In this document: positions 1 through 63,098 of the stretch, in pieces
Layout of the letters: every line of letters begins with the position of its first letter
Numbering within the stretch: the stretch's first letter is position 1
Source: Gemmatimonadota bacterium
GTDB taxonomy: Bacteria; Gemmatimonadota; Gemmatimonadetes; Gemmatimonadales; GWC2-71-9
Reading direction: 5' to 3'
Assembly: GCA_003221985.1 (NCBI GenBank)
Contig: QHUQ01000052.1
Coordinates: forward strand, 1 to 63,098
Length of the DNA: 63,098 nt
The notes under the pieces: generated by a model
What the model was told of the DNA's origin: nothing
Seen by the model: the letters and a program-made list of their open reading frames with translations, nothing else
Database searches by the model: none
Position numbers and translations under genes: made by a program

Positions 1-879
1 TGGGAGCAAACCGCAGGCAAAGTGACGCACTTCGTTTGCGCGCCGGGCACGGGCGGGACGGTCAGCGGCGCCGGCAAGTATCTGAAAGAGAAGAACCCAA
101 AGATCCGCGTGGTTGCCGGCGACCCGGTGGGCTCGATCTACACCGACTACGCCAAGACGCGTCGCAAGAGCGACGGCGCGCCGTACAAGGTCGAAGGCAT
201 CGGCGGCGACAAGATTCCCACGGCGCTGCACTGGGACGTCATCGATGAGTGGGTCGTCGTCAGCGACCAGGACGCGATGCAGATGGCACGGCGGCTGTCG
301 AAAGAAGAAGGGCTGTTCGTGGGCGGCTCGACCGGCGTGAACGTCGTGGCCGCGCTGGACGTTGCGCGCCGGCTGGACGATCCACAGGCGCTGGTAGTGA
401 CCGTCCTGGCCGACACCGGCGAGCGCTATCTGAGCAAGGTCTACAACGAGGAGTGGCTGCGGGAGAATCAGCTCATCGAAGATGAGCGCCCCACGGTGGG
501 CCGGCTGGTGGCCGCCAAGAACAGCGACGCCCCGCCGCTGATCCATGTGGCGCCGGAGACGTCCGTCAGGCAGGCGCTCAATCTGATGTCGACCTACAAC
601 GTGTCGCAGCTCCCCGTCCTCGACGGCGAGGACGGGGTGGGCGCCATCTCCGAGCAGGCGCTGATGGCGCGCGCCATCGGGCAGCCCAGGATCCTCGACA
701 GCGCCGTCCGCGATGTGATGGACCCGCCCTTCCCGGTCGTCGACGGCGAGTCACCGGTCGCGCTGCTCACCACGCTGCTGTCGCGCACGACCCCGGCTGC
801 TCTGGTCCGCCGCGACGGCAAAGTCGTCGGCATCGTCACGCGGTACGATCTGCTGCACCAGCTGGCGGGAATCCGCTGA
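1..879 (+). CDS. Cystathionine beta-synthase, 3' part (5' end outside window)
   Basis: PLP-dependent enzyme that condenses serine (or O-acetylserine) with homocysteine or sulfide in the cytoplasm. The reading frame is already open at base 1 and continues to TGA at 877-879, so the N-terminal lysine-containing part is missing from the window. The visible 292 residues begin in the PLP domain with the phosphate-binding loop GTGGT (residues 17-21) and end in two tandem CBS domains (about residues 165-290), which in this family bind adenosyl ligands. The CBS tail favours cystathionine beta-synthase over plain cysteine synthase, but substrate cannot be settled without the N-terminus. The stop overlaps the ATG of the next gene by one base. 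Confidence 0.85.
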   Translation, partial: WEQTAGKVTHFVCAPGTGGTVSGAGKYLKEKNPKIRVVAGDPVGSIYTDYAKTRRKSDGAPYKVEGIGGDKIPTALHWDVIDEWVVVSDQDAMQMARRLSKEEGLFVGGSTGVNVVAALDVARRLDDPQALVVTVLADTGERYLSKVYNEEWLRENQLIEDERPTVGRLVAAKNSDAPPLIHVAPETSVRQALNLMSTYNVSQLPVLDGEDGVGAISEQALMARAIGQPRILDSAVRDVMDPPFPVVDGESPVALLTTLLSRTTPAALVRRDGKVVGIVTRYDLLHQLAGIR

Positions 880-1898
880 TGCGGGTCACGGTGCTCACGG
901 GCGGCGCGACGGCGGAGCGCGCCGTCGCCTTCGCGAGCGCATCCCAGCTCGTCACCGCGTTGCGCGGCCGCAACCACACCGTCCAGGTCGTCGATCTCGC
1001 GGGCGGCGTCCTCGATGAGCCCGCCGAACGGGAGTTGCTGGGCGGGGCGGTCGGCCTCACGCCGCCCGCGGTCGATGCCCTGGCGGAACGCGAGCGCCGG
1101 ATGCTGTCCGAGGGGCTGGCCGAGCTTGCGGCGGTGCGGGATGCCGACGTCCTGTTTCTTGCGGTGCATGGCGGTGCCCTGGAGGGCGGCACACTGCAGG
1201 CGGTCCTCGATGTGATCGGCGTCCCGTACACGGGCAGCGGCCCGCTGGCGAGCGCGCTGGCGATGGATAAGGACCTCTCCAAGCGGCTGTTTCGCGCCGC
1301 CGGGGTGCCGGTGCCGGCCTGGTTCATGGCGCCGGTCGAACCGGACGACGTCACCACCGCTCTGGGATGGCCGGTGATCGTCAAACCGTCCAAGCAGGGT
1401 TCTTCGGTGGGGATGACGCTGGTCAAGAAGGCCCAGGATTTGGGCAACGCGGTGAAGCTGGCCGCCCGCTACGACGACGAGGTGATGGCGGAGCAATTCA
1501 TCCCGGGGCGAGAGCTCACGGTGGGCGTGCTGGGGGAAGTCCCGCTGCCGGTGGGCGAGATCGTTCCGAAGCACGAGTTGTTCGACTATGAGACCAAGTA
1601 CACGCCGGGGATGTCGGAAGAGACGTTCCCGGCCCGGATCGATACCCTGCTCGCCCGACAATTGCAGGAGTATGCGCTGATGGCGCACCGCGCCGTGAAG
1701 CTCAGCGGCTATTCGCGAATCGACTTCCGGGTGAGCCCCGACGGAGACATCTTCTGCCTGGAAGCCAACTCCCTGCCGGGCATGACCCGCACCAGTCTGT
1801 ATCCTCAAGCCGCGCAGGCGGCGGGCATCCCCTTTCCCGAGCTGTGTGAGCGCATCGCCGGCCTGGCTCGGAACAACCGGGCGGGACAAGGGGGATAA
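879..1898 (+). CDS. ddl: D-alanine--D-alanine ligase
   Basis: Joins two D-alanines using ATP for peptidoglycan precursor synthesis in the cytoplasm. The 339 residues match the family's usual length. The N-terminal domain carries VHGGALEGG (His97 region), followed by an ATP-grasp domain with KPSKQGSSVGM, the EQFIPGREL segment and the metal-binding LEANSLPGMT near residues 297-306. The ATG overlaps the preceding TGA (TGATG), indicating translational coupling with the cystathionine beta-synthase gene. Confidence 0.93.
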   Translation: MRVTVLTGGATAERAVAFASASQLVTALRGRNHTVQVVDLAGGVLDEPAERELLGGAVGLTPPAVDALAERERRMLSEGLAELAAVRDADVLFLAVHGGALEGGTLQAVLDVIGVPYTGSGPLASALAMDKDLSKRLFRAAGVPVPAWFMAPVEPDDVTTALGWPVIVKPSKQGSSVGMTLVKKAQDLGNAVKLAARYDDEVMAEQFIPGRELTVGVLGEVPLPVGEIVPKHELFDYETKYTPGMSEETFPARIDTLLARQLQEYALMAHRAVKLSGYSRIDFRVSPDGDIFCLEANSLPGMTRTSLYPQAAQAAGIPFPELCERIAGLARNNRAGQGG

Positions 1899-1924
1899 AA
1901 AACTAGGAGACCCAAGACGCCGAG

Positions 1925-2812
1925 ATGACCTGGAAACCTGAGGAAGAGATGGGCCCGCAGCGGATGTACAGTTTGACGCTCTGGGTGCGACGCCTGCTCG
2001 TCGCCAACCTGCTCGTCTTCCTGATTCAGAAGACGCTGTTGGTGGACCCAAGCTTTCTGTCCGCGTTCGGGTTCGACCCGCTGCACGCCTGGGAACGCCC
2101 CTGGACGTTCGTCACCTACATGTTCCTGCATGTCAACATCCCGCACCTGGTCTTCAACATGGCGATGTTGTTCATGTTCGGCGCGTCGGTCGAAGACAGG
2201 ATGGGCGGGCGCGTGTTCATCCTCTTCTATCTGCTTTGCGGGCTTGGGGGCGCGGCACTGTCGTTCCTGCTCATGCAGTGGGCGCGCGTCGGCCTCATCC
2301 TCGGCGCGTCAGGCGCGATCCTCGGCGTCACATTCGCGTTCGCCTGGTATTGGCCCAAGTATCCGGTGTTCATGTTCCCGCTGCCCGAGCCCATCCCGGC
2401 GCGGTGGCTGGTGACGGGCCTGGTGGCCTTCGATCTCGTGCTGGCCTGGGCGGGTGCGCTGACGCGCGCCGGTGTCAGCGATCCCATCGCGCATCTGGCC
2501 CATCTGGGTGGCGTCGGAACGGCGCTGCTGTTCCTCAAGGGCCAGCAGTGGTGGGGCAGCCGCGGGGAGCGGCGCGGCCGTCAGCGGTCGGAGTCGAGCG
2601 TCCTCGTCTCGCAGCCGCCGCGCGCCCGCCGTGGCGGCGGCGTGCCGCCGTCGGCGCGCAGCAAGCGCAGCGAGACCGACGCCCGGGCGAACGCCGAGAT
2701 CGATCGCGTGCTCGATAAGATCAATGCGAGCGGCGTCGAGAGCCTCACACCCGCCGAGCGCAAGTTTCTCACCGAAATCAGCCGCAGGATGCGCACGCCT
2801 CCCAAGGCCTAG
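1925..2812 (+). CDS. Rhomboid family intramembrane serine protease
   Basis: Membrane protease that cleaves transmembrane substrates. 295 residues with about six hydrophobic segments between residues 20 and 205. The catalytic pair is visible: Ser129 in GASGAILG and His193 in AHLAHLGG. The WR-type loop of the family is represented by the segment after HAWERPWTFVTYMFLH. The cytoplasmic tail (about 210-295) is basic and ends in a short helical LTPAERKFLTEISRR segment seen in many rhomboid tails. A second in-frame ATG at 1949 has a better Shine-Dalgarno (GAGGAAG) directly before it and could be the true start. Confidence 0.9.
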   Translation: MTWKPEEEMGPQRMYSLTLWVRRLLVANLLVFLIQKTLLVDPSFLSAFGFDPLHAWERPWTFVTYMFLHVNIPHLVFNMAMLFMFGASVEDRMGGRVFILFYLLCGLGGAALSFLLMQWARVGLILGASGAILGVTFAFAWYWPKYPVFMFPLPEPIPARWLVTGLVAFDLVLAWAGALTRAGVSDPIAHLAHLGGVGTALLFLKGQQWWGSRGERRGRQRSESSVLVSQPPRARRGGGVPPSARSKRSETDARANAEIDRVLDKINASGVESLTPAERKFLTEISRRMRTPPKA

Positions 2813-2815
2813 ATC

Positions 2816-4822
2816 GTGATCACGCTCGCGCTGGCGCTGGTCGTGCAGCTGAGCGGATCCTCCCAGGACACCTCGATGGCGCGCGTCGAGTCGCTGCTTG
2901 CCGCGGGCGACGTGCGCCAGGCCCTGAAGCTCGCCACGAAAATTGTTGAGCGACGGCCGAAGGATGCGGCTGCCCATCTGTTACTGGGACGAGTCAACTA
3001 TGCGCGGCCGATCGTGGGACGGTTCCCTGCGTTGGAGGAATTCCGCACCGCGGCCCGCCTCGCGCCGGCCGATCCCGAGCCATTGTACTGGCAGATGACG
3101 ATCGGTTTCTATCTGCGCAGCGACGACGGGGACTGGATCGCGCGCGAGGCGTTGTTGGGACTCTTCGCGGTGACGCCGAACTACAAAGACGCGTGGGAAC
3201 GGTTCCGCGATGTGTACCGCAGCCCGGACATCTGGCGTCGAGCCGAGCGTGCGCTCGCCGGGCACGCGAACCAGCCGATCGCACTCGAGCATCGGGCCGA
3301 GCTGCTGATCGCGCTCGGGGAAGCCGCGCGGGCCGACTCGCTCCTCGCCGTCGACGCGTCCATCGTCCCATCGACCGTCACCACATGCCTGCTTCGGGCC
3401 GAGGCCAATATGCTCGCCGGCCACCGCGACGCAGGCTTTGCGTGGCACGATTCCGCGGTCGCGCGTGCGAATGAGGATGCCGCCGATGCGCTCTGGGACG
3501 AGGCCTGGCTCATCGCGTCACCCGACGAGGTCGCGCGCCATGCAGCGCTTGCTCCCGAAGACCGGCGCGCGTTCTTCCAGCGATTCTGGGCTCAGCGCGA
3601 TCCCAATCTGCTGACGCTGCAAAACGAGCGACTCGAGGAGCACTACGCGCGGCGTGCGGAAGCGCGACGTATGTATCGATTGCTGCATCCGCAGCGCACG
3701 GTTTATGTCTCCAAAATCGCTCGCGCGCTTTCGATGCTGGACGAGCAGCGGGAGCTCGTGGACTCCGTGCAGCCGGAGCCTGGCACCATTCCCGGCCCCT
3801 CGTGGGAGCTTCGCCTGGCTGATCGCCGCGCAGCCGCGATGAGCATGCGGTCTCTGCAAGACACGGCCATGCCGCTGGCATTTCGCGCGGGCCTCACCGC
3901 GCCAGGCTTGGTCTTTCTACGGTACGGAAAACCCGATGTTCAGGCGAATTGCGTGTCCGATCTGGCGCGTGAGGGTCTTTTTGGGCTGGGATGCACCAGC
4001 CACCTCACGGAGGAAGCGTGGCTGTATTGGACTCCGGACGGACCGCTCAGTGTCCATTTTCGTGGCAACGAGGTTTTTGCGCCCACCACGCGCCGCCAGC
4101 TCAATGACTCCTACGTCCTCTTGAACACCGATCGGTCCACTCTTCCGGCGCCGCTCGTCGCTCGCGCCTGGACCGCGGTCTTCATGAGCAGTGAGCTTGG
4201 ACTCACAGACGTGTACTACAAGGCTCGGGGTGATTCATTCGCGGTAGCGTTGTGGAACCAGAGCGGCGCACCGCTGAAGATGACCGGCCGCGACCTGATC
4301 GAGCTGACCGTCCCCCCCGGTCCGTATGATCTCGGACTCGACATGGACTCCGCCGGAGCACTGGGGCGAATCCGTCGAGCGGTCGTTGTGCCGATGTTTT
4401 CGCTCGTCGATCTCGACCTGTCGTCGCTCGTGCTCGCGCCGATCGAGCACAATGCGGCGCTGCCCGACCGCGAGGCCGCGCTGCGCGGCATGCCGGCGGA
4501 TCTCTCGTTCCGCGCCGGCACGCCGCTCGCTGCGTACGTGGAGGTGTACGGCTTGGGGCTCGATCCCACCAATCGGTCGCGCTATCAGGTGCGCTACAGC
4601 TTCGCCCCGCTGCGGTCGACCTTTGCACGGCTGTTCGGCGGATCGGCCCGGCCCGTCGTCTTCGAATTCGAGCGCGCCGCGCAGTTCAGCACGGCGCAGG
4701 AACGGCTCGTCATCGAGCCCGACAAGCTTCCTCCGGGACGCTATCGCGTCACAGTGGCGGTGACCGACCTGACGCGAAATGTCAAGTCGGAGTCCGTCGC
4801 CCTCGACATCACCATCCGATAG
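2816..4822 (+). CDS. Exported GWxTD-type protein with N-terminal TPR region
   Basis: 668 residues starting with GTG three bases after the rhomboid stop. A short hydrophobic N-terminus (residues 2-15) looks like a signal sequence, which supports the GTG over the ATG at 2876. Residues about 20-230 are helical and TPR-like (for example VLLALGEAARADSLL-type repeats). Residues about 255-290 contain the FWAQRDPNLLTLQNERLEEH segment that resembles the FWxxRDPxPxTxxNE core of GWxTD domains. The C-terminal third is beta-rich and ends with a fibronectin-like strand pattern. Such proteins are frequent in Gemmatimonadota and related phyla; their role is not established. Function here is unknown. Confidence 0.7.
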   Translation: MITLALALVVQLSGSSQDTSMARVESLLAAGDVRQALKLATKIVERRPKDAAAHLLLGRVNYARPIVGRFPALEEFRTAARLAPADPEPLYWQMTIGFYLRSDDGDWIAREALLGLFAVTPNYKDAWERFRDVYRSPDIWRRAERALAGHANQPIALEHRAELLIALGEAARADSLLAVDASIVPSTVTTCLLRAEANMLAGHRDAGFAWHDSAVARANEDAADALWDEAWLIASPDEVARHAALAPEDRRAFFQRFWAQRDPNLLTLQNERLEEHYARRAEARRMYRLLHPQRTVYVSKIARALSMLDEQRELVDSVQPEPGTIPGPSWELRLADRRAAAMSMRSLQDTAMPLAFRAGLTAPGLVFLRYGKPDVQANCVSDLAREGLFGLGCTSHLTEEAWLYWTPDGPLSVHFRGNEVFAPTTRRQLNDSYVLLNTDRSTLPAPLVARAWTAVFMSSELGLTDVYYKARGDSFAVALWNQSGAPLKMTGRDLIELTVPPGPYDLGLDMDSAGALGRIRRAVVVPMFSLVDLDLSSLVLAPIEHNAALPDREAALRGMPADLSFRAGTPLAAYVEVYGLGLDPTNRSRYQVRYSFAPLRSTFARLFGGSARPVVFEFERAAQFSTAQERLVIEPDKLPPGRYRVTVAVTDLTRNVKSESVALDITIR

Positions 4823-4874
4823 CGGCGCTTGTCACCGGGCGGCTGCGTTCCCAAATTGGGTCCGCAACCGGGCA

Positions 4875-5837
4875 ATGCTCGTCAATCTCGTTCCAGAGTT
4901 CCTCGCGACGCTCTCCGCGCCCGATCCTGCCGCGGCGTACCACGAGTATCTCGATCGCCACCGTCCCGTGCTCGGCGCGTACTGGCAGAACTACGTGCTC
5001 GACCCCGAATCGCCGCATGCCGAGCCGATCATCGCCACGGCGCTGCACGCCGACCGCGCCGATCTCAGGCGCACGCTCGCGGACGTCGACGTGGTCGCCG
5101 TGGCCGAAGAGGCGCTGCGGCGCGCGACTGAAATGCTCGAGGCCGATTGTCCGGTCGATCTGTACCTGATGGTCGGCGTGGGCGCCGCGAACGCCGGCGA
5201 GCTCGTCGTCGCTGGCCGCGGCATTGCGTTCGTCTGCCTGGAGCACTTCACCGGCCGGGCGAACGCGCAGACGTACGGCATGGGACTCGCGCCCGAGCTG
5301 CTGCCGCTGTGGATCGCGCACGAGGTCGCGCATGCGCTGCGCTATACCTCGCCGTCGAGTCGCGCGGCGGTGCGCCGTCTGGTCGGCGAATTGGGAGGGT
5401 CGGGCGGGGGGGGAGGCTACTACGACGCGTGGGAAATCGGCTCGCGCGCGAGCCTGCGCGAGCTGGTCGTCAATGAAGGAACGGCGATTGCCGCGTCACA
5501 AGCGGTCGCGCCGGGATTCGAGCCGTGGGAGTATTTCGGCTACACCCGGCGCCAGTATCGCCGGCTGCGTGAGCTGGACGCCTTCCTGCGCCGCGCCTCG
5601 TCAAGCGACCTCGACTCCTCGGGCCTCGGCCTCCGACTCCGGTACCTGTCGGGCGGGATGAGCCCCGCCGCGCGGCTGCTGGCCGGCAAGGTGCTCCCCG
5701 AGCGCTCGGGCTATTACCTCGGCCTGCGGCTGGTGGAGAACTACTGTGCCGAGCACGGCGCCGCGTCCACGGTGCGGGCGGCGGTGGAAGAGCTGCGGCA
5801 GGCGGACGACCGGGCCTCAGGGATCCAAACGGCGTGA
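4875..5837 (+). CDS. Predicted zinc metalloprotease, DUF2268-like
   Basis: 320 residues from an ATG at 4875, chosen because the reading frame upstream of it overlaps the previous gene and has no family-like sequence. It contains a HEVAHALRY zinc-binding helix near residues 152-160 and a downstream NEGTAIAAS glutamate that fits the third ligand seen in gluzincin-like DUF2268 proteins. No signal peptide is apparent, so it is probably cytoplasmic. A glycine run (GGSGGGGG) interrupts the region after the active helix and is encoded by a guanine-rich tract at about 5396-5417. The GTG of the next gene overlaps the stop (GTGA). Confidence 0.65.
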   Translation: MLVNLVPEFLATLSAPDPAAAYHEYLDRHRPVLGAYWQNYVLDPESPHAEPIIATALHADRADLRRTLADVDVVAVAEEALRRATEMLEADCPVDLYLMVGVGAANAGELVVAGRGIAFVCLEHFTGRANAQTYGMGLAPELLPLWIAHEVAHALRYTSPSSRAAVRRLVGELGGSGGGGGYYDAWEIGSRASLRELVVNEGTAIAASQAVAPGFEPWEYFGYTRRQYRRLRELDAFLRRASSSDLDSSGLGLRLRYLSGGMSPAARLLAGKVLPERSGYYLGLRLVENYCAEHGAASTVRAAVEELRQADDRASGIQTA

Positions 5838-6061
5838 ATCCCCGCGGCAAAAGGCCGTCTTCTCCCCCGGCCGCTCCCGAGCGCCGCCAGAATCGGCCCC
5901 TCCGGGAGGTGCTGGACGAGCTCCTCAGCCACGCGCGGGAGATCGCCCGCCGGGCCAAGAGCATGACCCCGGCGGAGCTCGATTATGCCCAGCAGCGGCT
6001 GGAATGGTTGGCTGACGAGGTGTGGCGAGCGGCGACCGGCGAGGCTACTCCCCCCGAGTAG
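5834..6061 (+). CDS. Small conserved-looking helical protein, unknown function
   Basis: 75 residues, GTG start overlapping the stop of the protease gene by four bases. The first 20 residues are Pro/Arg-rich and probably disordered; residues 22-66 form an amphipathic helical hairpin (LREVLDELLSHAREIARRA and DYAQQRLEWLADEVW). No family was recognised. Its tight coupling between the protease and the pterin synthase genes, and the coding-like codon pattern, are the grounds for calling it a gene. Confidence 0.55.
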   Translation: MNPRGKRPSSPPAAPERRQNRPLREVLDELLSHAREIARRAKSMTPAELDYAQQRLEWLADEVWRAATGEATPPE

Positions 6062-6073
6062 ATTACGCGCAGT

Positions 6074-6568
6074 ATGGGAACCCGCGGGGAATTCAAAGTA
6101 GCGATAACGAAGGAAGACCTGGTCTTCGCGGCCGCGCATTTCATCACGTTCGCCGGTCATCGCTGCGAAAAACTCCACGGCCACAACTATCGGGCCAGCC
6201 TGGTGGTCGAAGGCGGCCTCGAGGACAGCAGCTGGTTCGTCGTGGACTTCTCCGCGGTGAAGAAGGTGATGCGGGGGCTTACGGCGGAGCTCGATCACCG
6301 CGTCCTGCTGCCGCGCGACAATCCCAAGCTCGCCATCTCAGAAGAGAACGGCAGTGTCCGAGTGGCGTTCGCCGGTGAGCCCCGCTACGTCTTTCCCGCA
6401 GGTGACTGCGTGATCCTGCCGATCCCCAATACGACCGTCGAAATGCTGGCGCAGTATCTCGCGGGCCGCGTACGCGCCGAGCTCGGCTCCCTCCGTCTCA
6501 AGACCATCGAGGTCGAGGTGGAGGAAAACTTCGGCCAATCAGCGAGCTACCGTGAAACCCTCGACTAA
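6074..6568 (+). CDS. 6-pyruvoyl-tetrahydropterin synthase / QueD family
   Basis: Converts dihydroneopterin triphosphate to 6-pyruvoyl-tetrahydropterin or, in the QueD branch, to 6-carboxytetrahydropterin for queuosine. 164 residues, longer than typical QueD (about 120) because of an insert around residues 80-110. Zinc ligands are His22, His35 and His37 (AAHF and HGHNY), and the catalytic cysteine of the CxxxHGH motif is Cys31. The next gene encodes pterin-4a-carbinolamine dehydratase, which suggests a biopterin-related role rather than queuosine, but no queC or queE lies nearby to test this. Confidence 0.82.
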   Translation: MGTRGEFKVAITKEDLVFAAAHFITFAGHRCEKLHGHNYRASLVVEGGLEDSSWFVVDFSAVKKVMRGLTAELDHRVLLPRDNPKLAISEENGSVRVAFAGEPRYVFPAGDCVILPIPNTTVEMLAQYLAGRVRAELGSLRLKTIEVEVEENFGQSASYRETLD

Positions 6569-6902
6569 ACTCTCGCCCTCCGAGATCAGCGACCGTCTGA
6601 AGGATTTACCGGGCTGGCGCCTCGACGGCGCTGCGATTGTGCGCGACTATCAAACCGACGGCTGGCCGACCACGCTGATGCTCGTCAACGCGATCGGGTT
6701 CTTTGCCGAGGCCGCGGACCATCATCCTGACCTTGCGGTGAGCTGGGGCAAGGTGCAGGTGAAGCTGTGGACACACAGCGCGGGCGGCGTCACGGCGAGC
6801 GACGTGGAGCTGGCGAAGCTGATCGAGCAGACGGCGCTGTGGCGGCCACGAGCCGGCGCGAGTTCGCTGCGCGGCACGACGAAGAAATTCGTGGGACCGT
6901 GA
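6552..6902 (+). CDS. phhB: Pterin-4a-carbinolamine dehydratase
   Basis: Dehydrates 4a-hydroxytetrahydrobiopterin during recycling of the pterin cofactor of aromatic amino acid hydroxylases. 116 residues from GTG, overlapping the previous gene by 17 bases. The family motif is present as EAADHHPDL (His57-His58) followed by VKLWTHSAGGVTASDVELA, which gives the conserved Trp-Thr-His and Asp positions. No phenylalanine hydroxylase gene is in the window. Coupled to PabB by a GTGA overlap. Confidence 0.88.
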   Translation: MKPSTKLSPSEISDRLKDLPGWRLDGAAIVRDYQTDGWPTTLMLVNAIGFFAEAADHHPDLAVSWGKVQVKLWTHSAGGVTASDVELAKLIEQTALWRPRAGASSLRGTTKKFVGP

Positions 6903-8302
6903 CGCTCGCTTTACCCCTCGTCCCCGCTCCGGACCCGTTCGGCACCTGCGTCCGCCTCAGCGGGCTCCCCCACCTCCTCTTCCTCGACAGCTCGGCTCAG
7001 GGAACGCTGAGCCGGTTTTCGTTTCTGGCGGCCGACCCGGTCGCGCTCGCGCGGACGCCGGAAGCCGCGCGCGAGCTGCTGCGGGGGGAGCGGCGTGCGC
7101 CACTGCCGGGCTTGCCGCCATTCCAGGGCGGTATTGCGGGCTACCTGGGCTACGATTGGGGCGCGGAGCTGGAGCGAGTGGCGCGCCCGCTCGCCGACCG
7201 GTTTACGCCGCGCATCCCGGACGTGGCGCTCGCCCTGTATGACTGGGTGATCGCGTGGGATCACCTCGAGGACAAGGCTTGGCTGATCTCGACGGGGATG
7301 ATGGGGGGAGGAGGGGGGGGAGCAGCTGGTCGCGGCAGCACCGACGAGCGCGCCCGGGTGCGCGCGGCGTGGGTGCGCGAGCGGCTCACCGCGCCGGCGC
7401 CGGCGATTCCCGACCCCCTGGCGCCCCGACCGGCGCCGCCCGAGTCGAACTTTGCCAGCACCGAATTCGAGGCGGCGGTCGCCCGCATCCGTGAGTACAT
7501 CGCCGCCGGCGACGTCTATCAGGTCAATCTGTCACAGCGCTTTCACGCGCCGCTCAGCGGCTCTCCGTTGGCACTCTACCGGCGGTTGCGCACCCGCAAT
7601 CCCGCGCCGTTCGGTGCATACCTCGAGTTCGCGGGCGCCGCCATCACGAGCATCTCGCCCGAGCGCTTTCTGCGGCTCGACGCCACGACCCGCGTGGCGG
7701 AGGCGCGGCCCATCAAGGGGACGCGTCCCCGCGGCGCGGCGCCGGCCGGCGACAGCGCGCTCGCCCGGGAGCTGCTCGAGAGTGAGAAGGATCGTGCCGA
7801 GAACGTCATGATCGTGGATCTGCTGCGGAACGATTTAGGAAAAGTCTGCCGTCCCGGATCGGTGCGCGTGCCCACGCTGTTCGCGCTCGAGTCCCATCCC
7901 ACGGTGCATCATCTCGTCTCGACGGTGACGGGGGTGTTGGCCGACGGCGCCGACGCGTTCGATCTGCTGCTGGCCGCGTTCCCGGGCGGATCGGTGACGG
8001 GCGCGCCGAAGATCCGCGCGATGCAGATCATCGCCGAATTGGAGCGCGGGCCGCGCGGGGTGTACTGCGGCGCCATCGGCTACGTTTCCACGACCGGCGC
8101 GATGGACTTCAACATCCCGATCCGGACGATGGTGGTGCAGGGTGGCGCCGCTTCGTTCCACGCCGGCGCCGGCATCGTGTGGGATTCCGAGCCGGCGGCG
8201 GAGTATCGGGAGACGCTCGCCAAGGCGCAGACGTTGATCGAAGCGCTTACTTCCCCACGCAGAATGCCGCGAACACGCGGTCGAGCACATCCTCGGGCGT
8301 AA
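6899..8302 (+). CDS. pabB: Aminodeoxychorismate synthase component I
   Basis: Makes 4-amino-4-deoxychorismate from chorismate for folate synthesis, in the cytoplasm with a glutaminase partner. 467 residues from GTG at 6899. The chorismate-binding domain spans about residues 190-455 and contains ARPIKGTRPRG; the lysine in PIKGT is characteristic of PabB, whereas anthranilate synthase has alanine. GGSVTGAPKIRAM and AGAGIVWDSEP are also conserved. A Met-Gly-run loop (MMGGGGGG, bases about 7296-7322) sits in the linker before the domain. The last 56 bases overlap the end of mnmE on the other strand. No glutaminase or lyase gene follows directly. Confidence 0.87.
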   Translation: MTLALPLVPAPDPFGTCVRLSGLPHLLFLDSSAQGTLSRFSFLAADPVALARTPEAARELLRGERRAPLPGLPPFQGGIAGYLGYDWGAELERVARPLADRFTPRIPDVALALYDWVIAWDHLEDKAWLISTGMMGGGGGGAAGRGSTDERARVRAAWVRERLTAPAPAIPDPLAPRPAPPESNFASTEFEAAVARIREYIAAGDVYQVNLSQRFHAPLSGSPLALYRRLRTRNPAPFGAYLEFAGAAITSISPERFLRLDATTRVAEARPIKGTRPRGAAPAGDSALARELLESEKDRAENVMIVDLLRNDLGKVCRPGSVRVPTLFALESHPTVHHLVSTVTGVLADGADAFDLLLAAFPGGSVTGAPKIRAMQIIAELERGPRGVYCGAIGYVSTTGAMDFNIPIRTMVVQGGAASFHAGAGIVWDSEPAAEYRETLAKAQTLIEALTSPRRMPRTRGRAHPRA

Positions 8303-9481
8303 TCGCCCCGATCAGATCATCAAGCGCGGCCACGGCCCCGCGCAGATGCGTCGCCGCGGCCGCGGCATCCACTCCGGTCTCGCGCGCGGACCAAAACCCA
8401 TCCAGCTCCTCGAGCGCGCGCTGCAGCGCCGCGCGATGACGAGCACGGGTGACCACAGGCTCGACGTCGCCCAATGCCAGCAAGCGGCCGAACGCCACTT
8501 CCGCGAGCTGACGTCGGAGCTCGGGCAGACCCTCCCCCGTCACCACTGAAACGGGGACGGGAGACGGGGGACGAGGGACGGGTAGCAGGTCTGCTTTCGT
8601 TCGCACACGGACTAGCGGTGCAGCGCATGCGGCGATGAATGATTCCACGTCCCCCCTCCCCCTCCCCCGTCCCTCCTCCCCCTCTTCGCAGAACAAAACG
8701 AGATCCGCGGCCGCGTGGCGTCGCGCGTCGTTCCGGGAATCTCCGTGACGATCGCGCGTTCCGTACCGAGCAGCGCGTTGAAGAGCGACGACTTGCCGGC
8801 GTTGGGACGGCCGGCGATCACGAGCAGCGCGCCCTCGCGCAGTCGCTCGCCCTCCGGGGCGGTTTTCAGAAGATCGGCGACGCGCCCACGCACCACGTCC
8901 CACGCACCACGCACGCGCTGTGGCGCTACGGGACCTTCATCCTCTTCGGGAAAGTCGATGTCGTACGCGATGAGCGCCTCGAGCTCCAGAATCTCGCTGC
9001 GCAGCGCCGCGAGCCGGTCGGACAACCCGCGCTCGAGCTGGTGCAGCGCCCGCCGGCGCTGCGCCGGCGATCCCGCATCGATGAGATCGGCCGTGGCCTC
9101 CGCCTGGAGCAGGTCCATCTTGCCGTTCAGCACCGCGCGGCGCGTGAACTCGCCGGGCGCCGCCGGCCGGGCGCCCGCCGCCACGAACGCCGCGAGCGCG
9201 GCCGCCGGCACGATCAACCCGCCGTGCGTGGAGATTTCGACCAGGTCGTCGCCGCTGTAGGAATGCGGGGCGGGGAAACAGGCGGCGAGCACGTCGTCGA
9301 CCGGCTCGCGCGACTCCGGATGCAGGAGGCGCGCGCGGAAGACCGTGCGCGGTGGTGTCGGGTTGAAGGGTTCGAGGCAGCGGGCGGCGAGGAGGAAACA
9401 TCCGGCGCCCGCGAGACGAATCAACGCAAGCGCGCTGCGACCCGGCGGCGTCGCGAGCGCGACGATGGGATCGGTGAGCAG
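8247..9481 (-). pseudogene. mnmE: tRNA modification GTPase MnmE, internally deleted and frameshifted
   Basis: MnmE with MnmG modifies the wobble uridine of certain tRNAs. The N-terminal domain reads from about 9481 ([21 protein letters not shown]) through the GTPase P-loop GRPNAGKSS and switch I IPGTTRD. Reading then breaks near 8705-8720: the same frame runs into a basic tail, and another frame resumes with AAADLVLF, then TKADLL (G4-like) and the C-terminal FCVGK cysteine tail ending at 8247. About 40 residues normally between these points, including the G3 DTAG motif, are absent. The gene begins directly after the yidC stop in the same frame with no ATG, GTG or TTG; CTG at 9481 is the nearest candidate. 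It may be an assembly error or a real lesion. Confidence 0.8.
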
Positions 9482-11022
9482 TTAGGTCTTGACGGGCGTT
9501 ACCACGCGAGACCCTCCCGCGGTGACGGGCGCTTCGCGCAGGCGGCGCTTCGCGATCAGGTATTGCTGCGGAATGCTGAAGAGATTTTGCGCCGCATAGT
9601 ACAGGTTCAACCCCGCCGCAAAGTTCAGGAACAACACCGTCATGAACATCGGCATGAAGTAGACCATCATCTTGGTCTGCGGATTCGGCGGCACGCCGAT
9701 CTGACCGACCTTGGACAGCCCGAACATCGACAGCCCCATCAGGATCGGAATGATCTTGAACGGGTCGGGACGCGACAGGTCGGGCAGCCACAGGAACGGC
9801 ACGCCGCGGAACGCGATCGTATTGGCGAACACGAAGAAGAGCGCGAGCAGCACACCGCCTGCATCCGGATCCCCGACTCCATCGCCTTCTGGTTCAACGG
9901 CCAGAGCAGCAAGCGCACGACGATGCCGAACAGAATCAGCACCCAGCCATAGGCCAGGTTCAAGCGCTCGTGCATCCAGAGCAGAACATTGAGGACGAAC
10001 ACCGAGACGGGTTGGATGATCGGACGGAAGATCCCCCCGTACGGGTTTGCATCGTCCAGACCGTGACCCAACTTCGAGAGGTGGTGATAGTCGAGCGGCC
10101 CGGCGAACACCTGGTAGCGGAACGTGCCCGCGGGCGGGACCGGCATCGTGACGGTGACCTGGGTACGTGTCGCCGCTTTCCCCGTGCGCGGACCGCCCAC
10201 TGCGATCGCGCCTCCAAACGTCGGCTGTCCCTCCTCGAGGGCGAGCGCCGCGGTGAAGAAGTATTTCGACTTGACGCCCACCCACTCGAACGGCCCATCG
10301 AACAGCGCGCGCTGACCGGGCTTGATCCTGGAGAAATCGGTACGCTCGGCCTTGGACGCCTTCGTGACGACGGCGTAGTGCCGGAAGTCGTCCAGTGAAT
10401 CCTTCTCGGCCGAGCGCAGTCCTTCCGACAAGTCGATCAGCAACACCGCCCCACTGTTTCCCAGGCCGGTCACCGAGCCGCTCACGTCGAAGCGGTATTC
10501 GTCGGGGACGAACCGATACTCGAGCGTCACGTGTGCTCCGCGGCGCTCGGCGTCGAGGCGCAGCGGCTTGGGTCCCTGCCCCGCGTACACCACCACCCCG
10601 GCAGCATCGGGAGTCGGGCGGAAGTCCCAATCGTCGAGCGAAATGGTGTCGCCACCGGGCAGGACGAGACGGTGGCGCAAGAAGGCGCCGCCCGGCGGAA
10701 CGAGGTTCACCGGCTGCGCCGCGTCGCCGGGGGCAAAGGATTGGTATTGCAGTAGTTCGGCGGACCGGAGCGTGCCGCCGTGAGTGCTGAAGCCGAGCCG
10801 GTAAAGCGGGGAGGTGACCCAGACGATGCGGCCCGTGTCGGCGGATGGGCGGATCGGCGCTTGGGCGGTTGGGCGCTCCGGTGAGGAGGCCTGCGCGGCA
10901 GAATCGCGCACGGCGGCGCTGTCGGCCGGCGGTCGCGGCGCCGGTTTCGGCGGCCAGATCATGAGCGGCACGAACCACACGAGGAGCGCCAGAACGATCG
11001 CGAGTACGAGGCGTCGCTCCAT
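9482..11022 (-). pseudogene. yidC: Membrane protein insertase YidC, internally deleted and frameshifted
   Basis: YidC inserts proteins into the inner membrane. ATG at 11022 gives an N-terminal membrane segment, a Pro-rich linker and a large periplasmic domain, then the second membrane region (WVLILFGIVVRLLLWPLNQKAM). At about 9853-9862 the frame changes. Before it the text ends at GIRMQA, after it resumes at VLLALFFVFANTIAF and continues through FLWLPDLSRPDPFKIIPILMG to VVTPVKT. Roughly 45 residues that should form the cytoplasmic C1 loop and the entry to TM3 are missing. YidC is normally essential, so a sequence error is a serious alternative. Neighbours yidD and rnpA are in the usual order. 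Confidence 0.85.
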
Positions 11023-11038
11023 CAGTCAGTTCCCACGC

Positions 11039-11266
11039 TCACGGCACCGGATCATATCCGCCCGCATGAAAGGGGTGACACTTGAGAATGCGTCGCACGC
11101 CGAGCCAGCTGCCTTTCAGCGCGCCGTAGCGCGCGACGGCTTCATAGGTATAGCGCGAACACGACGGCTCGAAGCGACACTGCGTGAACACGAGATGCGA
11201 CAGCGTCAGCTGATAGCCACGAATCAGTGCCATTACGGCAAGACGGGGCAATCGTTGCAGCGTCAC
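11039..11266 (-). CDS. yidD: Membrane protein insertion efficiency factor YidD
   Basis: Small membrane-associated factor that assists YidC. 75 residues from GTG at 11266, overlapping the end of rnpA by four bases (GTGA). The family hallmark is complete: LIRGYQLTLSH, then CRFEPSCSRYTYEA and the C-terminal RILKCHPFHAGGYDPVP. Lies 16 bases before yidC in the standard rpmH-rnpA-yidD-yidC order. Confidence 0.93.
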   Translation of the reverse strand: MTLQRLPRLAVMALIRGYQLTLSHLVFTQCRFEPSCSRYTYEAVARYGALKGSWLGVRRILKCHPFHAGGYDPVP

Positions 11267-11607
11267 GTCAGGGTCTCCACGGCGTCCGTCAATTCGGCGC
11301 GCAGCACTGCAAACGAGGCGGTATAGGCGGAGCGCTTCGCGCGAACCACGAGATCGACGGCTGGAAGAGTTCGCAGCACGTCGCGCCTCAGGATCTCGCG
11401 CAGCCGCCTCCGCAGGCGATTGCGATGCGCCGCGGAGGATTGATGACGCGGGACGATGAGTCCGAGACGCGCGTGACCCGAATCACTGTGACGCCAGGCC
11501 AGATCGAGATGCGGGGTGCGACGGCGGCGACCCACCCCCGCTTCCCAGCAGGCGGTGAGCTCCGAGCCGCGCGTGATGCGTACGCGGCGCGGGTATCGCT
11601 CGCTCGT
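11263..11607 (-). CDS. rnpA: Ribonuclease P protein component (start codon unclear)
   Basis: Protein subunit of RNase P, partner of the RNA encoded at 18866-19240. The conserved core is RLGLIVPRHQSSAAHRNRLRRRLREILR. The only standard start, GTG at 11535, would remove the N-terminal part. Upstream of it the same frame reads YPRRVRITRGSELTACWEAG, which fits the usual LPRxxRLxxxxEF N-terminus, so translation should begin earlier. That frame is closed by the TAA of rpmH at 11608-11610 and holds no ATG, GTG or TTG before the conserved part. The given end is the first codon after that stop (ACG); the real start may be non-canonical or altered by a base error. Confidence 0.82.
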   Translation of the reverse strand, partial: TSERYPRRVRITRGSELTACWEAGVGRRRRTPHLDLAWRHSDSGHARLGLIVPRHQSSAAHRNRLRRRLREILRRDVLRTLPAVDLVVRAKRSAYTASFAVLRAELTDAVETLT

Positions 11608-11769
11608 TTACCGGCTCCGGTGTTTGGATGGAATACGGACGACGAGTTGCTTGCGGCCTTTCTTGCGCCGGCGGGACAGCGTGGCACGGCCCCAAACTGT
11701 TTTCATCCGCGCGCGAAACCCATGCTTATTGATGCGTCGCCGATTTCTCGGCCGATACGTCGGACCCAT
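11608..11769 (-). CDS. rpmH: 50S ribosomal protein L34
   Basis: Large-subunit ribosomal protein. 53 residues from ATG at 11769 with a GAGGA ribosome-binding site. The sequence carries [19 protein letters not shown] and SRRRKKGRK, which are the family signature; the C-terminal extension of about nine residues is slightly long. Transcribed leftward away from dnaA, as expected at an origin-proximal locus. Confidence 0.95.
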
Positions 11770-11793
11770 AAATTCCTCGAGTAAGGCCGGGAA

Positions 11794-11822
11794 AGTTACC
11801 CGGCTCGTCACGCGATGGTCAA
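11794..11822 (-). promoter_or_regulatory. Predicted rpmH promoter
   Basis: On the minus strand TTGACC at 11822-11817 is followed after 18 bases by TAACTT at 11798-11793, about 25 bases upstream of the rpmH ATG. It lies back to back with the dnaA promoter. Assignment rests on consensus similarity only. Confidence 0.5.
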
Positions 11823-11824
11823 GG

Positions 11825-11853
11825 TTGACTTTTCCACAGGGGGCCCGTACTTT
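11825..11853 (+). promoter_or_regulatory. Predicted dnaA promoter with DnaA box between -35 and -10
   Basis: TTGACT at 11825-11830 and TACTTT at 11848-11853 are spaced by 17 bases, about 47 bases before the dnaA ATG. TTTTCCACA at 11830-11838, one substitution from the consensus DnaA box TTATCCACA, lies between the two hexamers. This arrangement would let DnaA repress its own transcription, which is known in other bacteria and inferred here. Confidence 0.55.
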
Positions 11854-11899
11854 CGGGCCGCCCTTGCTGGACGCCCTTCCAAAATCTCAAAAAACGTAA

Positions 11900-13294
11900 A
11901 TGGAGCAATCGGTAAACGAAGCTTGGAAGCGTCTCCTCGACGAAGCTCGACGTGAACTTCCCGAGGCGACGGTGCGCACATGGCTCGAGCCATCCGAGCC
12001 GATCGCGCTGGACGAGGGCCGTCTCATTCTCGGTGCGCCCGATCAATTCGCCGCCGAATGGAACGAGTCGAAGCACGCGTCGCTGCTCGCTCGCGTCGCG
12101 GAGCGCGTGCTCGGCCGGCCGACGACGATCGTCTTTCGGGTGCAGGAAGATCGGCAACGCCGCCCGCAAATGGATTTCTTCGTCGCCCCGCGCGAGAGCA
12201 CGGGCGGGGGTGTCGCCACCGCCTCGTCCGTCGCGACCACGCCGCTCAATGAACGCTACACGTTCCAGACGTTCGTCATCGGCAAGTCGAACGAGCTCGC
12301 CGCGGCCGCGGCGCACGCCGTCGCGGAGGCGCCGGGCAAGACGTACAACCCCCTCTTCATCTACGGCGCCACGGGGCTCGGCAAGACGCACCTGATGCAG
12401 GCGATCGCGCACGCGGTGCTCGAGAAAAATCCCGAGACGCGGCTGCAGTACTTCGGCGCCGAGCAGTTCATCAACGACGTGATCGAGTCGATTCACGCGC
12501 GCACGATGTCCGAGTTCCGGCGGCGCTATCGCAATGACGTGGATCTGCTCCTCGTGGACGACGTGCATTTCCTGGAAGGCAAGGAAATGACGCAGGAGGA
12601 GTTCTTCCACACGTTCAATGCGCTGTTCGAGGCGCACAAACAGATCGTGCTGACCTCGGACCGCCCGCCCAAAGAGATTCCCGGGCTCGAAGACCGGCTG
12701 ATCTCGCGCTTCGAGTGGGGCATGGTCGCCGACATCGGGCATCCCGATCTCGAGCACCGCATCGCGATCCTGCGCAAGAAGGCGGAGCAGGATCATCTCG
12801 AGCTCACGATTCCGGACGACGTGCTGCGCTTCATCGCGGAGCACATCCGCTCCAGCGTGCGCGAGCTCGAGGGCTGCATCATCAAGCTGCTGCTGTTCGC
12901 GTCGCTCAAGAACCGCGAGGTGACGATCGAGCTGGCCCGCGAGGCGCTGTCGGACAAGATCCGCCAGGGCGAGGAAGGCTCCGGCTACGGCAGCAGCGGC
13001 TCGGCACCCAGCATCGACCGCGTGCAGGAAGTCGTCGCACGCCGCTGGGGCGTGACGCCCGAGGGCCTGCGCTCCAAGGCGCGCACCAAGACGCTCACCG
13101 TTCCGCGCCAGGTGGCCATGTATTTGGCGCGCGACATGCTTCAGATGCAGCTCGTCGAGATTGGGCAGGCATTCGGCGGCCGCGATCACTCCACCGTCAT
13201 TCACAGCGTGGACAAGGTGGAGCGGCAAATGATGCGCGACCGGACGTTCAAGGAACGCGTGGAGATGGCGCGGCAGGAATTGTCCGCACTGTAA
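11900..13294 (+). CDS. dnaA: Chromosomal replication initiator protein DnaA
   Basis: Initiates replication by binding origin DnaA boxes and opening DNA. 464 residues with all four domains: an N-terminal helicase-interaction domain (about 1-80), a short linker, the AAA+ domain with Walker A GATGLGKTH (near residue 155) and Walker B LLLVDDVHF (near 217), and the C-terminal DNA-binding domain with the signature GGRDHSTVIHS near residue 430. ATG at 11900. The origin-like spacer and dnaN follow. Confidence 0.97.
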   Translation: MEQSVNEAWKRLLDEARRELPEATVRTWLEPSEPIALDEGRLILGAPDQFAAEWNESKHASLLARVAERVLGRPTTIVFRVQEDRQRRPQMDFFVAPRESTGGGVATASSVATTPLNERYTFQTFVIGKSNELAAAAAHAVAEAPGKTYNPLFIYGATGLGKTHLMQAIAHAVLEKNPETRLQYFGAEQFINDVIESIHARTMSEFRRRYRNDVDLLLVDDVHFLEGKEMTQEEFFHTFNALFEAHKQIVLTSDRPPKEIPGLEDRLISRFEWGMVADIGHPDLEHRIAILRKKAEQDHLELTIPDDVLRFIAEHIRSSVRELEGCIIKLLLFASLKNREVTIELAREALSDKIRQGEEGSGYGSSGSAPSIDRVQEVVARRWGVTPEGLRSKARTKTLTVPRQVAMYLARDMLQMQLVEIGQAFGGRDHSTVIHSVDKVERQMMRDRTFKERVEMARQELSAL

Positions 13295-13534
13295 ACAATG
13301 CGCAGTTGGGGAAAACGGCGCGGGATGTGGGGTAGTGGGGAAACCGCGACGACTATCCGCAAAGCGCCAACAGTGCCAACAGTACGCCAACATCAGGTGA
13401 CTCGATGCAGGTGATGCACCAGTTGCGCTTTAACGACATCGCCCACATATCCCCGATGTCTACTACTACTACTAGTATTTCTATATAGAAGAGACGTAGT
13501 AAAGACTTTCCCCATTTCCGGAGACGTTGGCGGC
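13295..13534. other. oriC: Probable replication origin region (dnaA-dnaN spacer)
   Basis: This 240-base spacer holds several origin-type elements. TGGGGAAA-type boxes (complement TTTCCCCA) occur at 13307-13315, 13336-13343 and, in opposite orientation, 13507-13514, and CTATCCGCA at 13353-13361 resembles a DnaA box. Short direct repeats GCCAACA start at 13366, 13375 and 13386, and CAGGTGA occurs at 13394 and 13408. Five CTA triplets (13460-13474) lead into an AT-rich stretch (13475-13490), the arrangement of the DnaA-trio and unwinding element in Bacillus subtilis. Box identities are inferred and no strand-opening data exist. Confidence 0.65.
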
Positions 13535-14647
13535 GTGAAGTTCACGATCACTCGAGAACAACTGCAGGAAGGCCTCGCGGCGGTGGCGGCAGCCATCCCC
13601 GCCAAAACGACGTTGCCGGTCCTGGCCAACGTCCTCGTCGAAGCATCGAAGCAAGGCGGCGGGCTGCGGCTGTCGGGCACGGACCTCGACATCGCGGTGA
13701 GCACGACGGTTGCAGCGGAAGTCGATGCCGATGGTGCCGTCACCCTGCCGGCCAAGAAGCTCGTCGACATTGCGCGCGAGCTGCCGTCGGGCCCGGTGCG
13801 CGTCACGGCCGCGGGCGAAGCCAGGGTCTCGATCGAGTCGGGGCGATCCAAGTTCAAACTCCTGGGCCTGCCGCGCGAGGAGTATCCGTCGTTCCCCGCC
13901 GTGAAGTTCGAGAAGGCGTGGAAAGCGGCGGCCGGCGTGGTGCACAAGCTCGTCGGTCACGTGTCATTCGCTGCATCGACCGAGGAAAGCCGCCCGATCC
14001 TGAACGGCGTGCTGTGGGAGCTGCGGCCCGACCGCATGCGCATGGTGGCGACGAACGGCCACCGCCTGGCCAAGATGGACGTCCCCGCGACCGGTGGCTC
14101 CACGGCCGACCTCATCGTCCCCCCCAAGGCGCTCGAGCAGATCCGCCGCCTGTACCCGGGCGACGCCGAGATCGAGCTCGCCAAGAGCGATAACCACATC
14201 GGCTTCCGCGCCGGCGGCACGCTGGTGTTCTCCCGCCTGATCGAGGGACCGTATCCCAACTACGAGCAGGTGATCCCGCGCGAGAACGACAAGCAGGCGA
14301 CGGTCGACAAGGCGGCCATGGCCGCGGCCTTGCGCCGCATGAGCGTGGTCGCGAGCGATCAGACGCACCGCATCCGGCTCGCCTTCTCCGGCGGCAACGT
14401 GAAGTTCTCGGTGCAGACGCCCGACCTCGGCGAAGCCCAGGACGAGCTGGCGGTGACCTACGAAGGCGAGCCGCTGGAGATCGGGTTCAACGCGATGTAC
14501 CTGCTCGAGATCCTGAAGTACATGCCGACCGACGAAGTGCGCTTCACGTTCAAGGCTCCCGAGCGCGCCAGCACGATCGAGCCGGTGGGGTGGAACGATC
14601 CGGCCTCGTACATGGCGCTGGTGATGCCGCTACGGTTGGTAGACTAA
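13535..14647 (+). CDS. dnaN: DNA polymerase III beta subunit (sliding clamp)
   Basis: Ring-shaped clamp that holds the replicative polymerase on DNA. 370 residues from GTG at 13535 (start MKFTITREQLQEGL). Three clamp domains are present, with conserved FAASTEESRPILNGV in domain two and the C-terminal YMALVMPLRLVD. A strong hairpin terminator follows. The stop overlaps the stop of the convergent transglycosylase gene. Confidence 0.96.
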   Translation: MKFTITREQLQEGLAAVAAAIPAKTTLPVLANVLVEASKQGGGLRLSGTDLDIAVSTTVAAEVDADGAVTLPAKKLVDIARELPSGPVRVTAAGEARVSIESGRSKFKLLGLPREEYPSFPAVKFEKAWKAAAGVVHKLVGHVSFAASTEESRPILNGVLWELRPDRMRMVATNGHRLAKMDVPATGGSTADLIVPPKALEQIRRLYPGDAEIELAKSDNHIGFRAGGTLVFSRLIEGPYPNYEQVIPRENDKQATVDKAAMAAALRRMSVVASDQTHRIRLAFSGGNVKFSVQTPDLGEAQDELAVTYEGEPLEIGFNAMYLLEILKYMPTDEVRFTFKAPERASTIEPVGWNDPASYMALVMPLRLVD

Positions 14648-15465
14648 AAGCGAGGACCTGCAACGGACTGGATGGGACCACCCGAGTCTGGGTGGTCCTT
14701 TGTTGTATCTGGATGCACGAGCGTGTCGAGTATTGGTGGCAGAATCGGTGGCTCGATTGGGGCGATTTGAGGGATTGAGTCCTCTTCCGCGGGTGGGACT
14801 GGTGTCTTTCCGCCGTAATAGCGCGCGAGAATCAGGTCGCGACGCGCAAGCATGCGTCCCGGCAGGTAGGCGGGGTTCGACGTGCGTGGCTGCGGCAAGG
14901 TCGCGGCGAGTGCGGCCGCCTGGGCGTCACTGAGCCGCGACGGCGCCACGCCGAAGTAGGCCACGCTCGCCGCACTCGCTCCCCACACGCCGGGACCCCA
15001 CTCGGCGGTGCTCAAATACAGGGCCATGATGCGGTCTTTGCTGAGGGCCAGCTCGAATCGCACGGCGGTCACCGCCTCCTTGAGTTTGCGGAAGATCGAG
15101 CGCGACGGCGACAAATAGAGGTTCTTCGCGAGCTGTTGCGTGATCGTGCTCGCGCCGCGACGTCCACCCGCGGCCCACGCATCGTGCAGCTCGACCAAGT
15201 CGATTCCGTGATGCGTTTTGAATCGCGAGTCTTCCGCGATGATGATCATCCGCTCGAGGATAGGTGACGGGGCGCGATTCGCCACGCGGCCGTCCGGCCG
15301 TCCGGCCGTCCGGCAGTCCGAGCGCAACCGCATCATCGCGGTACAGCGCGGCTCGTGACTGCGCCACCACACGGGCGGTGGCCAGACGGCGAACAGCCAC
15401 ACGACAAACAGCGCGCTCGTCCCTAGCAGAACGCGCCCTGCAATCCTAGCTTTTTGCACCGCCAT
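14644..15465 (-). CDS. mtgA: Monofunctional peptidoglycan transglycosylase (GT51)
   Basis: Polymerises lipid II glycan strands at the membrane. 273 residues from ATG at 15465: an N-terminal membrane anchor (about residues 10-28), then the GT51 domain with catalytic EDSRFKTHHGID, GASTITQQLAKNLYLS, RKLKEAV and ALYLSTAEWGPGVWG. There is no penicillin-binding domain. A Pro-rich tail follows. GGCCGTCC-type tandem repeats at 15290-15313 encode a short RTAGRPDGR stretch after the anchor. Its ATG and the ATG of the divergent kinase gene overlap in the tetramer CATG, so each gene's ribosome-binding site would lie inside the other gene. Confidence 0.88.
   Translation of the reverse strand: MAVQKARIAGRVLLGTSALFVVWLFAVWPPPVWWRSHEPRCTAMMRLRSDCRTAGRPDGRVANRAPSPILERMIIIAEDSRFKTHHGIDLVELHDAWAAGGRRGASTITQQLAKNLYLSPSRSIFRKLKEAVTAVRFELALSKDRIMALYLSTAEWGPGVWGASAASVAYFGVAPSRLSDAQAAALAATLPQPRTSNPAYLPGRMLARRDLILARYYGGKTPVPPAEEDSIPQIAPIEPPILPPILDTLVHPDTTKDHPDSGGPIQSVAGPRF
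14675..14705 (+). terminator. Rho-independent terminator after dnaN
   Basis: A 9-bp perfect stem GGACCACCC / GGGTGGTCC (14675-14683 and 14690-14698) with a 6-base loop is followed by TTTGTTG. It lies 28 bases after the dnaN stop. The same bases encode the C-terminal tail of the opposite-strand transglycosylase gene. Confidence 0.8.
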
Positions 15466-16948
15466 GGACCTCGGAGCCCTCCAGCAGCGCCTGCAACGAG
15501 CGCTTGGACAGGAATTTACCGTTGGCCCCCTGCTGGGTGAGGGGGGCTTTGCCGCCGTGTTCCGCGCCCGCGACAACGTCTTGAATCGCGACGTCGCGGT
15601 GAAGGTGCTGGACGTGGAGCTCGCGCCGTCGCCTGTGGTCGCCGAACGGTTCTTGCGCGAAGCGCAGACCGTCGCCCGCCTGGAGCATCCGCACATCGTG
15701 CCGATCTACAAGGTCGGCCGGCAGGAAGAGATCTTCTACATCATCATGCGGTGCATCGACGGTCCGTCGCTGCGCCAACTCCTCGAGACGCAAAAGAAGC
15801 TGTCCGTCGGCGACGCCGCCCGCATCGCCCGGCAAGTGGCCGACGCGCTCGCCTACGCCCACAGCCACGACATCGTACACCGCGACATCAAGCCGGACAA
15901 CATCCTGCTCGACAAAAGCGGCCACGTCCTCGTGACCGATTTCGGGATCGCCAAAGCGGCGCAGGCGGCGCAAGCGGCGCAAGCGGCGACCCCCAGGTCG
16001 ACCCAGCTCACCAGCGAAGGAATGATCGTCGGGACACCCGACTACATGAGTCCCGAACAAGCATCGGGCGACCCGCTTGACGGCCGCTCTGACATCTACT
16101 CCCTCGGCGTCGTGCTCTACCACATGCTGGCCGGCGCGCCGCCGTTCGAGGGCCCGTCTTCGGCGTCGATTCTCGCCCAGCAGATCACCCAGGCGCCCGT
16201 GCCGATCCGCCGCCACCGCCCCGACCTGCCCGAAGAGATGGCCGTGGTGCTGGACCGGATGATGGAGAAGACTCGCACCAAACGATTTCAGATGGCCAGC
16301 GAGGTCAGCCGCGCACTCGTCGGGGCGATGCCGACCGCGGCGCGAGACCGGGTGCGCGTGCCGCTGCGCCGCCGTCTCCGGTTGATGTTCTACCGGTCTC
16401 TGGTGGGCCTGAGCGTGGCGGGATGTCTCCTCTTCATCGCATTCGCCGGCGGCGCGGCGGCCGTGGCGTACTACGTCTTCAGCAAACCGCCGCACATCGC
16501 GGCGCGCGCGCCGCTCCCGGGCAGCCTAACGCGCATGCTGCGCGCACGGCGCGCGCTGCTCCCCGGTGACGTTGGGTTGTTCGCGTATCGGCCAACCGGC
16601 GAGGAGGACACGACGCTATTGTTGCTCACGCGGCGCCGTACCGTCGTCGTCACGCCGGGTGAGGTGCGCTCCTACGCGCGCGACAGCGTGCGGCGTGACA
16701 TCGACCTCATTCTCCACGGCGGGCTGGCGTTTCGGTTGGCGATTTACGGAAGACACTCGTCAGGAGTCTCGGACACGGTGTACCGTAATCTGTCGTTCCG
16801 CGACATGATGCAGATCAGATCGCAGCTCAATAGGGAACCGCCGGCCCCTCCGCCTGCACCGCCACCACAGGCTCGTCCGCGCCGCTCGGTTCCTCCGCCT
16901 CCGCCAGCGCCGTCGCACAGAAAGCCGCGTCACCGTGCGCGGCCCTAG
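15464..16948 (+). CDS. Membrane serine/threonine protein kinase
   Basis: Hanks-type kinase of 494 residues. The kinase domain covers about residues 18-285: glycine loop GEGGFAAVF, VAVKVLD lysine, HRDIKPDN catalytic loop, DFG as VTDFGIAK, and GTPDYMSPEQ. After the DFG there is an AQA repeat (AAQAAQAAQAA) encoded by a small tandem repeat at about 15958-15990. One transmembrane helix lies around residues 310-340, followed by an extracytoplasmic part of about 150 residues of unknown fold and a Pro-rich basic C-terminus. No PASTA or other known sensor domain was recognised. The start is head to head with mtgA. Confidence 0.88.
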   Translation: MDLGALQQRLQRALGQEFTVGPLLGEGGFAAVFRARDNVLNRDVAVKVLDVELAPSPVVAERFLREAQTVARLEHPHIVPIYKVGRQEEIFYIIMRCIDGPSLRQLLETQKKLSVGDAARIARQVADALAYAHSHDIVHRDIKPDNILLDKSGHVLVTDFGIAKAAQAAQAAQAATPRSTQLTSEGMIVGTPDYMSPEQASGDPLDGRSDIYSLGVVLYHMLAGAPPFEGPSSASILAQQITQAPVPIRRHRPDLPEEMAVVLDRMMEKTRTKRFQMASEVSRALVGAMPTAARDRVRVPLRRRLRLMFYRSLVGLSVAGCLLFIAFAGGAAAVAYYVFSKPPHIAARAPLPGSLTRMLRARRALLPGDVGLFAYRPTGEEDTTLLLLTRRRTVVVTPGEVRSYARDSVRRDIDLILHGGLAFRLAIYGRHSSGVSDTVYRNLSFRDMMQIRSQLNREPPAPPPAPPPQARPRRSVPPPPPAPSHRKPRHRARP

Positions 16949-16954
16949 GCGGCG

Positions 16955-17782
16955 CTAACGGCGGCGGGTGGCGGGCTCCCGCGTCGCCAGGCCATACACG
17001 CTGGCGTCATCGATGCGCGAGACGTCACCCGGCGTCGACACGACCGCCCCCACGCGATTCTCCCCGCCGATCGAGAACCCCAGCACGAACGCCCCCCGAC
17101 GGAAGCCACGATCGGTATCCATCCGGGCAATGATTTCCATCGGGCGGCGTGCCAGCGTCCGCCACGTCACGCCGAACGCATACCACTCCACCCAATCGGG
17201 TGTGATCCGCGCGTACGTCGATACGCCGAATGCGGGAAGGCGGCTGGGATGCCAGGTGGCTCCCGGGATGTATGTGAGCCGCTGCGGCAGCCCTCGCACA
17301 TTCGGTTGGCCGATGTTGGCGATCACCAGGCCCAGGTTGAGCCCGGTGTGGGCCACGTACGTTGCGCCGAAGTCCCATCCCGTGGCCTTGGCGCCATCGC
17401 CGCGGTAACGCGTGACGTCGAAACCCGCCGCCAGCCCACCGGAGCCTCCCGCCAGACCCAAACGATAGGTGTGACTTCGCTGGCCATCGTCCAGCATGTC
17501 GCGCTGATAGCCGAACGACAGCCCACGCGCATTGAAGCCCGCGTTAACCTGCCGCAACCGGCCCTGTGCGCCGGGATCTGCGACGGCGACTTCCACGTAG
17601 GTCGACGCTTCGCGCTGCACGCCGAGCCCAGCCGGATTGACCCAGATGGCGCGAGCGTCGCGGACATCGGTGGGAAAGAGGTAGGCGGTGGCGCGGTTGG
17701 GGAAGACTTGTTGGGCGGTCAGGCTTGTGGCGCTTAACAGCAGCGTGACGGCCAGGCTCGCAACCGTCAAGGAGCCCGTCAC
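16955..17782 (-). CDS. Predicted outer-membrane beta-barrel protein, PorV/PorQ-like
   Basis: 275 residues with a signal peptide ending near TSLTAQQ. The early segment ATAYLFPTDVRDARAIWVNPAGLG resembles the N-terminal NPAGLG-type motif of PorV/PorQ and FadL-like barrels, and the rest alternates short amphipathic strands with Gly/Tyr-rich turns. The ATG overlaps the stop of the upstream lipoprotein gene by four bases, so the two are likely co-expressed. Substrate or partner is unknown. Confidence 0.6.
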   Translation of the reverse strand: MTGSLTVASLAVTLLLSATSLTAQQVFPNRATAYLFPTDVRDARAIWVNPAGLGVQREASTYVEVAVADPGAQGRLRQVNAGFNARGLSFGYQRDMLDDGQRSHTYRLGLAGGSGGLAAGFDVTRYRGDGAKATGWDFGATYVAHTGLNLGLVIANIGQPNVRGLPQRLTYIPGATWHPSRLPAFGVSTYARITPDWVEWYAFGVTWRTLARRPMEIIARMDTDRGFRRGAFVLGFSIGGENRVGAVVSTPGDVSRIDDASVYGLATREPATRRR

Positions 17783-18651
17783 GGCAACAGGATTGTCGTA
17801 GAGCGGAGGATCCGAGTTGCAGGGATAATAGCGGATTGGTAGGGAAACTTGACCGTAATCGTCGAACTATCCGTCCCTTCACCGCCCAGGTACCGTCCGT
17901 CGGCAGTGATAAAGTAGTGCGCCGTTCCTGTTCCCGATCCTGTGACCTCCACGGGCTGATTCAATTGGCTCCCCGCACCGGAGACACTGTATGTGGAGTT
18001 CACGTCGAGTCGCAGCGCGCGAATTCCCGCTCGGTCCTCCCCTATCGCCGCACGAGAATGATTGATCGACTGCCGTTTTACGTCGATGACGACTCGATCA
18101 TCGGTCGTGGCGGTGTCCGTCCACTCGATGCCGGGCGTCAGTCCACCCGTCGGGAGGCGAGGATAGAAGGTTTGCAGGAGACCCAGTAGCTGTACGAATG
18201 GAGCCGCGCGCGTCGAATCGGATACTAGCGTGAGCCTGGACACGCCGGACGGCGTCAACCTGCCATCGTAGACTAGGCCTCGCGCAACCGAGAGGTTCAC
18301 GGTTGGCGGAACTGTCGTGCCGGAATCGAGAGCAATTGAATCGATCGTGAATGTCAGCCGATACCCCAGGCTATCGGCGGGGCCAACGACGGTCGCCGTG
18401 AAAAACAACCGCGTTCCCCGAACAATTACTTGAGTTTGACCTTGGAGCTCTTGCTCTGCGTGGAGCGATTGATGCGCCATGTACCGCAGCACGCTGGGAC
18501 CCAGCCGCAGTCCTTGCGGCCCGGCCGGCGGAGGAGCGGGGGGCGGTGGTGCGGCGGGCGGATTGCCCGGCACCGGTATGGTCGACGGCGGATTCTTTGG
18601 CGCGCAGGCCAGCGCGGCGACGAGGGCCGCCGTGACAATTGCACGACGCAT
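17779..18651 (-). CDS. Predicted lipoprotein, unknown function
   Basis: 290 residues from ATG at 18651, selected because it begins the signal sequence MRRAIVTAALVAALAC with a lipobox ending at Cys16. A Pro-rich linker (residues about 19-45) precedes a beta-rich domain with regular VxLxVxSDS and GTGTAHYFITADGRYLGGEG features. No domain family was recognised. Seven bases separate it from the small gene upstream, and it overlaps the barrel gene downstream; the pair may act together in the outer membrane. Confidence 0.6.
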   Translation of the reverse strand: MRRAIVTAALVAALACAPKNPPSTIPVPGNPPAAPPPPAPPPAGPQGLRLGPSVLRYMAHQSLHAEQELQGQTQVIVRGTRLFFTATVVGPADSLGYRLTFTIDSIALDSGTTVPPTVNLSVARGLVYDGRLTPSGVSRLTLVSDSTRAAPFVQLLGLLQTFYPRLPTGGLTPGIEWTDTATTDDRVVIDVKRQSINHSRAAIGEDRAGIRALRLDVNSTYSVSGAGSQLNQPVEVTGSGTGTAHYFITADGRYLGGEGTDSSTITVKFPYQSAIIPATRILRSTTILLP

Positions 18652-18658
18652 CGTTCGG

Positions 18659-18859
18659 CTATTCCTTGGTTTTAGTACGTCCGAAAATGGCGACCACCTC
18701 GGTCTCTTCACTCGAGACCTTGAGCAGCTTCCATCCCCGTTTGCGCATGTCGGTCCGCCAGCCGATGAGCTTTTCCCACTCCTGGGCGGTGGTCCGGAAA
18801 ACACGCAGGTCGGCGACGTTCTCCCAGTGGGGCGGATACGGAGTTGGCTTCGTGGTCAC
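18659..18859 (-). CDS. Small protein, possibly DUF4177-like
   Basis: 66 residues, charged, with the ending MRKRGWKLLKVSSEETEVVAIFGRTK. The GWxLxxV...VAIFxR pattern resembles the short DUF4177 fold, but the match is by eye only. It starts seven bases downstream of the RNase P RNA 3' end and is seven bases upstream of a lipoprotein gene. Confidence 0.5.
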   Translation of the reverse strand: MTTKPTPYPPHWENVADLRVFRTTAQEWEKLIGWRTDMRKRGWKLLKVSSEETEVVAIFGRTKTKE

Positions 18860-18865
18860 AGAGGA

Positions 18866-19240
18866 GGAAGTGGTGAGACCATAAGCCGAGTTCTGTTTAC
18901 TCGTTGGTACGAGCAGATGGTCATCTCTCTGGGATGGCTGTCGCCAGCCATCTCGTGCGGCCTACCCGCAGCTCAAACGACCCGGGCCGGGTCTCGCTGC
19001 TTATTTGGCCTTGCTCCGACCGGGGGTTGCCGTGCCGCGCCTGTTGCCAGACGCGCGGTGGGCTCTTACCCCACCGTTTCACCCTTACCCTTTGGATACA
19101 AGGGCGGTCTGTTCTCTGTGGCCCTGTTCCGTCGCCTCGCGGCGCCCAGGCGTTACCTGGCGGTCTGCCCTGTGGAGCTCGGACTTTCCTCGATGGACCC
19201 CTCTAGCCGATCCACCGCGACCATCGGCCCCACCACTTCC
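18866..19240 (-). ncRNA. rnpB: RNase P RNA, bacterial class A
   Basis: Catalytic RNA that removes 5' leaders from pre-tRNA, working with the protein from rnpA. On the minus strand the conserved elements appear in order: GAGGAAAGTCCGAGCTCC near the 5' end, ACAGAGAACAGACCGCC, AAGGGTGAAACGGTGGGGTA, GTCGGAGCAAGGCCAAATA, GGGTAGGCC and AGAACTCGGCTTA near the 3' end. The ends are set by the P1 helix: GGAAGTGGTG at the 5' side pairs with CACCACTTCC at the 3' side, giving about 375 nt. It lies between two protein genes on the same strand, 41 bases after the preceding stop. Confidence 0.96.
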
Positions 19241-19281
19241 AGAGCAGGAAACTACCGGGCCGCCGGGTCCCCCGGCAAGGC

Positions 19282-21078
19282 TTACCTCGTGAAGCGGCGA
19301 ATCAAGCGACCCAAACTGTCGGTCGCGGCGCCTCCCGCGTCCAGCCAGAAACCATCGTTTTCGCTGAACACGGTGGCACGGACCCGTGGCTCTCGTGGGT
19401 TCAGCTGCGTTGCGGAGAGCGCGAAGATCTGCCGGTCTCGATAGTGTTGCAGCAGGGCGCGCCCGTGGCGCTCGCGCAGCCAGAGCAAGACCGGCGCATC
19501 GGCAGACGAGAAGCCGCGCAGCAGTCCCAACGAGAACCAGTCGGTGGGCACCTCGGTCGCGTGAAACGCGAATCGCAATTCCGGATGCAGGCGCCGCAGC
19601 TCACCACGCAATGCGCTGGCACGCTCGGTGACGGCCGCCTGCAGCGCGTCGAAGTAGGGGCCGAGCCAGCCGCGCTCGAGCAGCGTGTCGTAGCGCACGG
19701 CCGGCGGCAGTGCCCCAAGCCGGTCCGTCTCCGCGCCATCGAGGCCCAAGGCGGCCAGCCCGACATGATAATCGGCGTCGCAGAATCCGCTGCCGCGGTA
19801 CAGCGTCATCGCGCTGTCGAGATCCAGCGCCACACCGGCAATGACATCGGGCCGGGCGCCGCCGAGACGCGTCAACGTACGGTAGGCCGGCCGCAGCGCG
19901 CCGCGCCAAAACACGGAATCGAGTCCGCAGGCGATCGGGGTGAGGTCGCCATGGCGGTTCACCTCGTCATTCCCCTGCGCCAGCGCGACCAGCGACACCG
20001 CCGGGAACCAGCGAACGCTCGTTGCCTGCAGCCGTTGGCCGGTCACCTTCCAGATGTTGCGTGTGCCCAGCGTATCAGCGAGCGCCGCTACCGGAATGAC
20101 GGTCGCGAGCGCGTTGAGCGCCGCCACGTCCACGAATCCAAGCAACGAATCGAGCGACTGTGGGGTGAAGCGGCTCCACAGCACACGCATCCCCTGCCGG
20201 GAGATCCAGCCCGGCGCAGCGGCGGTCTCGGCTTCCCGGCTGGGGGAAACAGGCTGCGGCAGGGCGATCGCCGGGGCGCCGCCGGGCGGCCGCAGCGGCG
20301 GCGCATGGACGAGGACGGGTTGCGGCCCGCCCGCGAGCCGCAGTGGCGCCGGCCGCGACGCCGCGCCGACGCTGGCCCATTCGGCGGGCCGGCGCGTCCA
20401 CCGGGCCAGTGCTTCGAGAAAAGCGCGGGTGCGCGGGTCCTCGCCGCCGGAAGCCAGCAAGCTGCGGCTGGCCACGACGATCAGGCCATCGCCCACTCGG
20501 CTCGCGGCAACGAGCGCGGGAGCGCTGGCACCGGCGCGGGCGAGTGTCTGGCCGCGCTCGCGGACCTTTAAGGGAAGGTTCTTGCCGCCGGGAAAGGGAG
20601 CGAAGCCCGCGTTGTCGAGCGCCGAATGCGGCTGCGGCACCGCCGGAGCATCGAATTGCTCCGTGCCGATCGTGATCCCGGCGCCCAGTGCTGCCAGCCA
20701 TCGATTCATGACCCAGCGATCCAGTGTCCCCACGTCGCGCTTGGAGCTGCCTTCGCTGCGATATCCCAACACGATGACGCCATCTCGTCGGAGCCATTCG
20801 TTCAGGATCGCGAGATCGCCGATCGTCAATGCGTCGGAGGCACTCTCGGGCTCGCGCCCCCCGAGCACGAGGACGGTGCGATAGCGGCTCAGGTCCTGGC
20901 GGGTGAGGTGCGGATAGAACTGGCGATACTCGATGCGATATCCAGCCGCATGCCACGGTGCGGCGGTGGCTTCGAGTGTCAGCGGGTCGGCGACCGTGAA
21001 ATCAACGACGAGGAGCCGGCGTGCCTCCGTCTGGCAACCGGCAACGAGCAGCAACAGGACGAGACACGCGCGCCTCAC
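19282..21078 (-). CDS. Large predicted lipoprotein, unknown function
   Basis: 598 residues with a signal sequence MRRACLVLLLLVAGCQ, lipobox Cys15. The first half contains Rossmann-like stretches (RTVLVLGG and LNEWLRRDGVIVLGY), which recall glutamine-amidotransferase-like or ThuA-like folds, and the C-terminal half has alternating helices and strands, including VIAGVALDLDS and LRFAFHATEVPTDW, possibly a TIM-barrel-like hydrolase. I do not recognise a family. It starts six bases after the kinase stop and is probably in one operon with it. Confidence 0.6.
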   Translation of the reverse strand: MRRACLVLLLLVAGCQTEARRLLVVDFTVADPLTLEATAAPWHAAGYRIEYRQFYPHLTRQDLSRYRTVLVLGGREPESASDALTIGDLAILNEWLRRDGVIVLGYRSEGSSKRDVGTLDRWVMNRWLAALGAGITIGTEQFDAPAVPQPHSALDNAGFAPFPGGKNLPLKVRERGQTLARAGASAPALVAASRVGDGLIVVASRSLLASGGEDPRTRAFLEALARWTRRPAEWASVGAASRPAPLRLAGGPQPVLVHAPPLRPPGGAPAIALPQPVSPSREAETAAAPGWISRQGMRVLWSRFTPQSLDSLLGFVDVAALNALATVIPVAALADTLGTRNIWKVTGQRLQATSVRWFPAVSLVALAQGNDEVNRHGDLTPIACGLDSVFWRGALRPAYRTLTRLGGARPDVIAGVALDLDSAMTLYRGSGFCDADYHVGLAALGLDGAETDRLGALPPAVRYDTLLERGWLGPYFDALQAAVTERASALRGELRRLHPELRFAFHATEVPTDWFSLGLLRGFSSADAPVLLWLRERHGRALLQHYRDRQIFALSATQLNPREPRVRATVFSENDGFWLDAGGAATDSLGRLIRRFTR

Positions 21079-21084
21079 GATCGG

Positions 21085-21936
21085 TCAGGTCACCAGCGCG
21101 TAGGGCAGCAGCGCCTGCCGCAGGTCGGAGGCAGTTTGCCAGCGCGCCTCGCGCGATTTGGAAAGCGCCTTCATCACCGTATCGCTGAGCGCCCGCGGCA
21201 CGTCGCGCCGCAACTTGCGCAGATCGGGCGGCGGCGCGTGCTGCTGCATGTCGAGCACCGCGGCGGCGCTGGCGGCGGAGAACGGCGGCCGGCCCGCGAG
21301 CGCTTCGAACAGCACGACGCCGAGCGAATACAAGTCGGTGCGGCCGTCGATGTCGGGCGAGCCGCCCGCCTGCTCCGGGCTCATGTATTCCTCCGTCCCT
21401 ACGACAAAGCCGCTGCGCGTCACCCGGTCCTCGCCCGATGTGGCGATCGCTCGCGCGATCCCGAAATCGACCACGATCGCGCCGCTCCCCGATGCCGACA
21501 GGACGATGTTGTCGGGCTTGATGTCGCGGTGCGCCAGCTGGTGCTCGTGGGCGTGGCCGAGCGCTTCGAGCACTTCGGTCGCGACGCGCACGGCGCGATC
21601 GATCGGCAGCATGCGCTCACGCCGCATTACCTGCCGCAGCGTCTCGCCCGCCACGAACGGCATCACGAACCAGAGCAGATAATCGGTTTCGCCGGAATCG
21701 AGCAGCGGGGCGATATGCGGGTGGTCCAGCTTAGCGGCCCAGCGGATCTCGCGCAGGAAGCGGTCGGCGGCCACCGAGACCGTGAGCTCGGGATGCAGCA
21801 CCTTGATCGCGACTCTCTGGCCGTCCTTGTCGAACGCGCCGAACAGCGTCGCATTGCCCCCACGCCCCACCGCGGTGATCACGGTGTACCGGTCGCCGAG
21901 CGCCTGCCGCACCCGCCCGATCAAATCGCGAGTCAT
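21085..21936 (-). CDS. Soluble serine/threonine protein kinase
   Basis: 283 residues that comprise only a kinase domain: GRGGNATLFGAF glycine loop, VAIKVL lysine, HRDIKPDN, VVDFGIAR and GTEEYMSPEQAGG. No transmembrane segment or sensor domain follows, so it should be cytoplasmic. It precedes the 598-residue lipoprotein gene by six bases, an unusual kinase-lipoprotein pair. Confidence 0.88.
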   Translation of the reverse strand: MTRDLIGRVRQALGDRYTVITAVGRGGNATLFGAFDKDGQRVAIKVLHPELTVSVAADRFLREIRWAAKLDHPHIAPLLDSGETDYLLWFVMPFVAGETLRQVMRRERMLPIDRAVRVATEVLEALGHAHEHQLAHRDIKPDNIVLSASGSGAIVVDFGIARAIATSGEDRVTRSGFVVGTEEYMSPEQAGGSPDIDGRTDLYSLGVVLFEALAGRPPFSAASAAAVLDMQQHAPPPDLRKLRRDVPRALSDTVMKALSKSREARWQTASDLRQALLPYALVT

Positions 21937-21990
21937 CGCGGCTCAATAGGCGGCCCGATCCCCTAAAAAGGAAGGGCTTGTCTGCGGGAA

Positions 21991-23583
21991 TCAGTTGGCT
22001 GGCAGCACCCGCGTCCAGCGGAGGTCGTCAAAGATGGCGTAGGCACCACCCTCGCCCGCGAACCGCACCGCGGCGATCCCGTCCCCGCTCACGCACAACC
22101 GTTGCTGCACGCGCTCGGTCGTGGATTCGGTCCTGCTCAGGACGTTGCCGTTGGCATCGAGGGCTTCGATGAACGCCACTCCACCGGGCGGCGCGAAGAG
22201 GCCGTGATATCCTGTCGGCGTCGCGCTGATGCATGACTCGACGGCCGGTACGGCGAACGTCGCTGTGATGTCGCCGTAGCCGTATTCACTGAAGTCGGAT
22301 GCGATCCCCAGCGGACAGACACTGATGTTATTCTGACCCGAGCCGAATCCCAGCAGCCCATAGTCGTTGGCATAGACCCAGTCCCCGGTGCACAACAGAC
22401 TGAGCGGCTGGGTGCGGCTGAACGTGACGCCTGCGGGGGAATACAGTGAATTGACGACGGCGCCAGGCAAAATGGCGCTCAAGTCGGGCGCCTGATCGAA
22501 ATTCATGTCCAACTGGCTCGGCAACGCCCAGGTAAACCGGCTGTACATGTCCGTCTCACCACCGGCACCGATATGGAGGGCCATGGTGGTCGTGGCGTGC
22601 AGCGGCCGCGGGACGAACAGCGCGCCGAGTCTCGCCGCAAGATATCCCAGGAGTTGGGGATACGCCGGCTCGCAAGACAGGAACGGCGCGCCCACGTTGC
22701 GTAACGCGAAGATCGAAGCGGCATGGAGTTGAAAGATTTGGAGTAGGTCCCGCGTCGCATGATCGAGGCTGCCGGTTTCCGCACAGATTCCGACGGTGAC
22801 GTTGGTGTTGAACTTGCCGAGCGCGTTGACCTCGGCCAGTGGCGGATCGGTATGGATATCGTAGCACGAGTTCTCGATCGGCCCGATGCTTCCCGAAAAC
22901 ACCGGCTCGGGCAGCCCGGCGATACAGGGCCGATCGTCCGCCGACTCGATGATGATCGTGGCCGGTTGGTCCAGGGCGCCCGCGGGAATGACGACACCGG
23001 CCTGACCGTGCGTCGTCACGATGGTGGTGGTTTGGTCCGGCTGCGCGGTGCCCTCGCCGCAGTCCGAATCCACGCGCTCACATTGTGAGCCGACGCCGAT
23101 GAAGAATTTGATGGGGAGGGTGCGATCGTCGAGCAGCGCGAGATACTCGTCCGTGTCCACGTTCTTCAACTCGCTGCCATCGTCCACGACGTCCACGTCG
23201 GCCACACCGAGCTGCCGAGAGCCAGTCTGTACGGCGATACGATACGTGCAGCTGGGATCGAGAACGTCCTCGGTGGTATGCCAGTTCGCGTGATACGCGG
23301 CGTCGGCGATTTGCACGTCCGCGCCCGAAAACGTGCGTATGACCTCGCCGCTGCAGAGGTTGCTGATCGTAACGGTGGGACGCAGCTGCTCGGAGAACAC
23401 TTGCTCCGCGGGAGCCTGCTGGTTCAGGAGTGGCGGGAGCCAGAAGAAGAACGCGTTGCCGCTACCGTGACTGCCATCCTCGACCAGCGCTGCCGGACCT
23501 GCCGAATAGCTCCGGTCGCCGTGGCAGCCAAGGGCTCCACCGACAGCGAGCGCCACGAGTGCCCCGAGCGCCGGAGACTTCAT
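21991..23583 (-). CDS. Lipoprotein of a three-gene family (member 1)
   Basis: 530 residues from ATG at 23583 (signal MKSPALGALVALAVGGALGC). Its N-terminal 200 residues share features with the next two genes: DGSHGSGNAFFFWLPP, ADVDVVDDGSELKN, and LLDDRTLPIKFFIG followed by a cysteine. The middle includes a VVIPAGALDQP segment like ZU5-type domains and the shared LHIGAGGETDMYSRFTWALP. The C-terminal third differs from its paralogues and ends with IFDDLRWTRV, a carbohydrate-binding-like strand motif. Preceded by an AT-rich promoter region. Confidence 0.65.
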   Translation of the reverse strand: MKSPALGALVALAVGGALGCHGDRSYSAGPAALVEDGSHGSGNAFFFWLPPLLNQQAPAEQVFSEQLRPTVTISNLCSGEVIRTFSGADVQIADAAYHANWHTTEDVLDPSCTYRIAVQTGSRQLGVADVDVVDDGSELKNVDTDEYLALLDDRTLPIKFFIGVGSQCERVDSDCGEGTAQPDQTTTIVTTHGQAGVVIPAGALDQPATIIIESADDRPCIAGLPEPVFSGSIGPIENSCYDIHTDPPLAEVNALGKFNTNVTVGICAETGSLDHATRDLLQIFQLHAASIFALRNVGAPFLSCEPAYPQLLGYLAARLGALFVPRPLHATTTMALHIGAGGETDMYSRFTWALPSQLDMNFDQAPDLSAILPGAVVNSLYSPAGVTFSRTQPLSLLCTGDWVYANDYGLLGFGSGQNNISVCPLGIASDFSEYGYGDITATFAVPAVESCISATPTGYHGLFAPPGGVAFIEALDANGNVLSRTESTTERVQQRLCVSGDGIAAVRFAGEGGAYAIFDDLRWTRVLPAN

Positions 23584-23589
23584 GCCTGC

Positions 23590-23665
23590 CGCAGGAAATA
23601 AATGCACAATCTTGGAAATAAATACGCAGCGATAAAAGAAAATCGGACAACGGATTGACGTCCGG
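23590..23665 (-). promoter_or_regulatory. AT-rich upstream region with a repeated decamer
   Basis: In a GC-rich genome the 60-odd bases before the 23583 gene are A/T-rich and contain GGAAATAAAT twice (about 23593 and 23613), read on the coding strand as ATTTATTTCC. This is consistent with a promoter or activator site. No clear -35/-10 pair was found. Confidence 0.35.
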
Positions 23666-23700
23666 CCAGACGGAAGGCCTAATTCCAAAGAATGAGCCGA

Positions 23701-23732
23701 CGCAGGGCGGCTCAGTATCGAGCCGCCCTGCG
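23701..23732 (-). terminator. Hairpin terminator after lipoprotein family member 2
   Basis: A perfect 13-bp stem, CGCAGGGCGGCTC / GAGCCGCCCTGCG, with a 6-base loop lies 15 bases after the stop at 23748. The following minus-strand bases contain only a short T-rich stretch, so it could be Rho-independent or a processing/stability hairpin. Confidence 0.65.
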
Positions 23733-23747
23733 CTCAAACCGCGCGCC

Positions 23748-26087
23748 TCAGGGAGTGATCGTAATCGGTACGAGCACGGTGGCGACCGTCACGCCAGCCC
23801 ATACGACCGTGATGCGACCGGTTGCGGGACCCGCGACCAGCGTTCCGGTGCCGGCCGTCAAGTTGGAGGCCACTAGGACCCGATTGATCGAGCAGGGGCC
23901 GGGCGGTAAAACGCCGTCCGAACTCCCGGGGGCGCATCCCGTCATGACTGCACCGCCAGCTGCTCTACTCGCGACCCCTTGATCGATATATGCCTGAACC
24001 AGAACGCTGGCCAAGGTTCCCGTGCCGTTGTTCGTCACCGTGGCGAGGTACGGGATAGATGTCTCTAACGGGACATCGGTCCCACCCGTGAAGTCCACCG
24101 CCAGAGAGACTGAGGGTGCGGTGATATCGAACCGGTCCGAAAAAATGATGGGGAAGCCGAATGACCCGCCTCCCGCCGTAGCGGCGACCCTCGCACCCGT
24201 GCACATACCGTTTACGCGTACGTTGTCGATGACGGCGACTCCCTCAAGCGCCAGCGTGCTGGTCTGCAGCACCAGGCAGCCCGCTGGGTTCGAGGGATCA
24301 TTACCGACCGTGACCCGGACAGTCTCGCTCAGCGGGTTGCCAGAAGGATCAAGCAGCTGGATCTGCAGGGCGGGCGTGATCGGCTCGCCGCTGGGCGTAT
24401 TGGTCGGTTGCTGAGTGAAGGAAAGGCTTCCGAAAGCGACTCCGTTCGCCGTGAACTGCACTCTGCCGGTCCCGAGCGCGACAGGGCTCTCGGGGTCGGG
24501 CGAATCGATATCCGGCATGAACGGCTTGACCGTCCCTCCGGGGTAGTTGTTCTGCGCCGCGATGCCGCGGCCCGTCGCGACGGCCGTGTTCGGGCCCGCG
24601 CGAATCGTCCACAGAATCTGCGCGACGCCGTCGCTGTTGCTCGTCGCTGTCCCGATGATCGTAGGCGGTCCTTCGATCGCGGGCTCGACGAACGTCACGT
24701 GGGCGCCTTGCACCGGGTGGTCGTCCCAGTCGGTCACGACCACTGCGGTCGGCAATGCCGTTCCGGGCGGCGCCGTGCGGTCCGCATCGGCGCGGTTGAG
24801 GTAGTCCATCTTCGCGGGCAGCGCGAATTGGAAGTCACTCACCGTGCGTGCCGGACTGAGGAGTGCCGCAGCCGCCGGCTGCGGCGCGCTGCCATTCACC
24901 GTGGGACTCGAGGGCGGGCAGGTCGTCGCCATCTGCAGCCCTGGCACCGGCGTGGGTGCGGACGACGGCGGAGTACATGAGCTGCCCGTCGAGCCCGTCT
25001 CGCCGCCCGCGCCGACGTGCAGCACCGCGCTGCGCGTTGCGGCGTAGGCAGGCGTGGGAGCAAGCAACTGCGCCGCGAGGGAGCGCAGCCAGCTCCATCC
25101 ACTCCCGCGTTGCCCGATGGGGCTGTCACAGTTGGGGTCAGCATGCGGGAGCGCGCGAATGAGCGTCCCATCCTGCTGATGCAGCGTGATGAGATCTTCC
25201 TGCCGCGTCTCGTCCGGCGTGTGATAGACGGAGTTCAACACACACAACGAAACCAGCAGCGGCTGCGAGAATGCGAGCTCTCCCGTGCCGACGCCGTCGA
25301 AGTAGGTGGAGACGCGCAGGCAGGGCCCGAATGTCGGGAGGTCGACGTCGATGCCGCTGCAGACCTCGAGGTTGAATGTCACATCAGTGATGGTATTGCC
25401 GCCGAACGTCGCCGAGGTGCCGGGCCGGATGTCGAACTTGAAATCCTCGCCCGCGCCGAGCAGCTCGATCGTGCCACCCGTATTCAGGTTGATGGTGCTC
25501 GAGTTGCAGGGTGTGCCGTCCGTGGCGCACAAGACTCCGGTTTCGATCCGGAATTTGATCGGCAGCGTCCGCCCATCCACGAGCGGAATGAACTCACCCG
25601 TTTGCAGGTTCTGGAGTTGCGTCCCGGTCAGTGAGACCACGGGATCGACGTCGGCGAACCCCAGGACCCGGGTGCCGACGAGCACCTGGATGCGGTAGAA
25701 GTTCGCGAGGTTCAGGTTGGACAGAGCGGTATTCCAGTTCACCTGATACAGCTGGTCTGTGCTGTTCAGGCTGATTTGGCTCGGACTGAACCGCGTGACT
25801 GGCGCGCCGACGCAGTCGCGCGTCCCGTCCGGCGCCGGTAATCCCAACAGACAGATCTCGACCGCGGGTCGCAGGTTCGGATTGAACGCCGCCGGCTCGA
25901 AGTTGGGACTGGTGTTGGGGTTCTTGAACATCGGTGGGAGGAAGAAGAAGTCGGGGTTACCGTTGTGCGCTCCGTCGGATACCGCAAACACAGGCCCGCT
26001 CGACGGCGGCGTCACCGTGTTGTCTCTACATCCGAACAGAACGAGGGAGGCAACAGCGGCGAGCGTGAAGCAAGTACGACAGTTCAT
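23748..26087 (-). CDS. Lipoprotein of a three-gene family (member 2), Big-1-like
   Basis: 779 residues from ATG at 26087 with signal and lipobox SLVLFGC. The N-terminal half is closely similar to member 3: DGAHNGNPDFFFLPPMF, SPNFEPAAFNPNLRP, YRIQVLVGTRVLGFADV and LVDGRTLPIKFRIE. Around residues 490-560 a Big-1-like domain reads VVVTDWDDHPVQGAHVTF and GVAQILWTIRAG. The C-terminus carries further Ig-like strands including FTGGTDVPLETSIPYLATV. Likely surface exposed. A CRP-type palindrome lies about 95 bases upstream. Confidence 0.68.
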   Translation of the reverse strand: MNCRTCFTLAAVASLVLFGCRDNTVTPPSSGPVFAVSDGAHNGNPDFFFLPPMFKNPNTSPNFEPAAFNPNLRPAVEICLLGLPAPDGTRDCVGAPVTRFSPSQISLNSTDQLYQVNWNTALSNLNLANFYRIQVLVGTRVLGFADVDPVVSLTGTQLQNLQTGEFIPLVDGRTLPIKFRIETGVLCATDGTPCNSSTINLNTGGTIELLGAGEDFKFDIRPGTSATFGGNTITDVTFNLEVCSGIDVDLPTFGPCLRVSTYFDGVGTGELAFSQPLLVSLCVLNSVYHTPDETRQEDLITLHQQDGTLIRALPHADPNCDSPIGQRGSGWSWLRSLAAQLLAPTPAYAATRSAVLHVGAGGETGSTGSSCTPPSSAPTPVPGLQMATTCPPSSPTVNGSAPQPAAAALLSPARTVSDFQFALPAKMDYLNRADADRTAPPGTALPTAVVVTDWDDHPVQGAHVTFVEPAIEGPPTIIGTATSNSDGVAQILWTIRAGPNTAVATGRGIAAQNNYPGGTVKPFMPDIDSPDPESPVALGTGRVQFTANGVAFGSLSFTQQPTNTPSGEPITPALQIQLLDPSGNPLSETVRVTVGNDPSNPAGCLVLQTSTLALEGVAVIDNVRVNGMCTGARVAATAGGGSFGFPIIFSDRFDITAPSVSLAVDFTGGTDVPLETSIPYLATVTNNGTGTLASVLVQAYIDQGVASRAAGGAVMTGCAPGSSDGVLPPGPCSINRVLVASNLTAGTGTLVAGPATGRITVVWAGVTVATVLVPITITP

Positions 26088-26181
26088 GGGGCACAACTCC
26101 TGGCGATCACGGACATGGTGCGGGCGCGGCGTCGAACCTACGAACTCTGGGCCAACCCGCAAGTACAGTGCACAGAGGATG

Positions 26182-26197
26182 TGTGACCTGGATCACA
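26182..26197. promoter_or_regulatory. CRP/FNR-type palindrome
   Basis: TGTGACCTGGATCACA matches the TGTGA-N6-TCACA consensus exactly and is flanked by a further G/C pair. It lies upstream of the lipoprotein gene starting at 26087 and just after the stop of the gene at 26211. A CRP/FNR-family regulator is inferred; none is encoded in the window. Confidence 0.5.
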
Positions 26198-26210
26198 CAC
26201 GACACGTCCC

Positions 26211-28256
26211 CTAGGGGAGGCCGAGCAGGCGCCGGACCGTCACCGGCGTGCTGACGTAGTTGTTCTGCTCGTTCGACTCAGTCTGATCGTTCGTCACATC
26301 AACGAGAATCCCGATGTAATAGGAACCCGGCGGTGTTGACGCCGGAATCACGAGGGTCTGTCCGCCGAGCGGCAAGCCATGCCCGGCAGTCAGGACACTT
26401 GGCGTGATCAGAACGCTCGCGAGCCGCACGTCGCTCGGCGTGATGACAGGGTCGGTCGAAAGGTAGAATCCGCTCGTCACCTGATTCGTCGCGTCAGTGG
26501 TGCCTTGATTGAAGATCGCCCACGGAGACAACAGGACTGCGCTCCCTTCAAGCACTGAAGTCGGTGTCACTGTGGGCGTGCCCGTCGAAATGACCAAGTC
26601 GACGTCCAATCCTGTCGCGACGAATGTGATCATCCCGATCTGGAGCATGACCGCCTGCTGTTGTTCCGTCGGCAGGGAGATGTCGGGCATGAACGGCTGC
26701 ACCGCGCCGCCCGGATAGTTGTTTTGCGCTGCGATGCCGCGTCCCGTGGCGATAACCGCGTTGACACCGGCTCGAATCGTCCACGAGAACTGCGCGATGC
26801 CGTCGATATCACTCAGCGCGGTAGCGATTTCGAGACCGGCCGGATCGATGAACCGGACGCGTGCGCCCTGTACCGGGTCACCATCCAAATCCGTGACCCT
26901 GACGCGGGTCGGCAGGGATGTACCGGCCGGGGCCGTGCGCTGGGCATCACTGGGATCGACGTAGTCCATCTTCGCGGGTAGCGCGAACTGAAAGTCGGTT
27001 ACGGTGCGAGGCGGACTGATCAAGGCGAGGGCTGTGGTTGCGGAGCCTGCCGCAGCGCTGGCCGCGGGACTGCTCGCGCAGCTCGTCAGGGACAGGGCCG
27101 GGGCGACCGAAGAGGAAGAGGACGAGCAGTCGGCGCCGAGGATGTCTGTTTCGCCGCCGGCTCCAATGTGGAGCAACGTGCTCCGCGTGCTGCGTGTGGC
27201 CGCATAGGCCGGGCGGGGCAGCAGCAGCGCGACCAGACCGTTCAGCCACTGCCAGCCGCTACGCGACGCCCCAGTCGGGCGGCTGGGACTGCTCGTCTCG
27301 CAGTTCGGCTCGGCATGCGGCAACGCGCGGATCAGCGCGCCATCCTGCTGATGGAGCGTGATGAGACCCTCCTGCCGGGTCTCGTCCGACGTGTGATAGT
27401 GCGAGTTCAACACGCACATCGAAATCAGAAGCCGGTTCGAGAACAGCAACTCGCCGACCCCGGGAACGCTAAAGAAGGTGGACGCGCGGAGACACTGGCC
27501 GACCCTGGGCAGATCCACGTCGATGCCATCGCCCGGACACAGCTCGAGATTGAACGTCACCTCTGTGACGTTCAGCCCGCCGATGGTCGCCGCTGTATTG
27601 GGAGCAACGTCTAACCGGAAATCTTCACCTGCAGCGGCGAACTGGACGGTGCCGCCCTGCGCAAGATTGATCGTCCCGGCCGCGCAGGCCAAGGCGTCGA
27701 GCGAGCACAACGCCCGCCCTTCGATCCGGAACTTGATCGGCAAGGTCCGCCCGTCTACGAGCGGGATGTCTTCGCCGGTCTCGAGATTCTTGATTTCGGT
27801 ACCGGACAACACCGGCTCGACATCCACGAAACCGAGCACGCGAGTGCCGATGAGTACGCTGATGCGATAGAGTTTTGTCAGGTCGAGGTTGGACTCGTCC
27901 GTGTCCCAGTCGACCTGGTACAGTTGGTCCATCACGCTCACTCTGACATCACTCGGAGCGAAGCGCTTGAGTGGATCTCCTGCGATGCAGTCGCGCGAGT
28001 CGTCCGATGCCGCACCCAGTTCGCAAATCTCGACCGTGGGCTTCAGGTTGGGATTGAACGCGGCTGGCTCGAAGTTAGGACTTTGATTGGCGTCGTTGAA
28101 CAGCGGAGTGAGGAAGAAGAAGTCGGGGTTGCCGTCGTGCGCACCATCGGACACTGCAAGCGCCGGTCCGATTGATGGAATGACCGTGTCACCGCCACAT
28201 CCGTTCAGCGCAAGAACGGCGGCGACGAGCGCAAAGCGCCTGACAATCGTGGACAT
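26211..28256 (-). CDS. Lipoprotein of a three-gene family (member 3), CARDB-like tail
   Basis: 681 residues with signal MSTIVRRFALVAAVLALNGC and lipobox Cys20. It aligns by eye with member 2 over its first 500 residues: DGAHDGNPDFFFLTPLF, SPNFEPAAFNPNLKPTVEIC, LIGTRVLGFVDVEPV, LVDGRTLPIKFRIEG, and the Big-1-like VQGARVRFIDPAG with IAQFSWTIRAG. The last 130 residues differ and resemble a CARDB domain (GLDVDLVISTGTPT, FYLSTDPVIT, QTESNEQNNYVSTPVTV). Upstream lies the kinase gene on the same strand, separated by 178 bases. Confidence 0.68.
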   Translation of the reverse strand: MSTIVRRFALVAAVLALNGCGGDTVIPSIGPALAVSDGAHDGNPDFFFLTPLFNDANQSPNFEPAAFNPNLKPTVEICELGAASDDSRDCIAGDPLKRFAPSDVRVSVMDQLYQVDWDTDESNLDLTKLYRISVLIGTRVLGFVDVEPVLSGTEIKNLETGEDIPLVDGRTLPIKFRIEGRALCSLDALACAAGTINLAQGGTVQFAAAGEDFRLDVAPNTAATIGGLNVTEVTFNLELCPGDGIDVDLPRVGQCLRASTFFSVPGVGELLFSNRLLISMCVLNSHYHTSDETRQEGLITLHQQDGALIRALPHAEPNCETSSPSRPTGASRSGWQWLNGLVALLLPRPAYAATRSTRSTLLHIGAGGETDILGADCSSSSSSVAPALSLTSCASSPAASAAAGSATTALALISPPRTVTDFQFALPAKMDYVDPSDAQRTAPAGTSLPTRVRVTDLDGDPVQGARVRFIDPAGLEIATALSDIDGIAQFSWTIRAGVNAVIATGRGIAAQNNYPGGAVQPFMPDISLPTEQQQAVMLQIGMITFVATGLDVDLVISTGTPTVTPTSVLEGSAVLLSPWAIFNQGTTDATNQVTSGFYLSTDPVITPSDVRLASVLITPSVLTAGHGLPLGGQTLVIPASTPPGSYYIGILVDVTNDQTESNEQNNYVSTPVTVRRLLGLP

Positions 28257-28389
28257 GTTCCGGGCGACGACCCCTCTTTTACCCGCCAGTCACGCAATTC
28301 CTAGGCCTGTCGTAGAGGCCACATCAGACGGTTTTGAGGGTGACGTCCTAGGCGGGAGCGAGGATTATGGCACGCGCGCAACAGGGAAT

Positions 28390-28427
28390 GTGGTATGCCA
28401 GCAACACGGTGGTACGCCAGCAACACG
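28390..28427. repeat. Two-copy tandem repeat of 19 bases
   Basis: GTGGTAYGCCAGCAACACG is present twice head to tail (28390-28408 and 28409-28427) with one difference. It lies seven bases beyond the stop of the kinase gene at 28435. The rest of the 28257-28434 spacer shows nothing else recognisable. Confidence 0.7.
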
Positions 28428-28434
28428 CAGAAAC

Positions 28435-30942
28435 TTAGTGGGTCCCGCGCCGCAGAGCGGCGAATCCCGGATTGCTCTCCAGGCCCCGCCACCACCAGTG
28501 CAGCAACCCCCCACGCTCGAAGGAGTGGCCCGGGTGGGTAGCTACGTAGCGGCGCAGCAAGGCGATCGCCCCGTCATTGTCGCCCATCTGGGCCCGCGCC
28601 ACGGCCTCATAGCCGGGCAAATCCTGTTCCGGATCGATCTTGGGATCGGTTGTGCGTGCCCCCGCGAACACGTGCTCGGCGCTGTCGCGCAGGCCGGCAC
28701 GCCCCAGGGCCCCTCCCACCAGAATCCGTCGTAGCCGGGCCCGGAAGGGCCGCTGCGCGGCTAGGGTGAAGCTGTCCGCCCGGGCGACCATGCTCCATGC
28801 CCGAGGGGCGTCGACCTCGGCGCCGGGAGCGAGTGACAGCCACAGCCGGCAGTCCACGAACCGCGCGGTATTCGGGAAGCGCCTGGCGCCTTCATCGCAC
28901 CAGCGGCGCGCTTCCTGGAATTGCGCCAGGTCATACGAAGCGTAGAACAGCCGTTCCAGCACCGTTTCCGCGTCGCGCAGGTACGCATCCGCTTCGTACG
29001 CCGCGCGGGCTTCGAGGACGACCGCGACGAGATCTTCCCGTGGCGGCGCATAGTGGAGCTGGCTCAACACCGCATGCACGCTGGCGAGCGAGGGGTCGGC
29101 GCGCACGGCACCTTCCAGATCCGCCTGGGCGCTGTCGAGTAACGCCGCCTGCCGGCTGGAGTCGCTTTCCACGTTGAGCCGCCACAGCGCATACCGCAGG
29201 GTGCCGCGCAAGCCGAGGGCCGCCGCATCGGAGGCGTTGATGTGCAGTGCTCGCGCGGCATGGACAAGCCCGTCGCGCAGCCGATTCGCCCGCTCGGTGC
29301 GCTCGGTGACCGCGCGCGAGGCCAGGAGCGAGACGTACCCGTGCAGCACCGCGGCTTCCGACCACGCCGGGTCGGCCTGCTCCGCATCGTCGAGCAGCGA
29401 GTCGGCCTGACGCGACATGACCAACGCCGCCGCCGCGTCTCCACCAGACAGCGCGCGCTCGCCGCGGCGGCGGACGTCGTTGGCGCGTTGCACCAGGGCC
29501 CACGCCGCGGGGCTCTTCGTCTCCGCTTGCAGCTCCCGCAGCTGCACTTCGTCACCCAGGCGCGCGCGCAGCAGCCGCGCCGCTTCCTGAATGACGGAAT
29601 CGCGCACCCGCAGCAGCTCATTGCCCGGCAGCGTAAAGCTCGCGCGCTCACCGACGTCGGCGCCGCTGGTGCCATCCACGAGGCGGACCGTGACGCGCAC
29701 GCGGTCGCCCACCGGCTCGACGCTGCCGTCGACCAGCGTGCTCGCGTGCAGCGCACGCGCGATGCTGTCGCGGGACACGGAATCTCCCGTGCCGCGGAAC
29801 GGGGCGACGCCGTTTGCGGATACGACGCTGAGCGCGTGCACCTTCTCGAGCTCCGTGATCAACCCCTCAGTCAGGCCGGCAGCGACGTGGCCGAGGGAAG
29901 CATCCCGGCTCAGGTCGCTGAAGTAGAGGACGGCGACGCGGCGCGAGTCGAGCCCCCCCGTCGCGGGCGGCCCACCTCGGCCGCCGCCGCCGATCACCAG
30001 CCGTCCCGCGAGGACGACCAGCGCGATCACCGCGGCGGCGATGATCGACGAGCGCCGGCTCCAGCGCCGGCGCCGCGGCTGGGCGGTGATGCGCGAGACT
30101 CGTCCCGTGCTCGCCGCGGTCAGCGCCTTGGCGAATTCTCCGGACGTCTGATACCGGTCCGCCGGCACCTTCTCCAGCGCGCGCTCGATCACGAGTTCGA
30201 GATCGTCCGGGATGGCGTCGCGCACGATCTTGAGCCGCGGCACCGCATCGAGTGAGTGCCGCGCCATGATCGCCTGTGCCGTCGGCCCCGTGAACGGTGG
30301 CTGGCCGGCGAGCGTCTCGTACAACACGCATGCCAGGCTGTAGATGTCGCTGCGCCGGTCCACCTGCCCCGAACCCGACGCCTGTTCCGGCGGCATGTAG
30401 GCGGGAGTGCCGATCGCGAGGCCGGTCTGGGTGAGCTTGTCACCGCCGGCGGCGCTGACCGCGCGCGCAATGCCGAAATCGGTGACGATCGCGTGGCCGC
30501 CCGAGAGCATGATGTTCTCGGGTTTGATGTCGCGATGCACCACGTCATGGCTGTGCGCGTAGCCGAGGGCGTCCGCCACTTCGTGCGCGATCTGGAGCGC
30601 ATCCTCCACCGGCAGCTGCGGCTCGCGCTCCAGCCGTTCGCGCAGCGACTCGCCCTCGACGAACGGCATGACGTAATACAGCGTGCCGGCGGCATCGCCC
30701 GAATCGTAGACCGGCAGGATGTTCGGGTGTTGCAGCCGCGCGGCAAGCTTGATCTCGCGCAGGAAACGCTCGCGGCCGAGCGCCATCGCGATCTCGGGGC
30801 GCAACGTCTTCAGCGCGACAAACCGCTCGTGCTTGATGTCGCGCGCCAGATAGACCAGCGCCATCCCTCCGCGGCCCAACTCCTGATCGATGATGTAGCG
30901 ATCGGCCAGCGCGGCGTTCAGTTCTGCAAAGGGATCAGTCAC
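28435..30942 (-). CDS. Serine/threonine kinase fused to TPR-type C-terminal region
   Basis: 835 residues from GTG at 30942. The kinase domain (about 15-285) has ELGRGGMALVYLARD, VALKTLR, HRDIKPENIM, VTDFGIAR and GTPAYMPPEQASG. A membrane segment (about 305-325) is followed by a FlgO/TolB-N-like domain (VAVLYFSDLSRDASLGHVAAGL and LVDGSVEPVGDRVRVTVRLVDG), then a long helical TPR-like region. This architecture is common in Gemmatimonadota and Acidobacteriota and is usually annotated as a membrane signalling protein. Its start overlaps the stop of the upstream gene by eight bases. Confidence 0.85.
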   Translation of the reverse strand: MTDPFAELNAALADRYIIDQELGRGGMALVYLARDIKHERFVALKTLRPEIAMALGRERFLREIKLAARLQHPNILPVYDSGDAAGTLYYVMPFVEGESLRERLEREPQLPVEDALQIAHEVADALGYAHSHDVVHRDIKPENIMLSGGHAIVTDFGIARAVSAAGGDKLTQTGLAIGTPAYMPPEQASGSGQVDRRSDIYSLACVLYETLAGQPPFTGPTAQAIMARHSLDAVPRLKIVRDAIPDDLELVIERALEKVPADRYQTSGEFAKALTAASTGRVSRITAQPRRRRWSRRSSIIAAAVIALVVLAGRLVIGGGGRGGPPATGGLDSRRVAVLYFSDLSRDASLGHVAAGLTEGLITELEKVHALSVVSANGVAPFRGTGDSVSRDSIARALHASTLVDGSVEPVGDRVRVTVRLVDGTSGADVGERASFTLPGNELLRVRDSVIQEAARLLRARLGDEVQLRELQAETKSPAAWALVQRANDVRRRGERALSGGDAAAALVMSRQADSLLDDAEQADPAWSEAAVLHGYVSLLASRAVTERTERANRLRDGLVHAARALHINASDAAALGLRGTLRYALWRLNVESDSSRQAALLDSAQADLEGAVRADPSLASVHAVLSQLHYAPPREDLVAVVLEARAAYEADAYLRDAETVLERLFYASYDLAQFQEARRWCDEGARRFPNTARFVDCRLWLSLAPGAEVDAPRAWSMVARADSFTLAAQRPFRARLRRILVGGALGRAGLRDSAEHVFAGARTTDPKIDPEQDLPGYEAVARAQMGDNDGAIALLRRYVATHPGHSFERGGLLHWWWRGLESNPGFAALRRGTH

Positions 30943-31462
30943 TCGGATAACGATAGTTGTGGCGGACGTGGTCAGCGAGCGCGCGCGGTAGTGCCGCGAG
31001 ATCGGCAACGGGCCACCGCCGGTCGACCGTGACCGCGACGCGGCCGCTGCCGGCTTCTACCGCGATCAGCTGCACGCGCACCGAATCGCCCCCCTCCCCC
31101 TCCCCCCCCCCCTGGCGAGCCACCGGGTCCAGCCGCCCGTAGACCGCGAGCCCTGCGCTGGTGCGGCGCGCGAGATCGATCGCCGCCAGCTCGGGACGTG
31201 ACTGGCCGCGCCAGCGCTCGCGCACGACGGCCTGGGGGACCGCCGCGAGCGGCGGCACGCTGTCGAGCTGGGCCGTGAGGCCTTCAGCGAGACGCACGCG
31301 CCACGGCTCGAGACCCGGCACGAAGATGTCGAATGGCGCGACCGCCGCGAGCCGCGGGTTGGGCTCATGGCGGCGCGCATAGAACACGAAGCTCACCGCG
31401 CCGGCCACGGTGAGCATCACGACCAGCGTGGAGAACAGGATCAGGATGCGTTTCGACGTCAT
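30935..31462 (-). CDS. Small membrane-anchored protein, partner of the kinase-TPR gene
   Basis: 175 residues from ATG at 31462 (MTSKRILIL...). A single N-terminal membrane helix (about residues 5-27) is followed by an extracytoplasmic domain with VPGLEPWRVRLAEGLTAQLDSV, SAGLAVYGRLDP and VRVQLIAVEAGSGRVAVTVDRRW. This pattern matches the FlgO/TolB-N-like module inside the kinase downstream. A Gly/Glu run (QGGGEGEGG) from a guanine tract at about 31087-31113 interrupts it. Function unknown; coupling to the kinase gene suggests a joint role. Confidence 0.6.
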   Translation of the reverse strand: MTSKRILILFSTLVVMLTVAGAVSFVFYARRHEPNPRLAAVAPFDIFVPGLEPWRVRLAEGLTAQLDSVPPLAAVPQAVVRERWRGQSRPELAAIDLARRTSAGLAVYGRLDPVARQGGGEGEGGDSVRVQLIAVEAGSGRVAVTVDRRWPVADLAALPRALADHVRHNYRYPSD

Positions 31463-31527
31463 TGGCGCCTCCTCAGGCGCGCGGGTAGCTTCGCACGCAG
31501 CCCATCCGTTCACAAGGAGTCGCTCGC

Positions 31528-33306
31528 ATGCCGCGCCCCCCCCGTTTCGCGTTCGCGTGGGTCCTGGGACTCATGGTCCTGCCCGCAGTCTCCGTCAGCG
31601 GTCAGGCGAATGCGCCGGACAGCGTCCGGCTGCATCAGCTCTTCGCGCAGAACTGGGCATACACGATGCGTGAGTATCCCGAGTTCGCGACCGCGGTCGG
31701 GTATCCGGGACAGAACGCCCGCTGGACCGATAACTCGCTCGAGGCCATCGCGCGGCGCAAACGCGAGCTGAACGATCCATTGACGGCATTGCGCGCGATC
31801 GACCGTGCCAGGCTCAATGTGACCGACCAGCTCAATTACGACTTGTTCCGCCACAATGCCACCGACGCGCTCGAGGAGAGCCGCTTTCCCGGGGAGCTGA
31901 TGCCGATCACGCAGCTCAATGGGGTGCAGCAGGACGTGCCGAGTACGATCGCGCAAATGCCGACCGGCAGCGTGCGTGACTACGAAGATATTGTCGCCCG
32001 GCTCCGGGCGGTCCCGCTGCTGGTGAATCAGACGATCGTCCTGCTGCAGCGCGGACTTGCGGCTGGAGTCACGCCGCCCCGCATCACGCTGCGTGACGTC
32101 CCGTCGCAGGCGCAGGATCTGGTCGTGGACGATCCTCTCACCAGTCCATTACTCACGGCCTTCACGCATTTTCCCGCCGACCTCCCCGTAGCAGACCAGC
32201 AGCGCCTGCGCTCGACGGCGATCGCCGCGTATCGGGATTCGGTGGCTCCGGCATTCCGCAAGCTGAGCGCATTCCTGCGTGATACATATGTGCCGAAGGC
32301 GCGCACGACGACCGGCATGCGTGACCTTCCGAACGGCATGGGCTGGTACGAGGTGCGGGCTCGCGCATCGACCACCACCGACCTGGCGCCCGAGCAGATT
32401 CACGCCATCGGCCTAGCCGAGGTGAAACGGATCCGCGGACAGATGGACAGCGTGATCGCCGCCAGCGGATTCCAGGGGACGTTCGCCGATTACGTGCAGT
32501 TTTTGCGTACCGACCCGCGTTTTTACTTCACGACGGCGGAAGAGTTGCTGCGGGCCTCGCGCGACCTGGCCAAGCGCATCGATCCTCAACTGGTGCGGTT
32601 GTTCGGCACCCTGCCCCGGCTGCCGTACGGTGTCTCTCCTATTCCTTCTTATTCAGAGCGCTCGCAGACCACGGCGTACTATCAGCCGGGCAGTCCCCTG
32701 GGCCACCGCCCAGGTACCTACTTCGTAAATACCTACAACCTGCCGGCTCGGCCGCGCTGGGAAATGGAAGCGCTGACATTGCACGAGGCGGTTCCGGGTC
32801 ACCACCTCCAGATCGCGTTGGCCCAGGAGCTGGAAGGCGTCCCGGAATTTCGACGCTTCGGCGGATATACGGCGTTCGTCGAGGGCTGGGGCCTCTATAG
32901 TGAAAGCCTGGGCGGTGAGTTGGGGCTGTATACCGATCCCTACAGCAAGTTCGGGCAACTCACCTACGAGATGTGGCGCGCCGTGCGCCTGGTGATCGAC
33001 ACAGGCATCCACACGATGGGATGGACCCGCGAGCAGGCGATCGACTACTTCAAGGCCAATGCCGCCAAGACGGAGCACGACATCACCGTCGAGGTGGATC
33101 GCTACATCGTGTGGCCGGGTCAGGCGCTCGCCTACAAGATCGGCGAGCTCAAGATCAAAGAGCTGCGCGCGTACGCGTCGACGACGTTAGGCGGTCGATT
33201 CGATGTGCGCGCATTTCACGACCAGGTGCTGGGGGCCGGCGCCGTGCCACTCGATGTGCTGGACGCGCGCATTCACGCGTGGGTGGCGTCGGTGCAGGTG
33301 CGGTAG
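31528..33306 (+). CDS. DUF885 family exported metallopeptidase
   Basis: 592 residues with a signal peptide (cleavage likely after VSVSGQA) and an AAGGAG ribosome-binding site before ATG at 31528. The active-site motif HEAVPGHHLQIAL (near residue 420) is that of DUF885 proteins, which are predicted zinc peptidases related to the M32/M3-like fold. The following FVEGWGLYSE contributes the third-ligand glutamate, and GPGQALAYK-type WPGQALAYKIGELKI is also conserved. Substrate unknown; exported to the periplasm. Confidence 0.85.
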   Translation: MPRPPRFAFAWVLGLMVLPAVSVSGQANAPDSVRLHQLFAQNWAYTMREYPEFATAVGYPGQNARWTDNSLEAIARRKRELNDPLTALRAIDRARLNVTDQLNYDLFRHNATDALEESRFPGELMPITQLNGVQQDVPSTIAQMPTGSVRDYEDIVARLRAVPLLVNQTIVLLQRGLAAGVTPPRITLRDVPSQAQDLVVDDPLTSPLLTAFTHFPADLPVADQQRLRSTAIAAYRDSVAPAFRKLSAFLRDTYVPKARTTTGMRDLPNGMGWYEVRARASTTTDLAPEQIHAIGLAEVKRIRGQMDSVIAASGFQGTFADYVQFLRTDPRFYFTTAEELLRASRDLAKRIDPQLVRLFGTLPRLPYGVSPIPSYSERSQTTAYYQPGSPLGHRPGTYFVNTYNLPARPRWEMEALTLHEAVPGHHLQIALAQELEGVPEFRRFGGYTAFVEGWGLYSESLGGELGLYTDPYSKFGQLTYEMWRAVRLVIDTGIHTMGWTREQAIDYFKANAAKTEHDITVEVDRYIVWPGQALAYKIGELKIKELRAYASTTLGGRFDVRAFHDQVLGAGAVPLDVLDARIHAWVASVQVR

Positions 33307-33317
33307 GCGCCCGACGA

Positions 33318-33746
33318 TCACGGTTTCTGCTGCACGGGTGTCTCGACCGCTGGTCGCCGCAGCAGCGCCATGCGCACGCTGCCGTCGGGATGATACTCTG
33401 GCACGAACAGAGTTGGCTCGTGGTCCCCCCCCCCTTGCCCCCGACGGCTCGCTCGCCCTACCACGACCGCGACACCTTTGAGCTTCACCTTCTGGTAGTG
33501 GAGCGTCGCGTATCGCGCGACTTCCTCCTCAAACGCGGCGCGCTCCTCAGGATCGAGCGCGGCACGCGCGTCGTCGAAGATCGCGAGCACCAGGTTGGTC
33601 GTATCGATCACCATGACCAGGGCGTTGGTGACGTGAAACTCCCGTTGAATTTCGGATTGCAGCTCAAACTGGATCTTGGGAAGCGCGTCGCAGCCGATGA
33701 CGGCGGCGCAGAGGCAGAGCACGCTGAGGCGGACGGTGTGTAGCAT
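33318..33746 (-). CDS. Predicted lipoprotein, unknown function
   Basis: 142 residues with signal MLHTVRLSVLCLCAAVIGC, lipobox Cys19. The body has one alpha/beta region (ALVMVIDTTNLVLAIFDDARA, EEEVARYATLHYQKVKLKGVAVVVG). A basic Gly-rich insert (ASRRGQGGG, from a guanine tract at about 33425-33440) precedes a beta-strand end. No family was recognised. Convergent with the DUF885 gene. Confidence 0.5.
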   Translation of the reverse strand: MLHTVRLSVLCLCAAVIGCDALPKIQFELQSEIQREFHVTNALVMVIDTTNLVLAIFDDARAALDPEERAAFEEEVARYATLHYQKVKLKGVAVVVGRASRRGQGGGDHEPTLFVPEYHPDGSVRMALLRRPAVETPVQQKP

Positions 33747-33849
33747 CTTTTTGCAGTAGACTCCTCAGAGAAACTCGCTCGTCGCTTCGGGACGCGCAAT
33801 GCAGGCGCGATGACCAGCGGTTGAGCGACCGCGATTATCATGATCGCAC

Positions 33850-34713
33850 ATGGTCACGGTGTGCACGGTTCTTCCTCCGCCTGAGCGCCCGCGCATCGAT
33901 GCCGCCGGTGACGGCTGCTTCGATACGCTCCACGCCGACTCGCTGCACGAAGCGCTGCGTGTGGTCCGCCGCCGGCGCGTCGATGCGGTCGTCATTTCCG
34001 TGCACCGCTGTCAGGGCGAAGCGCTGCCCGGCGTCGCCCGCTTCGTGCGTGAATTCCCCGCCATACCGGCGGTGGCGCTGGTCTCGCGCCACGATCGCGA
34101 AGCGACGGAGACGTTGTTGCGCCTCGGCGCGACCGGTGTGCGCAGCGCCGTGGACTGTACCGAGCCTGATGGGTGGCGCCGCCTGCGCGATTTGGTGGGT
34201 CACCCGGCCTCGCCGGTCGCGGCGCGCGTCCTCGCACGGCTCATCCCGGCGCTGGGTGAGCCCTCCGAGGAAACGCGCCTCTTCTTCGAGGCGGTCGCGC
34301 GGTTGGCGCCGGCGCTCAGCACCGTGCGTGGGCTTGCCCGACATCTGCGGGTGCGGCCGAGCACCTTGATGTCGCGCTTCCATCGCGCCGGCATTCCGTC
34401 CCCCAAGAGCTATCTCGCCGGCATGCGACTGCTCCATGCCGCCTTCCTGTTTCAGAACCCGGGCCTGTCGGTGTCGGATGTGGCGTACCGGATGGACTAC
34501 TCGTCACCGCAGAGCTTCGGTCGCCACCTGCGCGCCGTCCTCGGCGTCACGGCGGGAGAGTTCCGCCGGCGTTTTCCCTTCGACCTCGCACTGACGCGCT
34601 ACATCGACCTGTTGATCACCCCGTACCGGGAGGCCCTGCGTGCGTTTCACCCCTTCAACGCGGGGTCGTGGGACCAAGGCCCGAACGCCACAGCGGTCTT
34701 CCGGGCGGGGTGA
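33850..34713 (+). CDS. AraC-family regulator with receiver-like N-terminus
   Basis: 287 residues. The C-terminal part (about 165-250) contains two helix-turn-helix units: VRGLARHLRVRPSTLMSRFHRAGIPSP and SVSDVAYRMDYSSPQSFGRHLRAVLGVTAGEFRR, typical of AraC/XylS. The N-terminal half looks like a response-regulator receiver fold (DAVVISVH, AVALVSRHDREATETLLRLGATGVRSAV) but the phosphoacceptor aspartate and the lysine are not evident, so it is likely a pseudo-receiver. No histidine kinase is adjacent. Confidence 0.75.
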   Translation: MVTVCTVLPPPERPRIDAAGDGCFDTLHADSLHEALRVVRRRRVDAVVISVHRCQGEALPGVARFVREFPAIPAVALVSRHDREATETLLRLGATGVRSAVDCTEPDGWRRLRDLVGHPASPVAARVLARLIPALGEPSEETRLFFEAVARLAPALSTVRGLARHLRVRPSTLMSRFHRAGIPSPKSYLAGMRLLHAAFLFQNPGLSVSDVAYRMDYSSPQSFGRHLRAVLGVTAGEFRRRFPFDLALTRYIDLLITPYREALRAFHPFNAGSWDQGPNATAVFRAG

Positions 34714-34717
34714 GTCG

Positions 34718-36412
34718 CTAGTCGGCGGCGGGACGGATTTGATGGTCGGTGGTGGCTTGATCGCGCCGCAGGACCGAGAACCGGGCGATCCCGCTCCGCA
34801 GCCGCTCCGCGAGCTGCGCCAGCTGCTGTGATGTGGTCGTCAATTCGCCCATCGACGTGATCTGCGCTTCTGTAGCCGCTGCCGTACTGTTGGCACTATC
34901 CGAGCTAGCTGTCGAGATGCTGGCGACTTGCTGTAACGATTGTGCCAGCTCGGCCAGGCGCTGTGCCTGGCTGCGCGAGACCTCGGCGGTCGCGTTGACC
35001 AGATCGCCCATCAACTGCACGCCCTGATGCAGCTCCTGTAGCGCGCCGTCCGCCTCGGCCGCGACCGCACCGATGTCGCGCACCTTGGTCTCGCCCGATT
35101 GCATCGCGCGGGCAGCGGCCTCGATCCCCGTGCGCAGATCGCTCACGAGCTCGGCGACTTCGCGAGCCGACTTCCCTGCTTCGGCAGCGAGTGTGCGCAC
35201 TTCATCGGCGACGACCGCGAAGCCCTCCCCGTGCTCCTCGGCGCGCGCGGCTTCGATGGCCGCGTTGAGCGCGAGCAGATGCGTCTGCCGGGCGATCCGC
35301 GCGATGGTCTGCGCGAACACTCCGATGCGCTCCGACATCCCCGACAGACCAGCGACTGTCGACGCCGTTGCGCGTACTTCCTCTCCCACCGCGCGGAGCG
35401 TGCCGCTGGCGCGGGCCACCCGCTCCCGTCCTCGCTCCGCCGTGCTGACGAGGCGTGAGGCATCGACCTGCATCAGCTCCGCCCGCACGCGCAGCGACTC
35501 CGCCTGGTCGGCGGCCTTGGCGCTCTCGCCGCGCGCGCCGTCCGCGAGCCCACGCTGGCGGCCGAGGTCACCCGCCAGCCGCTGCGACGTCTGCGTCAAC
35601 GACTCAGTCGTCGCGTGCAGCTGCTCGGCGGCGGCCGCGAGCTCTTCCGCGAACGCCGCAACCTCGTCGGCTTCGCGCTGGACCGACGAGATCGTCGTGC
35701 CGATTTCCTCGAGCATGCGGTTGAAGCTCTTCTCGAGAAAGCCGAGCTCGTCGGCTTCGGCGGCGGCGGCGCGCACGGCGAGGTAACCCTGCTCCGCTTC
35801 CCCCATGACACTGCGCGCGCGCCGGATGCGCTGAATCAGCGTCGCCGGAATCCGCTTCAGCGCCATCGCGACGCTGATGAACACCCCGGTTTCGAGGTAT
35901 GCGATGGCGTCGAGCCCCGACCCACCGGGATACAGACGGCCGTGCGCCCAGCTCGCGAGCAGATAGGCAATCGATGCGACCAGCACCAGGAAGTCGCCGA
36001 CCGCTTGCCCCTGATCGAAGGCATAGGGCAGGACGGCGATGAACAGCGCCGCGACCACGCCGCCGTGTCCGAACCAGATGACGAGCACATTGACGAGCGC
36101 CACGTCGAGCAGCGCGAGCATATAGATGAACCACCAGCGGTACCAGCCGCGCTCGTTGATCATCCCGACGATGGCGTTGATGACCGCGCCGGCGCCCGCG
36201 ATGAGGACGATCGTGCCGAGGCGTGTCTGGATCATCGCCGACAGATTCCCCAGCGTGCCGAGCAGGAACAGCGCCGCGGCGATCGCCCAGCGGCGGCGGT
36301 GGCTGCGCTCGAACGTCTCGAGATCCTTGAAGCGCTGCTCGAGGGCAGTGGCTTCGTCGTGCCAGCCGCGGACCCGGGCGGCGAACGAGGGGCGGCGTGC
36401 GGGGTCGGTCAT
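34718..36412 (-). CDS. Methyl-accepting chemotaxis protein with multi-pass N-terminus
   Basis: 564 residues. The N-terminal 200 residues have about six membrane segments without a periplasmic ligand domain. A linker that resembles HAMP loosely follows ([23 protein letters not shown]), then a long signalling coiled coil whose hairpin tip reads [28 protein letters not shown]. Signals should pass to CheA through CheW, but no che genes are in the window. It lies convergently to the AraC-type gene. Confidence 0.87.
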
Positions 36413-37002
36413 TTCCCCAATCCTAACCCCAGATCGGACGCCGTCAGGAACGCCTCGACGAGGTAGCCCTCGCGCTCGATCGCCTCGCGGCCGCCTTCCT
36501 CGCGATCCATCACCGCCATGACGCCGAGCACGTGACCGCCTTCACTTTCGACGGCGCTGATGGCATCGCGGGCGGAGCGCCCGCTCGTGAGCACATCCTC
36601 GACGATGACGACGGGGAAGCCGGGCGAGAAGCAGCCTTCGATGCGTTTCCCGGTGCCGTGGTTCTTGGGTTGCTTGCGGACCGTGAATGCGTCGAGCAGC
36701 TGGCCGCGGCGCCGGGCCGTGAGCGCCAGCGCGTAGGCGATCGGGTCGGCACCGAGGGTGAGGCCCCCGACCGCCCGCGGGCTCCAGCCGCGCACCGCCA
36801 GGCGATCGAGGCCCAGGCCACCGACCACGGCCAGGCCATCGCCGGACATCGTGGTGAGGCGGGCGTCAATATAGAAGGAAGAACGGCGGCCGGACGCGAG
36901 GACGAAATCGCCGCGTTGTACGGAGCGCGCGAGGAGTAGATCCTTGAGCGTGGTCTTGAGGTAGTAGTAGTCGCTACTACTATTCACTGGTTCGCTTGCC
37001 AA
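36409..37002 (-). CDS. pyrE: Orotate phosphoribosyltransferase
   Basis: Adds the phosphoribosyl group to orotate to make OMP in pyrimidine synthesis. 197 residues from ATG at 37002, overlapping the end of the upstream kinase gene by 23 bases. The PRPP-binding loop [14 protein letters not shown] and the [17 protein letters not shown] segment identify it. The codons for residues 7-14 form a perfect triplet-repeat hairpin, see the separate entry. Confidence 0.9.
36962..36982. repeat. Triplet-repeat inverted repeat in the start of pyrE
   Basis: TAGTAGTAG and CTACTACTA flank a 3-base centre and give a 9-bp hairpin within codons 7-14 of pyrE. The stop codon of the upstream kinase gene (36980-36982) lies in one arm. 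It could affect pyrE translation, or it may be chance low complexity. Confidence 0.6.
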
Positions 37003-37894
37003 CGATGTTCTTGAGAGCGTCGAACAGACCCCGCGGCTTCGACTCCTTCGCCTCGGCGAGGGCCGCTTCCAGCTCCTCGGCGAACGCGGACACGGTCGGC
37101 TGGCGGTCGCCAGGTTGGCGCGCCAAGCCCTTCATCACCGCGGCCTCGAGAGCGGGCGGGAACTTGAGATCCTTGCCGGCTTCGGAGAGCGGCGTCGGCT
37201 TGCCGCTCAACAGCTGCTGAAACAGCTCCCGCGGGCTGCGGCCCTCGTGAGGGTGCCGGCCCGTCAGCATGTAGTAGGTGATCTTCGCGAGGCTGTAGAT
37301 GTCGGCCCGGCCATCGACGAGCTCGCCCGACAGCGCTTCCGGGGCGACGTACTGCAGCGTGCCGACGAAGAAGCCGGTGCGCGTCAGCCGCTCTTCGGCC
37401 GGCTGCTCGGCATCGCGCGCGATTCCGAAATCGAGCAGCTTGACCGTGCCCATCGCCGCATCGTACATGATGTTTTCGGGCTTGAGATCGCGGTGGATGA
37501 TGCCGGCGCTGTGCGCCGCGGCGAGCGCGTCCGCGAGTTGGCGCACGAGCGGCACCGCAGCGGCGGGAGCGAGGGGACCCTCGCGGTGTAGGAAGTCGGC
37601 CAGGGGCTCGCCCTTCGCCCATTCGAGCGCGAGATAGTAGAGCCCGTCTGACTCACCGAAATCGTACGTCCGGACCACGCCCGGATGCACGACGCGGGAC
37701 CCATATCCGGCCTCGCGCAGGAACCGTTTGACCACGATGGGGTCGCCCCTGAGGCGCTCCCGCAATACCTTGAACGCACAGGCGCCGCGCCCGGGATGGT
37801 CGGCGCGGTATACCTCCGCCGTCCCCCCTTCGCCTACGCGTTCGAGGAGGCGGTAGCCGGCGATTGACCGGCCGGCCAGGTTTTCGTTCGCCAT
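36980..37894 (-). CDS. Soluble serine/threonine protein kinase
   Basis: 304 residues from ATG at 37894, chosen as the start nearest the kinase domain. Motifs: VGEGGTAEVYRA, CAFKVLRE, IIHRDLKPENIM, LLDFGIAR, GTLQYVAPEALSG. No membrane helix; a short helical tail ([11 protein letters not shown]). Divergently arranged with the GWxTD lipoprotein gene, 46 bases apart, and overlapping pyrE downstream. Confidence 0.88.
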   Translation of the reverse strand: MANENLAGRSIAGYRLLERVGEGGTAEVYRADHPGRGACAFKVLRERLRGDPIVVKRFLREAGYGSRVVHPGVVRTYDFGESDGLYYLALEWAKGEPLADFLHREGPLAPAAAVPLVRQLADALAAAHSAGIIHRDLKPENIMYDAAMGTVKLLDFGIARDAEQPAEERLTRTGFFVGTLQYVAPEALSGELVDGRADIYSLAKITYYMLTGRHPHEGRSPRELFQQLLSGKPTPLSEAGKDLKFPPALEAAVMKGLARQPGDRQPTVSAFAEELEAALAEAKESKPRGLFDALKNIVGKRTSE

Positions 37895-37940
37895 TGGGGT
37901 TGGCGCGAAACTAACGTCCCGATTTGAGGCTCGGCAAGTG

Positions 37941-39174
37941 ATGCGACGCATGGTGCTGCCGCTGGCCCTCATTTTCACCAGCGGCGGCTGCGGATCATGG
38001 CAGCGGGTAGGGAGTCCCGACGCGGCACCGCGCCCGGGGACCACCATGCCGCGGCTGTTCGACGCGACGTCGGTGTACCGCTCGATGGGCGCGTTCGTCG
38101 GCGGCGGCGCGCTGCCGTTCGTCGCGTCGATTCGCTACCTCGCCGGGCCGACGCCGGATTCCACACTCGCCCTCTTCTCGGTCTCGCTCACCAATCACAC
38201 ACTCACGTTCCAGCGCCGCGCCGGCGAGTTCGTGGCCGAGTACCACGTCGAGGCGTCGTTCCGCACCGACAGCACCGGCGTCGTGCCCGTGCGGCAGGTC
38301 GGCAGCGACGAGCAGGTGCGCGTGCGCAATTTCCAGGAGACGCTGCGCAGCGACGAGAGCATCATCTTCCAGCAGTTCGTCATGGTGCCGCCGGGCGTCT
38401 ATCACGTGCTGGTCATGGTGCGGGACCGCAACGGGCCGGCGTTCTCGCGCGCGGAGCGGGCGGACACCGCACCGCGCTTCACCGCGCCGGCCATGACGCG
38501 GCCGATCGCCGTCTACACGGCCGAAGGCCGGTCGCAGCGCAGCGAAGTTCCCAGACTGCTGGCCAGCCCGCGCGCCACGTTGCCGTACGGCATCGATTCC
38601 CTGCGGTTTTACATCGAGCGTTACGGGACGGGACCGTCTCGGATCGTCGCGCGCGTCGTCGATGGCGCCGATCACGAGCTGTGGCGCGACTCCGTGACCC
38701 TCAACGGCGGGCGCGATCTCGCGAGAGCCACGGTGCTCGTGGTCCCGGGCAAGCTGCCCGTCGGACAGGCCGAGCTCCAGGCGATCCCGGCCACCGGCGG
38801 TGACACGACGCGCTCGCGCTTCCTCGTGAGCTTCTCCAATCAGTGGGTGATTACGAATTTCGAGGAGATGACGAGCTTGCTGCGCTACTTCGAGCGGCAG
38901 GAGTGGGTCGATTCGTTACGGCGCTCCACCCCCGACCATCGCCCCGACCGAGCGGGGCGAGGTCTTCATCTCCCTGGGCGAGCCGGACGAGATACTGGAC
39001 CTCTCGAACGGGATGGATCGCAGCGGGCAGCGCGTGCTGCGTTGGACCTACACGTCCGAGCGTCTCGTGCTGTATTTCCAGGATCAGACGGGCTTCGGCC
39101 GGTATCGTCTGACACCGTCGTCGCGCGCCGAGTTTCAGCGCGTGCTGGCGCGGGTGAGGCGATCCGAACGGTGA
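37941..39174 (+). pseudogene. GWxTD-domain lipoprotein, frame-broken near 38930
   Basis: From ATG at 37941, signal MRRMVLPLALIFTSGGC gives a lipoprotein-like start. Frame one continues to FEEMTSLLRYFERQEWVDSLRR near 38920. A different frame then carries APTERGEVFISLGEPDEI, WTYTSERLVLYFQDQTGFGRYRLTP and ends with TGA at 39172-39174. Both halves fit one GWxTD protein, but the approximately 40 residues that normally precede the TDRGEVFI motif (FWxxRDPxPxTPENE) are missing. The length (1234 bases) is not a multiple of three. By chance frame one stays open into the next gene, which creates a false 1159-residue fusion. Confidence 0.75.
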
Positions 39175-41417
39175 CGCGCGGCGCCGCGCTCTGGACCGCG
39201 GCGGCGTTGGTGGCGCGTGCCGCGGTGGCGCAGGAAGTCCCTGCCGCGCGTCCTGATCACACCGCCACCTATCGCGCCGATTCGCTCCGTCTCTCGGGAC
39301 GCCCCTGGCACGCCGCCGAGACGCTGCTCGCCGCGGCCCGGCGCGATCCGCATCCCAATGCGTTTCTAATCGTCGAAGGCGCCAAGGCGGAAGTTCACGC
39401 ACGCCGTTACGAGCACGCCCGCACCCTCCTGATCGGCCAGCCGTGGCTGCTCGACTACGCCGACGGCGAGGCCCTGGCGCTGCTCGGCCAGGCGGAGTTC
39501 GGCGTGGGCCGCTATGCCGAAGCCGCGACGCATTTCCAAATGGCACGCGCCCGCGCGCCCGCCGCGCGTGCCGGGCTGCTGGCAGTCCGTGCCGCTGTGG
39601 CGTTCGACGCGGCGGGACAGACCGACAGCGCCGCCGCCGCGTTCGCGGCGGCCCGCGAGGGCGGGAAGCTGGCGGCGATCGATCCCTGGCTGCGCGTGCG
39701 CCAGGCGCGGGTCACGCGCGACACGGCCGCCGTGCGCGTGCTCCTCACCGACGTGCCGGCCCCGGCGGCGCGCGATATCGCGATTGCACGCGCTCGCTCG
39801 CTGCTGCTCGCCGGCGACACGGCGCGGGCGCTCGACGCATTCGCGCTGGCAGGGAAGGGCGGGGGCCTTGAAGGGACGCGCCTGGCGCTCGCGATGGGCG
39901 ATTCGGCACGAGCCCGCACGACCCTCTACGGCCTGCTCGCGCGCGATCCCTTGAGCGATGAGGCCGCCGCGGCGGTGCCGCTCGCGTTCGTCCCGTTGGC
40001 CCCGCGCACGGCCGCCGAGCACGTCACGCTGGCGCGCGCGTTGAACCGGCGCACGAGCGTGCGCGACGCATGCATCCATGTGGAGCGGGCGCTGCGCGAA
40101 GACTCGAGCGCGACGACGCTCCTTTTCTACGCCGAGCTACTGGTCGCGAGCGGCCGGCTGCGCGAGGCGGTGCGCGCGTATGGCGCCGCGACGCGCGATT
40201 CGGCGGCCCGCCCGCTGGCGCTGTATCGCCGCGCGCGCGTGCTCGTCCGCCTGGGCGATTCCGCGGCCGTACCGGGACTCTCCAGTTTTGCGCAGAGCTA
40301 CCCGGCCGACAGCGCGGCGCCGGGCGCGCTCTACGTGCTGGCCGACATGCTGGACGGGCGCGATGACTGGGCGAACGCGGCGCGCTGGTACGGCGAGTTG
40401 ATCAGCCGCTATCCCGCCGACCCGCGCGCATCCCTGGCCCGCTTCCGGTTGGCCGCGCACGCCGAAAGCGCCGGCCAACCCGATAGCGCCGCGCTGTTGT
40501 ACCAATCCGAGATCGACGCCAACGGCCCGCAGCGTACCGCGGCGCGCTTCTGGCTCGGCAAGATGGCGGAGGCGCGCGGCGATACGACGCGCGCCCGCAC
40601 CATCTGGCTCGCGCTCGCGCACGAGGACTCGCTCGGCTACTACGGCATGCGGGCCCGGCGCGAGATCGGTCTTCCGGCGCTGGCGTTTGCGGCCCCGCCC
40701 GCACAGCCCGCGCCGCCCGCGCCGCCCGCGCCCGTCGTCATCGCTCTCGCCCGCATCGACACGCTCGGCCTCGCCGGGCTCGACAGCGAAGCGCAGGCCG
40801 AGGTGCGCGTCCTGCTCGCCCGCCCTCCGCAGGACCTGGACGGCTTGCTCGCGCTGAGCGAGGGGCTCAGCCTGCGTGGCTACGGCTCGGCGGCGGTGCG
40901 GCTCGGCTGGCTGGCGGCGCTGCTCGCGCCCGGCGATGTGCGCGTCTTGCGCGCGATTTTCCCCTGGCCGAACCGCGCGGCGGTCGAAGCGGAGGCGCAA
41001 GAGTTCGGCGTGGATGCGCTGTTGCTCGCGGCACTGGTGCGCCAGGAGAGTGTGTTCGATGTGGCGGCGCTGTCGCCCGCGGGCGCGCGCGGGCTGGCGC
41101 AACTCCTGCCCAGCACCGCGGCGCTCATGGCACGCGGCCTCGACGTGGCCTTCTTCCCGGATTGGATCACCGTACCCGATTTGAATCTGCATCTCGGTGC
41201 GGCGCACCTGGCGGAGTTGCTGAAACGCTTCGGCCGAGTCGACGCGGCGATCGCCGCGTACAACGCCGGGCCGGTGCCGGTGCGGCGCTGGCTGGAGCGC
41301 GCCGGCGCCGCGGATCCGGATCGGTTCATCGAGCTGATTCCCTATCCGGAAACGCGCGGCTACGTGCGCAGTTTGTTGCGCAATCGCGAGTTGTATCGCG
41401 CATTGTACGAGCCTTGA
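39171..41417 (+). CDS. slt: Soluble lytic transglycosylase with TPR region
   Basis: Cleaves peptidoglycan glycan strands in the periplasm. 748 residues from GTG at 39171, overlapping the preceding TGA (GTGA). A signal peptide (ALWTAAALVARAAVAQ) is followed by a long alpha-superhelix of TPR-like repeats (about 30-540), a Pro/Ala linker, and the SLT domain: LLLAALVRQESVFDVAALSPAGARGLAQLLP with the catalytic glutamate of QES, then AAYNAGP and ETRGYVRSLL. Size agrees with Slt70-type enzymes. Confidence 0.9.
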   Translation: MTRGAALWTAAALVARAAVAQEVPAARPDHTATYRADSLRLSGRPWHAAETLLAAARRDPHPNAFLIVEGAKAEVHARRYEHARTLLIGQPWLLDYADGEALALLGQAEFGVGRYAEAATHFQMARARAPAARAGLLAVRAAVAFDAAGQTDSAAAAFAAAREGGKLAAIDPWLRVRQARVTRDTAAVRVLLTDVPAPAARDIAIARARSLLLAGDTARALDAFALAGKGGGLEGTRLALAMGDSARARTTLYGLLARDPLSDEAAAAVPLAFVPLAPRTAAEHVTLARALNRRTSVRDACIHVERALREDSSATTLLFYAELLVASGRLREAVRAYGAATRDSAARPLALYRRARVLVRLGDSAAVPGLSSFAQSYPADSAAPGALYVLADMLDGRDDWANAARWYGELISRYPADPRASLARFRLAAHAESAGQPDSAALLYQSEIDANGPQRTAARFWLGKMAEARGDTTRARTIWLALAHEDSLGYYGMRARREIGLPALAFAAPPAQPAPPAPPAPVVIALARIDTLGLAGLDSEAQAEVRVLLARPPQDLDGLLALSEGLSLRGYGSAAVRLGWLAALLAPGDVRVLRAIFPWPNRAAVEAEAQEFGVDALLLAALVRQESVFDVAALSPAGARGLAQLLPSTAALMARGLDVAFFPDWITVPDLNLHLGAAHLAELLKRFGRVDAAIAAYNAGPVPVRRWLERAGAADPDRFIELIPYPETRGYVRSLLRNRELYRALYEP

Positions 41418-41446
41418 CAGCTTTCCGGGCCGCGGGTCTTTTCTAG
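41414..41446 (+). promoter_or_regulatory. Possible cspA promoter
   Basis: TTGACA at 41414-41419, overlapping the slt stop, is followed by a T-rich TCTTTTCTAG stretch 17 or more bases later. The -35 is exact, the -10 is weak. Confidence 0.35.
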
Positions 41447-41491
41447 CCGTCCACCGTTGGGCCCAGCAACAGACTCTGCAGGAGGCGGAAC

Positions 41492-41692
41492 GTGATCAAG
41501 GGAAAGGTGAAGTGGTTCAATGACGCCAAGGGGTACGGCTTCATTGAACAGGAAGGCGGCGAGGACGTGTTCGTGCATTTCTCGGCAATTCAGATGGACG
41601 GCTTCAAGACGCTTGCCGAGGGTCAGGTGGTGGAGTTCGAAGTGCAGCAGGGGGACAAGGGGCTCCACGCCACGAACGTCGTGCGCGTCTAA
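41492..41692 (+). CDS. cspA: Cold-shock protein
   Basis: RNA/DNA-binding chaperone of 66 residues from GTG at 41492, with an AGGAGG site eight bases upstream. RNP1 (KGYGFIEQE) and RNP2 (DVFVHFSAI) are intact. A strong terminator follows, so it is probably monocistronic. Confidence 0.95.
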
Positions 41693-41717
41693 CCGCGCCC
41701 TTCACCCGACCATTCCG

Positions 41718-41751
41718 CCCCGCCCGATTAACCCGGGCGGGGTTTAGTTTT
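41718..41751 (+). terminator. Rho-independent terminator after cspA
   Basis: Perfect 9-bp stem CCCCGCCCG / CGGGCGGGG (41718-41726 and 41734-41742), seven-base loop, followed by TTTAGTTTT. It ends seven bases before the polA ATG. Confidence 0.88.
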
Positions 41752-41757
41752 CCCGCC

Positions 41758-44565
41758 ATGCCGCCGCGCCCCGCGCCGCCCATTCCGGCCACGTCCGCCG
41801 GCAGGACGAACGTCTTCCTGGTGGACGGCTACGCGCTCATCTATCGCGCCTTCTTCGCGATGATCGCCCGGCCGCTCACGACCAAGAGCGGAGAGAATAC
41901 GTCGGCGGTCTGGGGCATCACCAATTTCCTGCTGCGCCTGTACGAGAACTATCACCCGGAATACGTCGGCTGGGTGCACGACCGCGGCGTCTCGTTCCGC
42001 CAGGAGCAGTATCCGGAGTACAAGGCGACGCGGGAAAAGCTCGGGGAGGAGCTGCAGCAGGACTTCGACCGCTCACTCGAGCGCGTCTGCCAGATCCTCG
42101 ATGCGTTTCATATCCCCGTCATCGCGATCAACGGCTACGAGGCCGACGACGTCGTGGCCACGCTGGCCGGCCGGGCGGCCCAGAACGGCCTGCAGGCGGT
42201 GATCGTCTCGGGGGACAAGGATTTCTATCAGCTGATCGGCGAGGGGATCGCGCTGCTGAATCCGGGCCGCGGCGGACAGGCCGCGGTCGAAGAACAATGG
42301 GTGGATCAGTCCAATGCCAGCGAGCGGCTCGGCGTGCCCCCGGAGCGGGTCGTGGATTACCTCGCGCTCGTCGGTGACACCTCGGACAACATTCCCGGCG
42401 TGAGAGGTGTGGGCGACAAGACGGCACTGCAGCTGCTCGAGACCTACGGCGATCTCGACACCATTCTCGCCCGCGCCGCCGACATCCCCGGGAAACGGCC
42501 GCGCGAAGCGTTGCTGCAACAGGCCGACAACGCGCGCTTGTCGCGCCAGCTCGTGACCCTGCGACGCGACGTGCCGGTGGAGCTCGACCTCGAGCAGCTC
42601 CGCGTCCGCACGCCCGATACCGGTGAGCTCGCGTCGCTGTTCACCGAGCTCGAGTTTCGGACCCTGATCCCGAAGCTCGCCGATCTCGAGTCCGTCGGTG
42701 CCCAGCCGTCGCCGGAGACGGGAGCCGCGCAGCCACCGGCTGCGCGGTCGCCCCGGGCGGCAGCGCCGGCCGATCCGCGCGTCGTCACCGATCCGGCGGA
42801 GCTGCCGGCCATGATCGAGGAGCTGCGCGCCGCGCCATTGGTTGCCGTGCAGACCGAGCCAGGCCTCGCCGGACTGTCGCTCGCCGCAGCACCGGGCCGT
42901 TCCTGGTATCTGCCGTTCGGCCACCGCCTCGCCGAAGGCGAGCTCGACACCACGCCGCCGCGCAACCTGCCGGCGCTCACGAGCGAGGCCTTGGCGCCAT
43001 TGCGTGCGCTGCTCGCCGATCGCGCCGTCCGCAAGGCAGGGCACGACATCAAGGCGTCGTGGGTCGCGCTCGCGCGCGCCACTGTTCCATTTGCGGGCGT
43101 CGCCTACGACTCGATGATCGCGAGCTTCGTCCTCGATCCGGGCCGGCGCTCTCACGCGCTCGACGACCTGGCGCGCGAGCATCTGTCCGTCGAGCTGCGC
43201 ACGACCGCGCAGCTGGTGGGCAAGGAGCGGACCTTCGCGGAGGTGCCGCCCGCGGAAGCAGCGGGCGTCTCCGCGGCGCAGGCGGAGATGGTGCTCCGGC
43301 TCGAAGCGACGTTCCGTTCCGACATCAAGGACCATCACCTCACCCGCCTGCTCGACGAAATAGAGATACCGCTCATCCCCGTACTCGTGGACATGGAAGC
43401 AGCCGGCATCCTCGTGGATCGGGTGCTGCTCGGGGAGATGTCGCGTGGGTTCAGCAAGGAGTTGACGGGGCTCGAGCTCGACATTTACCGCGCCGCCGGA
43501 GGCGAATTCAATATCAACTCGACGCCCCAGCTCCGGACCGTCCTGTTCGAGCGCCTCAAGCTGCCCGTGCAGAAGCGGACCAAGACCGGCGCGTCGACCG
43601 ATGTCGAGGTGTTGGAACAGCTCGCAGCGATGGGCCACGAGGTCCCCCGCCTGCTGATCGAGTATCGCGAGCTGACGAAGCTGAAATCGACGTATGTCGA
43701 CGCGCTGCCCGGATACATCCGCGCCGACACGGGGCGCGTCCATACGAGCTTCAACCAGACCGGGGCCGCGACCGGGCGGCTGTCGTCATCCGATCCCAAC
43801 CTCCAGAACATTCCCGTGCGCACCCGGCGCGGCGGAGAAATCCGGCGGGCCTTTGTGGCGCCGCCCGGACACCTGTTGCTGATCGCCGATTATTCGCAGG
43901 TCGAGCTGCGGTTGCTCGCGCATCTCTCCGAGGATCTCGCGTTCGTCGCCGCGTTTCAGCGCGGCGGGGACATCCATCGCCAGACCGCGGCCCTGATCTT
44001 CGGTGTGCCTGAAGCGAACGTCACGGGCGAGATGCGGAGCCGGGCGAAGACGATCAACTTCGCCACGATCTACGGCCAGGGCGCGCTGGCGCTGTCGCGC
44101 CAGCTCGGCATCACGCTCGAGGAGGCGAAATCGTTCATCAAGCAGTACTTCGAGCGCTTTGCCGGCGTGCGCGCCTGGCTGGACCGGACCATCGACGAGG
44201 CGCGCCAACGCGGCTTCGTGGAGACGTTGTTCGGGCGCCGGCGCTACATCCCGGAGCTGCGGGACCGCAATTTCAGCATTCGCTCATTCGGCGAGCGCAC
44301 CGCGACCAATTCGCCGCTGCAGGGTTCGGCGGCCGATCTCATCAAGATTGCGATGATCCGGATTCACGCCGCGCTCAAACAGGCGAATCTCAAGTCCAGG
44401 ATGCTGCTCCAAGTGCATGATGAGCTGGTACTTGAGATCCCTGAGGCGGAGCGGTCAGTTGCCGGGGCCCTTGTAAAACGCGAGATGGAAGGGGTGGCCA
44501 GCTTACGCGTGCCGCTGGTCGTAACTGTCGGTGCTGGAAAGAATTGGGTCGACGCGAAGGGTTAA
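41758..44565 (+). CDS. polA: DNA polymerase I
   Basis: Repair and Okazaki-fragment polymerase of 935 residues. The 5'-3' exonuclease domain (about 15-300) has FLVDGYALIYRAFFA, GYEADDVVATLA and GDTSDNIPGV. The 3'-5' exonuclease domain (about 335-540) is degenerate: the DTET motif reads VQTEPG at residues 363-368 and the Tyr-x3-Asp motif is not evident, so proofreading is probably lost. The polymerase domain has motif A IADYSQVELR (near 710), motif B RAKTINFATIYGQG and motif C LLQVHDELV. ATG at 41758. Confidence 0.95.
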   Translation: MPPRPAPPIPATSAGRTNVFLVDGYALIYRAFFAMIARPLTTKSGENTSAVWGITNFLLRLYENYHPEYVGWVHDRGVSFRQEQYPEYKATREKLGEELQQDFDRSLERVCQILDAFHIPVIAINGYEADDVVATLAGRAAQNGLQAVIVSGDKDFYQLIGEGIALLNPGRGGQAAVEEQWVDQSNASERLGVPPERVVDYLALVGDTSDNIPGVRGVGDKTALQLLETYGDLDTILARAADIPGKRPREALLQQADNARLSRQLVTLRRDVPVELDLEQLRVRTPDTGELASLFTELEFRTLIPKLADLESVGAQPSPETGAAQPPAARSPRAAAPADPRVVTDPAELPAMIEELRAAPLVAVQTEPGLAGLSLAAAPGRSWYLPFGHRLAEGELDTTPPRNLPALTSEALAPLRALLADRAVRKAGHDIKASWVALARATVPFAGVAYDSMIASFVLDPGRRSHALDDLAREHLSVELRTTAQLVGKERTFAEVPPAEAAGVSAAQAEMVLRLEATFRSDIKDHHLTRLLDEIEIPLIPVLVDMEAAGILVDRVLLGEMSRGFSKELTGLELDIYRAAGGEFNINSTPQLRTVLFERLKLPVQKRTKTGASTDVEVLEQLAAMGHEVPRLLIEYRELTKLKSTYVDALPGYIRADTGRVHTSFNQTGAATGRLSSSDPNLQNIPVRTRRGGEIRRAFVAPPGHLLLIADYSQVELRLLAHLSEDLAFVAAFQRGGDIHRQTAALIFGVPEANVTGEMRSRAKTINFATIYGQGALALSRQLGITLEEAKSFIKQYFERFAGVRAWLDRTIDEARQRGFVETLFGRRRYIPELRDRNFSIRSFGERTATNSPLQGSAADLIKIAMIRIHAALKQANLKSRMLLQVHDELVLEIPEAERSVAGALVKREMEGVASLRVPLVVTVGAGKNWVDAKG

Positions 44566-44604
44566 GCACGCCTCTTGCAGGAACAGGGGGAAGTGCCCAC
44601 AATA

Positions 44605-44643
44605 GGGGCGTCGATTACGGGCTTGCCCGGTCGACGCCCTTTC
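44605..44643 (+). terminator. Terminator hairpin after polA
   Basis: GGGCGTCGA (44606-44614) pairs with TCGACGCCC (44631-44639) around an inner CGGGC/GCCCG hairpin, followed by TTTC. It lies 40 bases after the polA stop and before the pilin gene. Confidence 0.65.
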
Positions 44644-44662
44644 GCGCCCGGAGGGTAAAGCT

Positions 44663-45040
44663 GTGAAGGCACGCGGATTTACGCTGATCGAGCTGTTGAT
44701 CGTGGTGGTGATCATCGGGATTCTGGCCGCATTTGCCATCCCGAAGTTCGCCAACACGAAGCAGAAGGCGTACGTCGCCCAGATGAAGTCCGACATCAAG
44801 AATCTGGCAACGGCGGAAGAGGCCTTCTTCTATGATAGTGCGTTCTACACGACGAGCCTGGTCGCGCTCAACAACTTCCGGTCTTCGACCGGTGTCACGC
44901 TGACCGTCACCGAGGCCTCGCCCATGGGCTGGTCGGCCCAGGCCGTGCACGCCCAGACCGTGCGCCAGTGCGCGCTGTTTCAGGGCAATGCCGCGCCGGT
45001 CAACCCGGCGACCGTGGAGGGCCGGATTACCTGCAGCTAG
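44663..45040 (+). CDS. Type IV pilin-like protein
   Basis: 125 residues from GTG at 44663 with GGAGGG upstream. The prepilin signature is exact: KARG|FTLIELLIVVVIIGILAAFAIP, with cleavage expected after Gly5 and Glu at mature position five. The C-terminal domain is short and ends with a cysteine pair (Cys103 and Cys124) that could form a disulfide. It belongs to the major-pilin/pseudopilin class; no pilin assembly genes are adjacent. Confidence 0.9.
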   Translation: MKARGFTLIELLIVVVIIGILAAFAIPKFANTKQKAYVAQMKSDIKNLATAEEAFFYDSAFYTTSLVALNNFRSSTGVTLTVTEASPMGWSAQAVHAQTVRQCALFQGNAAPVNPATVEGRITCS

Positions 45041-45078
45041 AACCGCCCTATCGGGAGTTCGAACGCCGCCGTGAGGGG

Positions 45079-45315
45079 ATGCGATTCGCCCTCAACGGCG
45101 GCGTTTGGCTTCACCGCCACAAGATCGACGGCGAGCCGATGGTCCACCTGGTGAGCTCGGACAAGGAGCGGCTGCTGGCGTTGGGGCGCACGCTCGGCTT
45201 CCACGCCCGCTGGTTGCAGTACAAGCCGCTCAAGGATCTCGATACCGGGGTCCGCGTGCCGGCCTGGCACTGGGATGTGTGGGGAGAGAAACTGCGCCTG
45301 CTCGATCCTAAGTAA
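45079..45315 (+). CDS. Small protein, DUF4031-like
   Basis: 78 residues from ATG at 45079, selected because the upstream part of the open frame overlaps the pilin gene and is compositionally unlike it. Features: MVHLVSSDKERLLALGRTLGFHARWLQ and PAWHWDVWGEKLRLL, similar in pattern to DUF4031 proteins. Function unknown. Its end overlaps the convergent MMPL gene by eight bases. Confidence 0.5.
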   Translation: MRFALNGGVWLHRHKIDGEPMVHLVSSDKERLLALGRTLGFHARWLQYKPLKDLDTGVRVPAWHWDVWGEKLRLLDPK

Positions 45316-47578
45316 TTTCTTCGACGTCACGCCGGCGGGCCCGTACGCCCGGCCACCAGTTCCAGCGTCCCGCGATGTGCATGATCGCGGGGACAAGCAC
45401 CATGCGAATCAGGGTCGCGTCGAGCAGGACGGCCACCGCCAGCCCGAATCCGATGAACTGCACGGCGAGCACCCGGGCAAACGCGAACACGCCGAACACG
45501 GCGATCATGATGGCGGCCGCAAAGGTGATCGTCGACGCCGTGGCGGACAATCCTTCCATCGTCGCGTGGTCGTTCCGCCCGGTCTTGTCGAACACCTCTT
45601 TGACTCGGGTCAGCAAGAAGACCTCGTAGTCCATCGACAATCCGAAAACGGTCGCGAAGACGAGGACCGGTACGACGACGAAGATCGCCTCGGTCGGTCC
45701 CGACAGCCCGAAGAAACTGGCGCCATAGCCGTGCTGGAACACGAGCACGGTGATGCCGAACGCGGCGCTCACGGAAACGCAATTCAGGACGACCGCCTTG
45801 AGCGGCACGAGCACCGAGCGGAATGCGATGAACAGCATGATCGCGGTCACGCCGAGGATCATCCCGACGATTCCGGGGAAGCGGTGCAGCAGATGCTGCT
45901 GCAGGTCGACGCTCGACGCGGCAAAGCCACCCACCACGATCTCGGCGCCGCGCAGCCGCGTGCCGCTGGCGATCGTGCGACGCACATGGCGCGTGAGATC
46001 CATCATGCCGGTCAATGACACGGTATCGACGGCGATGACGTCCATCAGCGTCGTGCGCCGGTCGGCACTGAGGTAGGCATTGAAGAATTCGGGGTAGCGC
46101 TCGCGGACTGCTTCGGCGTCGCTGTAAAAAATCGCGAGCTGCAGCGTGGACATCCCCGGCCGCAGCGTGGCGACACCCCGCACCTCGCGCACGCGCGCGT
46201 CCTTGCGGATCGAGTCGCTCAGCGCCTTGAGACCCGGCAGCCGGCGGCCCGAGAGCGCCGATTCGCCGGGAGGGAACTGCACGACGACCCGCAGCGGCTG
46301 GATGACGCCGCTCGCGCCCATCTCGCGCAGCGCGGCGAGTCCCTGGCCCGATTCGGCGTCCGGCGGAAACCAGTTGCGGGCGGGCAGACCGATTTTGATT
46401 TGCGTGAGCGGAAACGTCAGGAGCGCGGCGAGGAGGCCGCCGCCGAGGATGGCGCGCCAGGGATGATGGCCGAGGCCGCGTGCCCAGCGCTCCCAACCCT
46501 GCGGCGTGTGAATCCGCGCCAGCGGCTTGGCCAGCCATTTGGGGCGATCGATGTTGCGGCCCAGAATCGCGAGCGCCGCCGGCAGAAAGGTCGTCGCGAG
46601 CAGGACGGCCACCGCCACGACGATCAATCCGCCGACGCCCACCGAGCGCGTCTCCACGAGCGGCGTCAGAATCAGCGCGCCAAATCCGACCACCACGGTC
46701 AGGCCGGAGGTGACGACCGCCGAGCCGGCCGTCTGGATCGTGCGCACCGCCGCGTCGGTAGGCGAGAGCCCGCGATTCAGCTCCTCGCGGAAGCGCGTCA
46801 CGATGAGCAGGGAGTAGTCGATGCCGACGCCCAGCCCGACCATCGTCGTGATGTTGAGCACGAACACCGACATCGTCTGGAACTGCGCCGCGACCGCGAC
46901 GATGCCGAGCGCGATCGTGATCGCCAGCACGCCCACGATGATCGGCAGGGTCGCGGCGACGAGCGCGCCGAAAGCCAGCACCAGCACGGCGAGTGTGAGC
47001 GGCAGCACGCGCTCCTCGCCACGGCGCGTATCCTCGGTGCTGATGGTGCGGACGTCGTAGTCGAGCGCGGGATTTCCCGTGACTTTGATGTCGAAGCCAT
47101 CGGCATCGGGCAGCCGCTCCAGCGTGCTCCCCACCGTCTCACGCAGCTCGGGCACGACCGTGCGGCTCACGTCACTCGTGCTCGAGGGGGTGAGCGCCGC
47201 GATGAGGAAGGTGGTCTGCTTGTCGGCGCTGACGAACGTCGATTCGCCGATCGTCCGTACCGAAATGACCTGGCTGATGTAGGGCTCGCGGGTGAGGGCG
47301 GCGGACACCGAGTCGAGCACCATCGCGAAGCGCGGCTGCGTGTAGCGCACCGGTCCGTGCACCACGATGGCGACGTATTCGGCGATGGGATTGGGAAAGG
47401 CTTCGCGAATGAGCTGCGACGCACGCGCCGATTCCGATCGGGAGACCGCGGTTCCGCGAACGGCAAGGACGCGCTGTACGTGAGCGGCCCTGGGGACGAA
47501 GAGCAGCCCGAGCATCGCCCACGTAGCCAGGACCCAGCCGCGCCAACGCACGAGCTGCTTGGCGGGTAACGCGATCAC
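45308..47578 (-). CDS. MMPL/RND-superfamily transporter
   Basis: 756 residues with twelve predicted membrane segments in two sets of one plus five, each followed by a large periplasmic loop, typical of MMPL. GVGIDYSLLIVTRFREEL and FGLSMDYEVFLLTRVKE carry the conserved Asp-Tyr proton-relay motifs of the two halves. Such proteins export lipids or hydrophobic molecules; the substrate is unknown. Start GTG or ATG at 47578. Confidence 0.9.
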   Translation of the reverse strand: MIALPAKQLVRWRGWVLATWAMLGLLFVPRAAHVQRVLAVRGTAVSRSESARASQLIREAFPNPIAEYVAIVVHGPVRYTQPRFAMVLDSVSAALTREPYISQVISVRTIGESTFVSADKQTTFLIAALTPSSTSDVSRTVVPELRETVGSTLERLPDADGFDIKVTGNPALDYDVRTISTEDTRRGEERVLPLTLAVLVLAFGALVAATLPIIVGVLAITIALGIVAVAAQFQTMSVFVLNITTMVGLGVGIDYSLLIVTRFREELNRGLSPTDAAVRTIQTAGSAVVTSGLTVVVGFGALILTPLVETRSVGVGGLIVVAVAVLLATTFLPAALAILGRNIDRPKWLAKPLARIHTPQGWERWARGLGHHPWRAILGGGLLAALLTFPLTQIKIGLPARNWFPPDAESGQGLAALREMGASGVIQPLRVVVQFPPGESALSGRRLPGLKALSDSIRKDARVREVRGVATLRPGMSTLQLAIFYSDAEAVRERYPEFFNAYLSADRRTTLMDVIAVDTVSLTGMMDLTRHVRRTIASGTRLRGAEIVVGGFAASSVDLQQHLLHRFPGIVGMILGVTAIMLFIAFRSVLVPLKAVVLNCVSVSAAFGITVLVFQHGYGASFFGLSGPTEAIFVVVPVLVFATVFGLSMDYEVFLLTRVKEVFDKTGRNDHATMEGLSATASTITFAAAIMIAVFGVFAFARVLAVQFIGFGLAVAVLLDATLIRMVLVPAIMHIAGRWNWWPGVRARRRDVEEIT

Positions 47579-47668
47579 CTATGATCCAAGCACATGCGGG
47601 CCACAATCATAGAGACGTGCAGAGTGCAAAGCTAGCGGCGCGGCATAGGGTGCTCGCATATTGCGCGC

Positions 47669-48490
47669 ATGGTGGAACGCCGGCTCTCGGGAATGATCAC
47701 CGCTGCTGCGGTGTTGATCGTCCTGTTCATCGTGTGGGATCTGTTTCGTCCGAAGTCGCACCGGGCGGCGACGTCAGACGCCGGCCCGCTCACCGTGGAT
47801 TCCTCCATATCGGTCGCGCCACCCGCCTTTCCGCCGCCCCAGCCGCAGACGACGACGACGCAAGGTGCCGCGGTACCGGCGGCCCCCGGCGGCCGCGAGC
47901 CGTCGTATATCGAGCTCCTGGCGCGGTCGGAAACGCGGCGCCGCATTCGCTCCAGCGGCTCCAGCACCTACCTCGGCGAGATGCTCGAGGCCAGTGGCGA
48001 CTCGATGCTGCGGCGCTGGGAGAATCGCACGACGTCGCCCATCCGCGTGTGGTTCGCCCCGACGCACGCCGCGATGTTCCAGCCGGCTTTTCTCGGCGCG
48101 ATCCGCGCGGCGTTTGGCCAGTGGACGGGGGCGGGGGTGCCGGTCCGCTTCGATTTCGACGGTGACTCCACGAACGCGGAAGTCACCGTGAAGTGGCGCG
48201 TTCAGTTCGAGATCGAGCGCACCGGCCAGACCGACGTTACCTGGGACGAGAACGGGCACATCCAGAGTGCGGTGCTGACGCTGGCGACGTTCGATCCCAA
48301 GGGTGAACCGATGAGCGTGGATGATATCCGCGTCGTGGCGACACACGAGGTCGGCCACGTGCTGGGCCTCGATCACTCGAAAGATTCGACGGACATCATG
48401 TATCCGACGGCGAAGGTGAGAGACCTGTCCGATCGTGACGTGCGGACTGTGTTGCTGCTGTATCAGCTGACGCCGGGGAGTTTGCGCTGA
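47669..48490 (+). CDS. Matrixin-like metalloprotease, membrane-anchored
   Basis: 273 residues. One N-terminal membrane helix (about 8-27), a Pro/Thr-rich linker, and a C-terminal metzincin domain with HEVGHVLGLDHSKDSTDIMYP, the zinc motif HExxHxxGxxH plus the Met-turn. The protein should face the periplasm. Divergent from the MMPL gene, 90 bases apart. Confidence 0.85.
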   Translation: MVERRLSGMITAAAVLIVLFIVWDLFRPKSHRAATSDAGPLTVDSSISVAPPAFPPPQPQTTTTQGAAVPAAPGGREPSYIELLARSETRRRIRSSGSSTYLGEMLEASGDSMLRRWENRTTSPIRVWFAPTHAAMFQPAFLGAIRAAFGQWTGAGVPVRFDFDGDSTNAEVTVKWRVQFEIERTGQTDVTWDENGHIQSAVLTLATFDPKGEPMSVDDIRVVATHEVGHVLGLDHSKDSTDIMYPTAKVRDLSDRDVRTVLLLYQLTPGSLR

Positions 48491-48570
48491 GTCCACGCCA
48501 CATCACGTCGTTCCTGCACCACGTTGCCCCCCCACCTACCGCTTCTCTCGCGCAGGCGCTCGACACGCGC

Positions 48571-49587
48571 GTGCGCGAAGCGGAGCTGATCGAAAAACTG
48601 GAGGCGGGTGCCGTGCGCTGCTTCGCCTGCGGTCACCGCTGCCTGGTGAAACCCGGCCGCCGCGGCATCTGCAAGGTGCGATTCAATAAGGAAGGGACGC
48701 TGTTCGCGCCCGCCGGGTACGTCGCGGCATTGCAATGCGACCCGACGGAAAAGAAACCGTTCTTCCACTGCCTGCCCGGCAGCGACACCCTGACCTTCGG
48801 CATGCTCGGCTGCGATTTCCATTGCGGCTATTGCCAGAACTGGCTCACGTCGCAGGCGCTGCGCGACGACACGGCGGGGGTCATGCCGAGCGATGTGACG
48901 CCCGACGATCTCGTCGCCCTGGCCCAACGCCAGGGCGCGCGCATGGTGGGATCGTCGTACAACGAGCCGCTGATCACCGCGGAATGGGCGGTCGACGTCT
49001 TCAAGGCCGCCCGGCCCGCGGGCTTGAAGACCGCGTTCATCTCCAACGGCAACGCGACGCCCGAGGTCCTCGACTACATCCGCCCATGGACCGACTGCTA
49101 CAAGATCGATCTGAAGGCGATGGACGACCGTCGCTATCGCGAGCTCGGGGGCGTGCTGCAGCACGTCCTGGACGCCATCCGCCTGGTGCACGAGCGGGGG
49201 TTCTGGCTCGAGATCGTGACGCTGATCGTGCCGGGATTCAATGACGACGACGTCCAGCTCACCCGCGCGGCCGACATGATCGCGGGCGTGTCGCCGGAAA
49301 TCCCGTGGCACGTCACCGCGTTTCACAAGGATTACAAGATGACCGACCCCGACGATACGCCGGCGGCGACGTTGCTGCGCGCCTGCGAGATCGGCGCGCG
49401 CGCCGGGCTGCGATTCGTCTACGCCGGCAACCTCCCGGGCCGAGTGGGACGCTGGGAGCACACCTATTGCCCCGACTGCGGGGATCTGCTGATCGAGCGT
49501 CACGGCTACGTCATCAAGCGGCAGCGCGTCGGGAGCGACGGGCGCTGTCCCTCCTGCAGCCGGCGGATTCCAGGCGTTTGGTCGTAG
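48571..49587 (+). CDS. amrS: AmmeMemoRadiSam radical-SAM enzyme AmrS
   Basis: 338 residues from GTG at 48571, the first start in the frame. CFACGHRCLVKPGRRGIC gives N-terminal cysteine pairs, followed by the radical-SAM cluster motif GCDFHCGYCQNW (CxxxCxxC) and FISNGNATPEVL, KIDLKAMDD. It ends with a zinc-ribbon tail CPDCGDLL...CPSCSRRIPG. The family was formerly confused with pyruvate-formate lyase activases; its substrate is not well defined. The usual partners AmrA and AmrB are not adjacent. Confidence 0.88.
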   Translation: MREAELIEKLEAGAVRCFACGHRCLVKPGRRGICKVRFNKEGTLFAPAGYVAALQCDPTEKKPFFHCLPGSDTLTFGMLGCDFHCGYCQNWLTSQALRDDTAGVMPSDVTPDDLVALAQRQGARMVGSSYNEPLITAEWAVDVFKAARPAGLKTAFISNGNATPEVLDYIRPWTDCYKIDLKAMDDRRYRELGGVLQHVLDAIRLVHERGFWLEIVTLIVPGFNDDDVQLTRAADMIAGVSPEIPWHVTAFHKDYKMTDPDDTPAATLLRACEIGARAGLRFVYAGNLPGRVGRWEHTYCPDCGDLLIERHGYVIKRQRVGSDGRCPSCSRRIPGVWS

Positions 49588-50717
49588 CTCTTCTTCTCCT
49601 CCTTCAGTCCGCAGCGCCGTCGTTCACCGCCGAGACGTTCGATCCGCTGGTGATGGCGGGCATTCGGCAACGCGTCTATCCGGGTGCCGCACTCGTCATC
49701 GGCACGCGCGACGGCATCCTGTTTGCAAAAGCGTACGGTCGGTTCACCTGGAGCCCGCAGAGCGTTGTGGTGAGCCTCGACAGCACGTTGTGGGATCTCG
49801 CTTCGCTCACCAAGGTCGTCGCGACGACGCCCGCGCTCATGCTGCTCGTCGAGCGCGGGCGAGTCGACTTGGATTCACCTGTCGTTCGTTACGTCCCGGA
49901 GTTCAACGGCGCGGGCACCGGCGCGATCACGGTTCGACATCTGTTGACGCACACGTCGGGGTTGCGTGGCACGCTGCCGTTGAAGGACGCGCCGGACAGC
50001 GCAACGGCGTTGCGCATGGTGCTCACGACGACGCCGCTCGTGCCGCCCGGCACGCGCATGGTGTATTCCGACCTCAATGCGATTCTGTTGGGCGAGATCG
50101 TGCGTCGAGTATCCGGTCTGCCGCTCGACGCGTTCGTGACGCGCGAAGTGTACGCACCGCTCGGTCTCGATCCACAGGTGCTGTTTCGGCCGCCGCCGCG
50201 GCTCGAGCGCCGCATCGCGCCGACGGGACTGTGGCACGGACATCCGATCGCAGGCGTCGTGAACGATCCGAACGCAGCGAAGCTGGGCGGCGTGGCGGGG
50301 CACGCCGGTGTGTTTGCGACGGCGCGCGGCCTCGCCCGTTTCGCGCAATTCATGCTGGGCGAGGGCGCGCTGCCGGATGGACCGCGCATGCTCAAACGCG
50401 AAACGGTGCACGCGTGGACCCAGATCGCCGTGCCTGCCCGTCGCGGCGCCAGCGCGCGGACGTTGGGATGGGAAGCGTTGCCGACAGGAGAGGAAGTCTC
50501 GAGCGCCGGGACGCTGTTCGGCCCACACAGCTATGGCCACACCGGCTGGACCGGCACATCACTGTGGATCGATCCCGATCGCGGCCTGTTCGTTCTGCTG
50601 CTGACAAATCGCTCGTATGCGCAGGCCGGTGGCGCACGCGGGACGTTCACGGCGCTGAAGGAGCTTCGCGGCCGCGTTGCCGATGCTGCGGCGCGGATTG
50701 TCGATGGCGGCCACTGA
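49578..50717 (+). CDS. Exported serine hydrolase of the beta-lactamase/PBP4-like family
   Basis: 379 residues. TTG at 49578 is the preferred start because it begins a good signal peptide (VVALLLLLQSAAPSFT) and overlaps the AmrS stop. Catalytic motifs: SLTK near residue 77 (SxxK), YSDLN (YxN) and the HTGWTG segment equivalent to KTG. Such proteins act as esterases, DD-peptidases or beta-lactamases; the substrate is undetermined. Exported to the periplasm. Confidence 0.85.
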   Translation: MVVALLLLLQSAAPSFTAETFDPLVMAGIRQRVYPGAALVIGTRDGILFAKAYGRFTWSPQSVVVSLDSTLWDLASLTKVVATTPALMLLVERGRVDLDSPVVRYVPEFNGAGTGAITVRHLLTHTSGLRGTLPLKDAPDSATALRMVLTTTPLVPPGTRMVYSDLNAILLGEIVRRVSGLPLDAFVTREVYAPLGLDPQVLFRPPPRLERRIAPTGLWHGHPIAGVVNDPNAAKLGGVAGHAGVFATARGLARFAQFMLGEGALPDGPRMLKRETVHAWTQIAVPARRGASARTLGWEALPTGEEVSSAGTLFGPHSYGHTGWTGTSLWIDPDRGLFVLLLTNRSYAQAGGARGTFTALKELRGRVADAAARIVDGGH

Positions 50718-51069
50718 TCCGACGCTGATCTATGACGGCGAATGCGGCATCTGCCAGCAAGCGGTGGCGCTGTTGAAACGCTGGGACCGGGAACACGTCC
50801 TCCGCTTCGTACCGTTCCAGGACGAAGCCGCGGTTGCGCGCTTCGACATCGCGCTGCCGGCGCTGGCGGCGGCGATGCATCTGATTACGCCCGACGGTCG
50901 TGTCTATGCGGGAGCCGATGCCGTGCCGGAGCTGCTCCGGCTGTTTCCCGGAAAGCGCTGGCTGGCGCCCCTGTTTCGAATTCCGGGCGTGCGGCCGATC
51001 GCCCGCCGGGTCTATGCCCGGATCGCGGTGCGCCGGCGCTGTCTGGTGCGCGGTATCCCAGGTCGCTAG
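50704..51069 (+). CDS. DCC-family thiol-disulfide oxidoreductase-like protein (DUF393)
   Basis: 121 residues from ATG at 50704, overlapping the previous stop. The N-terminus reads TLIYDGECGICQQAVALLKRWD, with a CxxC pair in the DGxCxxC motif of the DCC family. Predicted redox role, not characterised. A guanine-rich spacer (51070-51103) separates it from the next gene. Confidence 0.8.
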   Translation: MAATDPTLIYDGECGICQQAVALLKRWDREHVLRFVPFQDEAAVARFDIALPALAAAMHLITPDGRVYAGADAVPELLRLFPGKRWLAPLFRIPGVRPIARRVYARIAVRRRCLVRGIPGR

Positions 51070-51108
51070 GTTGGCGAGGAGGGGGAGGGGGGAGGGGGAA
51101 GAGTTCCA

Positions 51109-51417
51109 GTGACGACTGCTGTGCTCAGTTCCGATGGCGTTCGCCAGGCGTTGCGCCAGGTCAAAGACCCGGAGCTCGACATGAACATCGTTGATCTCGG
51201 GCTGGTCTATGACGTGGAGGTCGACGACGGCCTGGTGCGCATCAACATGACGCTGACCTCGCCGGGATGCCCGGCGGGACCGATGATCACGAACGACATC
51301 TACAGGGTCGTGCGAGCGATGGAAGGCGTGAAAGACGTCGACATCGATATCGTGTGGGAGCCCTACTGGACGCCGGACCGGATCGACCCGAAGATCCGCG
51401 CGATGATGGGGTTCTAG
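51109..51417 (+). CDS. MIP18/SufT-type Fe-S assembly factor (DUF59)
   Basis: 102 residues from GTG at 51109. VKDPELDMNIVDLGLVYDVEV and TSPGCPAGPMI are characteristic, including the conserved Cys of TSPGCP. It helps maturation of iron-sulfur proteins in the cytoplasm. Its stop shares the CTAG tetramer with the stop of the convergent RNase D gene. Confidence 0.88.
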   Translation: MTTAVLSSDGVRQALRQVKDPELDMNIVDLGLVYDVEVDDGLVRINMTLTSPGCPAGPMITNDIYRVVRAMEGVKDVDIDIVWEPYWTPDRIDPKIRAMMGF

Positions 51418-52553
51418 CGCAGCGTCTCGAGCAGCGCGTCGCCGAGCACGTCGATTTGCCAGCGCCGCACTTCGGCGATCCGCTCGAGCTCCGTACGATT
51501 CACCGGCCGTGCCCGCACGACCGCTTCCAGCGTCGTTCTCCCGCACAACACCCCCGGCTCCAGTCCCAACTCGGCGGCGACGCGGTTGCGCAGCGCTTTG
51601 ACCTTCTCCAGACGCGCGTCAAAGCCGGAGTCTTTTTGTGGCCGGGGGCGACGCTCGAAGCGCGGGAGCTCGCTCTCATGCAGCGCGTTGGCCCGCGCGA
51701 CGGCATCGAGCAAGGCATCGCCGTGACGGCGGGCCAGCGAGCTGGGCAGCTCGCGAACGTGTGACAGGTCGGCGCGCGTCGCGGGAAGCGCCCGGCTGAC
51801 TCCCAACAGGGAGTCGTTCCCGATGATCCGGAACGGCGCCTTGTCCTCCCGCTCGGCGACAGTATCCCGCCAGCGATGCAACAGTCGTAGCGCCGCCAGA
51901 CTACGCGGCGTCAGTCCTTTCGCGCCTTTGAGCTTGAGGTAGCCCTCGTCTTCACCGCCGGTCAACGCACCCCCGGTCCAACGGAGCGCCTCGAGCTGCT
52001 TGAACTCTTCCATGGCCCAGGCCAGTCGTCCCAGCGCCGTGAGTCGCTGCTCCAGCGCATCGCGCAGCGCGAGCAGGTACTGCGTGTCGGCAGCGGCGTA
52101 CGCCAGCATCGGCGGGGTGAGCGGCCGCAGCGACCAGTCCGCCTTCTGGTGCTCCTTGTCGAGCTTCACGCCGGCGTATTTCTCGAGCAGCGCCGCCAGC
52201 CCGATCGCCGGCTCGCCCGCCAGTTGCGCCGCGATACGCGTGTCGAACAGCCGCACCGCGCGGAAGTTGTAGTCGCGGTCCAGCACGCGCAGATCGTAAT
52301 CGGCGTCATGAAACACTTTCTCGACGTGTGGGTCGGTGAGTAGGCCGCCGAACGGCGCCAGGTCGGCGATGGCGAGCGGGTCGATCAGGGCGGTCTGGGT
52401 CGGGCTCGAGACCTGCAGGAGGTAGATGCGGTCGCGGTAGCGGTGGAAGCTCGCCGCCTCGGTGTCGACCGCGACCCGCGACTCCTTGCGCACGGCGGCG
52501 ATGAGTGCCGCCAGGGCCTGAGGCGTGTCGACATAGCCGGGCGGCGCCGTCAC
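51414..52553 (-). CDS. rnd: Ribonuclease D
   Basis: 3'-5' exoribonuclease active on tRNA precursors. 379 residues from GTG at 52553. The DEDD exonuclease domain carries VAVDTEAASFHRYRDRIYLLQ, FHDADYDLRVLDRDY, and YAAADTQYLLALRDAL; HRDC helices follow (about 215-375). Overlaps the upstream 56-residue gene by four bases (GTGA). Confidence 0.9.
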   Translation of the reverse strand: MTAPPGYVDTPQALAALIAAVRKESRVAVDTEAASFHRYRDRIYLLQVSSPTQTALIDPLAIADLAPFGGLLTDPHVEKVFHDADYDLRVLDRDYNFRAVRLFDTRIAAQLAGEPAIGLAALLEKYAGVKLDKEHQKADWSLRPLTPPMLAYAAADTQYLLALRDALEQRLTALGRLAWAMEEFKQLEALRWTGGALTGGEDEGYLKLKGAKGLTPRSLAALRLLHRWRDTVAEREDKAPFRIIGNDSLLGVSRALPATRADLSHVRELPSSLARRHGDALLDAVARANALHESELPRFERRPRPQKDSGFDARLEKVKALRNRVAAELGLEPGVLCGRTTLEAVVRARPVNRTELERIAEVRRWQIDVLGDALLETLR

Positions 52554-52720
52554 TCCTGCTTCCCTAGCGCCTCCATCCCGGCGGCGATTTGTTCCAGCGC
52601 CTTGGCCAACGTCTTGTAGAATTCCGGATCGGGAGCCTGAGGGGCTCCGCCCAGCGGATCGCCCGCGCATTTGCGGGCGGCTCGCGCCGCATGACGGATG
52701 TAATCGGTGGTCACTTGCAT
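52550..52720 (-). CDS. Small protein upstream of rnd, unknown function
   Basis: 56 residues from ATG at 52720 (MQVTTDYIRHAARAARKCAGD...). Two helical segments, one cysteine. Coupled to rnd by a GTGA overlap. Its ATG and that of the divergent PLP-enzyme gene share the tetramer CATG. No family recognised. Confidence 0.5.
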   Translation of the reverse strand: MQVTTDYIRHAARAARKCAGDPLGGAPQAPDPEFYKTLAKALEQIAAGMEALGKQE

Positions 52721-53696
52721 GGATCGCTCCGCAGTGTTGGCCACAAAGATACGCGCCGCCTTCGCGCCGTGCAGTCTCGCTGCATGGCCGACGCCGCTCG
52801 AGGCACAGCCCGCCCTGGCGCGGGCGCTCGGGCTGCGGGCCCTGTGGCTCAAACGAGAGGATCGAGCCGGCGGCAACAAGGTTCGCGGTCTCGAGTTTCT
52901 GCTCGCCGGCGCGGCGCCCGGATCCGTCTTCGTGACGATCGGCGGCGCGGGCTCGAGCCATTGCCTGGCGACGGCGACGCATGCCCGGGCGCAAGGTCAC
53001 CGGACCGCCGTCGCAACATTTCCACAACCGGAGACGGAGGCGAGCCGAGCCGTCGCGGCGGCGACCGTAGCGGTCGCCAATCCGGTCGTGCGCGCGTCGT
53101 CGCTCGTGACGCTGCCGTGGGCGGTGCTGCGCGCGTGGCGGGCGGCGCATCATTTGGGACGGGGAACGCCACGCTGGATTCCGGGAGGCGGCGCGGATCC
53201 GCGCGCCGTGATCGGACACCTCCTCGCGGCGCTCGAGCTCGGTGCGCAGCTCGACGCGCCACCCGACATGATCGTCGTGCCGTTAGGTACGGGAGGGACC
53301 GCGGCCGGCATTGCGCTCGGCGTCGCGTGGCTGGGGTGGTCGACCGAAGTCGTCGCGGTGCGAGTCGCGCCGCGCATCGTCGCCAATCGCTGGCGCACGT
53401 TGCGGCTCACGCGTAGCACGGCGGCGCTGTTACGGCAGGCGGGCATCGAGCTCAGCGTGCCGCGCCCCCCGCCCCCCGCGCCCCCCCGTTCGGCGATTCG
53501 CGTGCGCGTGGTCGATGCAATGGGAAAAGGATACGGACATCCCACGCCCGAAGGGGAGCGCGCGCGCGCGCTCGCAGCGGAACACGGACTCAAACTCGAT
53601 CCGGCGTACGGCGCCAAAGCCTTCAGCATTTTCCTGCAACCTGCAGCCGGCAACGTGCAACGCGCAGTCTTCTGGCATACATTCGCCTGGCCATGA
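52719..53696 (+). CDS. PLP-dependent ACC deaminase / D-cysteine desulfhydrase-like enzyme
   Basis: Tryptophan-synthase-beta fold enzyme of 325 residues from ATG at 52719; GTG at 52734 is an alternative that avoids the overlap with the divergent gene. The lysine is in GGNKVRGLEFLL, followed by VTIGGAGSSHC and the phosphate-binding GTGGTAAG. This matches the family of D-cysteine desulfhydrase, ACC deaminase and related desulfhydrases; the reaction cannot be fixed from sequence. A Pro-rich insert (VPRPPPPAPP, cytosine tract at about 53459-53490) lies near residue 250. Confidence 0.8.
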   Translation: MDRSAVLATKIRAAFAPCSLAAWPTPLEAQPALARALGLRALWLKREDRAGGNKVRGLEFLLAGAAPGSVFVTIGGAGSSHCLATATHARAQGHRTAVATFPQPETEASRAVAAATVAVANPVVRASSLVTLPWAVLRAWRAAHHLGRGTPRWIPGGGADPRAVIGHLLAALELGAQLDAPPDMIVVPLGTGGTAAGIALGVAWLGWSTEVVAVRVAPRIVANRWRTLRLTRSTAALLRQAGIELSVPRPPPPAPPRSAIRVRVVDAMGKGYGHPTPEGERARALAAEHGLKLDPAYGAKAFSIFLQPAAGNVQRAVFWHTFAWP

Positions 53697-54433
53697 CGGC
53701 GGTTCTTTTGATTCATGGATTTCCCTTCGATCATTTCCTGTGGCGACATCAACTCGCCGCGCTGTCGCGCTGGCGCTGCATCGCGCCGGATCTGCCGGGG
53801 GCCGGCACGTCGGACGGCTTCTCTTCGCCCGATGAATACTCGATGTCGAGCTACGCGACGTATCTCGTTGGGATCCTGGATCAAAAGAAGCTTCGCGAAG
53901 CGGTGATTTGTGGTCTGTCGATGGGTGGCTACATCGCCTTCGATCTGCTGCGTCGTTTTCCCGGGCGGGTACGCGCGGCGATCCTGTGTAACACGAAGGC
54001 CGCAGCGGATACGCCGGAGGCAAAACGCGGCCGCGATGCGCTCGCGGCGAAGGCTCAGCAGGAGGGTGCGTGCGCCGTCGCGGCCGAGCTCGTGCCGAAG
54101 CTCGTCGCTCGTGCGACGCGCGAGCGGCAGCCCGAGGTGGTAAAGGAGGTAACAGAGATGATCGAGCGGCAGCCGGTGCCCGGCATCGTCGGCGCATTGC
54201 GGGCGCTACGCGAGCGGCCCGATGCGACGCCGCTCCTCGCGGCAATTCGCGTTCCGGTTTTGGTTGTCGCTGGAGACGATGATCAGATTGCGCCGGCGGC
54301 GGGAATGCAGGAGATGGCGCGCGCCATCCCCGGCGCAAGGTTCGCCCTGGTTCCAGATGCCGGCCACCTCGCGCCGCTGGAGCAGCCGATCACCGTGAGC
54401 TCGGCGCTCGCCGATTTCCTGGCGAACCTCTAG
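53693..54433 (+). CDS. Alpha/beta hydrolase
   Basis: 246 residues, ATG overlapping the previous TGA by four bases. The fold is shown by VLLIHGFPFDHFLW (oxyanion loop), DLPGAGTSDG, the nucleophile elbow CGLSMGGYIAF (Ser), the late Asp of VAGDDDQIAPA and the catalytic His of VPDAGHLAPLEQP. Resembles carboxylesterase or 3-oxoadipate enol-lactonase types; the substrate is unknown. Confidence 0.87.
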   Translation: MTAVLLIHGFPFDHFLWRHQLAALSRWRCIAPDLPGAGTSDGFSSPDEYSMSSYATYLVGILDQKKLREAVICGLSMGGYIAFDLLRRFPGRVRAAILCNTKAAADTPEAKRGRDALAAKAQQEGACAVAAELVPKLVARATRERQPEVVKEVTEMIERQPVPGIVGALRALRERPDATPLLAAIRVPVLVVAGDDDQIAPAAGMQEMARAIPGARFALVPDAGHLAPLEQPITVSSALADFLANL

Positions 54434-54706
54434 CTAGGATCCCTTCCGCTGCGGCTTACCGGGCGGGTTTTCGCTCTGGAAGACGTCGCGGTTCTTGGCG
54501 ATGTAATCTTTCCATTGCGGCGGAGTATCCTCTTCGGGGAAGATCGCCGTCACGGGGCATTCGGGCTCGCACGCGCCGCAATCGATGCACTCGTCCGGAT
54601 GGATGTAGAGCATGTCCGGGCCTTCGTAGATACAATCCACCGGGCAGACATCGACGCAGGACCGGTCTTTGACGTTGATGCACGGCTCGGCGATGATGTA
54701 CGTCAT
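54434..54706 (-). CDS. fdxA: Seven-iron/2[4Fe-4S]-type ferredoxin
   Basis: 90 residues from ATG at 54706, after a GGGAGA site. [22 protein letters not shown] and [12 protein letters not shown] supply two cluster motifs; the first has CxxxxxxxC...C as in [3Fe-4S]/[4Fe-4S] ferredoxins, and the second is CxxCxxCxxxCP. Low-potential electron carrier. An operator-like palindrome lies about 90 bases upstream. Confidence 0.9.
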
Positions 54707-54754
54707 TCCATCTCCCAAGTGCTCAATCGAGGGCGTTCAGGACGGCGAATGGCA

Positions 54755-54782
54755 AACCTAGACTGGCGGTTAGCTCAGTCAA
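54755..54782 (-). promoter_or_regulatory. Possible fdxA promoter
   Basis: On the minus strand TTGACT (54782-54777) and TAGGTT (54760-54755) are 16 bases apart, about 50 bases before the ATG. The palindrome at 54794-54806 lies 12 bases upstream of this -35. Confidence 0.4.
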
Positions 54783-54793
54783 GGGACCGACTA

Positions 54794-54806
54794 GTATCTT
54801 AGATAC
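54794..54806. promoter_or_regulatory. Operator-like palindrome upstream of fdxA
   Basis: GTATCTTAGATAC, extended to a 15-base palindrome AGTATCTTAGATACT, and a further GGTATCTAG half-site 5 bases on. It matches the palindrome beside the TetR-family gene at 56650-56662 (GTATCNTAGATAC consensus). Confidence 0.55.
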
Positions 54807-54816
54807 TAACAGGTAT

Positions 54817-55842
54817 CTAGTCGAGGGCGGTCACGGGGACGGGAAGCGTGGCCAGGGCGGTCAGCGCGCCAATCAATACGACATACTCGAGCAGCGTTCG
54901 CCGGTCCGGCTCCTCGGGCGCTTCGCGGCCCAGCGCAGCCCACAGCCCGGCGAAGAGGAGCAGCAAGAGCAACCCTTTGCTGCTCAGCAGCCACGCCACG
55001 CCGATCGCGGCAGTAGCGATCAAGCGCTGCTGTTTCGTGAGGGCTTTGAAGCCGTGGGCCCCGTCCAGCTGCCAGATCGGAGTGAGGTTGAAGAGGTTGA
55101 TCCACGCCCCGATCTCGGCGAGCGCACCCCACGCCGCGAGATCCGTCGCCCGGTAGATGAGAAAACAGGTGAACGCGGCACCAAGGCCCCAGATCGGCCC
55201 AGCGAGCCCGACGCGTGCTTCTGCCACTACGTCGGTGGGATAGAACCGGCTGCGAATGACTGCGCCGATGCCTGGCAGGAACATCGGCGCCGTGGCCGGG
55301 ATGCCGTAACGACGCAGCATGGCGACGTGTCCCATCTCGTGCACGTAGATCGAGGCCACGACTCCCAGGGCCCACTTCCACCCGAACACCTGCCAATAGA
55401 CCCCAAGCGACAGGATCATCGAGAACAGCGTGCTGGCCTTCGTGAGCCCAAGCAGCAACAGCTTTCCTTTGGTCAACAGAAAGATGATCGCGATCTTGAA
55501 TTTCCAGAGAAACAACGCGATGACGCCAAGTATGCCGGCGCGCTTTGTCCAAGGCGGGCGAACTGCTTCTTGTTTGGTGGGACCGTGGCGGCCGATCTCC
55601 GCGATCTGCTCGGCGACCACTGCGTACTGCCGGCTCTGGGGTGGCAAGAGGTCGAGCGCCGTGCGCCACGCGACCAACGCGTCCGTGAAGCGGCCCTGCC
55701 GTTGATGCTCCTCGGCTGCTCCAGCCAAACGCTTCAACTCATCCGAATAGCGTAGCCACCCACAGGAGGGGCAGGCGAGGAGCGCCGCGGCGACTTCCGT
55801 CCCGCAGCTCGGGCACGCTACCGCTACGGCTGACGCGTCTAT
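54817..55842 (-). CDS. M50-like membrane metalloprotease with N-terminal zinc ribbon
   Basis: Predicted site-2-type protease with about six membrane segments. HEMGHVAML supplies the zinc helix and NLTPIWQLDG the LDG motif. The best canonical start is TTG at 55737, but upstream of it the same frame encodes a zinc ribbon CPSCGTEVAAALLACPSCG joined to YSDELKRLAG, so translation starts earlier. No ATG, GTG or TTG precedes it; ATA at 55842 overlapping the TAG of the previous gene is the nearest candidate. The end given is that codon and is uncertain. Confidence 0.72.
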   Translation of the reverse strand: MDASAVAVACPSCGTEVAAALLACPSCGWLRYSDELKRLAGAAEEHQRQGRFTDALVAWRTALDLLPPQSRQYAVVAEQIAEIGRHGPTKQEAVRPPWTKRAGILGVIALFLWKFKIAIIFLLTKGKLLLLGLTKASTLFSMILSLGVYWQVFGWKWALGVVASIYVHEMGHVAMLRRYGIPATAPMFLPGIGAVIRSRFYPTDVVAEARVGLAGPIWGLGAAFTCFLIYRATDLAAWGALAEIGAWINLFNLTPIWQLDGAHGFKALTKQQRLIATAAIGVAWLLSSKGLLLLLLFAGLWAALGREAPEEPDRRTLLEYVVLIGALTALATLPVPVTALD

Positions 55843-56582
55843 GCGGGCGCGCCCGTCATCGAGACCCGGTGCGGTCCCGACACTTTAAGCTCCGCTCGGC
55901 GATTCAGCTTCCACGCCTCATACAGCGCAAACCCAATGATCAGCACGCCAATCAGGTTCTGGATACCGGCCAGGAACGGCGTGGCGTAAAGGACCGCGAG
56001 CAACACGACAATGCCGATGATAAAACCCAGCGGGCCGATCTTGGAAGCGGTGGTGGAGCCGGTCGAGGTCGAGGCCGTGGTCTTGGCTGGGAGTGTCTTG
56101 TCGGTTGGCGGCGTTGCCTTTGTGACTTGAGCATTATGCTCGCGCACTTCTTGGATAATGAACGGCACGTAAGAGGAGACGATCGCCGTGTAGGTGAGAA
56201 AGATCGCCAGTGTCTGATAACGCCAGCCGCCACGGCCGTTGGAGCCCTTGCGCACCGCGCCACCGATCACGAACCCGACGACGACGGCCAGGATTCCCCA
56301 CTGGCTGTCCGTCGCTTTGAGGACCAGGTACCAGACGATCGAGCAGGCGATCATTGCCAAGACGCCGAGGGCGAGCGCCTTGCCGAAGCGACCGGCGGAC
56401 CCGCCGCGATTCCACTCGGTCTCGACGGAGCGCCGGCATTTCTCGCATACGATGTGGCCGTTGACGACGTAGTAGGTGTCCGACAACACGCTCCCGCAGG
56501 CCTTGCACGTCATCCTCCCGCTCAGTCCAGTTGCCCCAGGAGTTGGCTCGGCGCGGTCGAATTGGAGATTGTCCGGCATCAT
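55839..56582 (-). CDS. Zinc-ribbon membrane protein, unknown function
   Basis: 247 residues from ATG at 56582 (second ATG at 56579), with GGAG upstream. CKACGSVLSDTYYVVNGHIVCEKC forms a LIM-like zinc ribbon near residues 25-50, then about five membrane segments. It lies between the TetR-family promoter and the M50-type gene, in one orientation with the latter, suggesting one operon under that regulator. Confidence 0.65.
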   Translation of the reverse strand: MMPDNLQFDRAEPTPGATGLSGRMTCKACGSVLSDTYYVVNGHIVCEKCRRSVETEWNRGGSAGRFGKALALGVLAMIACSIVWYLVLKATDSQWGILAVVVGFVIGGAVRKGSNGRGGWRYQTLAIFLTYTAIVSSYVPFIIQEVREHNAQVTKATPPTDKTLPAKTTASTSTGSTTASKIGPLGFIIGIVVLLAVLYATPFLAGIQNLIGVLIIGFALYEAWKLNRRAELKVSGPHRVSMTGAPA

Positions 56583-56628
56583 TCGGCTCCGTAGGAGTGG
56601 CCGTCGCACTATTGTACGTGGCCAAATC

Positions 56629-56656
56629 TTGCGCAATAGGTGCCGATGAGTATCCT
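56629..56656 (+). promoter_or_regulatory. Predicted promoter of the TetR-family gene
   Basis: TTGCGC (56629-56634) and TATCCT (56651-56656) with a 16-base spacer, eight bases before the GTG. Transcription would begin about at the start codon, so the mRNA may be leaderless. The -10 lies inside the palindrome. Confidence 0.4.
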
Positions 56657-56662
56657 AGATAC
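56650..56662. promoter_or_regulatory. Operator-like palindrome at the TetR-family promoter
   Basis: GTATCCTAGATAC is an inverted repeat of GTATC around CTA, two bases before the GTG. A copy occurs at 54794-54806. Autorepression is the likely role. Confidence 0.6.
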
Positions 56663-56664
56663 CC

Positions 56665-57057
56665 GTGGGAATCATTCACCAGCGACGCAAGGCGGAAACG
56701 CGGGCCCTGCTGGTTGCGGCCGGTCTGGAATTGTTCGCCGAGCGCGGCTTCGAATTGGCGACGCTCGACGAGGTCGCCCTCGCCGCAGGCTTCACCAAAG
56801 GGGCCATCTACCGGCACTTTCCTTCGAAAGGGGCCTTCCTGCTGGCGCTGTTTGAGCAGTACGCGGCCGTAGCCCGTGCGGGCTCCGGGGCGCGTCAGGC
56901 TCCCTGGTTCGTTCCGCTCACCGTCCAATTTGCCGCGCAGGCCACGCGCGATCCACTGCTGCGGCGCCGGCTGGCGATCGTCCTCTCCGAAGCGCCCGAC
57001 GGCGCGACGGCGGAAGGTCAGCTGCTCAAGGCATTGGCACGCATATGGCCGGCCTGA
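56665..57057 (+). CDS. TetR-family regulator, short
   Basis: 130 residues from GTG at 56665. The N-terminal HTH is typical: RKAETRALLVAAGLELFAERGFELATLDEVALAAGFTKGAIYRHFPSKGAFLLALFEQ. The ligand/dimerisation domain is only about 70 residues, roughly 50-60 shorter than usual, so it may be truncated or carry an internal deletion. Its stop overlaps the cyclase gene by 13 bases. Divergent from the zinc-ribbon gene; palindrome between. Confidence 0.85.
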   Translation: MGIIHQRRKAETRALLVAAGLELFAERGFELATLDEVALAAGFTKGAIYRHFPSKGAFLLALFEQYAAVARAGSGARQAPWFVPLTVQFAAQATRDPLLRRRLAIVLSEAPDGATAEGQLLKALARIWPA

Positions 57058-57710
57058 TCGACCTGAGTCACGAGATCGAGCACGGGATGGTGACCTACCG
57101 CGGTCTTCCCGCGCCGGCGATCAGCGACTGGCTGTCGCGTGACGCCTCGAGTGCCCGCTACGCGCCGGGCACGACCTTTCAGATCGGCAAGATCGACCTG
57201 CTCGCGAACACCGGGACGTACATCGACGCGCCCTTCCATCGTTATGACGGCGGCCACGACGTGGCCGGCTATGCGCTGCAGGACGTCGCGGATCTGCCTG
57301 GCATCGTGGTTCGGGCAACCGCACGGCACGCTCGAGCCATCGACGCGCCGCGATTTGCCGGGCTGGAGGTGAAGGGGAGGGCGGTGCTCGTACACACGGG
57401 GTGGGATGCGCACTGGCGCACCGACACGTATTCCGCCGGCCAGCATCCATTCCTTACTCGTGATGCCGCCGAGCACCTCGTGAAGGCGGGCGCGGCACTC
57501 GTGGGCATCGATTCCCTCAACATCGACGACGATAAGGACGGCGCGCGTCCCGCCCACACGATTCTCCTGGGCGGTGGCGTGGCGATTGTCGAGCACATGA
57601 CCAACCTGGGCGCGTTGCCCGACAGCGGCTTCCATTTCTTTGCCGTGCCGCCAAAGGTGAAAGGGATCGGCAGTTTTCCGGTGCGCGCCTTCGCGCGCGT
57701 CGATCGTTAG
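57045..57710 (+). CDS. Cyclase-family (kynurenine-formamidase-like) hydrolase
   Basis: 221 residues, PF04199-type fold: LIDLSHEIEHGMVTY, NTGTYIDAPFHRYDGG and VLVHTGWDAHW. The family metal motif HxGTHxDAPxH reads NTGTYIDAPFH: two of the usual histidines are Asn and Tyr, while the Asp and last His remain. Activity and metal use may therefore differ. Overlaps the TetR-family gene. Confidence 0.82.
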   Translation: MAGLIDLSHEIEHGMVTYRGLPAPAISDWLSRDASSARYAPGTTFQIGKIDLLANTGTYIDAPFHRYDGGHDVAGYALQDVADLPGIVVRATARHARAIDAPRFAGLEVKGRAVLVHTGWDAHWRTDTYSAGQHPFLTRDAAEHLVKAGAALVGIDSLNIDDDKDGARPAHTILLGGGVAIVEHMTNLGALPDSGFHFFAVPPKVKGIGSFPVRAFARVDR

Positions 57711-57716
57711 GACCGG

Positions 57717-58718
57717 CTAGTTCGCAATCGCCCGCACCACGTGCGTCAGCCCGTGCACCACGCGCGCCATGCGGTCGTAGTCCAGCCTGTCGGGCGTGTC
57801 CTGCGGAGTGTGGTAGAACGGATTCCGATACGGCGCCGTATCGGTGATCATGATCGCATGATAGCCCTCCCTCCAGAACGACCAATGATCTGACCACCAC
57901 ACGCCCGGCACCCACGAGGGCGCGGCGGCGCCTTGCGTCGGCAGCGTGGCGTGCGCGCGGAACGCCGCGATCGCGCGATGCAGCAGCGAACGCGATCTGA
58001 GGTTCGAGACGAAGCCGATGAAATCACCGACGTCGGGATACGCGAGATTCAGCGGGAACGGATAGCGCTGGCTGCCCTTCTCCGTGTCGTAGTAGCCAAT
58101 CGATTCAATCGACAGCATCGCCACGATCTGGTCGTTGCGCTCTCGCGCCGCGGTCGCGTAGTGCCGGCTTCCCATGTCCGCCGTCGGAAACGACGGCGGC
58201 TCTTCGGTGGGAAAGAATACGAACCGCACGGTGCGCGACTGCCGCTCCTGCGCGAAGACCTGTGCCAGCTCGAGCACACCCGCCACGCCGCTCGCGTTGT
58301 CGTCGGCGCCGGGGGCCTGTTCGGCGGTGTCGTAATGCGCGCCGAGGACCACGACCTCCTGCGGCCTGCTGGTGCCGCGCAGCGTCGCCTCGAGATTGCG
58401 ATACTCGCGATTGTCCGCCGAGAACTCCTGCGAGACCACCTCGTAGCCCAGGCCTCGCAGCGTCCGCTCGATGTACGCCGCCGCCCGCTGCACGTTCGCG
58501 TACGTCTCGTCGCTGCGCACGCCGATGTCGTGCGCCAGCACCCGGACGTGTGTCTCGAGTCCGGTACGCAGCCGATCCTGGTTGGGAGTGAGCGCTGGCA
58601 GCGGTCCGCTGAAGGCGGGGCCGGGCATGCGCACGGTGAACAGCCAGATGATAAGGAAGAGGAGCGGCAGAATGCCGGCGAGCGCGATCATCCGGGTCAG
58701 CCCCCTGCGCATTGACAC
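57717..58718 (-). CDS. M28 family aminopeptidase-like zinc peptidase
   Basis: 333 residues with an N-terminal membrane anchor (about 10-30). Zinc site pieces: VVLGAHYDTAEQAPGADDNASGVAGVLELA (His, Asp), FFPTEEPPS (Glu pair), SIESIGYYD, and the late FYHTPQDTPD His. Peptidase domain is expected outside the membrane. GTG at 58718 or ATG at 58712. Divergent from the his leader. Confidence 0.9.
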   Translation of the reverse strand: MSMRRGLTRMIALAGILPLLFLIIWLFTVRMPGPAFSGPLPALTPNQDRLRTGLETHVRVLAHDIGVRSDETYANVQRAAAYIERTLRGLGYEVVSQEFSADNREYRNLEATLRGTSRPQEVVVLGAHYDTAEQAPGADDNASGVAGVLELAQVFAQERQSRTVRFVFFPTEEPPSFPTADMGSRHYATAARERNDQIVAMLSIESIGYYDTEKGSQRYPFPLNLAYPDVGDFIGFVSNLRSRSLLHRAIAAFRAHATLPTQGAAAPSWVPGVWWSDHWSFWREGYHAIMITDTAPYRNPFYHTPQDTPDRLDYDRMARVVHGLTHVVRAIAN

Positions 58719-58740
58719 AGTTTCGTCACTGCGCTATATC
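58712..58740 (+). promoter_or_regulatory. Predicted his operon promoter
   Basis: TTGACA (58712-58717), 17-base spacer, TATATC (58735-58740). The transcription start would fall at about 58747, one base before the ATG of the leader peptide, so the leader would be leaderless. The -35 overlaps the start of the divergent peptidase gene. Confidence 0.7.
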
Positions 58741-58747
58741 ACGGTCA

Positions 58748-58807
58748 ATGCAGCGTACTGCTTCGCACCACCGGCATCACCACGGTCACTCGGTCCACGG
58801 GGGATAG
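58748..58807 (+). CDS. hisL: Histidine operon leader peptide
   Basis: 19 codons, ATG at 58748 and TAG at 58805-58807. The peptide MQRTASHHRHHHGHSVHGG has seven histidines, clustered at codons 7-17. Too short for gene finders. Lies between a consensus-like promoter and a GC-rich hairpin before hisG. Function in transcription attenuation by ribosome stalling at low charged His-tRNA is inferred from the established his operon model. Confidence 0.85.
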   Translation: MQRTASHHRHHHGHSVHGG

Positions 58808-58874
58808 CCGGAGGCGTGTAGGATAGTCAGTCATCAACCGACGCCGGCCCCCCAGGGCCGGCGTCGTGCTTTTG
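58807..58874 (+). promoter_or_regulatory. his attenuator: antiterminator segment and terminator
   Basis: The terminator hairpin is CGACGCCGGCC / GGCCGGCGTCG (58839-58866) with a short C/A loop, followed by TGCTTTT. GCCGGAGGCGT at 58807-58817, beginning at the last base of the leader stop codon, can pair (8 bp with a three-base bulge) with ACGCCGGC at 58841-58848 in the terminator's left arm. That competing pair is the expected antiterminator; a ribosome halted at the His codons would leave it free, one at the stop would cover it. Confidence 0.72.
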
Positions 58875-58928
58875 GGGCGGCGTCGCGTGACCTGGGGGAC
58901 TCCGGTTCGGCCAACACGGAGCCGATAG

Positions 58929-59786
58929 ATGTCGATATTCCGCCTGGGCCTTCCCAAAGGCCGCATGGAGCAGGGGGTACTCACCCTCCTCGCCGACGCA
59001 GGAATTCGGGTGCGCCCGAGTGCCCGCGGTTATCGCCCCGACGTATCCCTGCCGGGCGTCGAGGCGAAGCTGCTGAAGCCCCAGAACATCGTGGAGATGC
59101 TCGCCCTTGGCAGCCGGGACATCGGCTTTGCCGGGGCCGACTGGGTGGCCGAGCTCGAGGCTGACGTCGTCGAATTGCTCGACACGGGCCTCGATCCGGT
59201 GCAGCTCGTGGCGGCCGCCCCGCTCGGACTGCTCGAGGCTGGCCGGCTCCCCTCACGGCGTCTGATCGTCGCGTCCGAATACGAGCGACTTACCCTGGGC
59301 TGGATCCGCAAGAGCGGTGTCTGCGCGGAGTACGTCCGGTCGTACGGCGCCACGGAAGTCTTCCCGCCGGAGGACGCAGACGTGATTGTCGACAACACCG
59401 CGACCGGTGCGACGCTGGAGGCGAACGGCCTCGGCATCGTCGATGTGTTGATGCGCTCATCCACGCGCCTGTACGCGCACCGCGCTGCGCTCGACGATCC
59501 CAGCCGGCGCCGCCACATCGACGATCTCGTCCTGCTGATCAACTCCGTCCTCGAGGCGCGGCGCCGCGTGATGCTCGAAGTGAACGCCTCGGCGGCCTGT
59601 CTCGACGCGGTTGTGGGTGTTTTACCGTCGATGCGACAAGCGACAGTATCCCGGCTATTTGGCGACAGTGGATACGCAGTAAAGGCCGCCGTGCCGCGAG
59701 AACTCCTCCCGCAAGTAATCCCCGCGGTGAAAGCAGCCGGCGGCACCGATGTCGTCGTCTCGGCCCTTTCGCAGATCGTGCCGTGA
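58929..59786 (+). CDS. hisG: ATP phosphoribosyltransferase
   Basis: First step of histidine synthesis, from ATP and PRPP. 285 residues, so the long form with a C-terminal regulatory domain, which should bind histidine for feedback inhibition. Motifs: RLGLPKGRM, DIGFAGADWV, DADVIVDNTATGATLEANGL, VKAAVP and VVVSALSQIVP. Overlaps hisC by four bases. Confidence 0.95.
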   Translation: MSIFRLGLPKGRMEQGVLTLLADAGIRVRPSARGYRPDVSLPGVEAKLLKPQNIVEMLALGSRDIGFAGADWVAELEADVVELLDTGLDPVQLVAAAPLGLLEAGRLPSRRLIVASEYERLTLGWIRKSGVCAEYVRSYGATEVFPPEDADVIVDNTATGATLEANGLGIVDVLMRSSTRLYAHRAALDDPSRRRHIDDLVLLINSVLEARRRVMLEVNASAACLDAVVGVLPSMRQATVSRLFGDSGYAVKAAVPRELLPQVIPAVKAAGGTDVVVSALSQIVP

Positions 59787-60772
59787 CAACGCTTCTCCGC
59801 CTCGACAGCAATGAGGGCCCTCCGCCCCCGACTGCTTTGCTCGCGGAGCTGGCGGCCCTGGACCCGGAGCTACTGCGCCGCTACCCCGATGCCACCGCGG
59901 TCGAGGCGGCGCTCGCCGGCCGACTCGGCGTGAGCCCCGAGCGCGTCGTCGTTACCGCCGGCGCGGACGAGGCGCTCGACCGCATCTGCCGGGCATATGC
60001 GGGTCCCGATCGCCCGGTGCTGCTCCCCGAGCCGACCTTCGACATGCTGGAGCGCTTCGCTCGACTCGCGGGTGCTCCGCTGGTGCGCGTGCCGTGGATC
60101 ACCGCTGCGTTCCCGGTCGACGCGCTTCTCGCCCGCGTCGACAACCGCCTGGGTGTCGTGGTGATCGTGTCGCCCAACAATCCGACCGGCGGCGTCGCAT
60201 CGCGGGATGAGGTGCGACGAATCGCCGCCGCGGCCCCTGAGCCCATCGTCCTCATCGATCAGGCCTACGTCGAGTACGCCGACGAGGACATCAGCCGGGC
60301 GGTACTCGACCTCGCGAATGTGGTCGTCGTCCGCACGATGTCGAAGGCCTGGGGTCTGGCAGGGTGCCGCGTCGGCTACGCCGTCGGCAGCCCGCGTGTG
60401 ATCGCCGTGCTGCGCGCCGCGGGCGGGCCATATCCCGTCGCGGGGCCGTCGCTCGCCCTCGCGCTGTCACAATTGCGTCGTGGCGACGCGGCGTTGCGCG
60501 CTCACGTGGCCCAAGTTCGCGGGGAGCGAGCCGTGCTGCGTGAGCTACTCTGCGCGCGTGGCGTGGATGCACGTCCCTCGCAGGCAAACTTCGTCCTCGC
60601 CGACTTCGGACAGCGGGCGGCGTTCGTCCGTGAGGGGCTCAGCGCAGTGGGAATTCTCGTGCGTCACTTTCCCGGTCGTGCGGGACTCGAGACGAGCCTG
60701 CGGATTACGCTGCCCGGCGATCCCGCCGACTTCGCGCGACTCATCGCGGCGCTGGAGGCCCTCCTTGACTAA
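59783..60772 (+). CDS. hisC: Histidinol-phosphate aminotransferase
   Basis: PLP enzyme of 329 residues from GTG at 59783 (GTGA overlap with hisG). It begins directly at LLRLDSNEGPPPP, shorter at the N-terminus than typical. SPNNPTGG, DQAYVEYA and the PLP-lysine VRTMSKAWGLAGCRVGY are present. Converts imidazole-acetol phosphate to histidinol phosphate. Confidence 0.93.
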   Translation: MTTLLRLDSNEGPPPPTALLAELAALDPELLRRYPDATAVEAALAGRLGVSPERVVVTAGADEALDRICRAYAGPDRPVLLPEPTFDMLERFARLAGAPLVRVPWITAAFPVDALLARVDNRLGVVVIVSPNNPTGGVASRDEVRRIAAAAPEPIVLIDQAYVEYADEDISRAVLDLANVVVVRTMSKAWGLAGCRVGYAVGSPRVIAVLRAAGGPYPVAGPSLALALSQLRRGDAALRAHVAQVRGERAVLRELLCARGVDARPSQANFVLADFGQRAAFVREGLSAVGILVRHFPGRAGLETSLRITLPGDPADFARLIAALEALLD

Positions 60773-61367
60773 CCGCACTGCAATCGTCGAGCGCGCCACT
60801 CGTGAGACATCGATTCGCGCGCAGCTCGTCGTCGACGGGTCGGGCCAGGCGGAGGTGCGGACCGGCATCGGCTTCCTCGATCATTTGCTGGAATCGCTGG
60901 TGCGGCATGCGCGGTTCGATCTCACGCTCCAGACGAACGGCGACCTGCACGTCGACGATCATCACACGGCCGAGGACTCCGCGCTCGCGTTGGGCGAGGC
61001 GCTCGATCGCGCGCTGGGCGAGCGGCGTGGGATCGCGCGCTTCGGCTGGGCCTACGCTCCGCTCGACGAATCCCTGGCCCGGGCGGTCGTGGATCTGTCG
61101 GGCCGCGCATTTGTCGACGTGTCGCTCGGTCTGCGCCGAGAATCGATCGGCGGGCTCTCGTGTGAGAATGTCCCTCATGTCTTGCGCTCGCTTGCTGCCG
61201 CGGGTCGGCTCACTCTCCATGTCGAGGTGCTCAAGGGAGAGAACGACCATCATCGCGCGGAAGCGGCGTTCAAGGCCGTCGCCCTGGCGCTGCGACAGGC
61301 TGTAGCGCGCACGCCGTTCGACGACGTGCCGTCCACCAAGGGAACGCTAGGGGCGCCGCGTGAGTGA
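60765..61367 (+). CDS. hisB: Imidazoleglycerol-phosphate dehydratase
   Basis: 200 residues from TTG at 60765, overlapping hisC. Metal-binding motifs [36 protein letters not shown] and [16 protein letters not shown] are complete. Monofunctional; no phosphatase domain. The start is set by TTG ACT AAC just before [14 protein letters not shown], which is the usual N-terminal strand. Confidence 0.94.
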
Positions 61368-62742
61368 TGTGGTGATCGTAGACTCGGGCGTCGCAAACCT
61401 CGCGTCGATCGCCGGCGCGTTCCGCCGGCTCGGCGCAGCGGTCGACGTCACCGCCGATCCCGCAGTCGCACGCGGCGCTGCGCGTCTGGTTCTCCCCGGG
61501 GTAGGCGCGTTTGGCGCGGGGATGACGTCGCTGCGAGCCCGCGGCCTCGACACTGCGATTCGTGATATCGCAGCGCGCGGTACGCCGCTGCTCGGCGTCT
61601 GTCTGGGCATGCAGATGCTGTGCGAGGCGAGTGAGGAGACGCCGGGTGTCGAGGGGCTCGGTGTTGTCGCTGGAACGTGCCGCCGGTTGCCATCGTATGT
61701 GCGAATCCCTCACCTCGGCTGGAACAGCGTGGCGTCCGAACCAGATGCGCGCTTCGTAACGGCCGGCGTCGCGGCGTTCGCGAACTCCTACGCGCTGCGC
61801 GAGAGCCCGGCCGGCTGGACGCCGGCCTGGTCCACGCACGGCGTTCCGTTCGTCGCGGCCCTCGAGCGCGGGTCGCTGCTCGCGTGCCAATTCCATCCCG
61901 AGCTGTCAGGCGCCTACGGCGCGGCGCTGCTGGAGCGCTGGCTGTCTGGTCAAAACGCGCCTTCCGGGCCCGCGGCGAACGGATCAGCCGGCCTGCTGCG
62001 GCGCATCATTCCGTGCCTCGACGTAAAGGACGGCCGTGTGGTGAAAGGCATCCGGTTCCAGAACCTGCGCGACGCGGGCGATCCCGCCGAGCAGGCGGCG
62101 CTGTACGAAGCGCAGGGCGCCGACGAGATCGTGATCCTCGACGTCGCGGCCTCCGCCGCCGGGCGCGGCACGCAGGTCGAGACGGTGCGGCGAGTGCGTG
62201 CGGTGCTGCGCATACCACTGACCGTGGGCGGCGGAGTCCGCACAGTGGAGGATGCCCGCCGCCTCCTCGTCGCCGGCGCCGATAAGGTGAGCGTCAACAC
62301 TGCTGCGGTGCGACGGCCCGCGCTGTTGACCGAGCTGGCTCGAGGCTTCGGCTGCCAGTGCGTGGTTCTGGCGATCGATGCGCGTCGCGCAGCCGAGCGC
62401 TGGGAGGTTTTGGTGATCGGCGGCCGCGAGACCGCGCGACCCGATGCGGTGGCCTGGGCCAGGGAGGGCGAACAGCTCGGCGCGGGCGAGATCCTGCTCA
62501 CGAGCTGGGATCGCGACGGCACGCGGGCGGGGCACGATATCGAGCTGCTGCGCGCCGTGGCGGACGCGGTGCGGCTCCCCGTCATCGCCTCCGGCGGCGT
62601 CGGAACGCGGGCGCACGTGGCCGCCGCCTTCGCGGCCGGCGCGGACGCGGTGCTTGCTGCATCGGTCTTTCACGACGGCGACGACACGGTGGACGGCATC
62701 AAGGCGGACCTCGCGGGCCAGGGAATTCGGGTGCGGCGATGA
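61360..62742 (+). CDS. hisHF: Imidazole glycerol-phosphate synthase, fused HisH-HisF
   Basis: One intact 460-residue frame carries both subunits. HisH (about 1-200) has the glutaminase Cys in [19 protein letters not shown], and His-Glu in [10 protein letters not shown] linker [13 protein letters not shown] (about 198-211) joins HisF (about 213-458): [33 protein letters not shown] and ASGGVGT, with both catalytic aspartates. Glutamine-derived ammonia would pass within the single chain. Order matches the eukaryotic HIS7 fusion. ATGA overlap with hisA. Confidence 0.93.
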
Positions 62743-63098
62743 TCGTACCGAGCATCGACATCATGGGTGGACGCGCGGTGCAGCTGCGGCGCGGCAAGGA
62801 GTTCGTCCTCGACGGCGGCGACCCGATCGCGCGGTTGGAGGAGTTCTCCATCGCGGGCGAAGTGGCGGTCGTCGATCTGGACGCCGCACTGGGACGGGGG
62901 TCGAACGCGGCGCTAATCCAGGATCTGGTGCGCCGCGCGCCATGCCGCGTCGGCGGAGGCATCCGCGACCTCGACAGCGCGCGGCGCTGGCTCGATGCCG
63001 GGGCGGTCCAGGTGATGATCGGCACCGCCGCGACGCCCGAATTCTGCGGCGCGTTGCCGCGCGACCGGGTCATCGCGGCGGTGGACGCGGAGCGCGGC
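62739..63098 (+). CDS. hisA: ProFAR isomerase, 5' part (runs off the window)
   Basis: First 120 residues of the (beta/alpha)8 isomerase: [39 protein letters not shown] and [14 protein letters not shown] at 62739 overlaps the hisHF stop. Converts ProFAR to PRFAR. The catalytic Asp8 is present; the rest is outside the window. Confidence 0.94.

Follow-up and report, generated by a model that had tools for sequence, protein, structure and literature searches.

In E. coli and Salmonella, the hisL leader carries a Shine-Dalgarno (SD) sequence. Portions of the literature on this attenuator, whose Rfam family is RF00514, describe a run of His codons, a terminator and an alternative antiterminator (PMC3896937, PMC9413887), and a His-codon run, a terminator-like hairpin and a candidate antiterminator likewise precede the hisG gene examined here. 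The present leader differs from hisL in that it is apparently leaderless, its His codons are interrupted by Arg and Gly, and it belongs to a different phylum. A His leader with a terminator and an antiterminator has also been predicted for several Firmicutes (the B. cereus group, Peptostreptococcaceae plus Lutispora, and Erysipelotrichales), lineages other than that of the present locus, in excerpts of a survey that do not mention a leaderless start (PMC9413887). In the sections of the sources consulted, accounts of his attenuators concern Proteobacteria and a small number of Firmicutes (PMC9413887, PMC2965389), and no conserved RNA structure was seen before the his operons of Actinobacteria (PMC1262725).

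Leaderless leader peptides are reported, in parts of the respective papers, for ilvBNC of C. glutamicum (PMC11857589, PMC4046766), for trpL of S. meliloti (PMC7298713) and for the poly-Cys ORFs of mycobacteria (PMC9031893, PMC13236596). The present leader resembles these, as far as those excerpts describe them, in having its ORF at the 5ˊ end of the transcript or without a ribosome-binding site. It differs in the amino acids and phyla concerned, and in that the leaderless start was reported there and is predicted here. A term search of the main text of a survey on leaderless genes gave no mention of Gemmatimonas (PMC3160421), and an excerpt of another source lists Gemmatimonadetes with an anti-SD sequence (PMC10783764).

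Our search of the open-licence literature found no leaderless leader peptide for his operons or for Gemmatimonadota, and no Gemmatimonas article that treats either attenuation with a leader peptide or transcription start sites. Possible prior work reportedly includes a survey of bacterial attenuators by Lopatovskaya in 2010 and a screen of Actinobacteria for leader peptides containing His by Korolev in 2015, both cited in PMC4833913, and the mycobacterial poly-Cys leader ORFs are said to have been originally reported by Canestrari in 2020. The element described below is in all likelihood a real his attenuator and very probably a leaderless one, which follows known principles and is, as far as we searched, new for the phylum and for his operons.

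The his leader region of the window

The window is the whole 63,098-nucleotide stretch of DNA that was analysed (~66% GC). It is from Gemmatimonadota, and its HisG protein is 89-91% identical to HisG proteins from MAGs labelled Gemmatimonadetes. Elsewhere it carries a class A RNase P RNA (18866-19236, minus strand). The features of the his leader region and operon are as follows:

58712..58717, plus strand: −35 element TTGACA, read from the sequence and located by script
58735..58740, plus strand: −10 element TATATC, with a 17-bp spacer before it and 7 nt between it and the ATG
58747..58748, plus strand: predicted transcription start, at A58747 (1-nt leader) or A58748 (no leader)
58748..58807, plus strand: leader ORF encoding MQRTASHHRHHHGHSVHGG and a stop, 19 codons with 7 His and without an SD sequence
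58764..58775, plus strand: segment A, within the His codons, predicted from the minimum free energy (MFE) fold to pair with B as a pause hairpin
58807..58818, plus strand: segment B, which shares its first base with the end of the stop codon and is predicted by folding to pair with A or C
58839..58850, plus strand: segment C, the 5ˊ arm of the terminator and the proposed alternative partner of B
58855..58866, plus strand: segment D, the 3ˊ arm of the terminator
58867..58873, plus strand: T-rich tail TGCTTTT, weak, with a short and interrupted T run
58918..58921, plus strand: GGAG, a plausible SD sequence for hisG by its sequence
58929..59786, plus strand: hisG, first gene of the operon, matching TIGR00070 and TIGR03455 above cut-off
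59783..62742, plus strand: hisC, hisB and a fused hisH-hisF, the next genes of the operon by NCBIfam matches (for hisC the best model falls below its own cut-off)

The fusion joins HisH and HisF in a single ORF of 460 amino acids (61360-62742).

A first-pass annotation had noted a promoter, a His-rich ORF and a hairpin directly before hisG, and this observation is confirmed. The promoter, given as TTGACA and TATATC separated by 17 bases, is present at 58712-58740 by direct reading and by script. The leader, said to hold seven His among 19 codons, starts with the ATG at 58748, ends with a TAG at 58805-58807 and has His at codons 7, 8, 10, 11, 12, 14 and 17. The GC-rich hairpin reported ahead of TGCTTTT (58839-58866) has 12 pairs, 11 of them G-C, and lies 62 nt before hisG. 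Within the window, the leader is the sole ORF beginning with ATG or GTG that has at most 50 amino acids and at least 5 His in 12 residues; mononucleotide shuffles of the window (n = 20) gave a mean of 0.05 such ORFs, and of 0.00 when at least 6 His were demanded.

The transcription start is placed at A58747 or A58748 on account of the position of the −10 element and the C-A step at 58746/58747. A consensus scan for promoters in the leader region listed none, and a strict TTGAC/TANNNT/start scan across the window returned no site, in both cases owing to the missing T at the end of TATATC. The DNA upstream of the promoter is occupied by a divergent aminopeptidase-like gene, whose ATG (58712-58710) shares the first base of the his −35 element. 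Within this shared region (58710-58740), the TATA of TATATC could serve both genes, one in each direction.

The likeness to enterobacterial his attenuation proposed at first pass extends to the logic of the system and not to detectable homology, since the Rfam His_leader model RF00514 matched neither the window (at gathering thresholds or at E values up to 10) nor ten relatives (at gathering thresholds). A T-box for His was likewise absent from the Rfam matches of the window under the same two settings.

Conservation of the leader and of its predicted RNA structures

We compared 112 regions upstream of hisG, made up of the window itself, 21 loci from MAGs whose label is Gemmatimonadota or one of its orders (L001-L018, L025, L026 and L029) and 90 loci from a draw of the phylum around genome G003. 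That draw comprised 249 genomes, 146 of which gave a HisG match with an E value of 1e-20 or lower, and the 90 loci read were taken largely from those whose HisG was the more similar. With a leader defined as a short ORF having at least 3 His in 12 residues, 96 of the 112 regions carry one. The MAG set and the phylum draw overlap, and removal of identical leaders left 87 distinct ones, kinship being ignored in the count. Sixteen regions have no His leader by this ORF definition (L110, which is truncated, L115, L116, L120-L125, L143-L145, L154, L155, L160 and L169). Eleven of these were viewed by eye, and in several hisG sits close behind another gene; L169 retains a degenerate leader with two His. 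Two others, L115 and L116, present TTGAC and a terminator-like hairpin before hisG with no His leader ORF found between them.

Across the 87 leaders the His codons vary at the third position (283 CAC and 222 CAT). The same interchange is seen at codons 7, 10, 11 and 12 in alignment A1, which holds the window and 15 relatives, and it points to a coding constraint on the leader. Codons 8 and 9 (CAC CGG) belong to segment A and are identical in 15 of the 16 sequences. This would fit a double constraint on peptide and RNA, but codon 14, which lies outside segment A, is likewise CAC in all 16.

One clade (L095, L100, L104, L105, L107, L109, L111, L112 and L114) has a modified his leader, in which MTNTH is followed by Phe/Tyr and then by H with Tyr/Phe and H, with GGR at the end, as in MTNTHPFFGHYYYHRVRGGR. 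Synonymous changes occur at its Phe and Tyr codons, and the leader may sense Phe, Tyr and His together. When genes for Phe or Tyr were sought by eye beside hisG in three members (L095, L100 and L107, ~1.5 kb downstream), only hisC and hisB were recognised.

Terminator-like hairpins follow the leader in 81 of the 87 cases by a strict scan and are visible by eye in the other six. Strong examples occur in 37 of the 87, compared with 0 of 435 mononucleotide shuffles. In the window the U-tract is poor, and the strict scan missed it in L003 and L004, which are close relatives. Covariation, scored with kinship ignored, supports two of the three helices in A1. The terminator C:D has 96.4% of its cells paired and a score reached by 1 of 500 shuffles, and the corresponding values for the pause hairpin A:B are 91.7% and 9 of 500. 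The antiterminator B:C is also paired in 93.8% of cells; it displays no covariation, its score being reached by 500 of 500 shuffles.

All three hairpins can be drawn in the window. The MFE fold of the leader (−56.6 kcal/mol, z −2.68) contains A:B and C:D. The B-C stretch by itself folds no better than shuffles (z 0.70), and in the window the duplex with the terminator arm does not surpass them either (z 0.0, or −0.1 with a longer stretch). In the wider set, the stretch after the His codons used in the first duplex test was too short (median z 0.32, 81 leaders), and the test was repeated with a longer one (median z −0.82, 84 leaders, 18 of them below −2). The longest exact complement to the terminator arm is significant in 5 of 84 leaders. 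Single-sequence duplex energies were discarded as proof of an antiterminator, being no better than shuffles in most species.

The 84 leaders with a placed terminator fall into two main stem types of 41 and 34, with 9 in neither. Matching of the arms across species beats permutation for the full set of 84 (0 of 5000 permutations), but fails to do so inside either type (3430 of 5000 and 4134 of 5000). Because the signal arises only between terminator types, it represents few independent events.

Segment B (GCCGGAGGCG) is coding in relatives, where it specifies QPEA, and noncoding in the clade of the window, and it is conserved in both, which suggests a constraint at the level of RNA. A CAG in the relatives is a TAG in the window's clade, and this difference puts segment B at the stop codon. 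The first-pass statement that a competing segment starts at the leader stop thus holds for that clade, where the final base of the codon is the first of B.

The antiterminator is the weakest part of the attenuator model. A leader that senses His with no need for the antiterminator as drawn, in which ribosome position, ribosome-polymerase coupling or Rho decides whether the terminator forms, would account for the absence of B:C covariation in A1 and within the terminator types, as well as for the weak U-tract. We regard it as unlikely, though the most serious of the alternatives, given that segment B is kept both within and outside the ORF, that A:B and C:D are supported, and that the B-side stretch changes together with the terminator type.

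The start of the transcript and the proposed mechanism

In 83 of the 87 distinct leaders a TTGAC is found 33-41 nt upstream of the start codon. Like the other leader counts in this section, this one ignores kinship, and where several leader ATGs were possible, one with TTGAC at this distance was preferred. The spacer is 17 in 71 of these 83, and the assigned −10 element ends 4-11 nt before the start codon; 37 of the 83 hexamers score as good TANNNT-like sites, with ties broken toward a spacer of 17. Transcription usually starts 6-7 nt after the −10 element, and therefore the 5ˊ UTR would be about 0-5 nt long. The short gap thus leaves no room for an SD sequence in the RNA.

By a crude count, an SD 4-mer precedes 2 of 87 leaders, in contrast to 71 of 363 other ATGs and 34 of 87 hisG starts, although the scored stretch (−18 to −5) also includes the −10 element, so that the depletion is partly forced. 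This agrees with the first-pass reading of the window leader, in which we likewise see no SD sequence by eye. Immediately upstream of the start codon, at position −1, 77 of the 87 leaders have a pyrimidine (C or T) versus 180 of 363 other ATGs, as expected if transcription begins on the A of the start codon. Unlike most of its relatives, the window has an A at this position.

Taken as a whole, the first-pass proposal of his attenuation with a leaderless leader ORF is well supported by conservation across the phylum, from which we infer the leaderless start itself, and translation of the leader peptide very probably proceeds on a leaderless mRNA. A classical attenuator whose transcript starts further upstream, giving the leader ORF a conventional 5ˊ UTR, draws some support from a start site that is predicted and from the imperfect −10 element of the window. 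It is nevertheless improbable in view of the near-fixed distance of TTGAC from the start codon (83/87), the SD 4-mer in just 2 leaders, the pyrimidine at −1 in 77 and the divergent gene that fills the upstream DNA. Finally, although short ORFs and hairpins rich in GC are frequent at this base composition, the chance that a His-rich ORF merely adjoins an unrelated, ordinary terminator is negligible for an ORF that is unique in the window and recurs before hisG in 96 of 112 regions.

We consider it highly likely that transcription of the his operon is attenuated here by a ribosome-mediated mechanism in which the ribosome loads on a leaderless AUG. RNA polymerase would begin on the AUG of the 19-codon, seven-His leader or on the base preceding it, and a ribosome would load on this 5ˊ-terminal AUG without SD pairing. 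When His-tRNA is scarce, the ribosome would stall at codons 7-12 and mask segment A, leaving B to pair with C as the antiterminator, and transcription would run on into hisG. When His-tRNA is plentiful, the ribosome would reach the stop codon abutting B and mask this segment; alternatively, A:B may form once the ribosome has left. With B either masked or held in A:B, the C:D terminator would form. The layout, its conservation, the absence of an SD sequence and the almost constant spacing of promoter and AUG are observed; the start site, translation, structural switching and response to histidine in this scheme are deduced from sequence.

Candidate leaderless starts in Gemmatimonadota and beyond

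The expectation at first pass that a leaderless attenuator would be unusual in this phylum is not supported. Matches to the pattern TTGAC-N17-19-TANNNT-N5-9-ATG number 237 across 15 genomes of the group, compared with 65 when GTA replaces ATG (a few of these overlap ATG sites) and 21 when the pattern is read backwards. In 21 of 30 loci read, the promoter-abutting ATG opens an ORF of at least 60 amino acids, and those recognised by eye include bL21, MurA, an ArsR-like regulator and antitoxin-like proteins. Promoters that abut ATGs thus appear to be frequent in Gemmatimonadota, and a leaderless attenuator there would not be out of the ordinary. Two loci (L277 and L279) have related ORFs of 71-75 amino acids with a promoter abutting the ATG. 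In genome G002, the promoter-ATG site of such an ORF is ~1.8 kb from that of a bL21-like gene, and similar pairs of sites are present in other genomes.

Other amino acid operons were covered as well. A strict scan of 198 hisG, leuA, ilvB and trpE loci yielded 37 distinct sites, of which 34 are His leaders and 3 are Leu or Ile leaders, and one shuffle of the same loci yielded 5 sites. A search for Leu and Ile leaders in 90 loci, with a terminator-like hairpin required, found leaderless Leu-rich leaders before leuA (L175, L177, L178, L179 and L182) and leaderless Ile/Thr-rich leaders before a leuA-like gene (L194 and L195). These leaders fit the genes they precede, and we count them as support for the leaderless attenuator. 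TTGAC-based scans found no leaderless Trp leader before trpE in 30 loci.

Outside the counted set, 18 of 59 loci in the range L019-L080 have a dense His ORF, although that of L024 looks spurious. TTGAC lies 35-39 nt before the start in 12 of the 18, and an SD 4-mer precedes one of the 18. Among the labels carried by the 12 are Acidobacteria, Vicinamibacterales, Planctomycetota, Phycisphaerales, Sumerlaeota, Acidimicrobiia and Spirochaetes, although labels of MAGs may be wrong.

A broader reading is that leaderless attenuation is standard for the amino acid operons of Gemmatimonadota, with transcription starting on the A of the AUG and one clade retuned to Phe/Tyr/His (MTNTHPFFGHYYYHR...), and that it extends, perhaps, to Acidobacteriota, Planctomycetota and others with a similar his leader. 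We hold this combined reading tentatively, at slightly less than an even chance. If it is true, the ribosome engages the 5ˊ end as the RNA emerges from the polymerase, and the retuning perhaps came about because the HisC of that clade also serves aromatic amino acids.

The findings extend leader-peptide his attenuation to a phylum for which we found no earlier description, with the leaderless layout in 83 of 87 distinct leaders. For the annotation of Gemmatimonadota genomes, they offer many candidate leaderless starts that can be computed. Attenuation also requires the timely arrival of the ribosome, which makes these leaders a natural setting in which to study how translation is coupled to transcription by a leaderless start.
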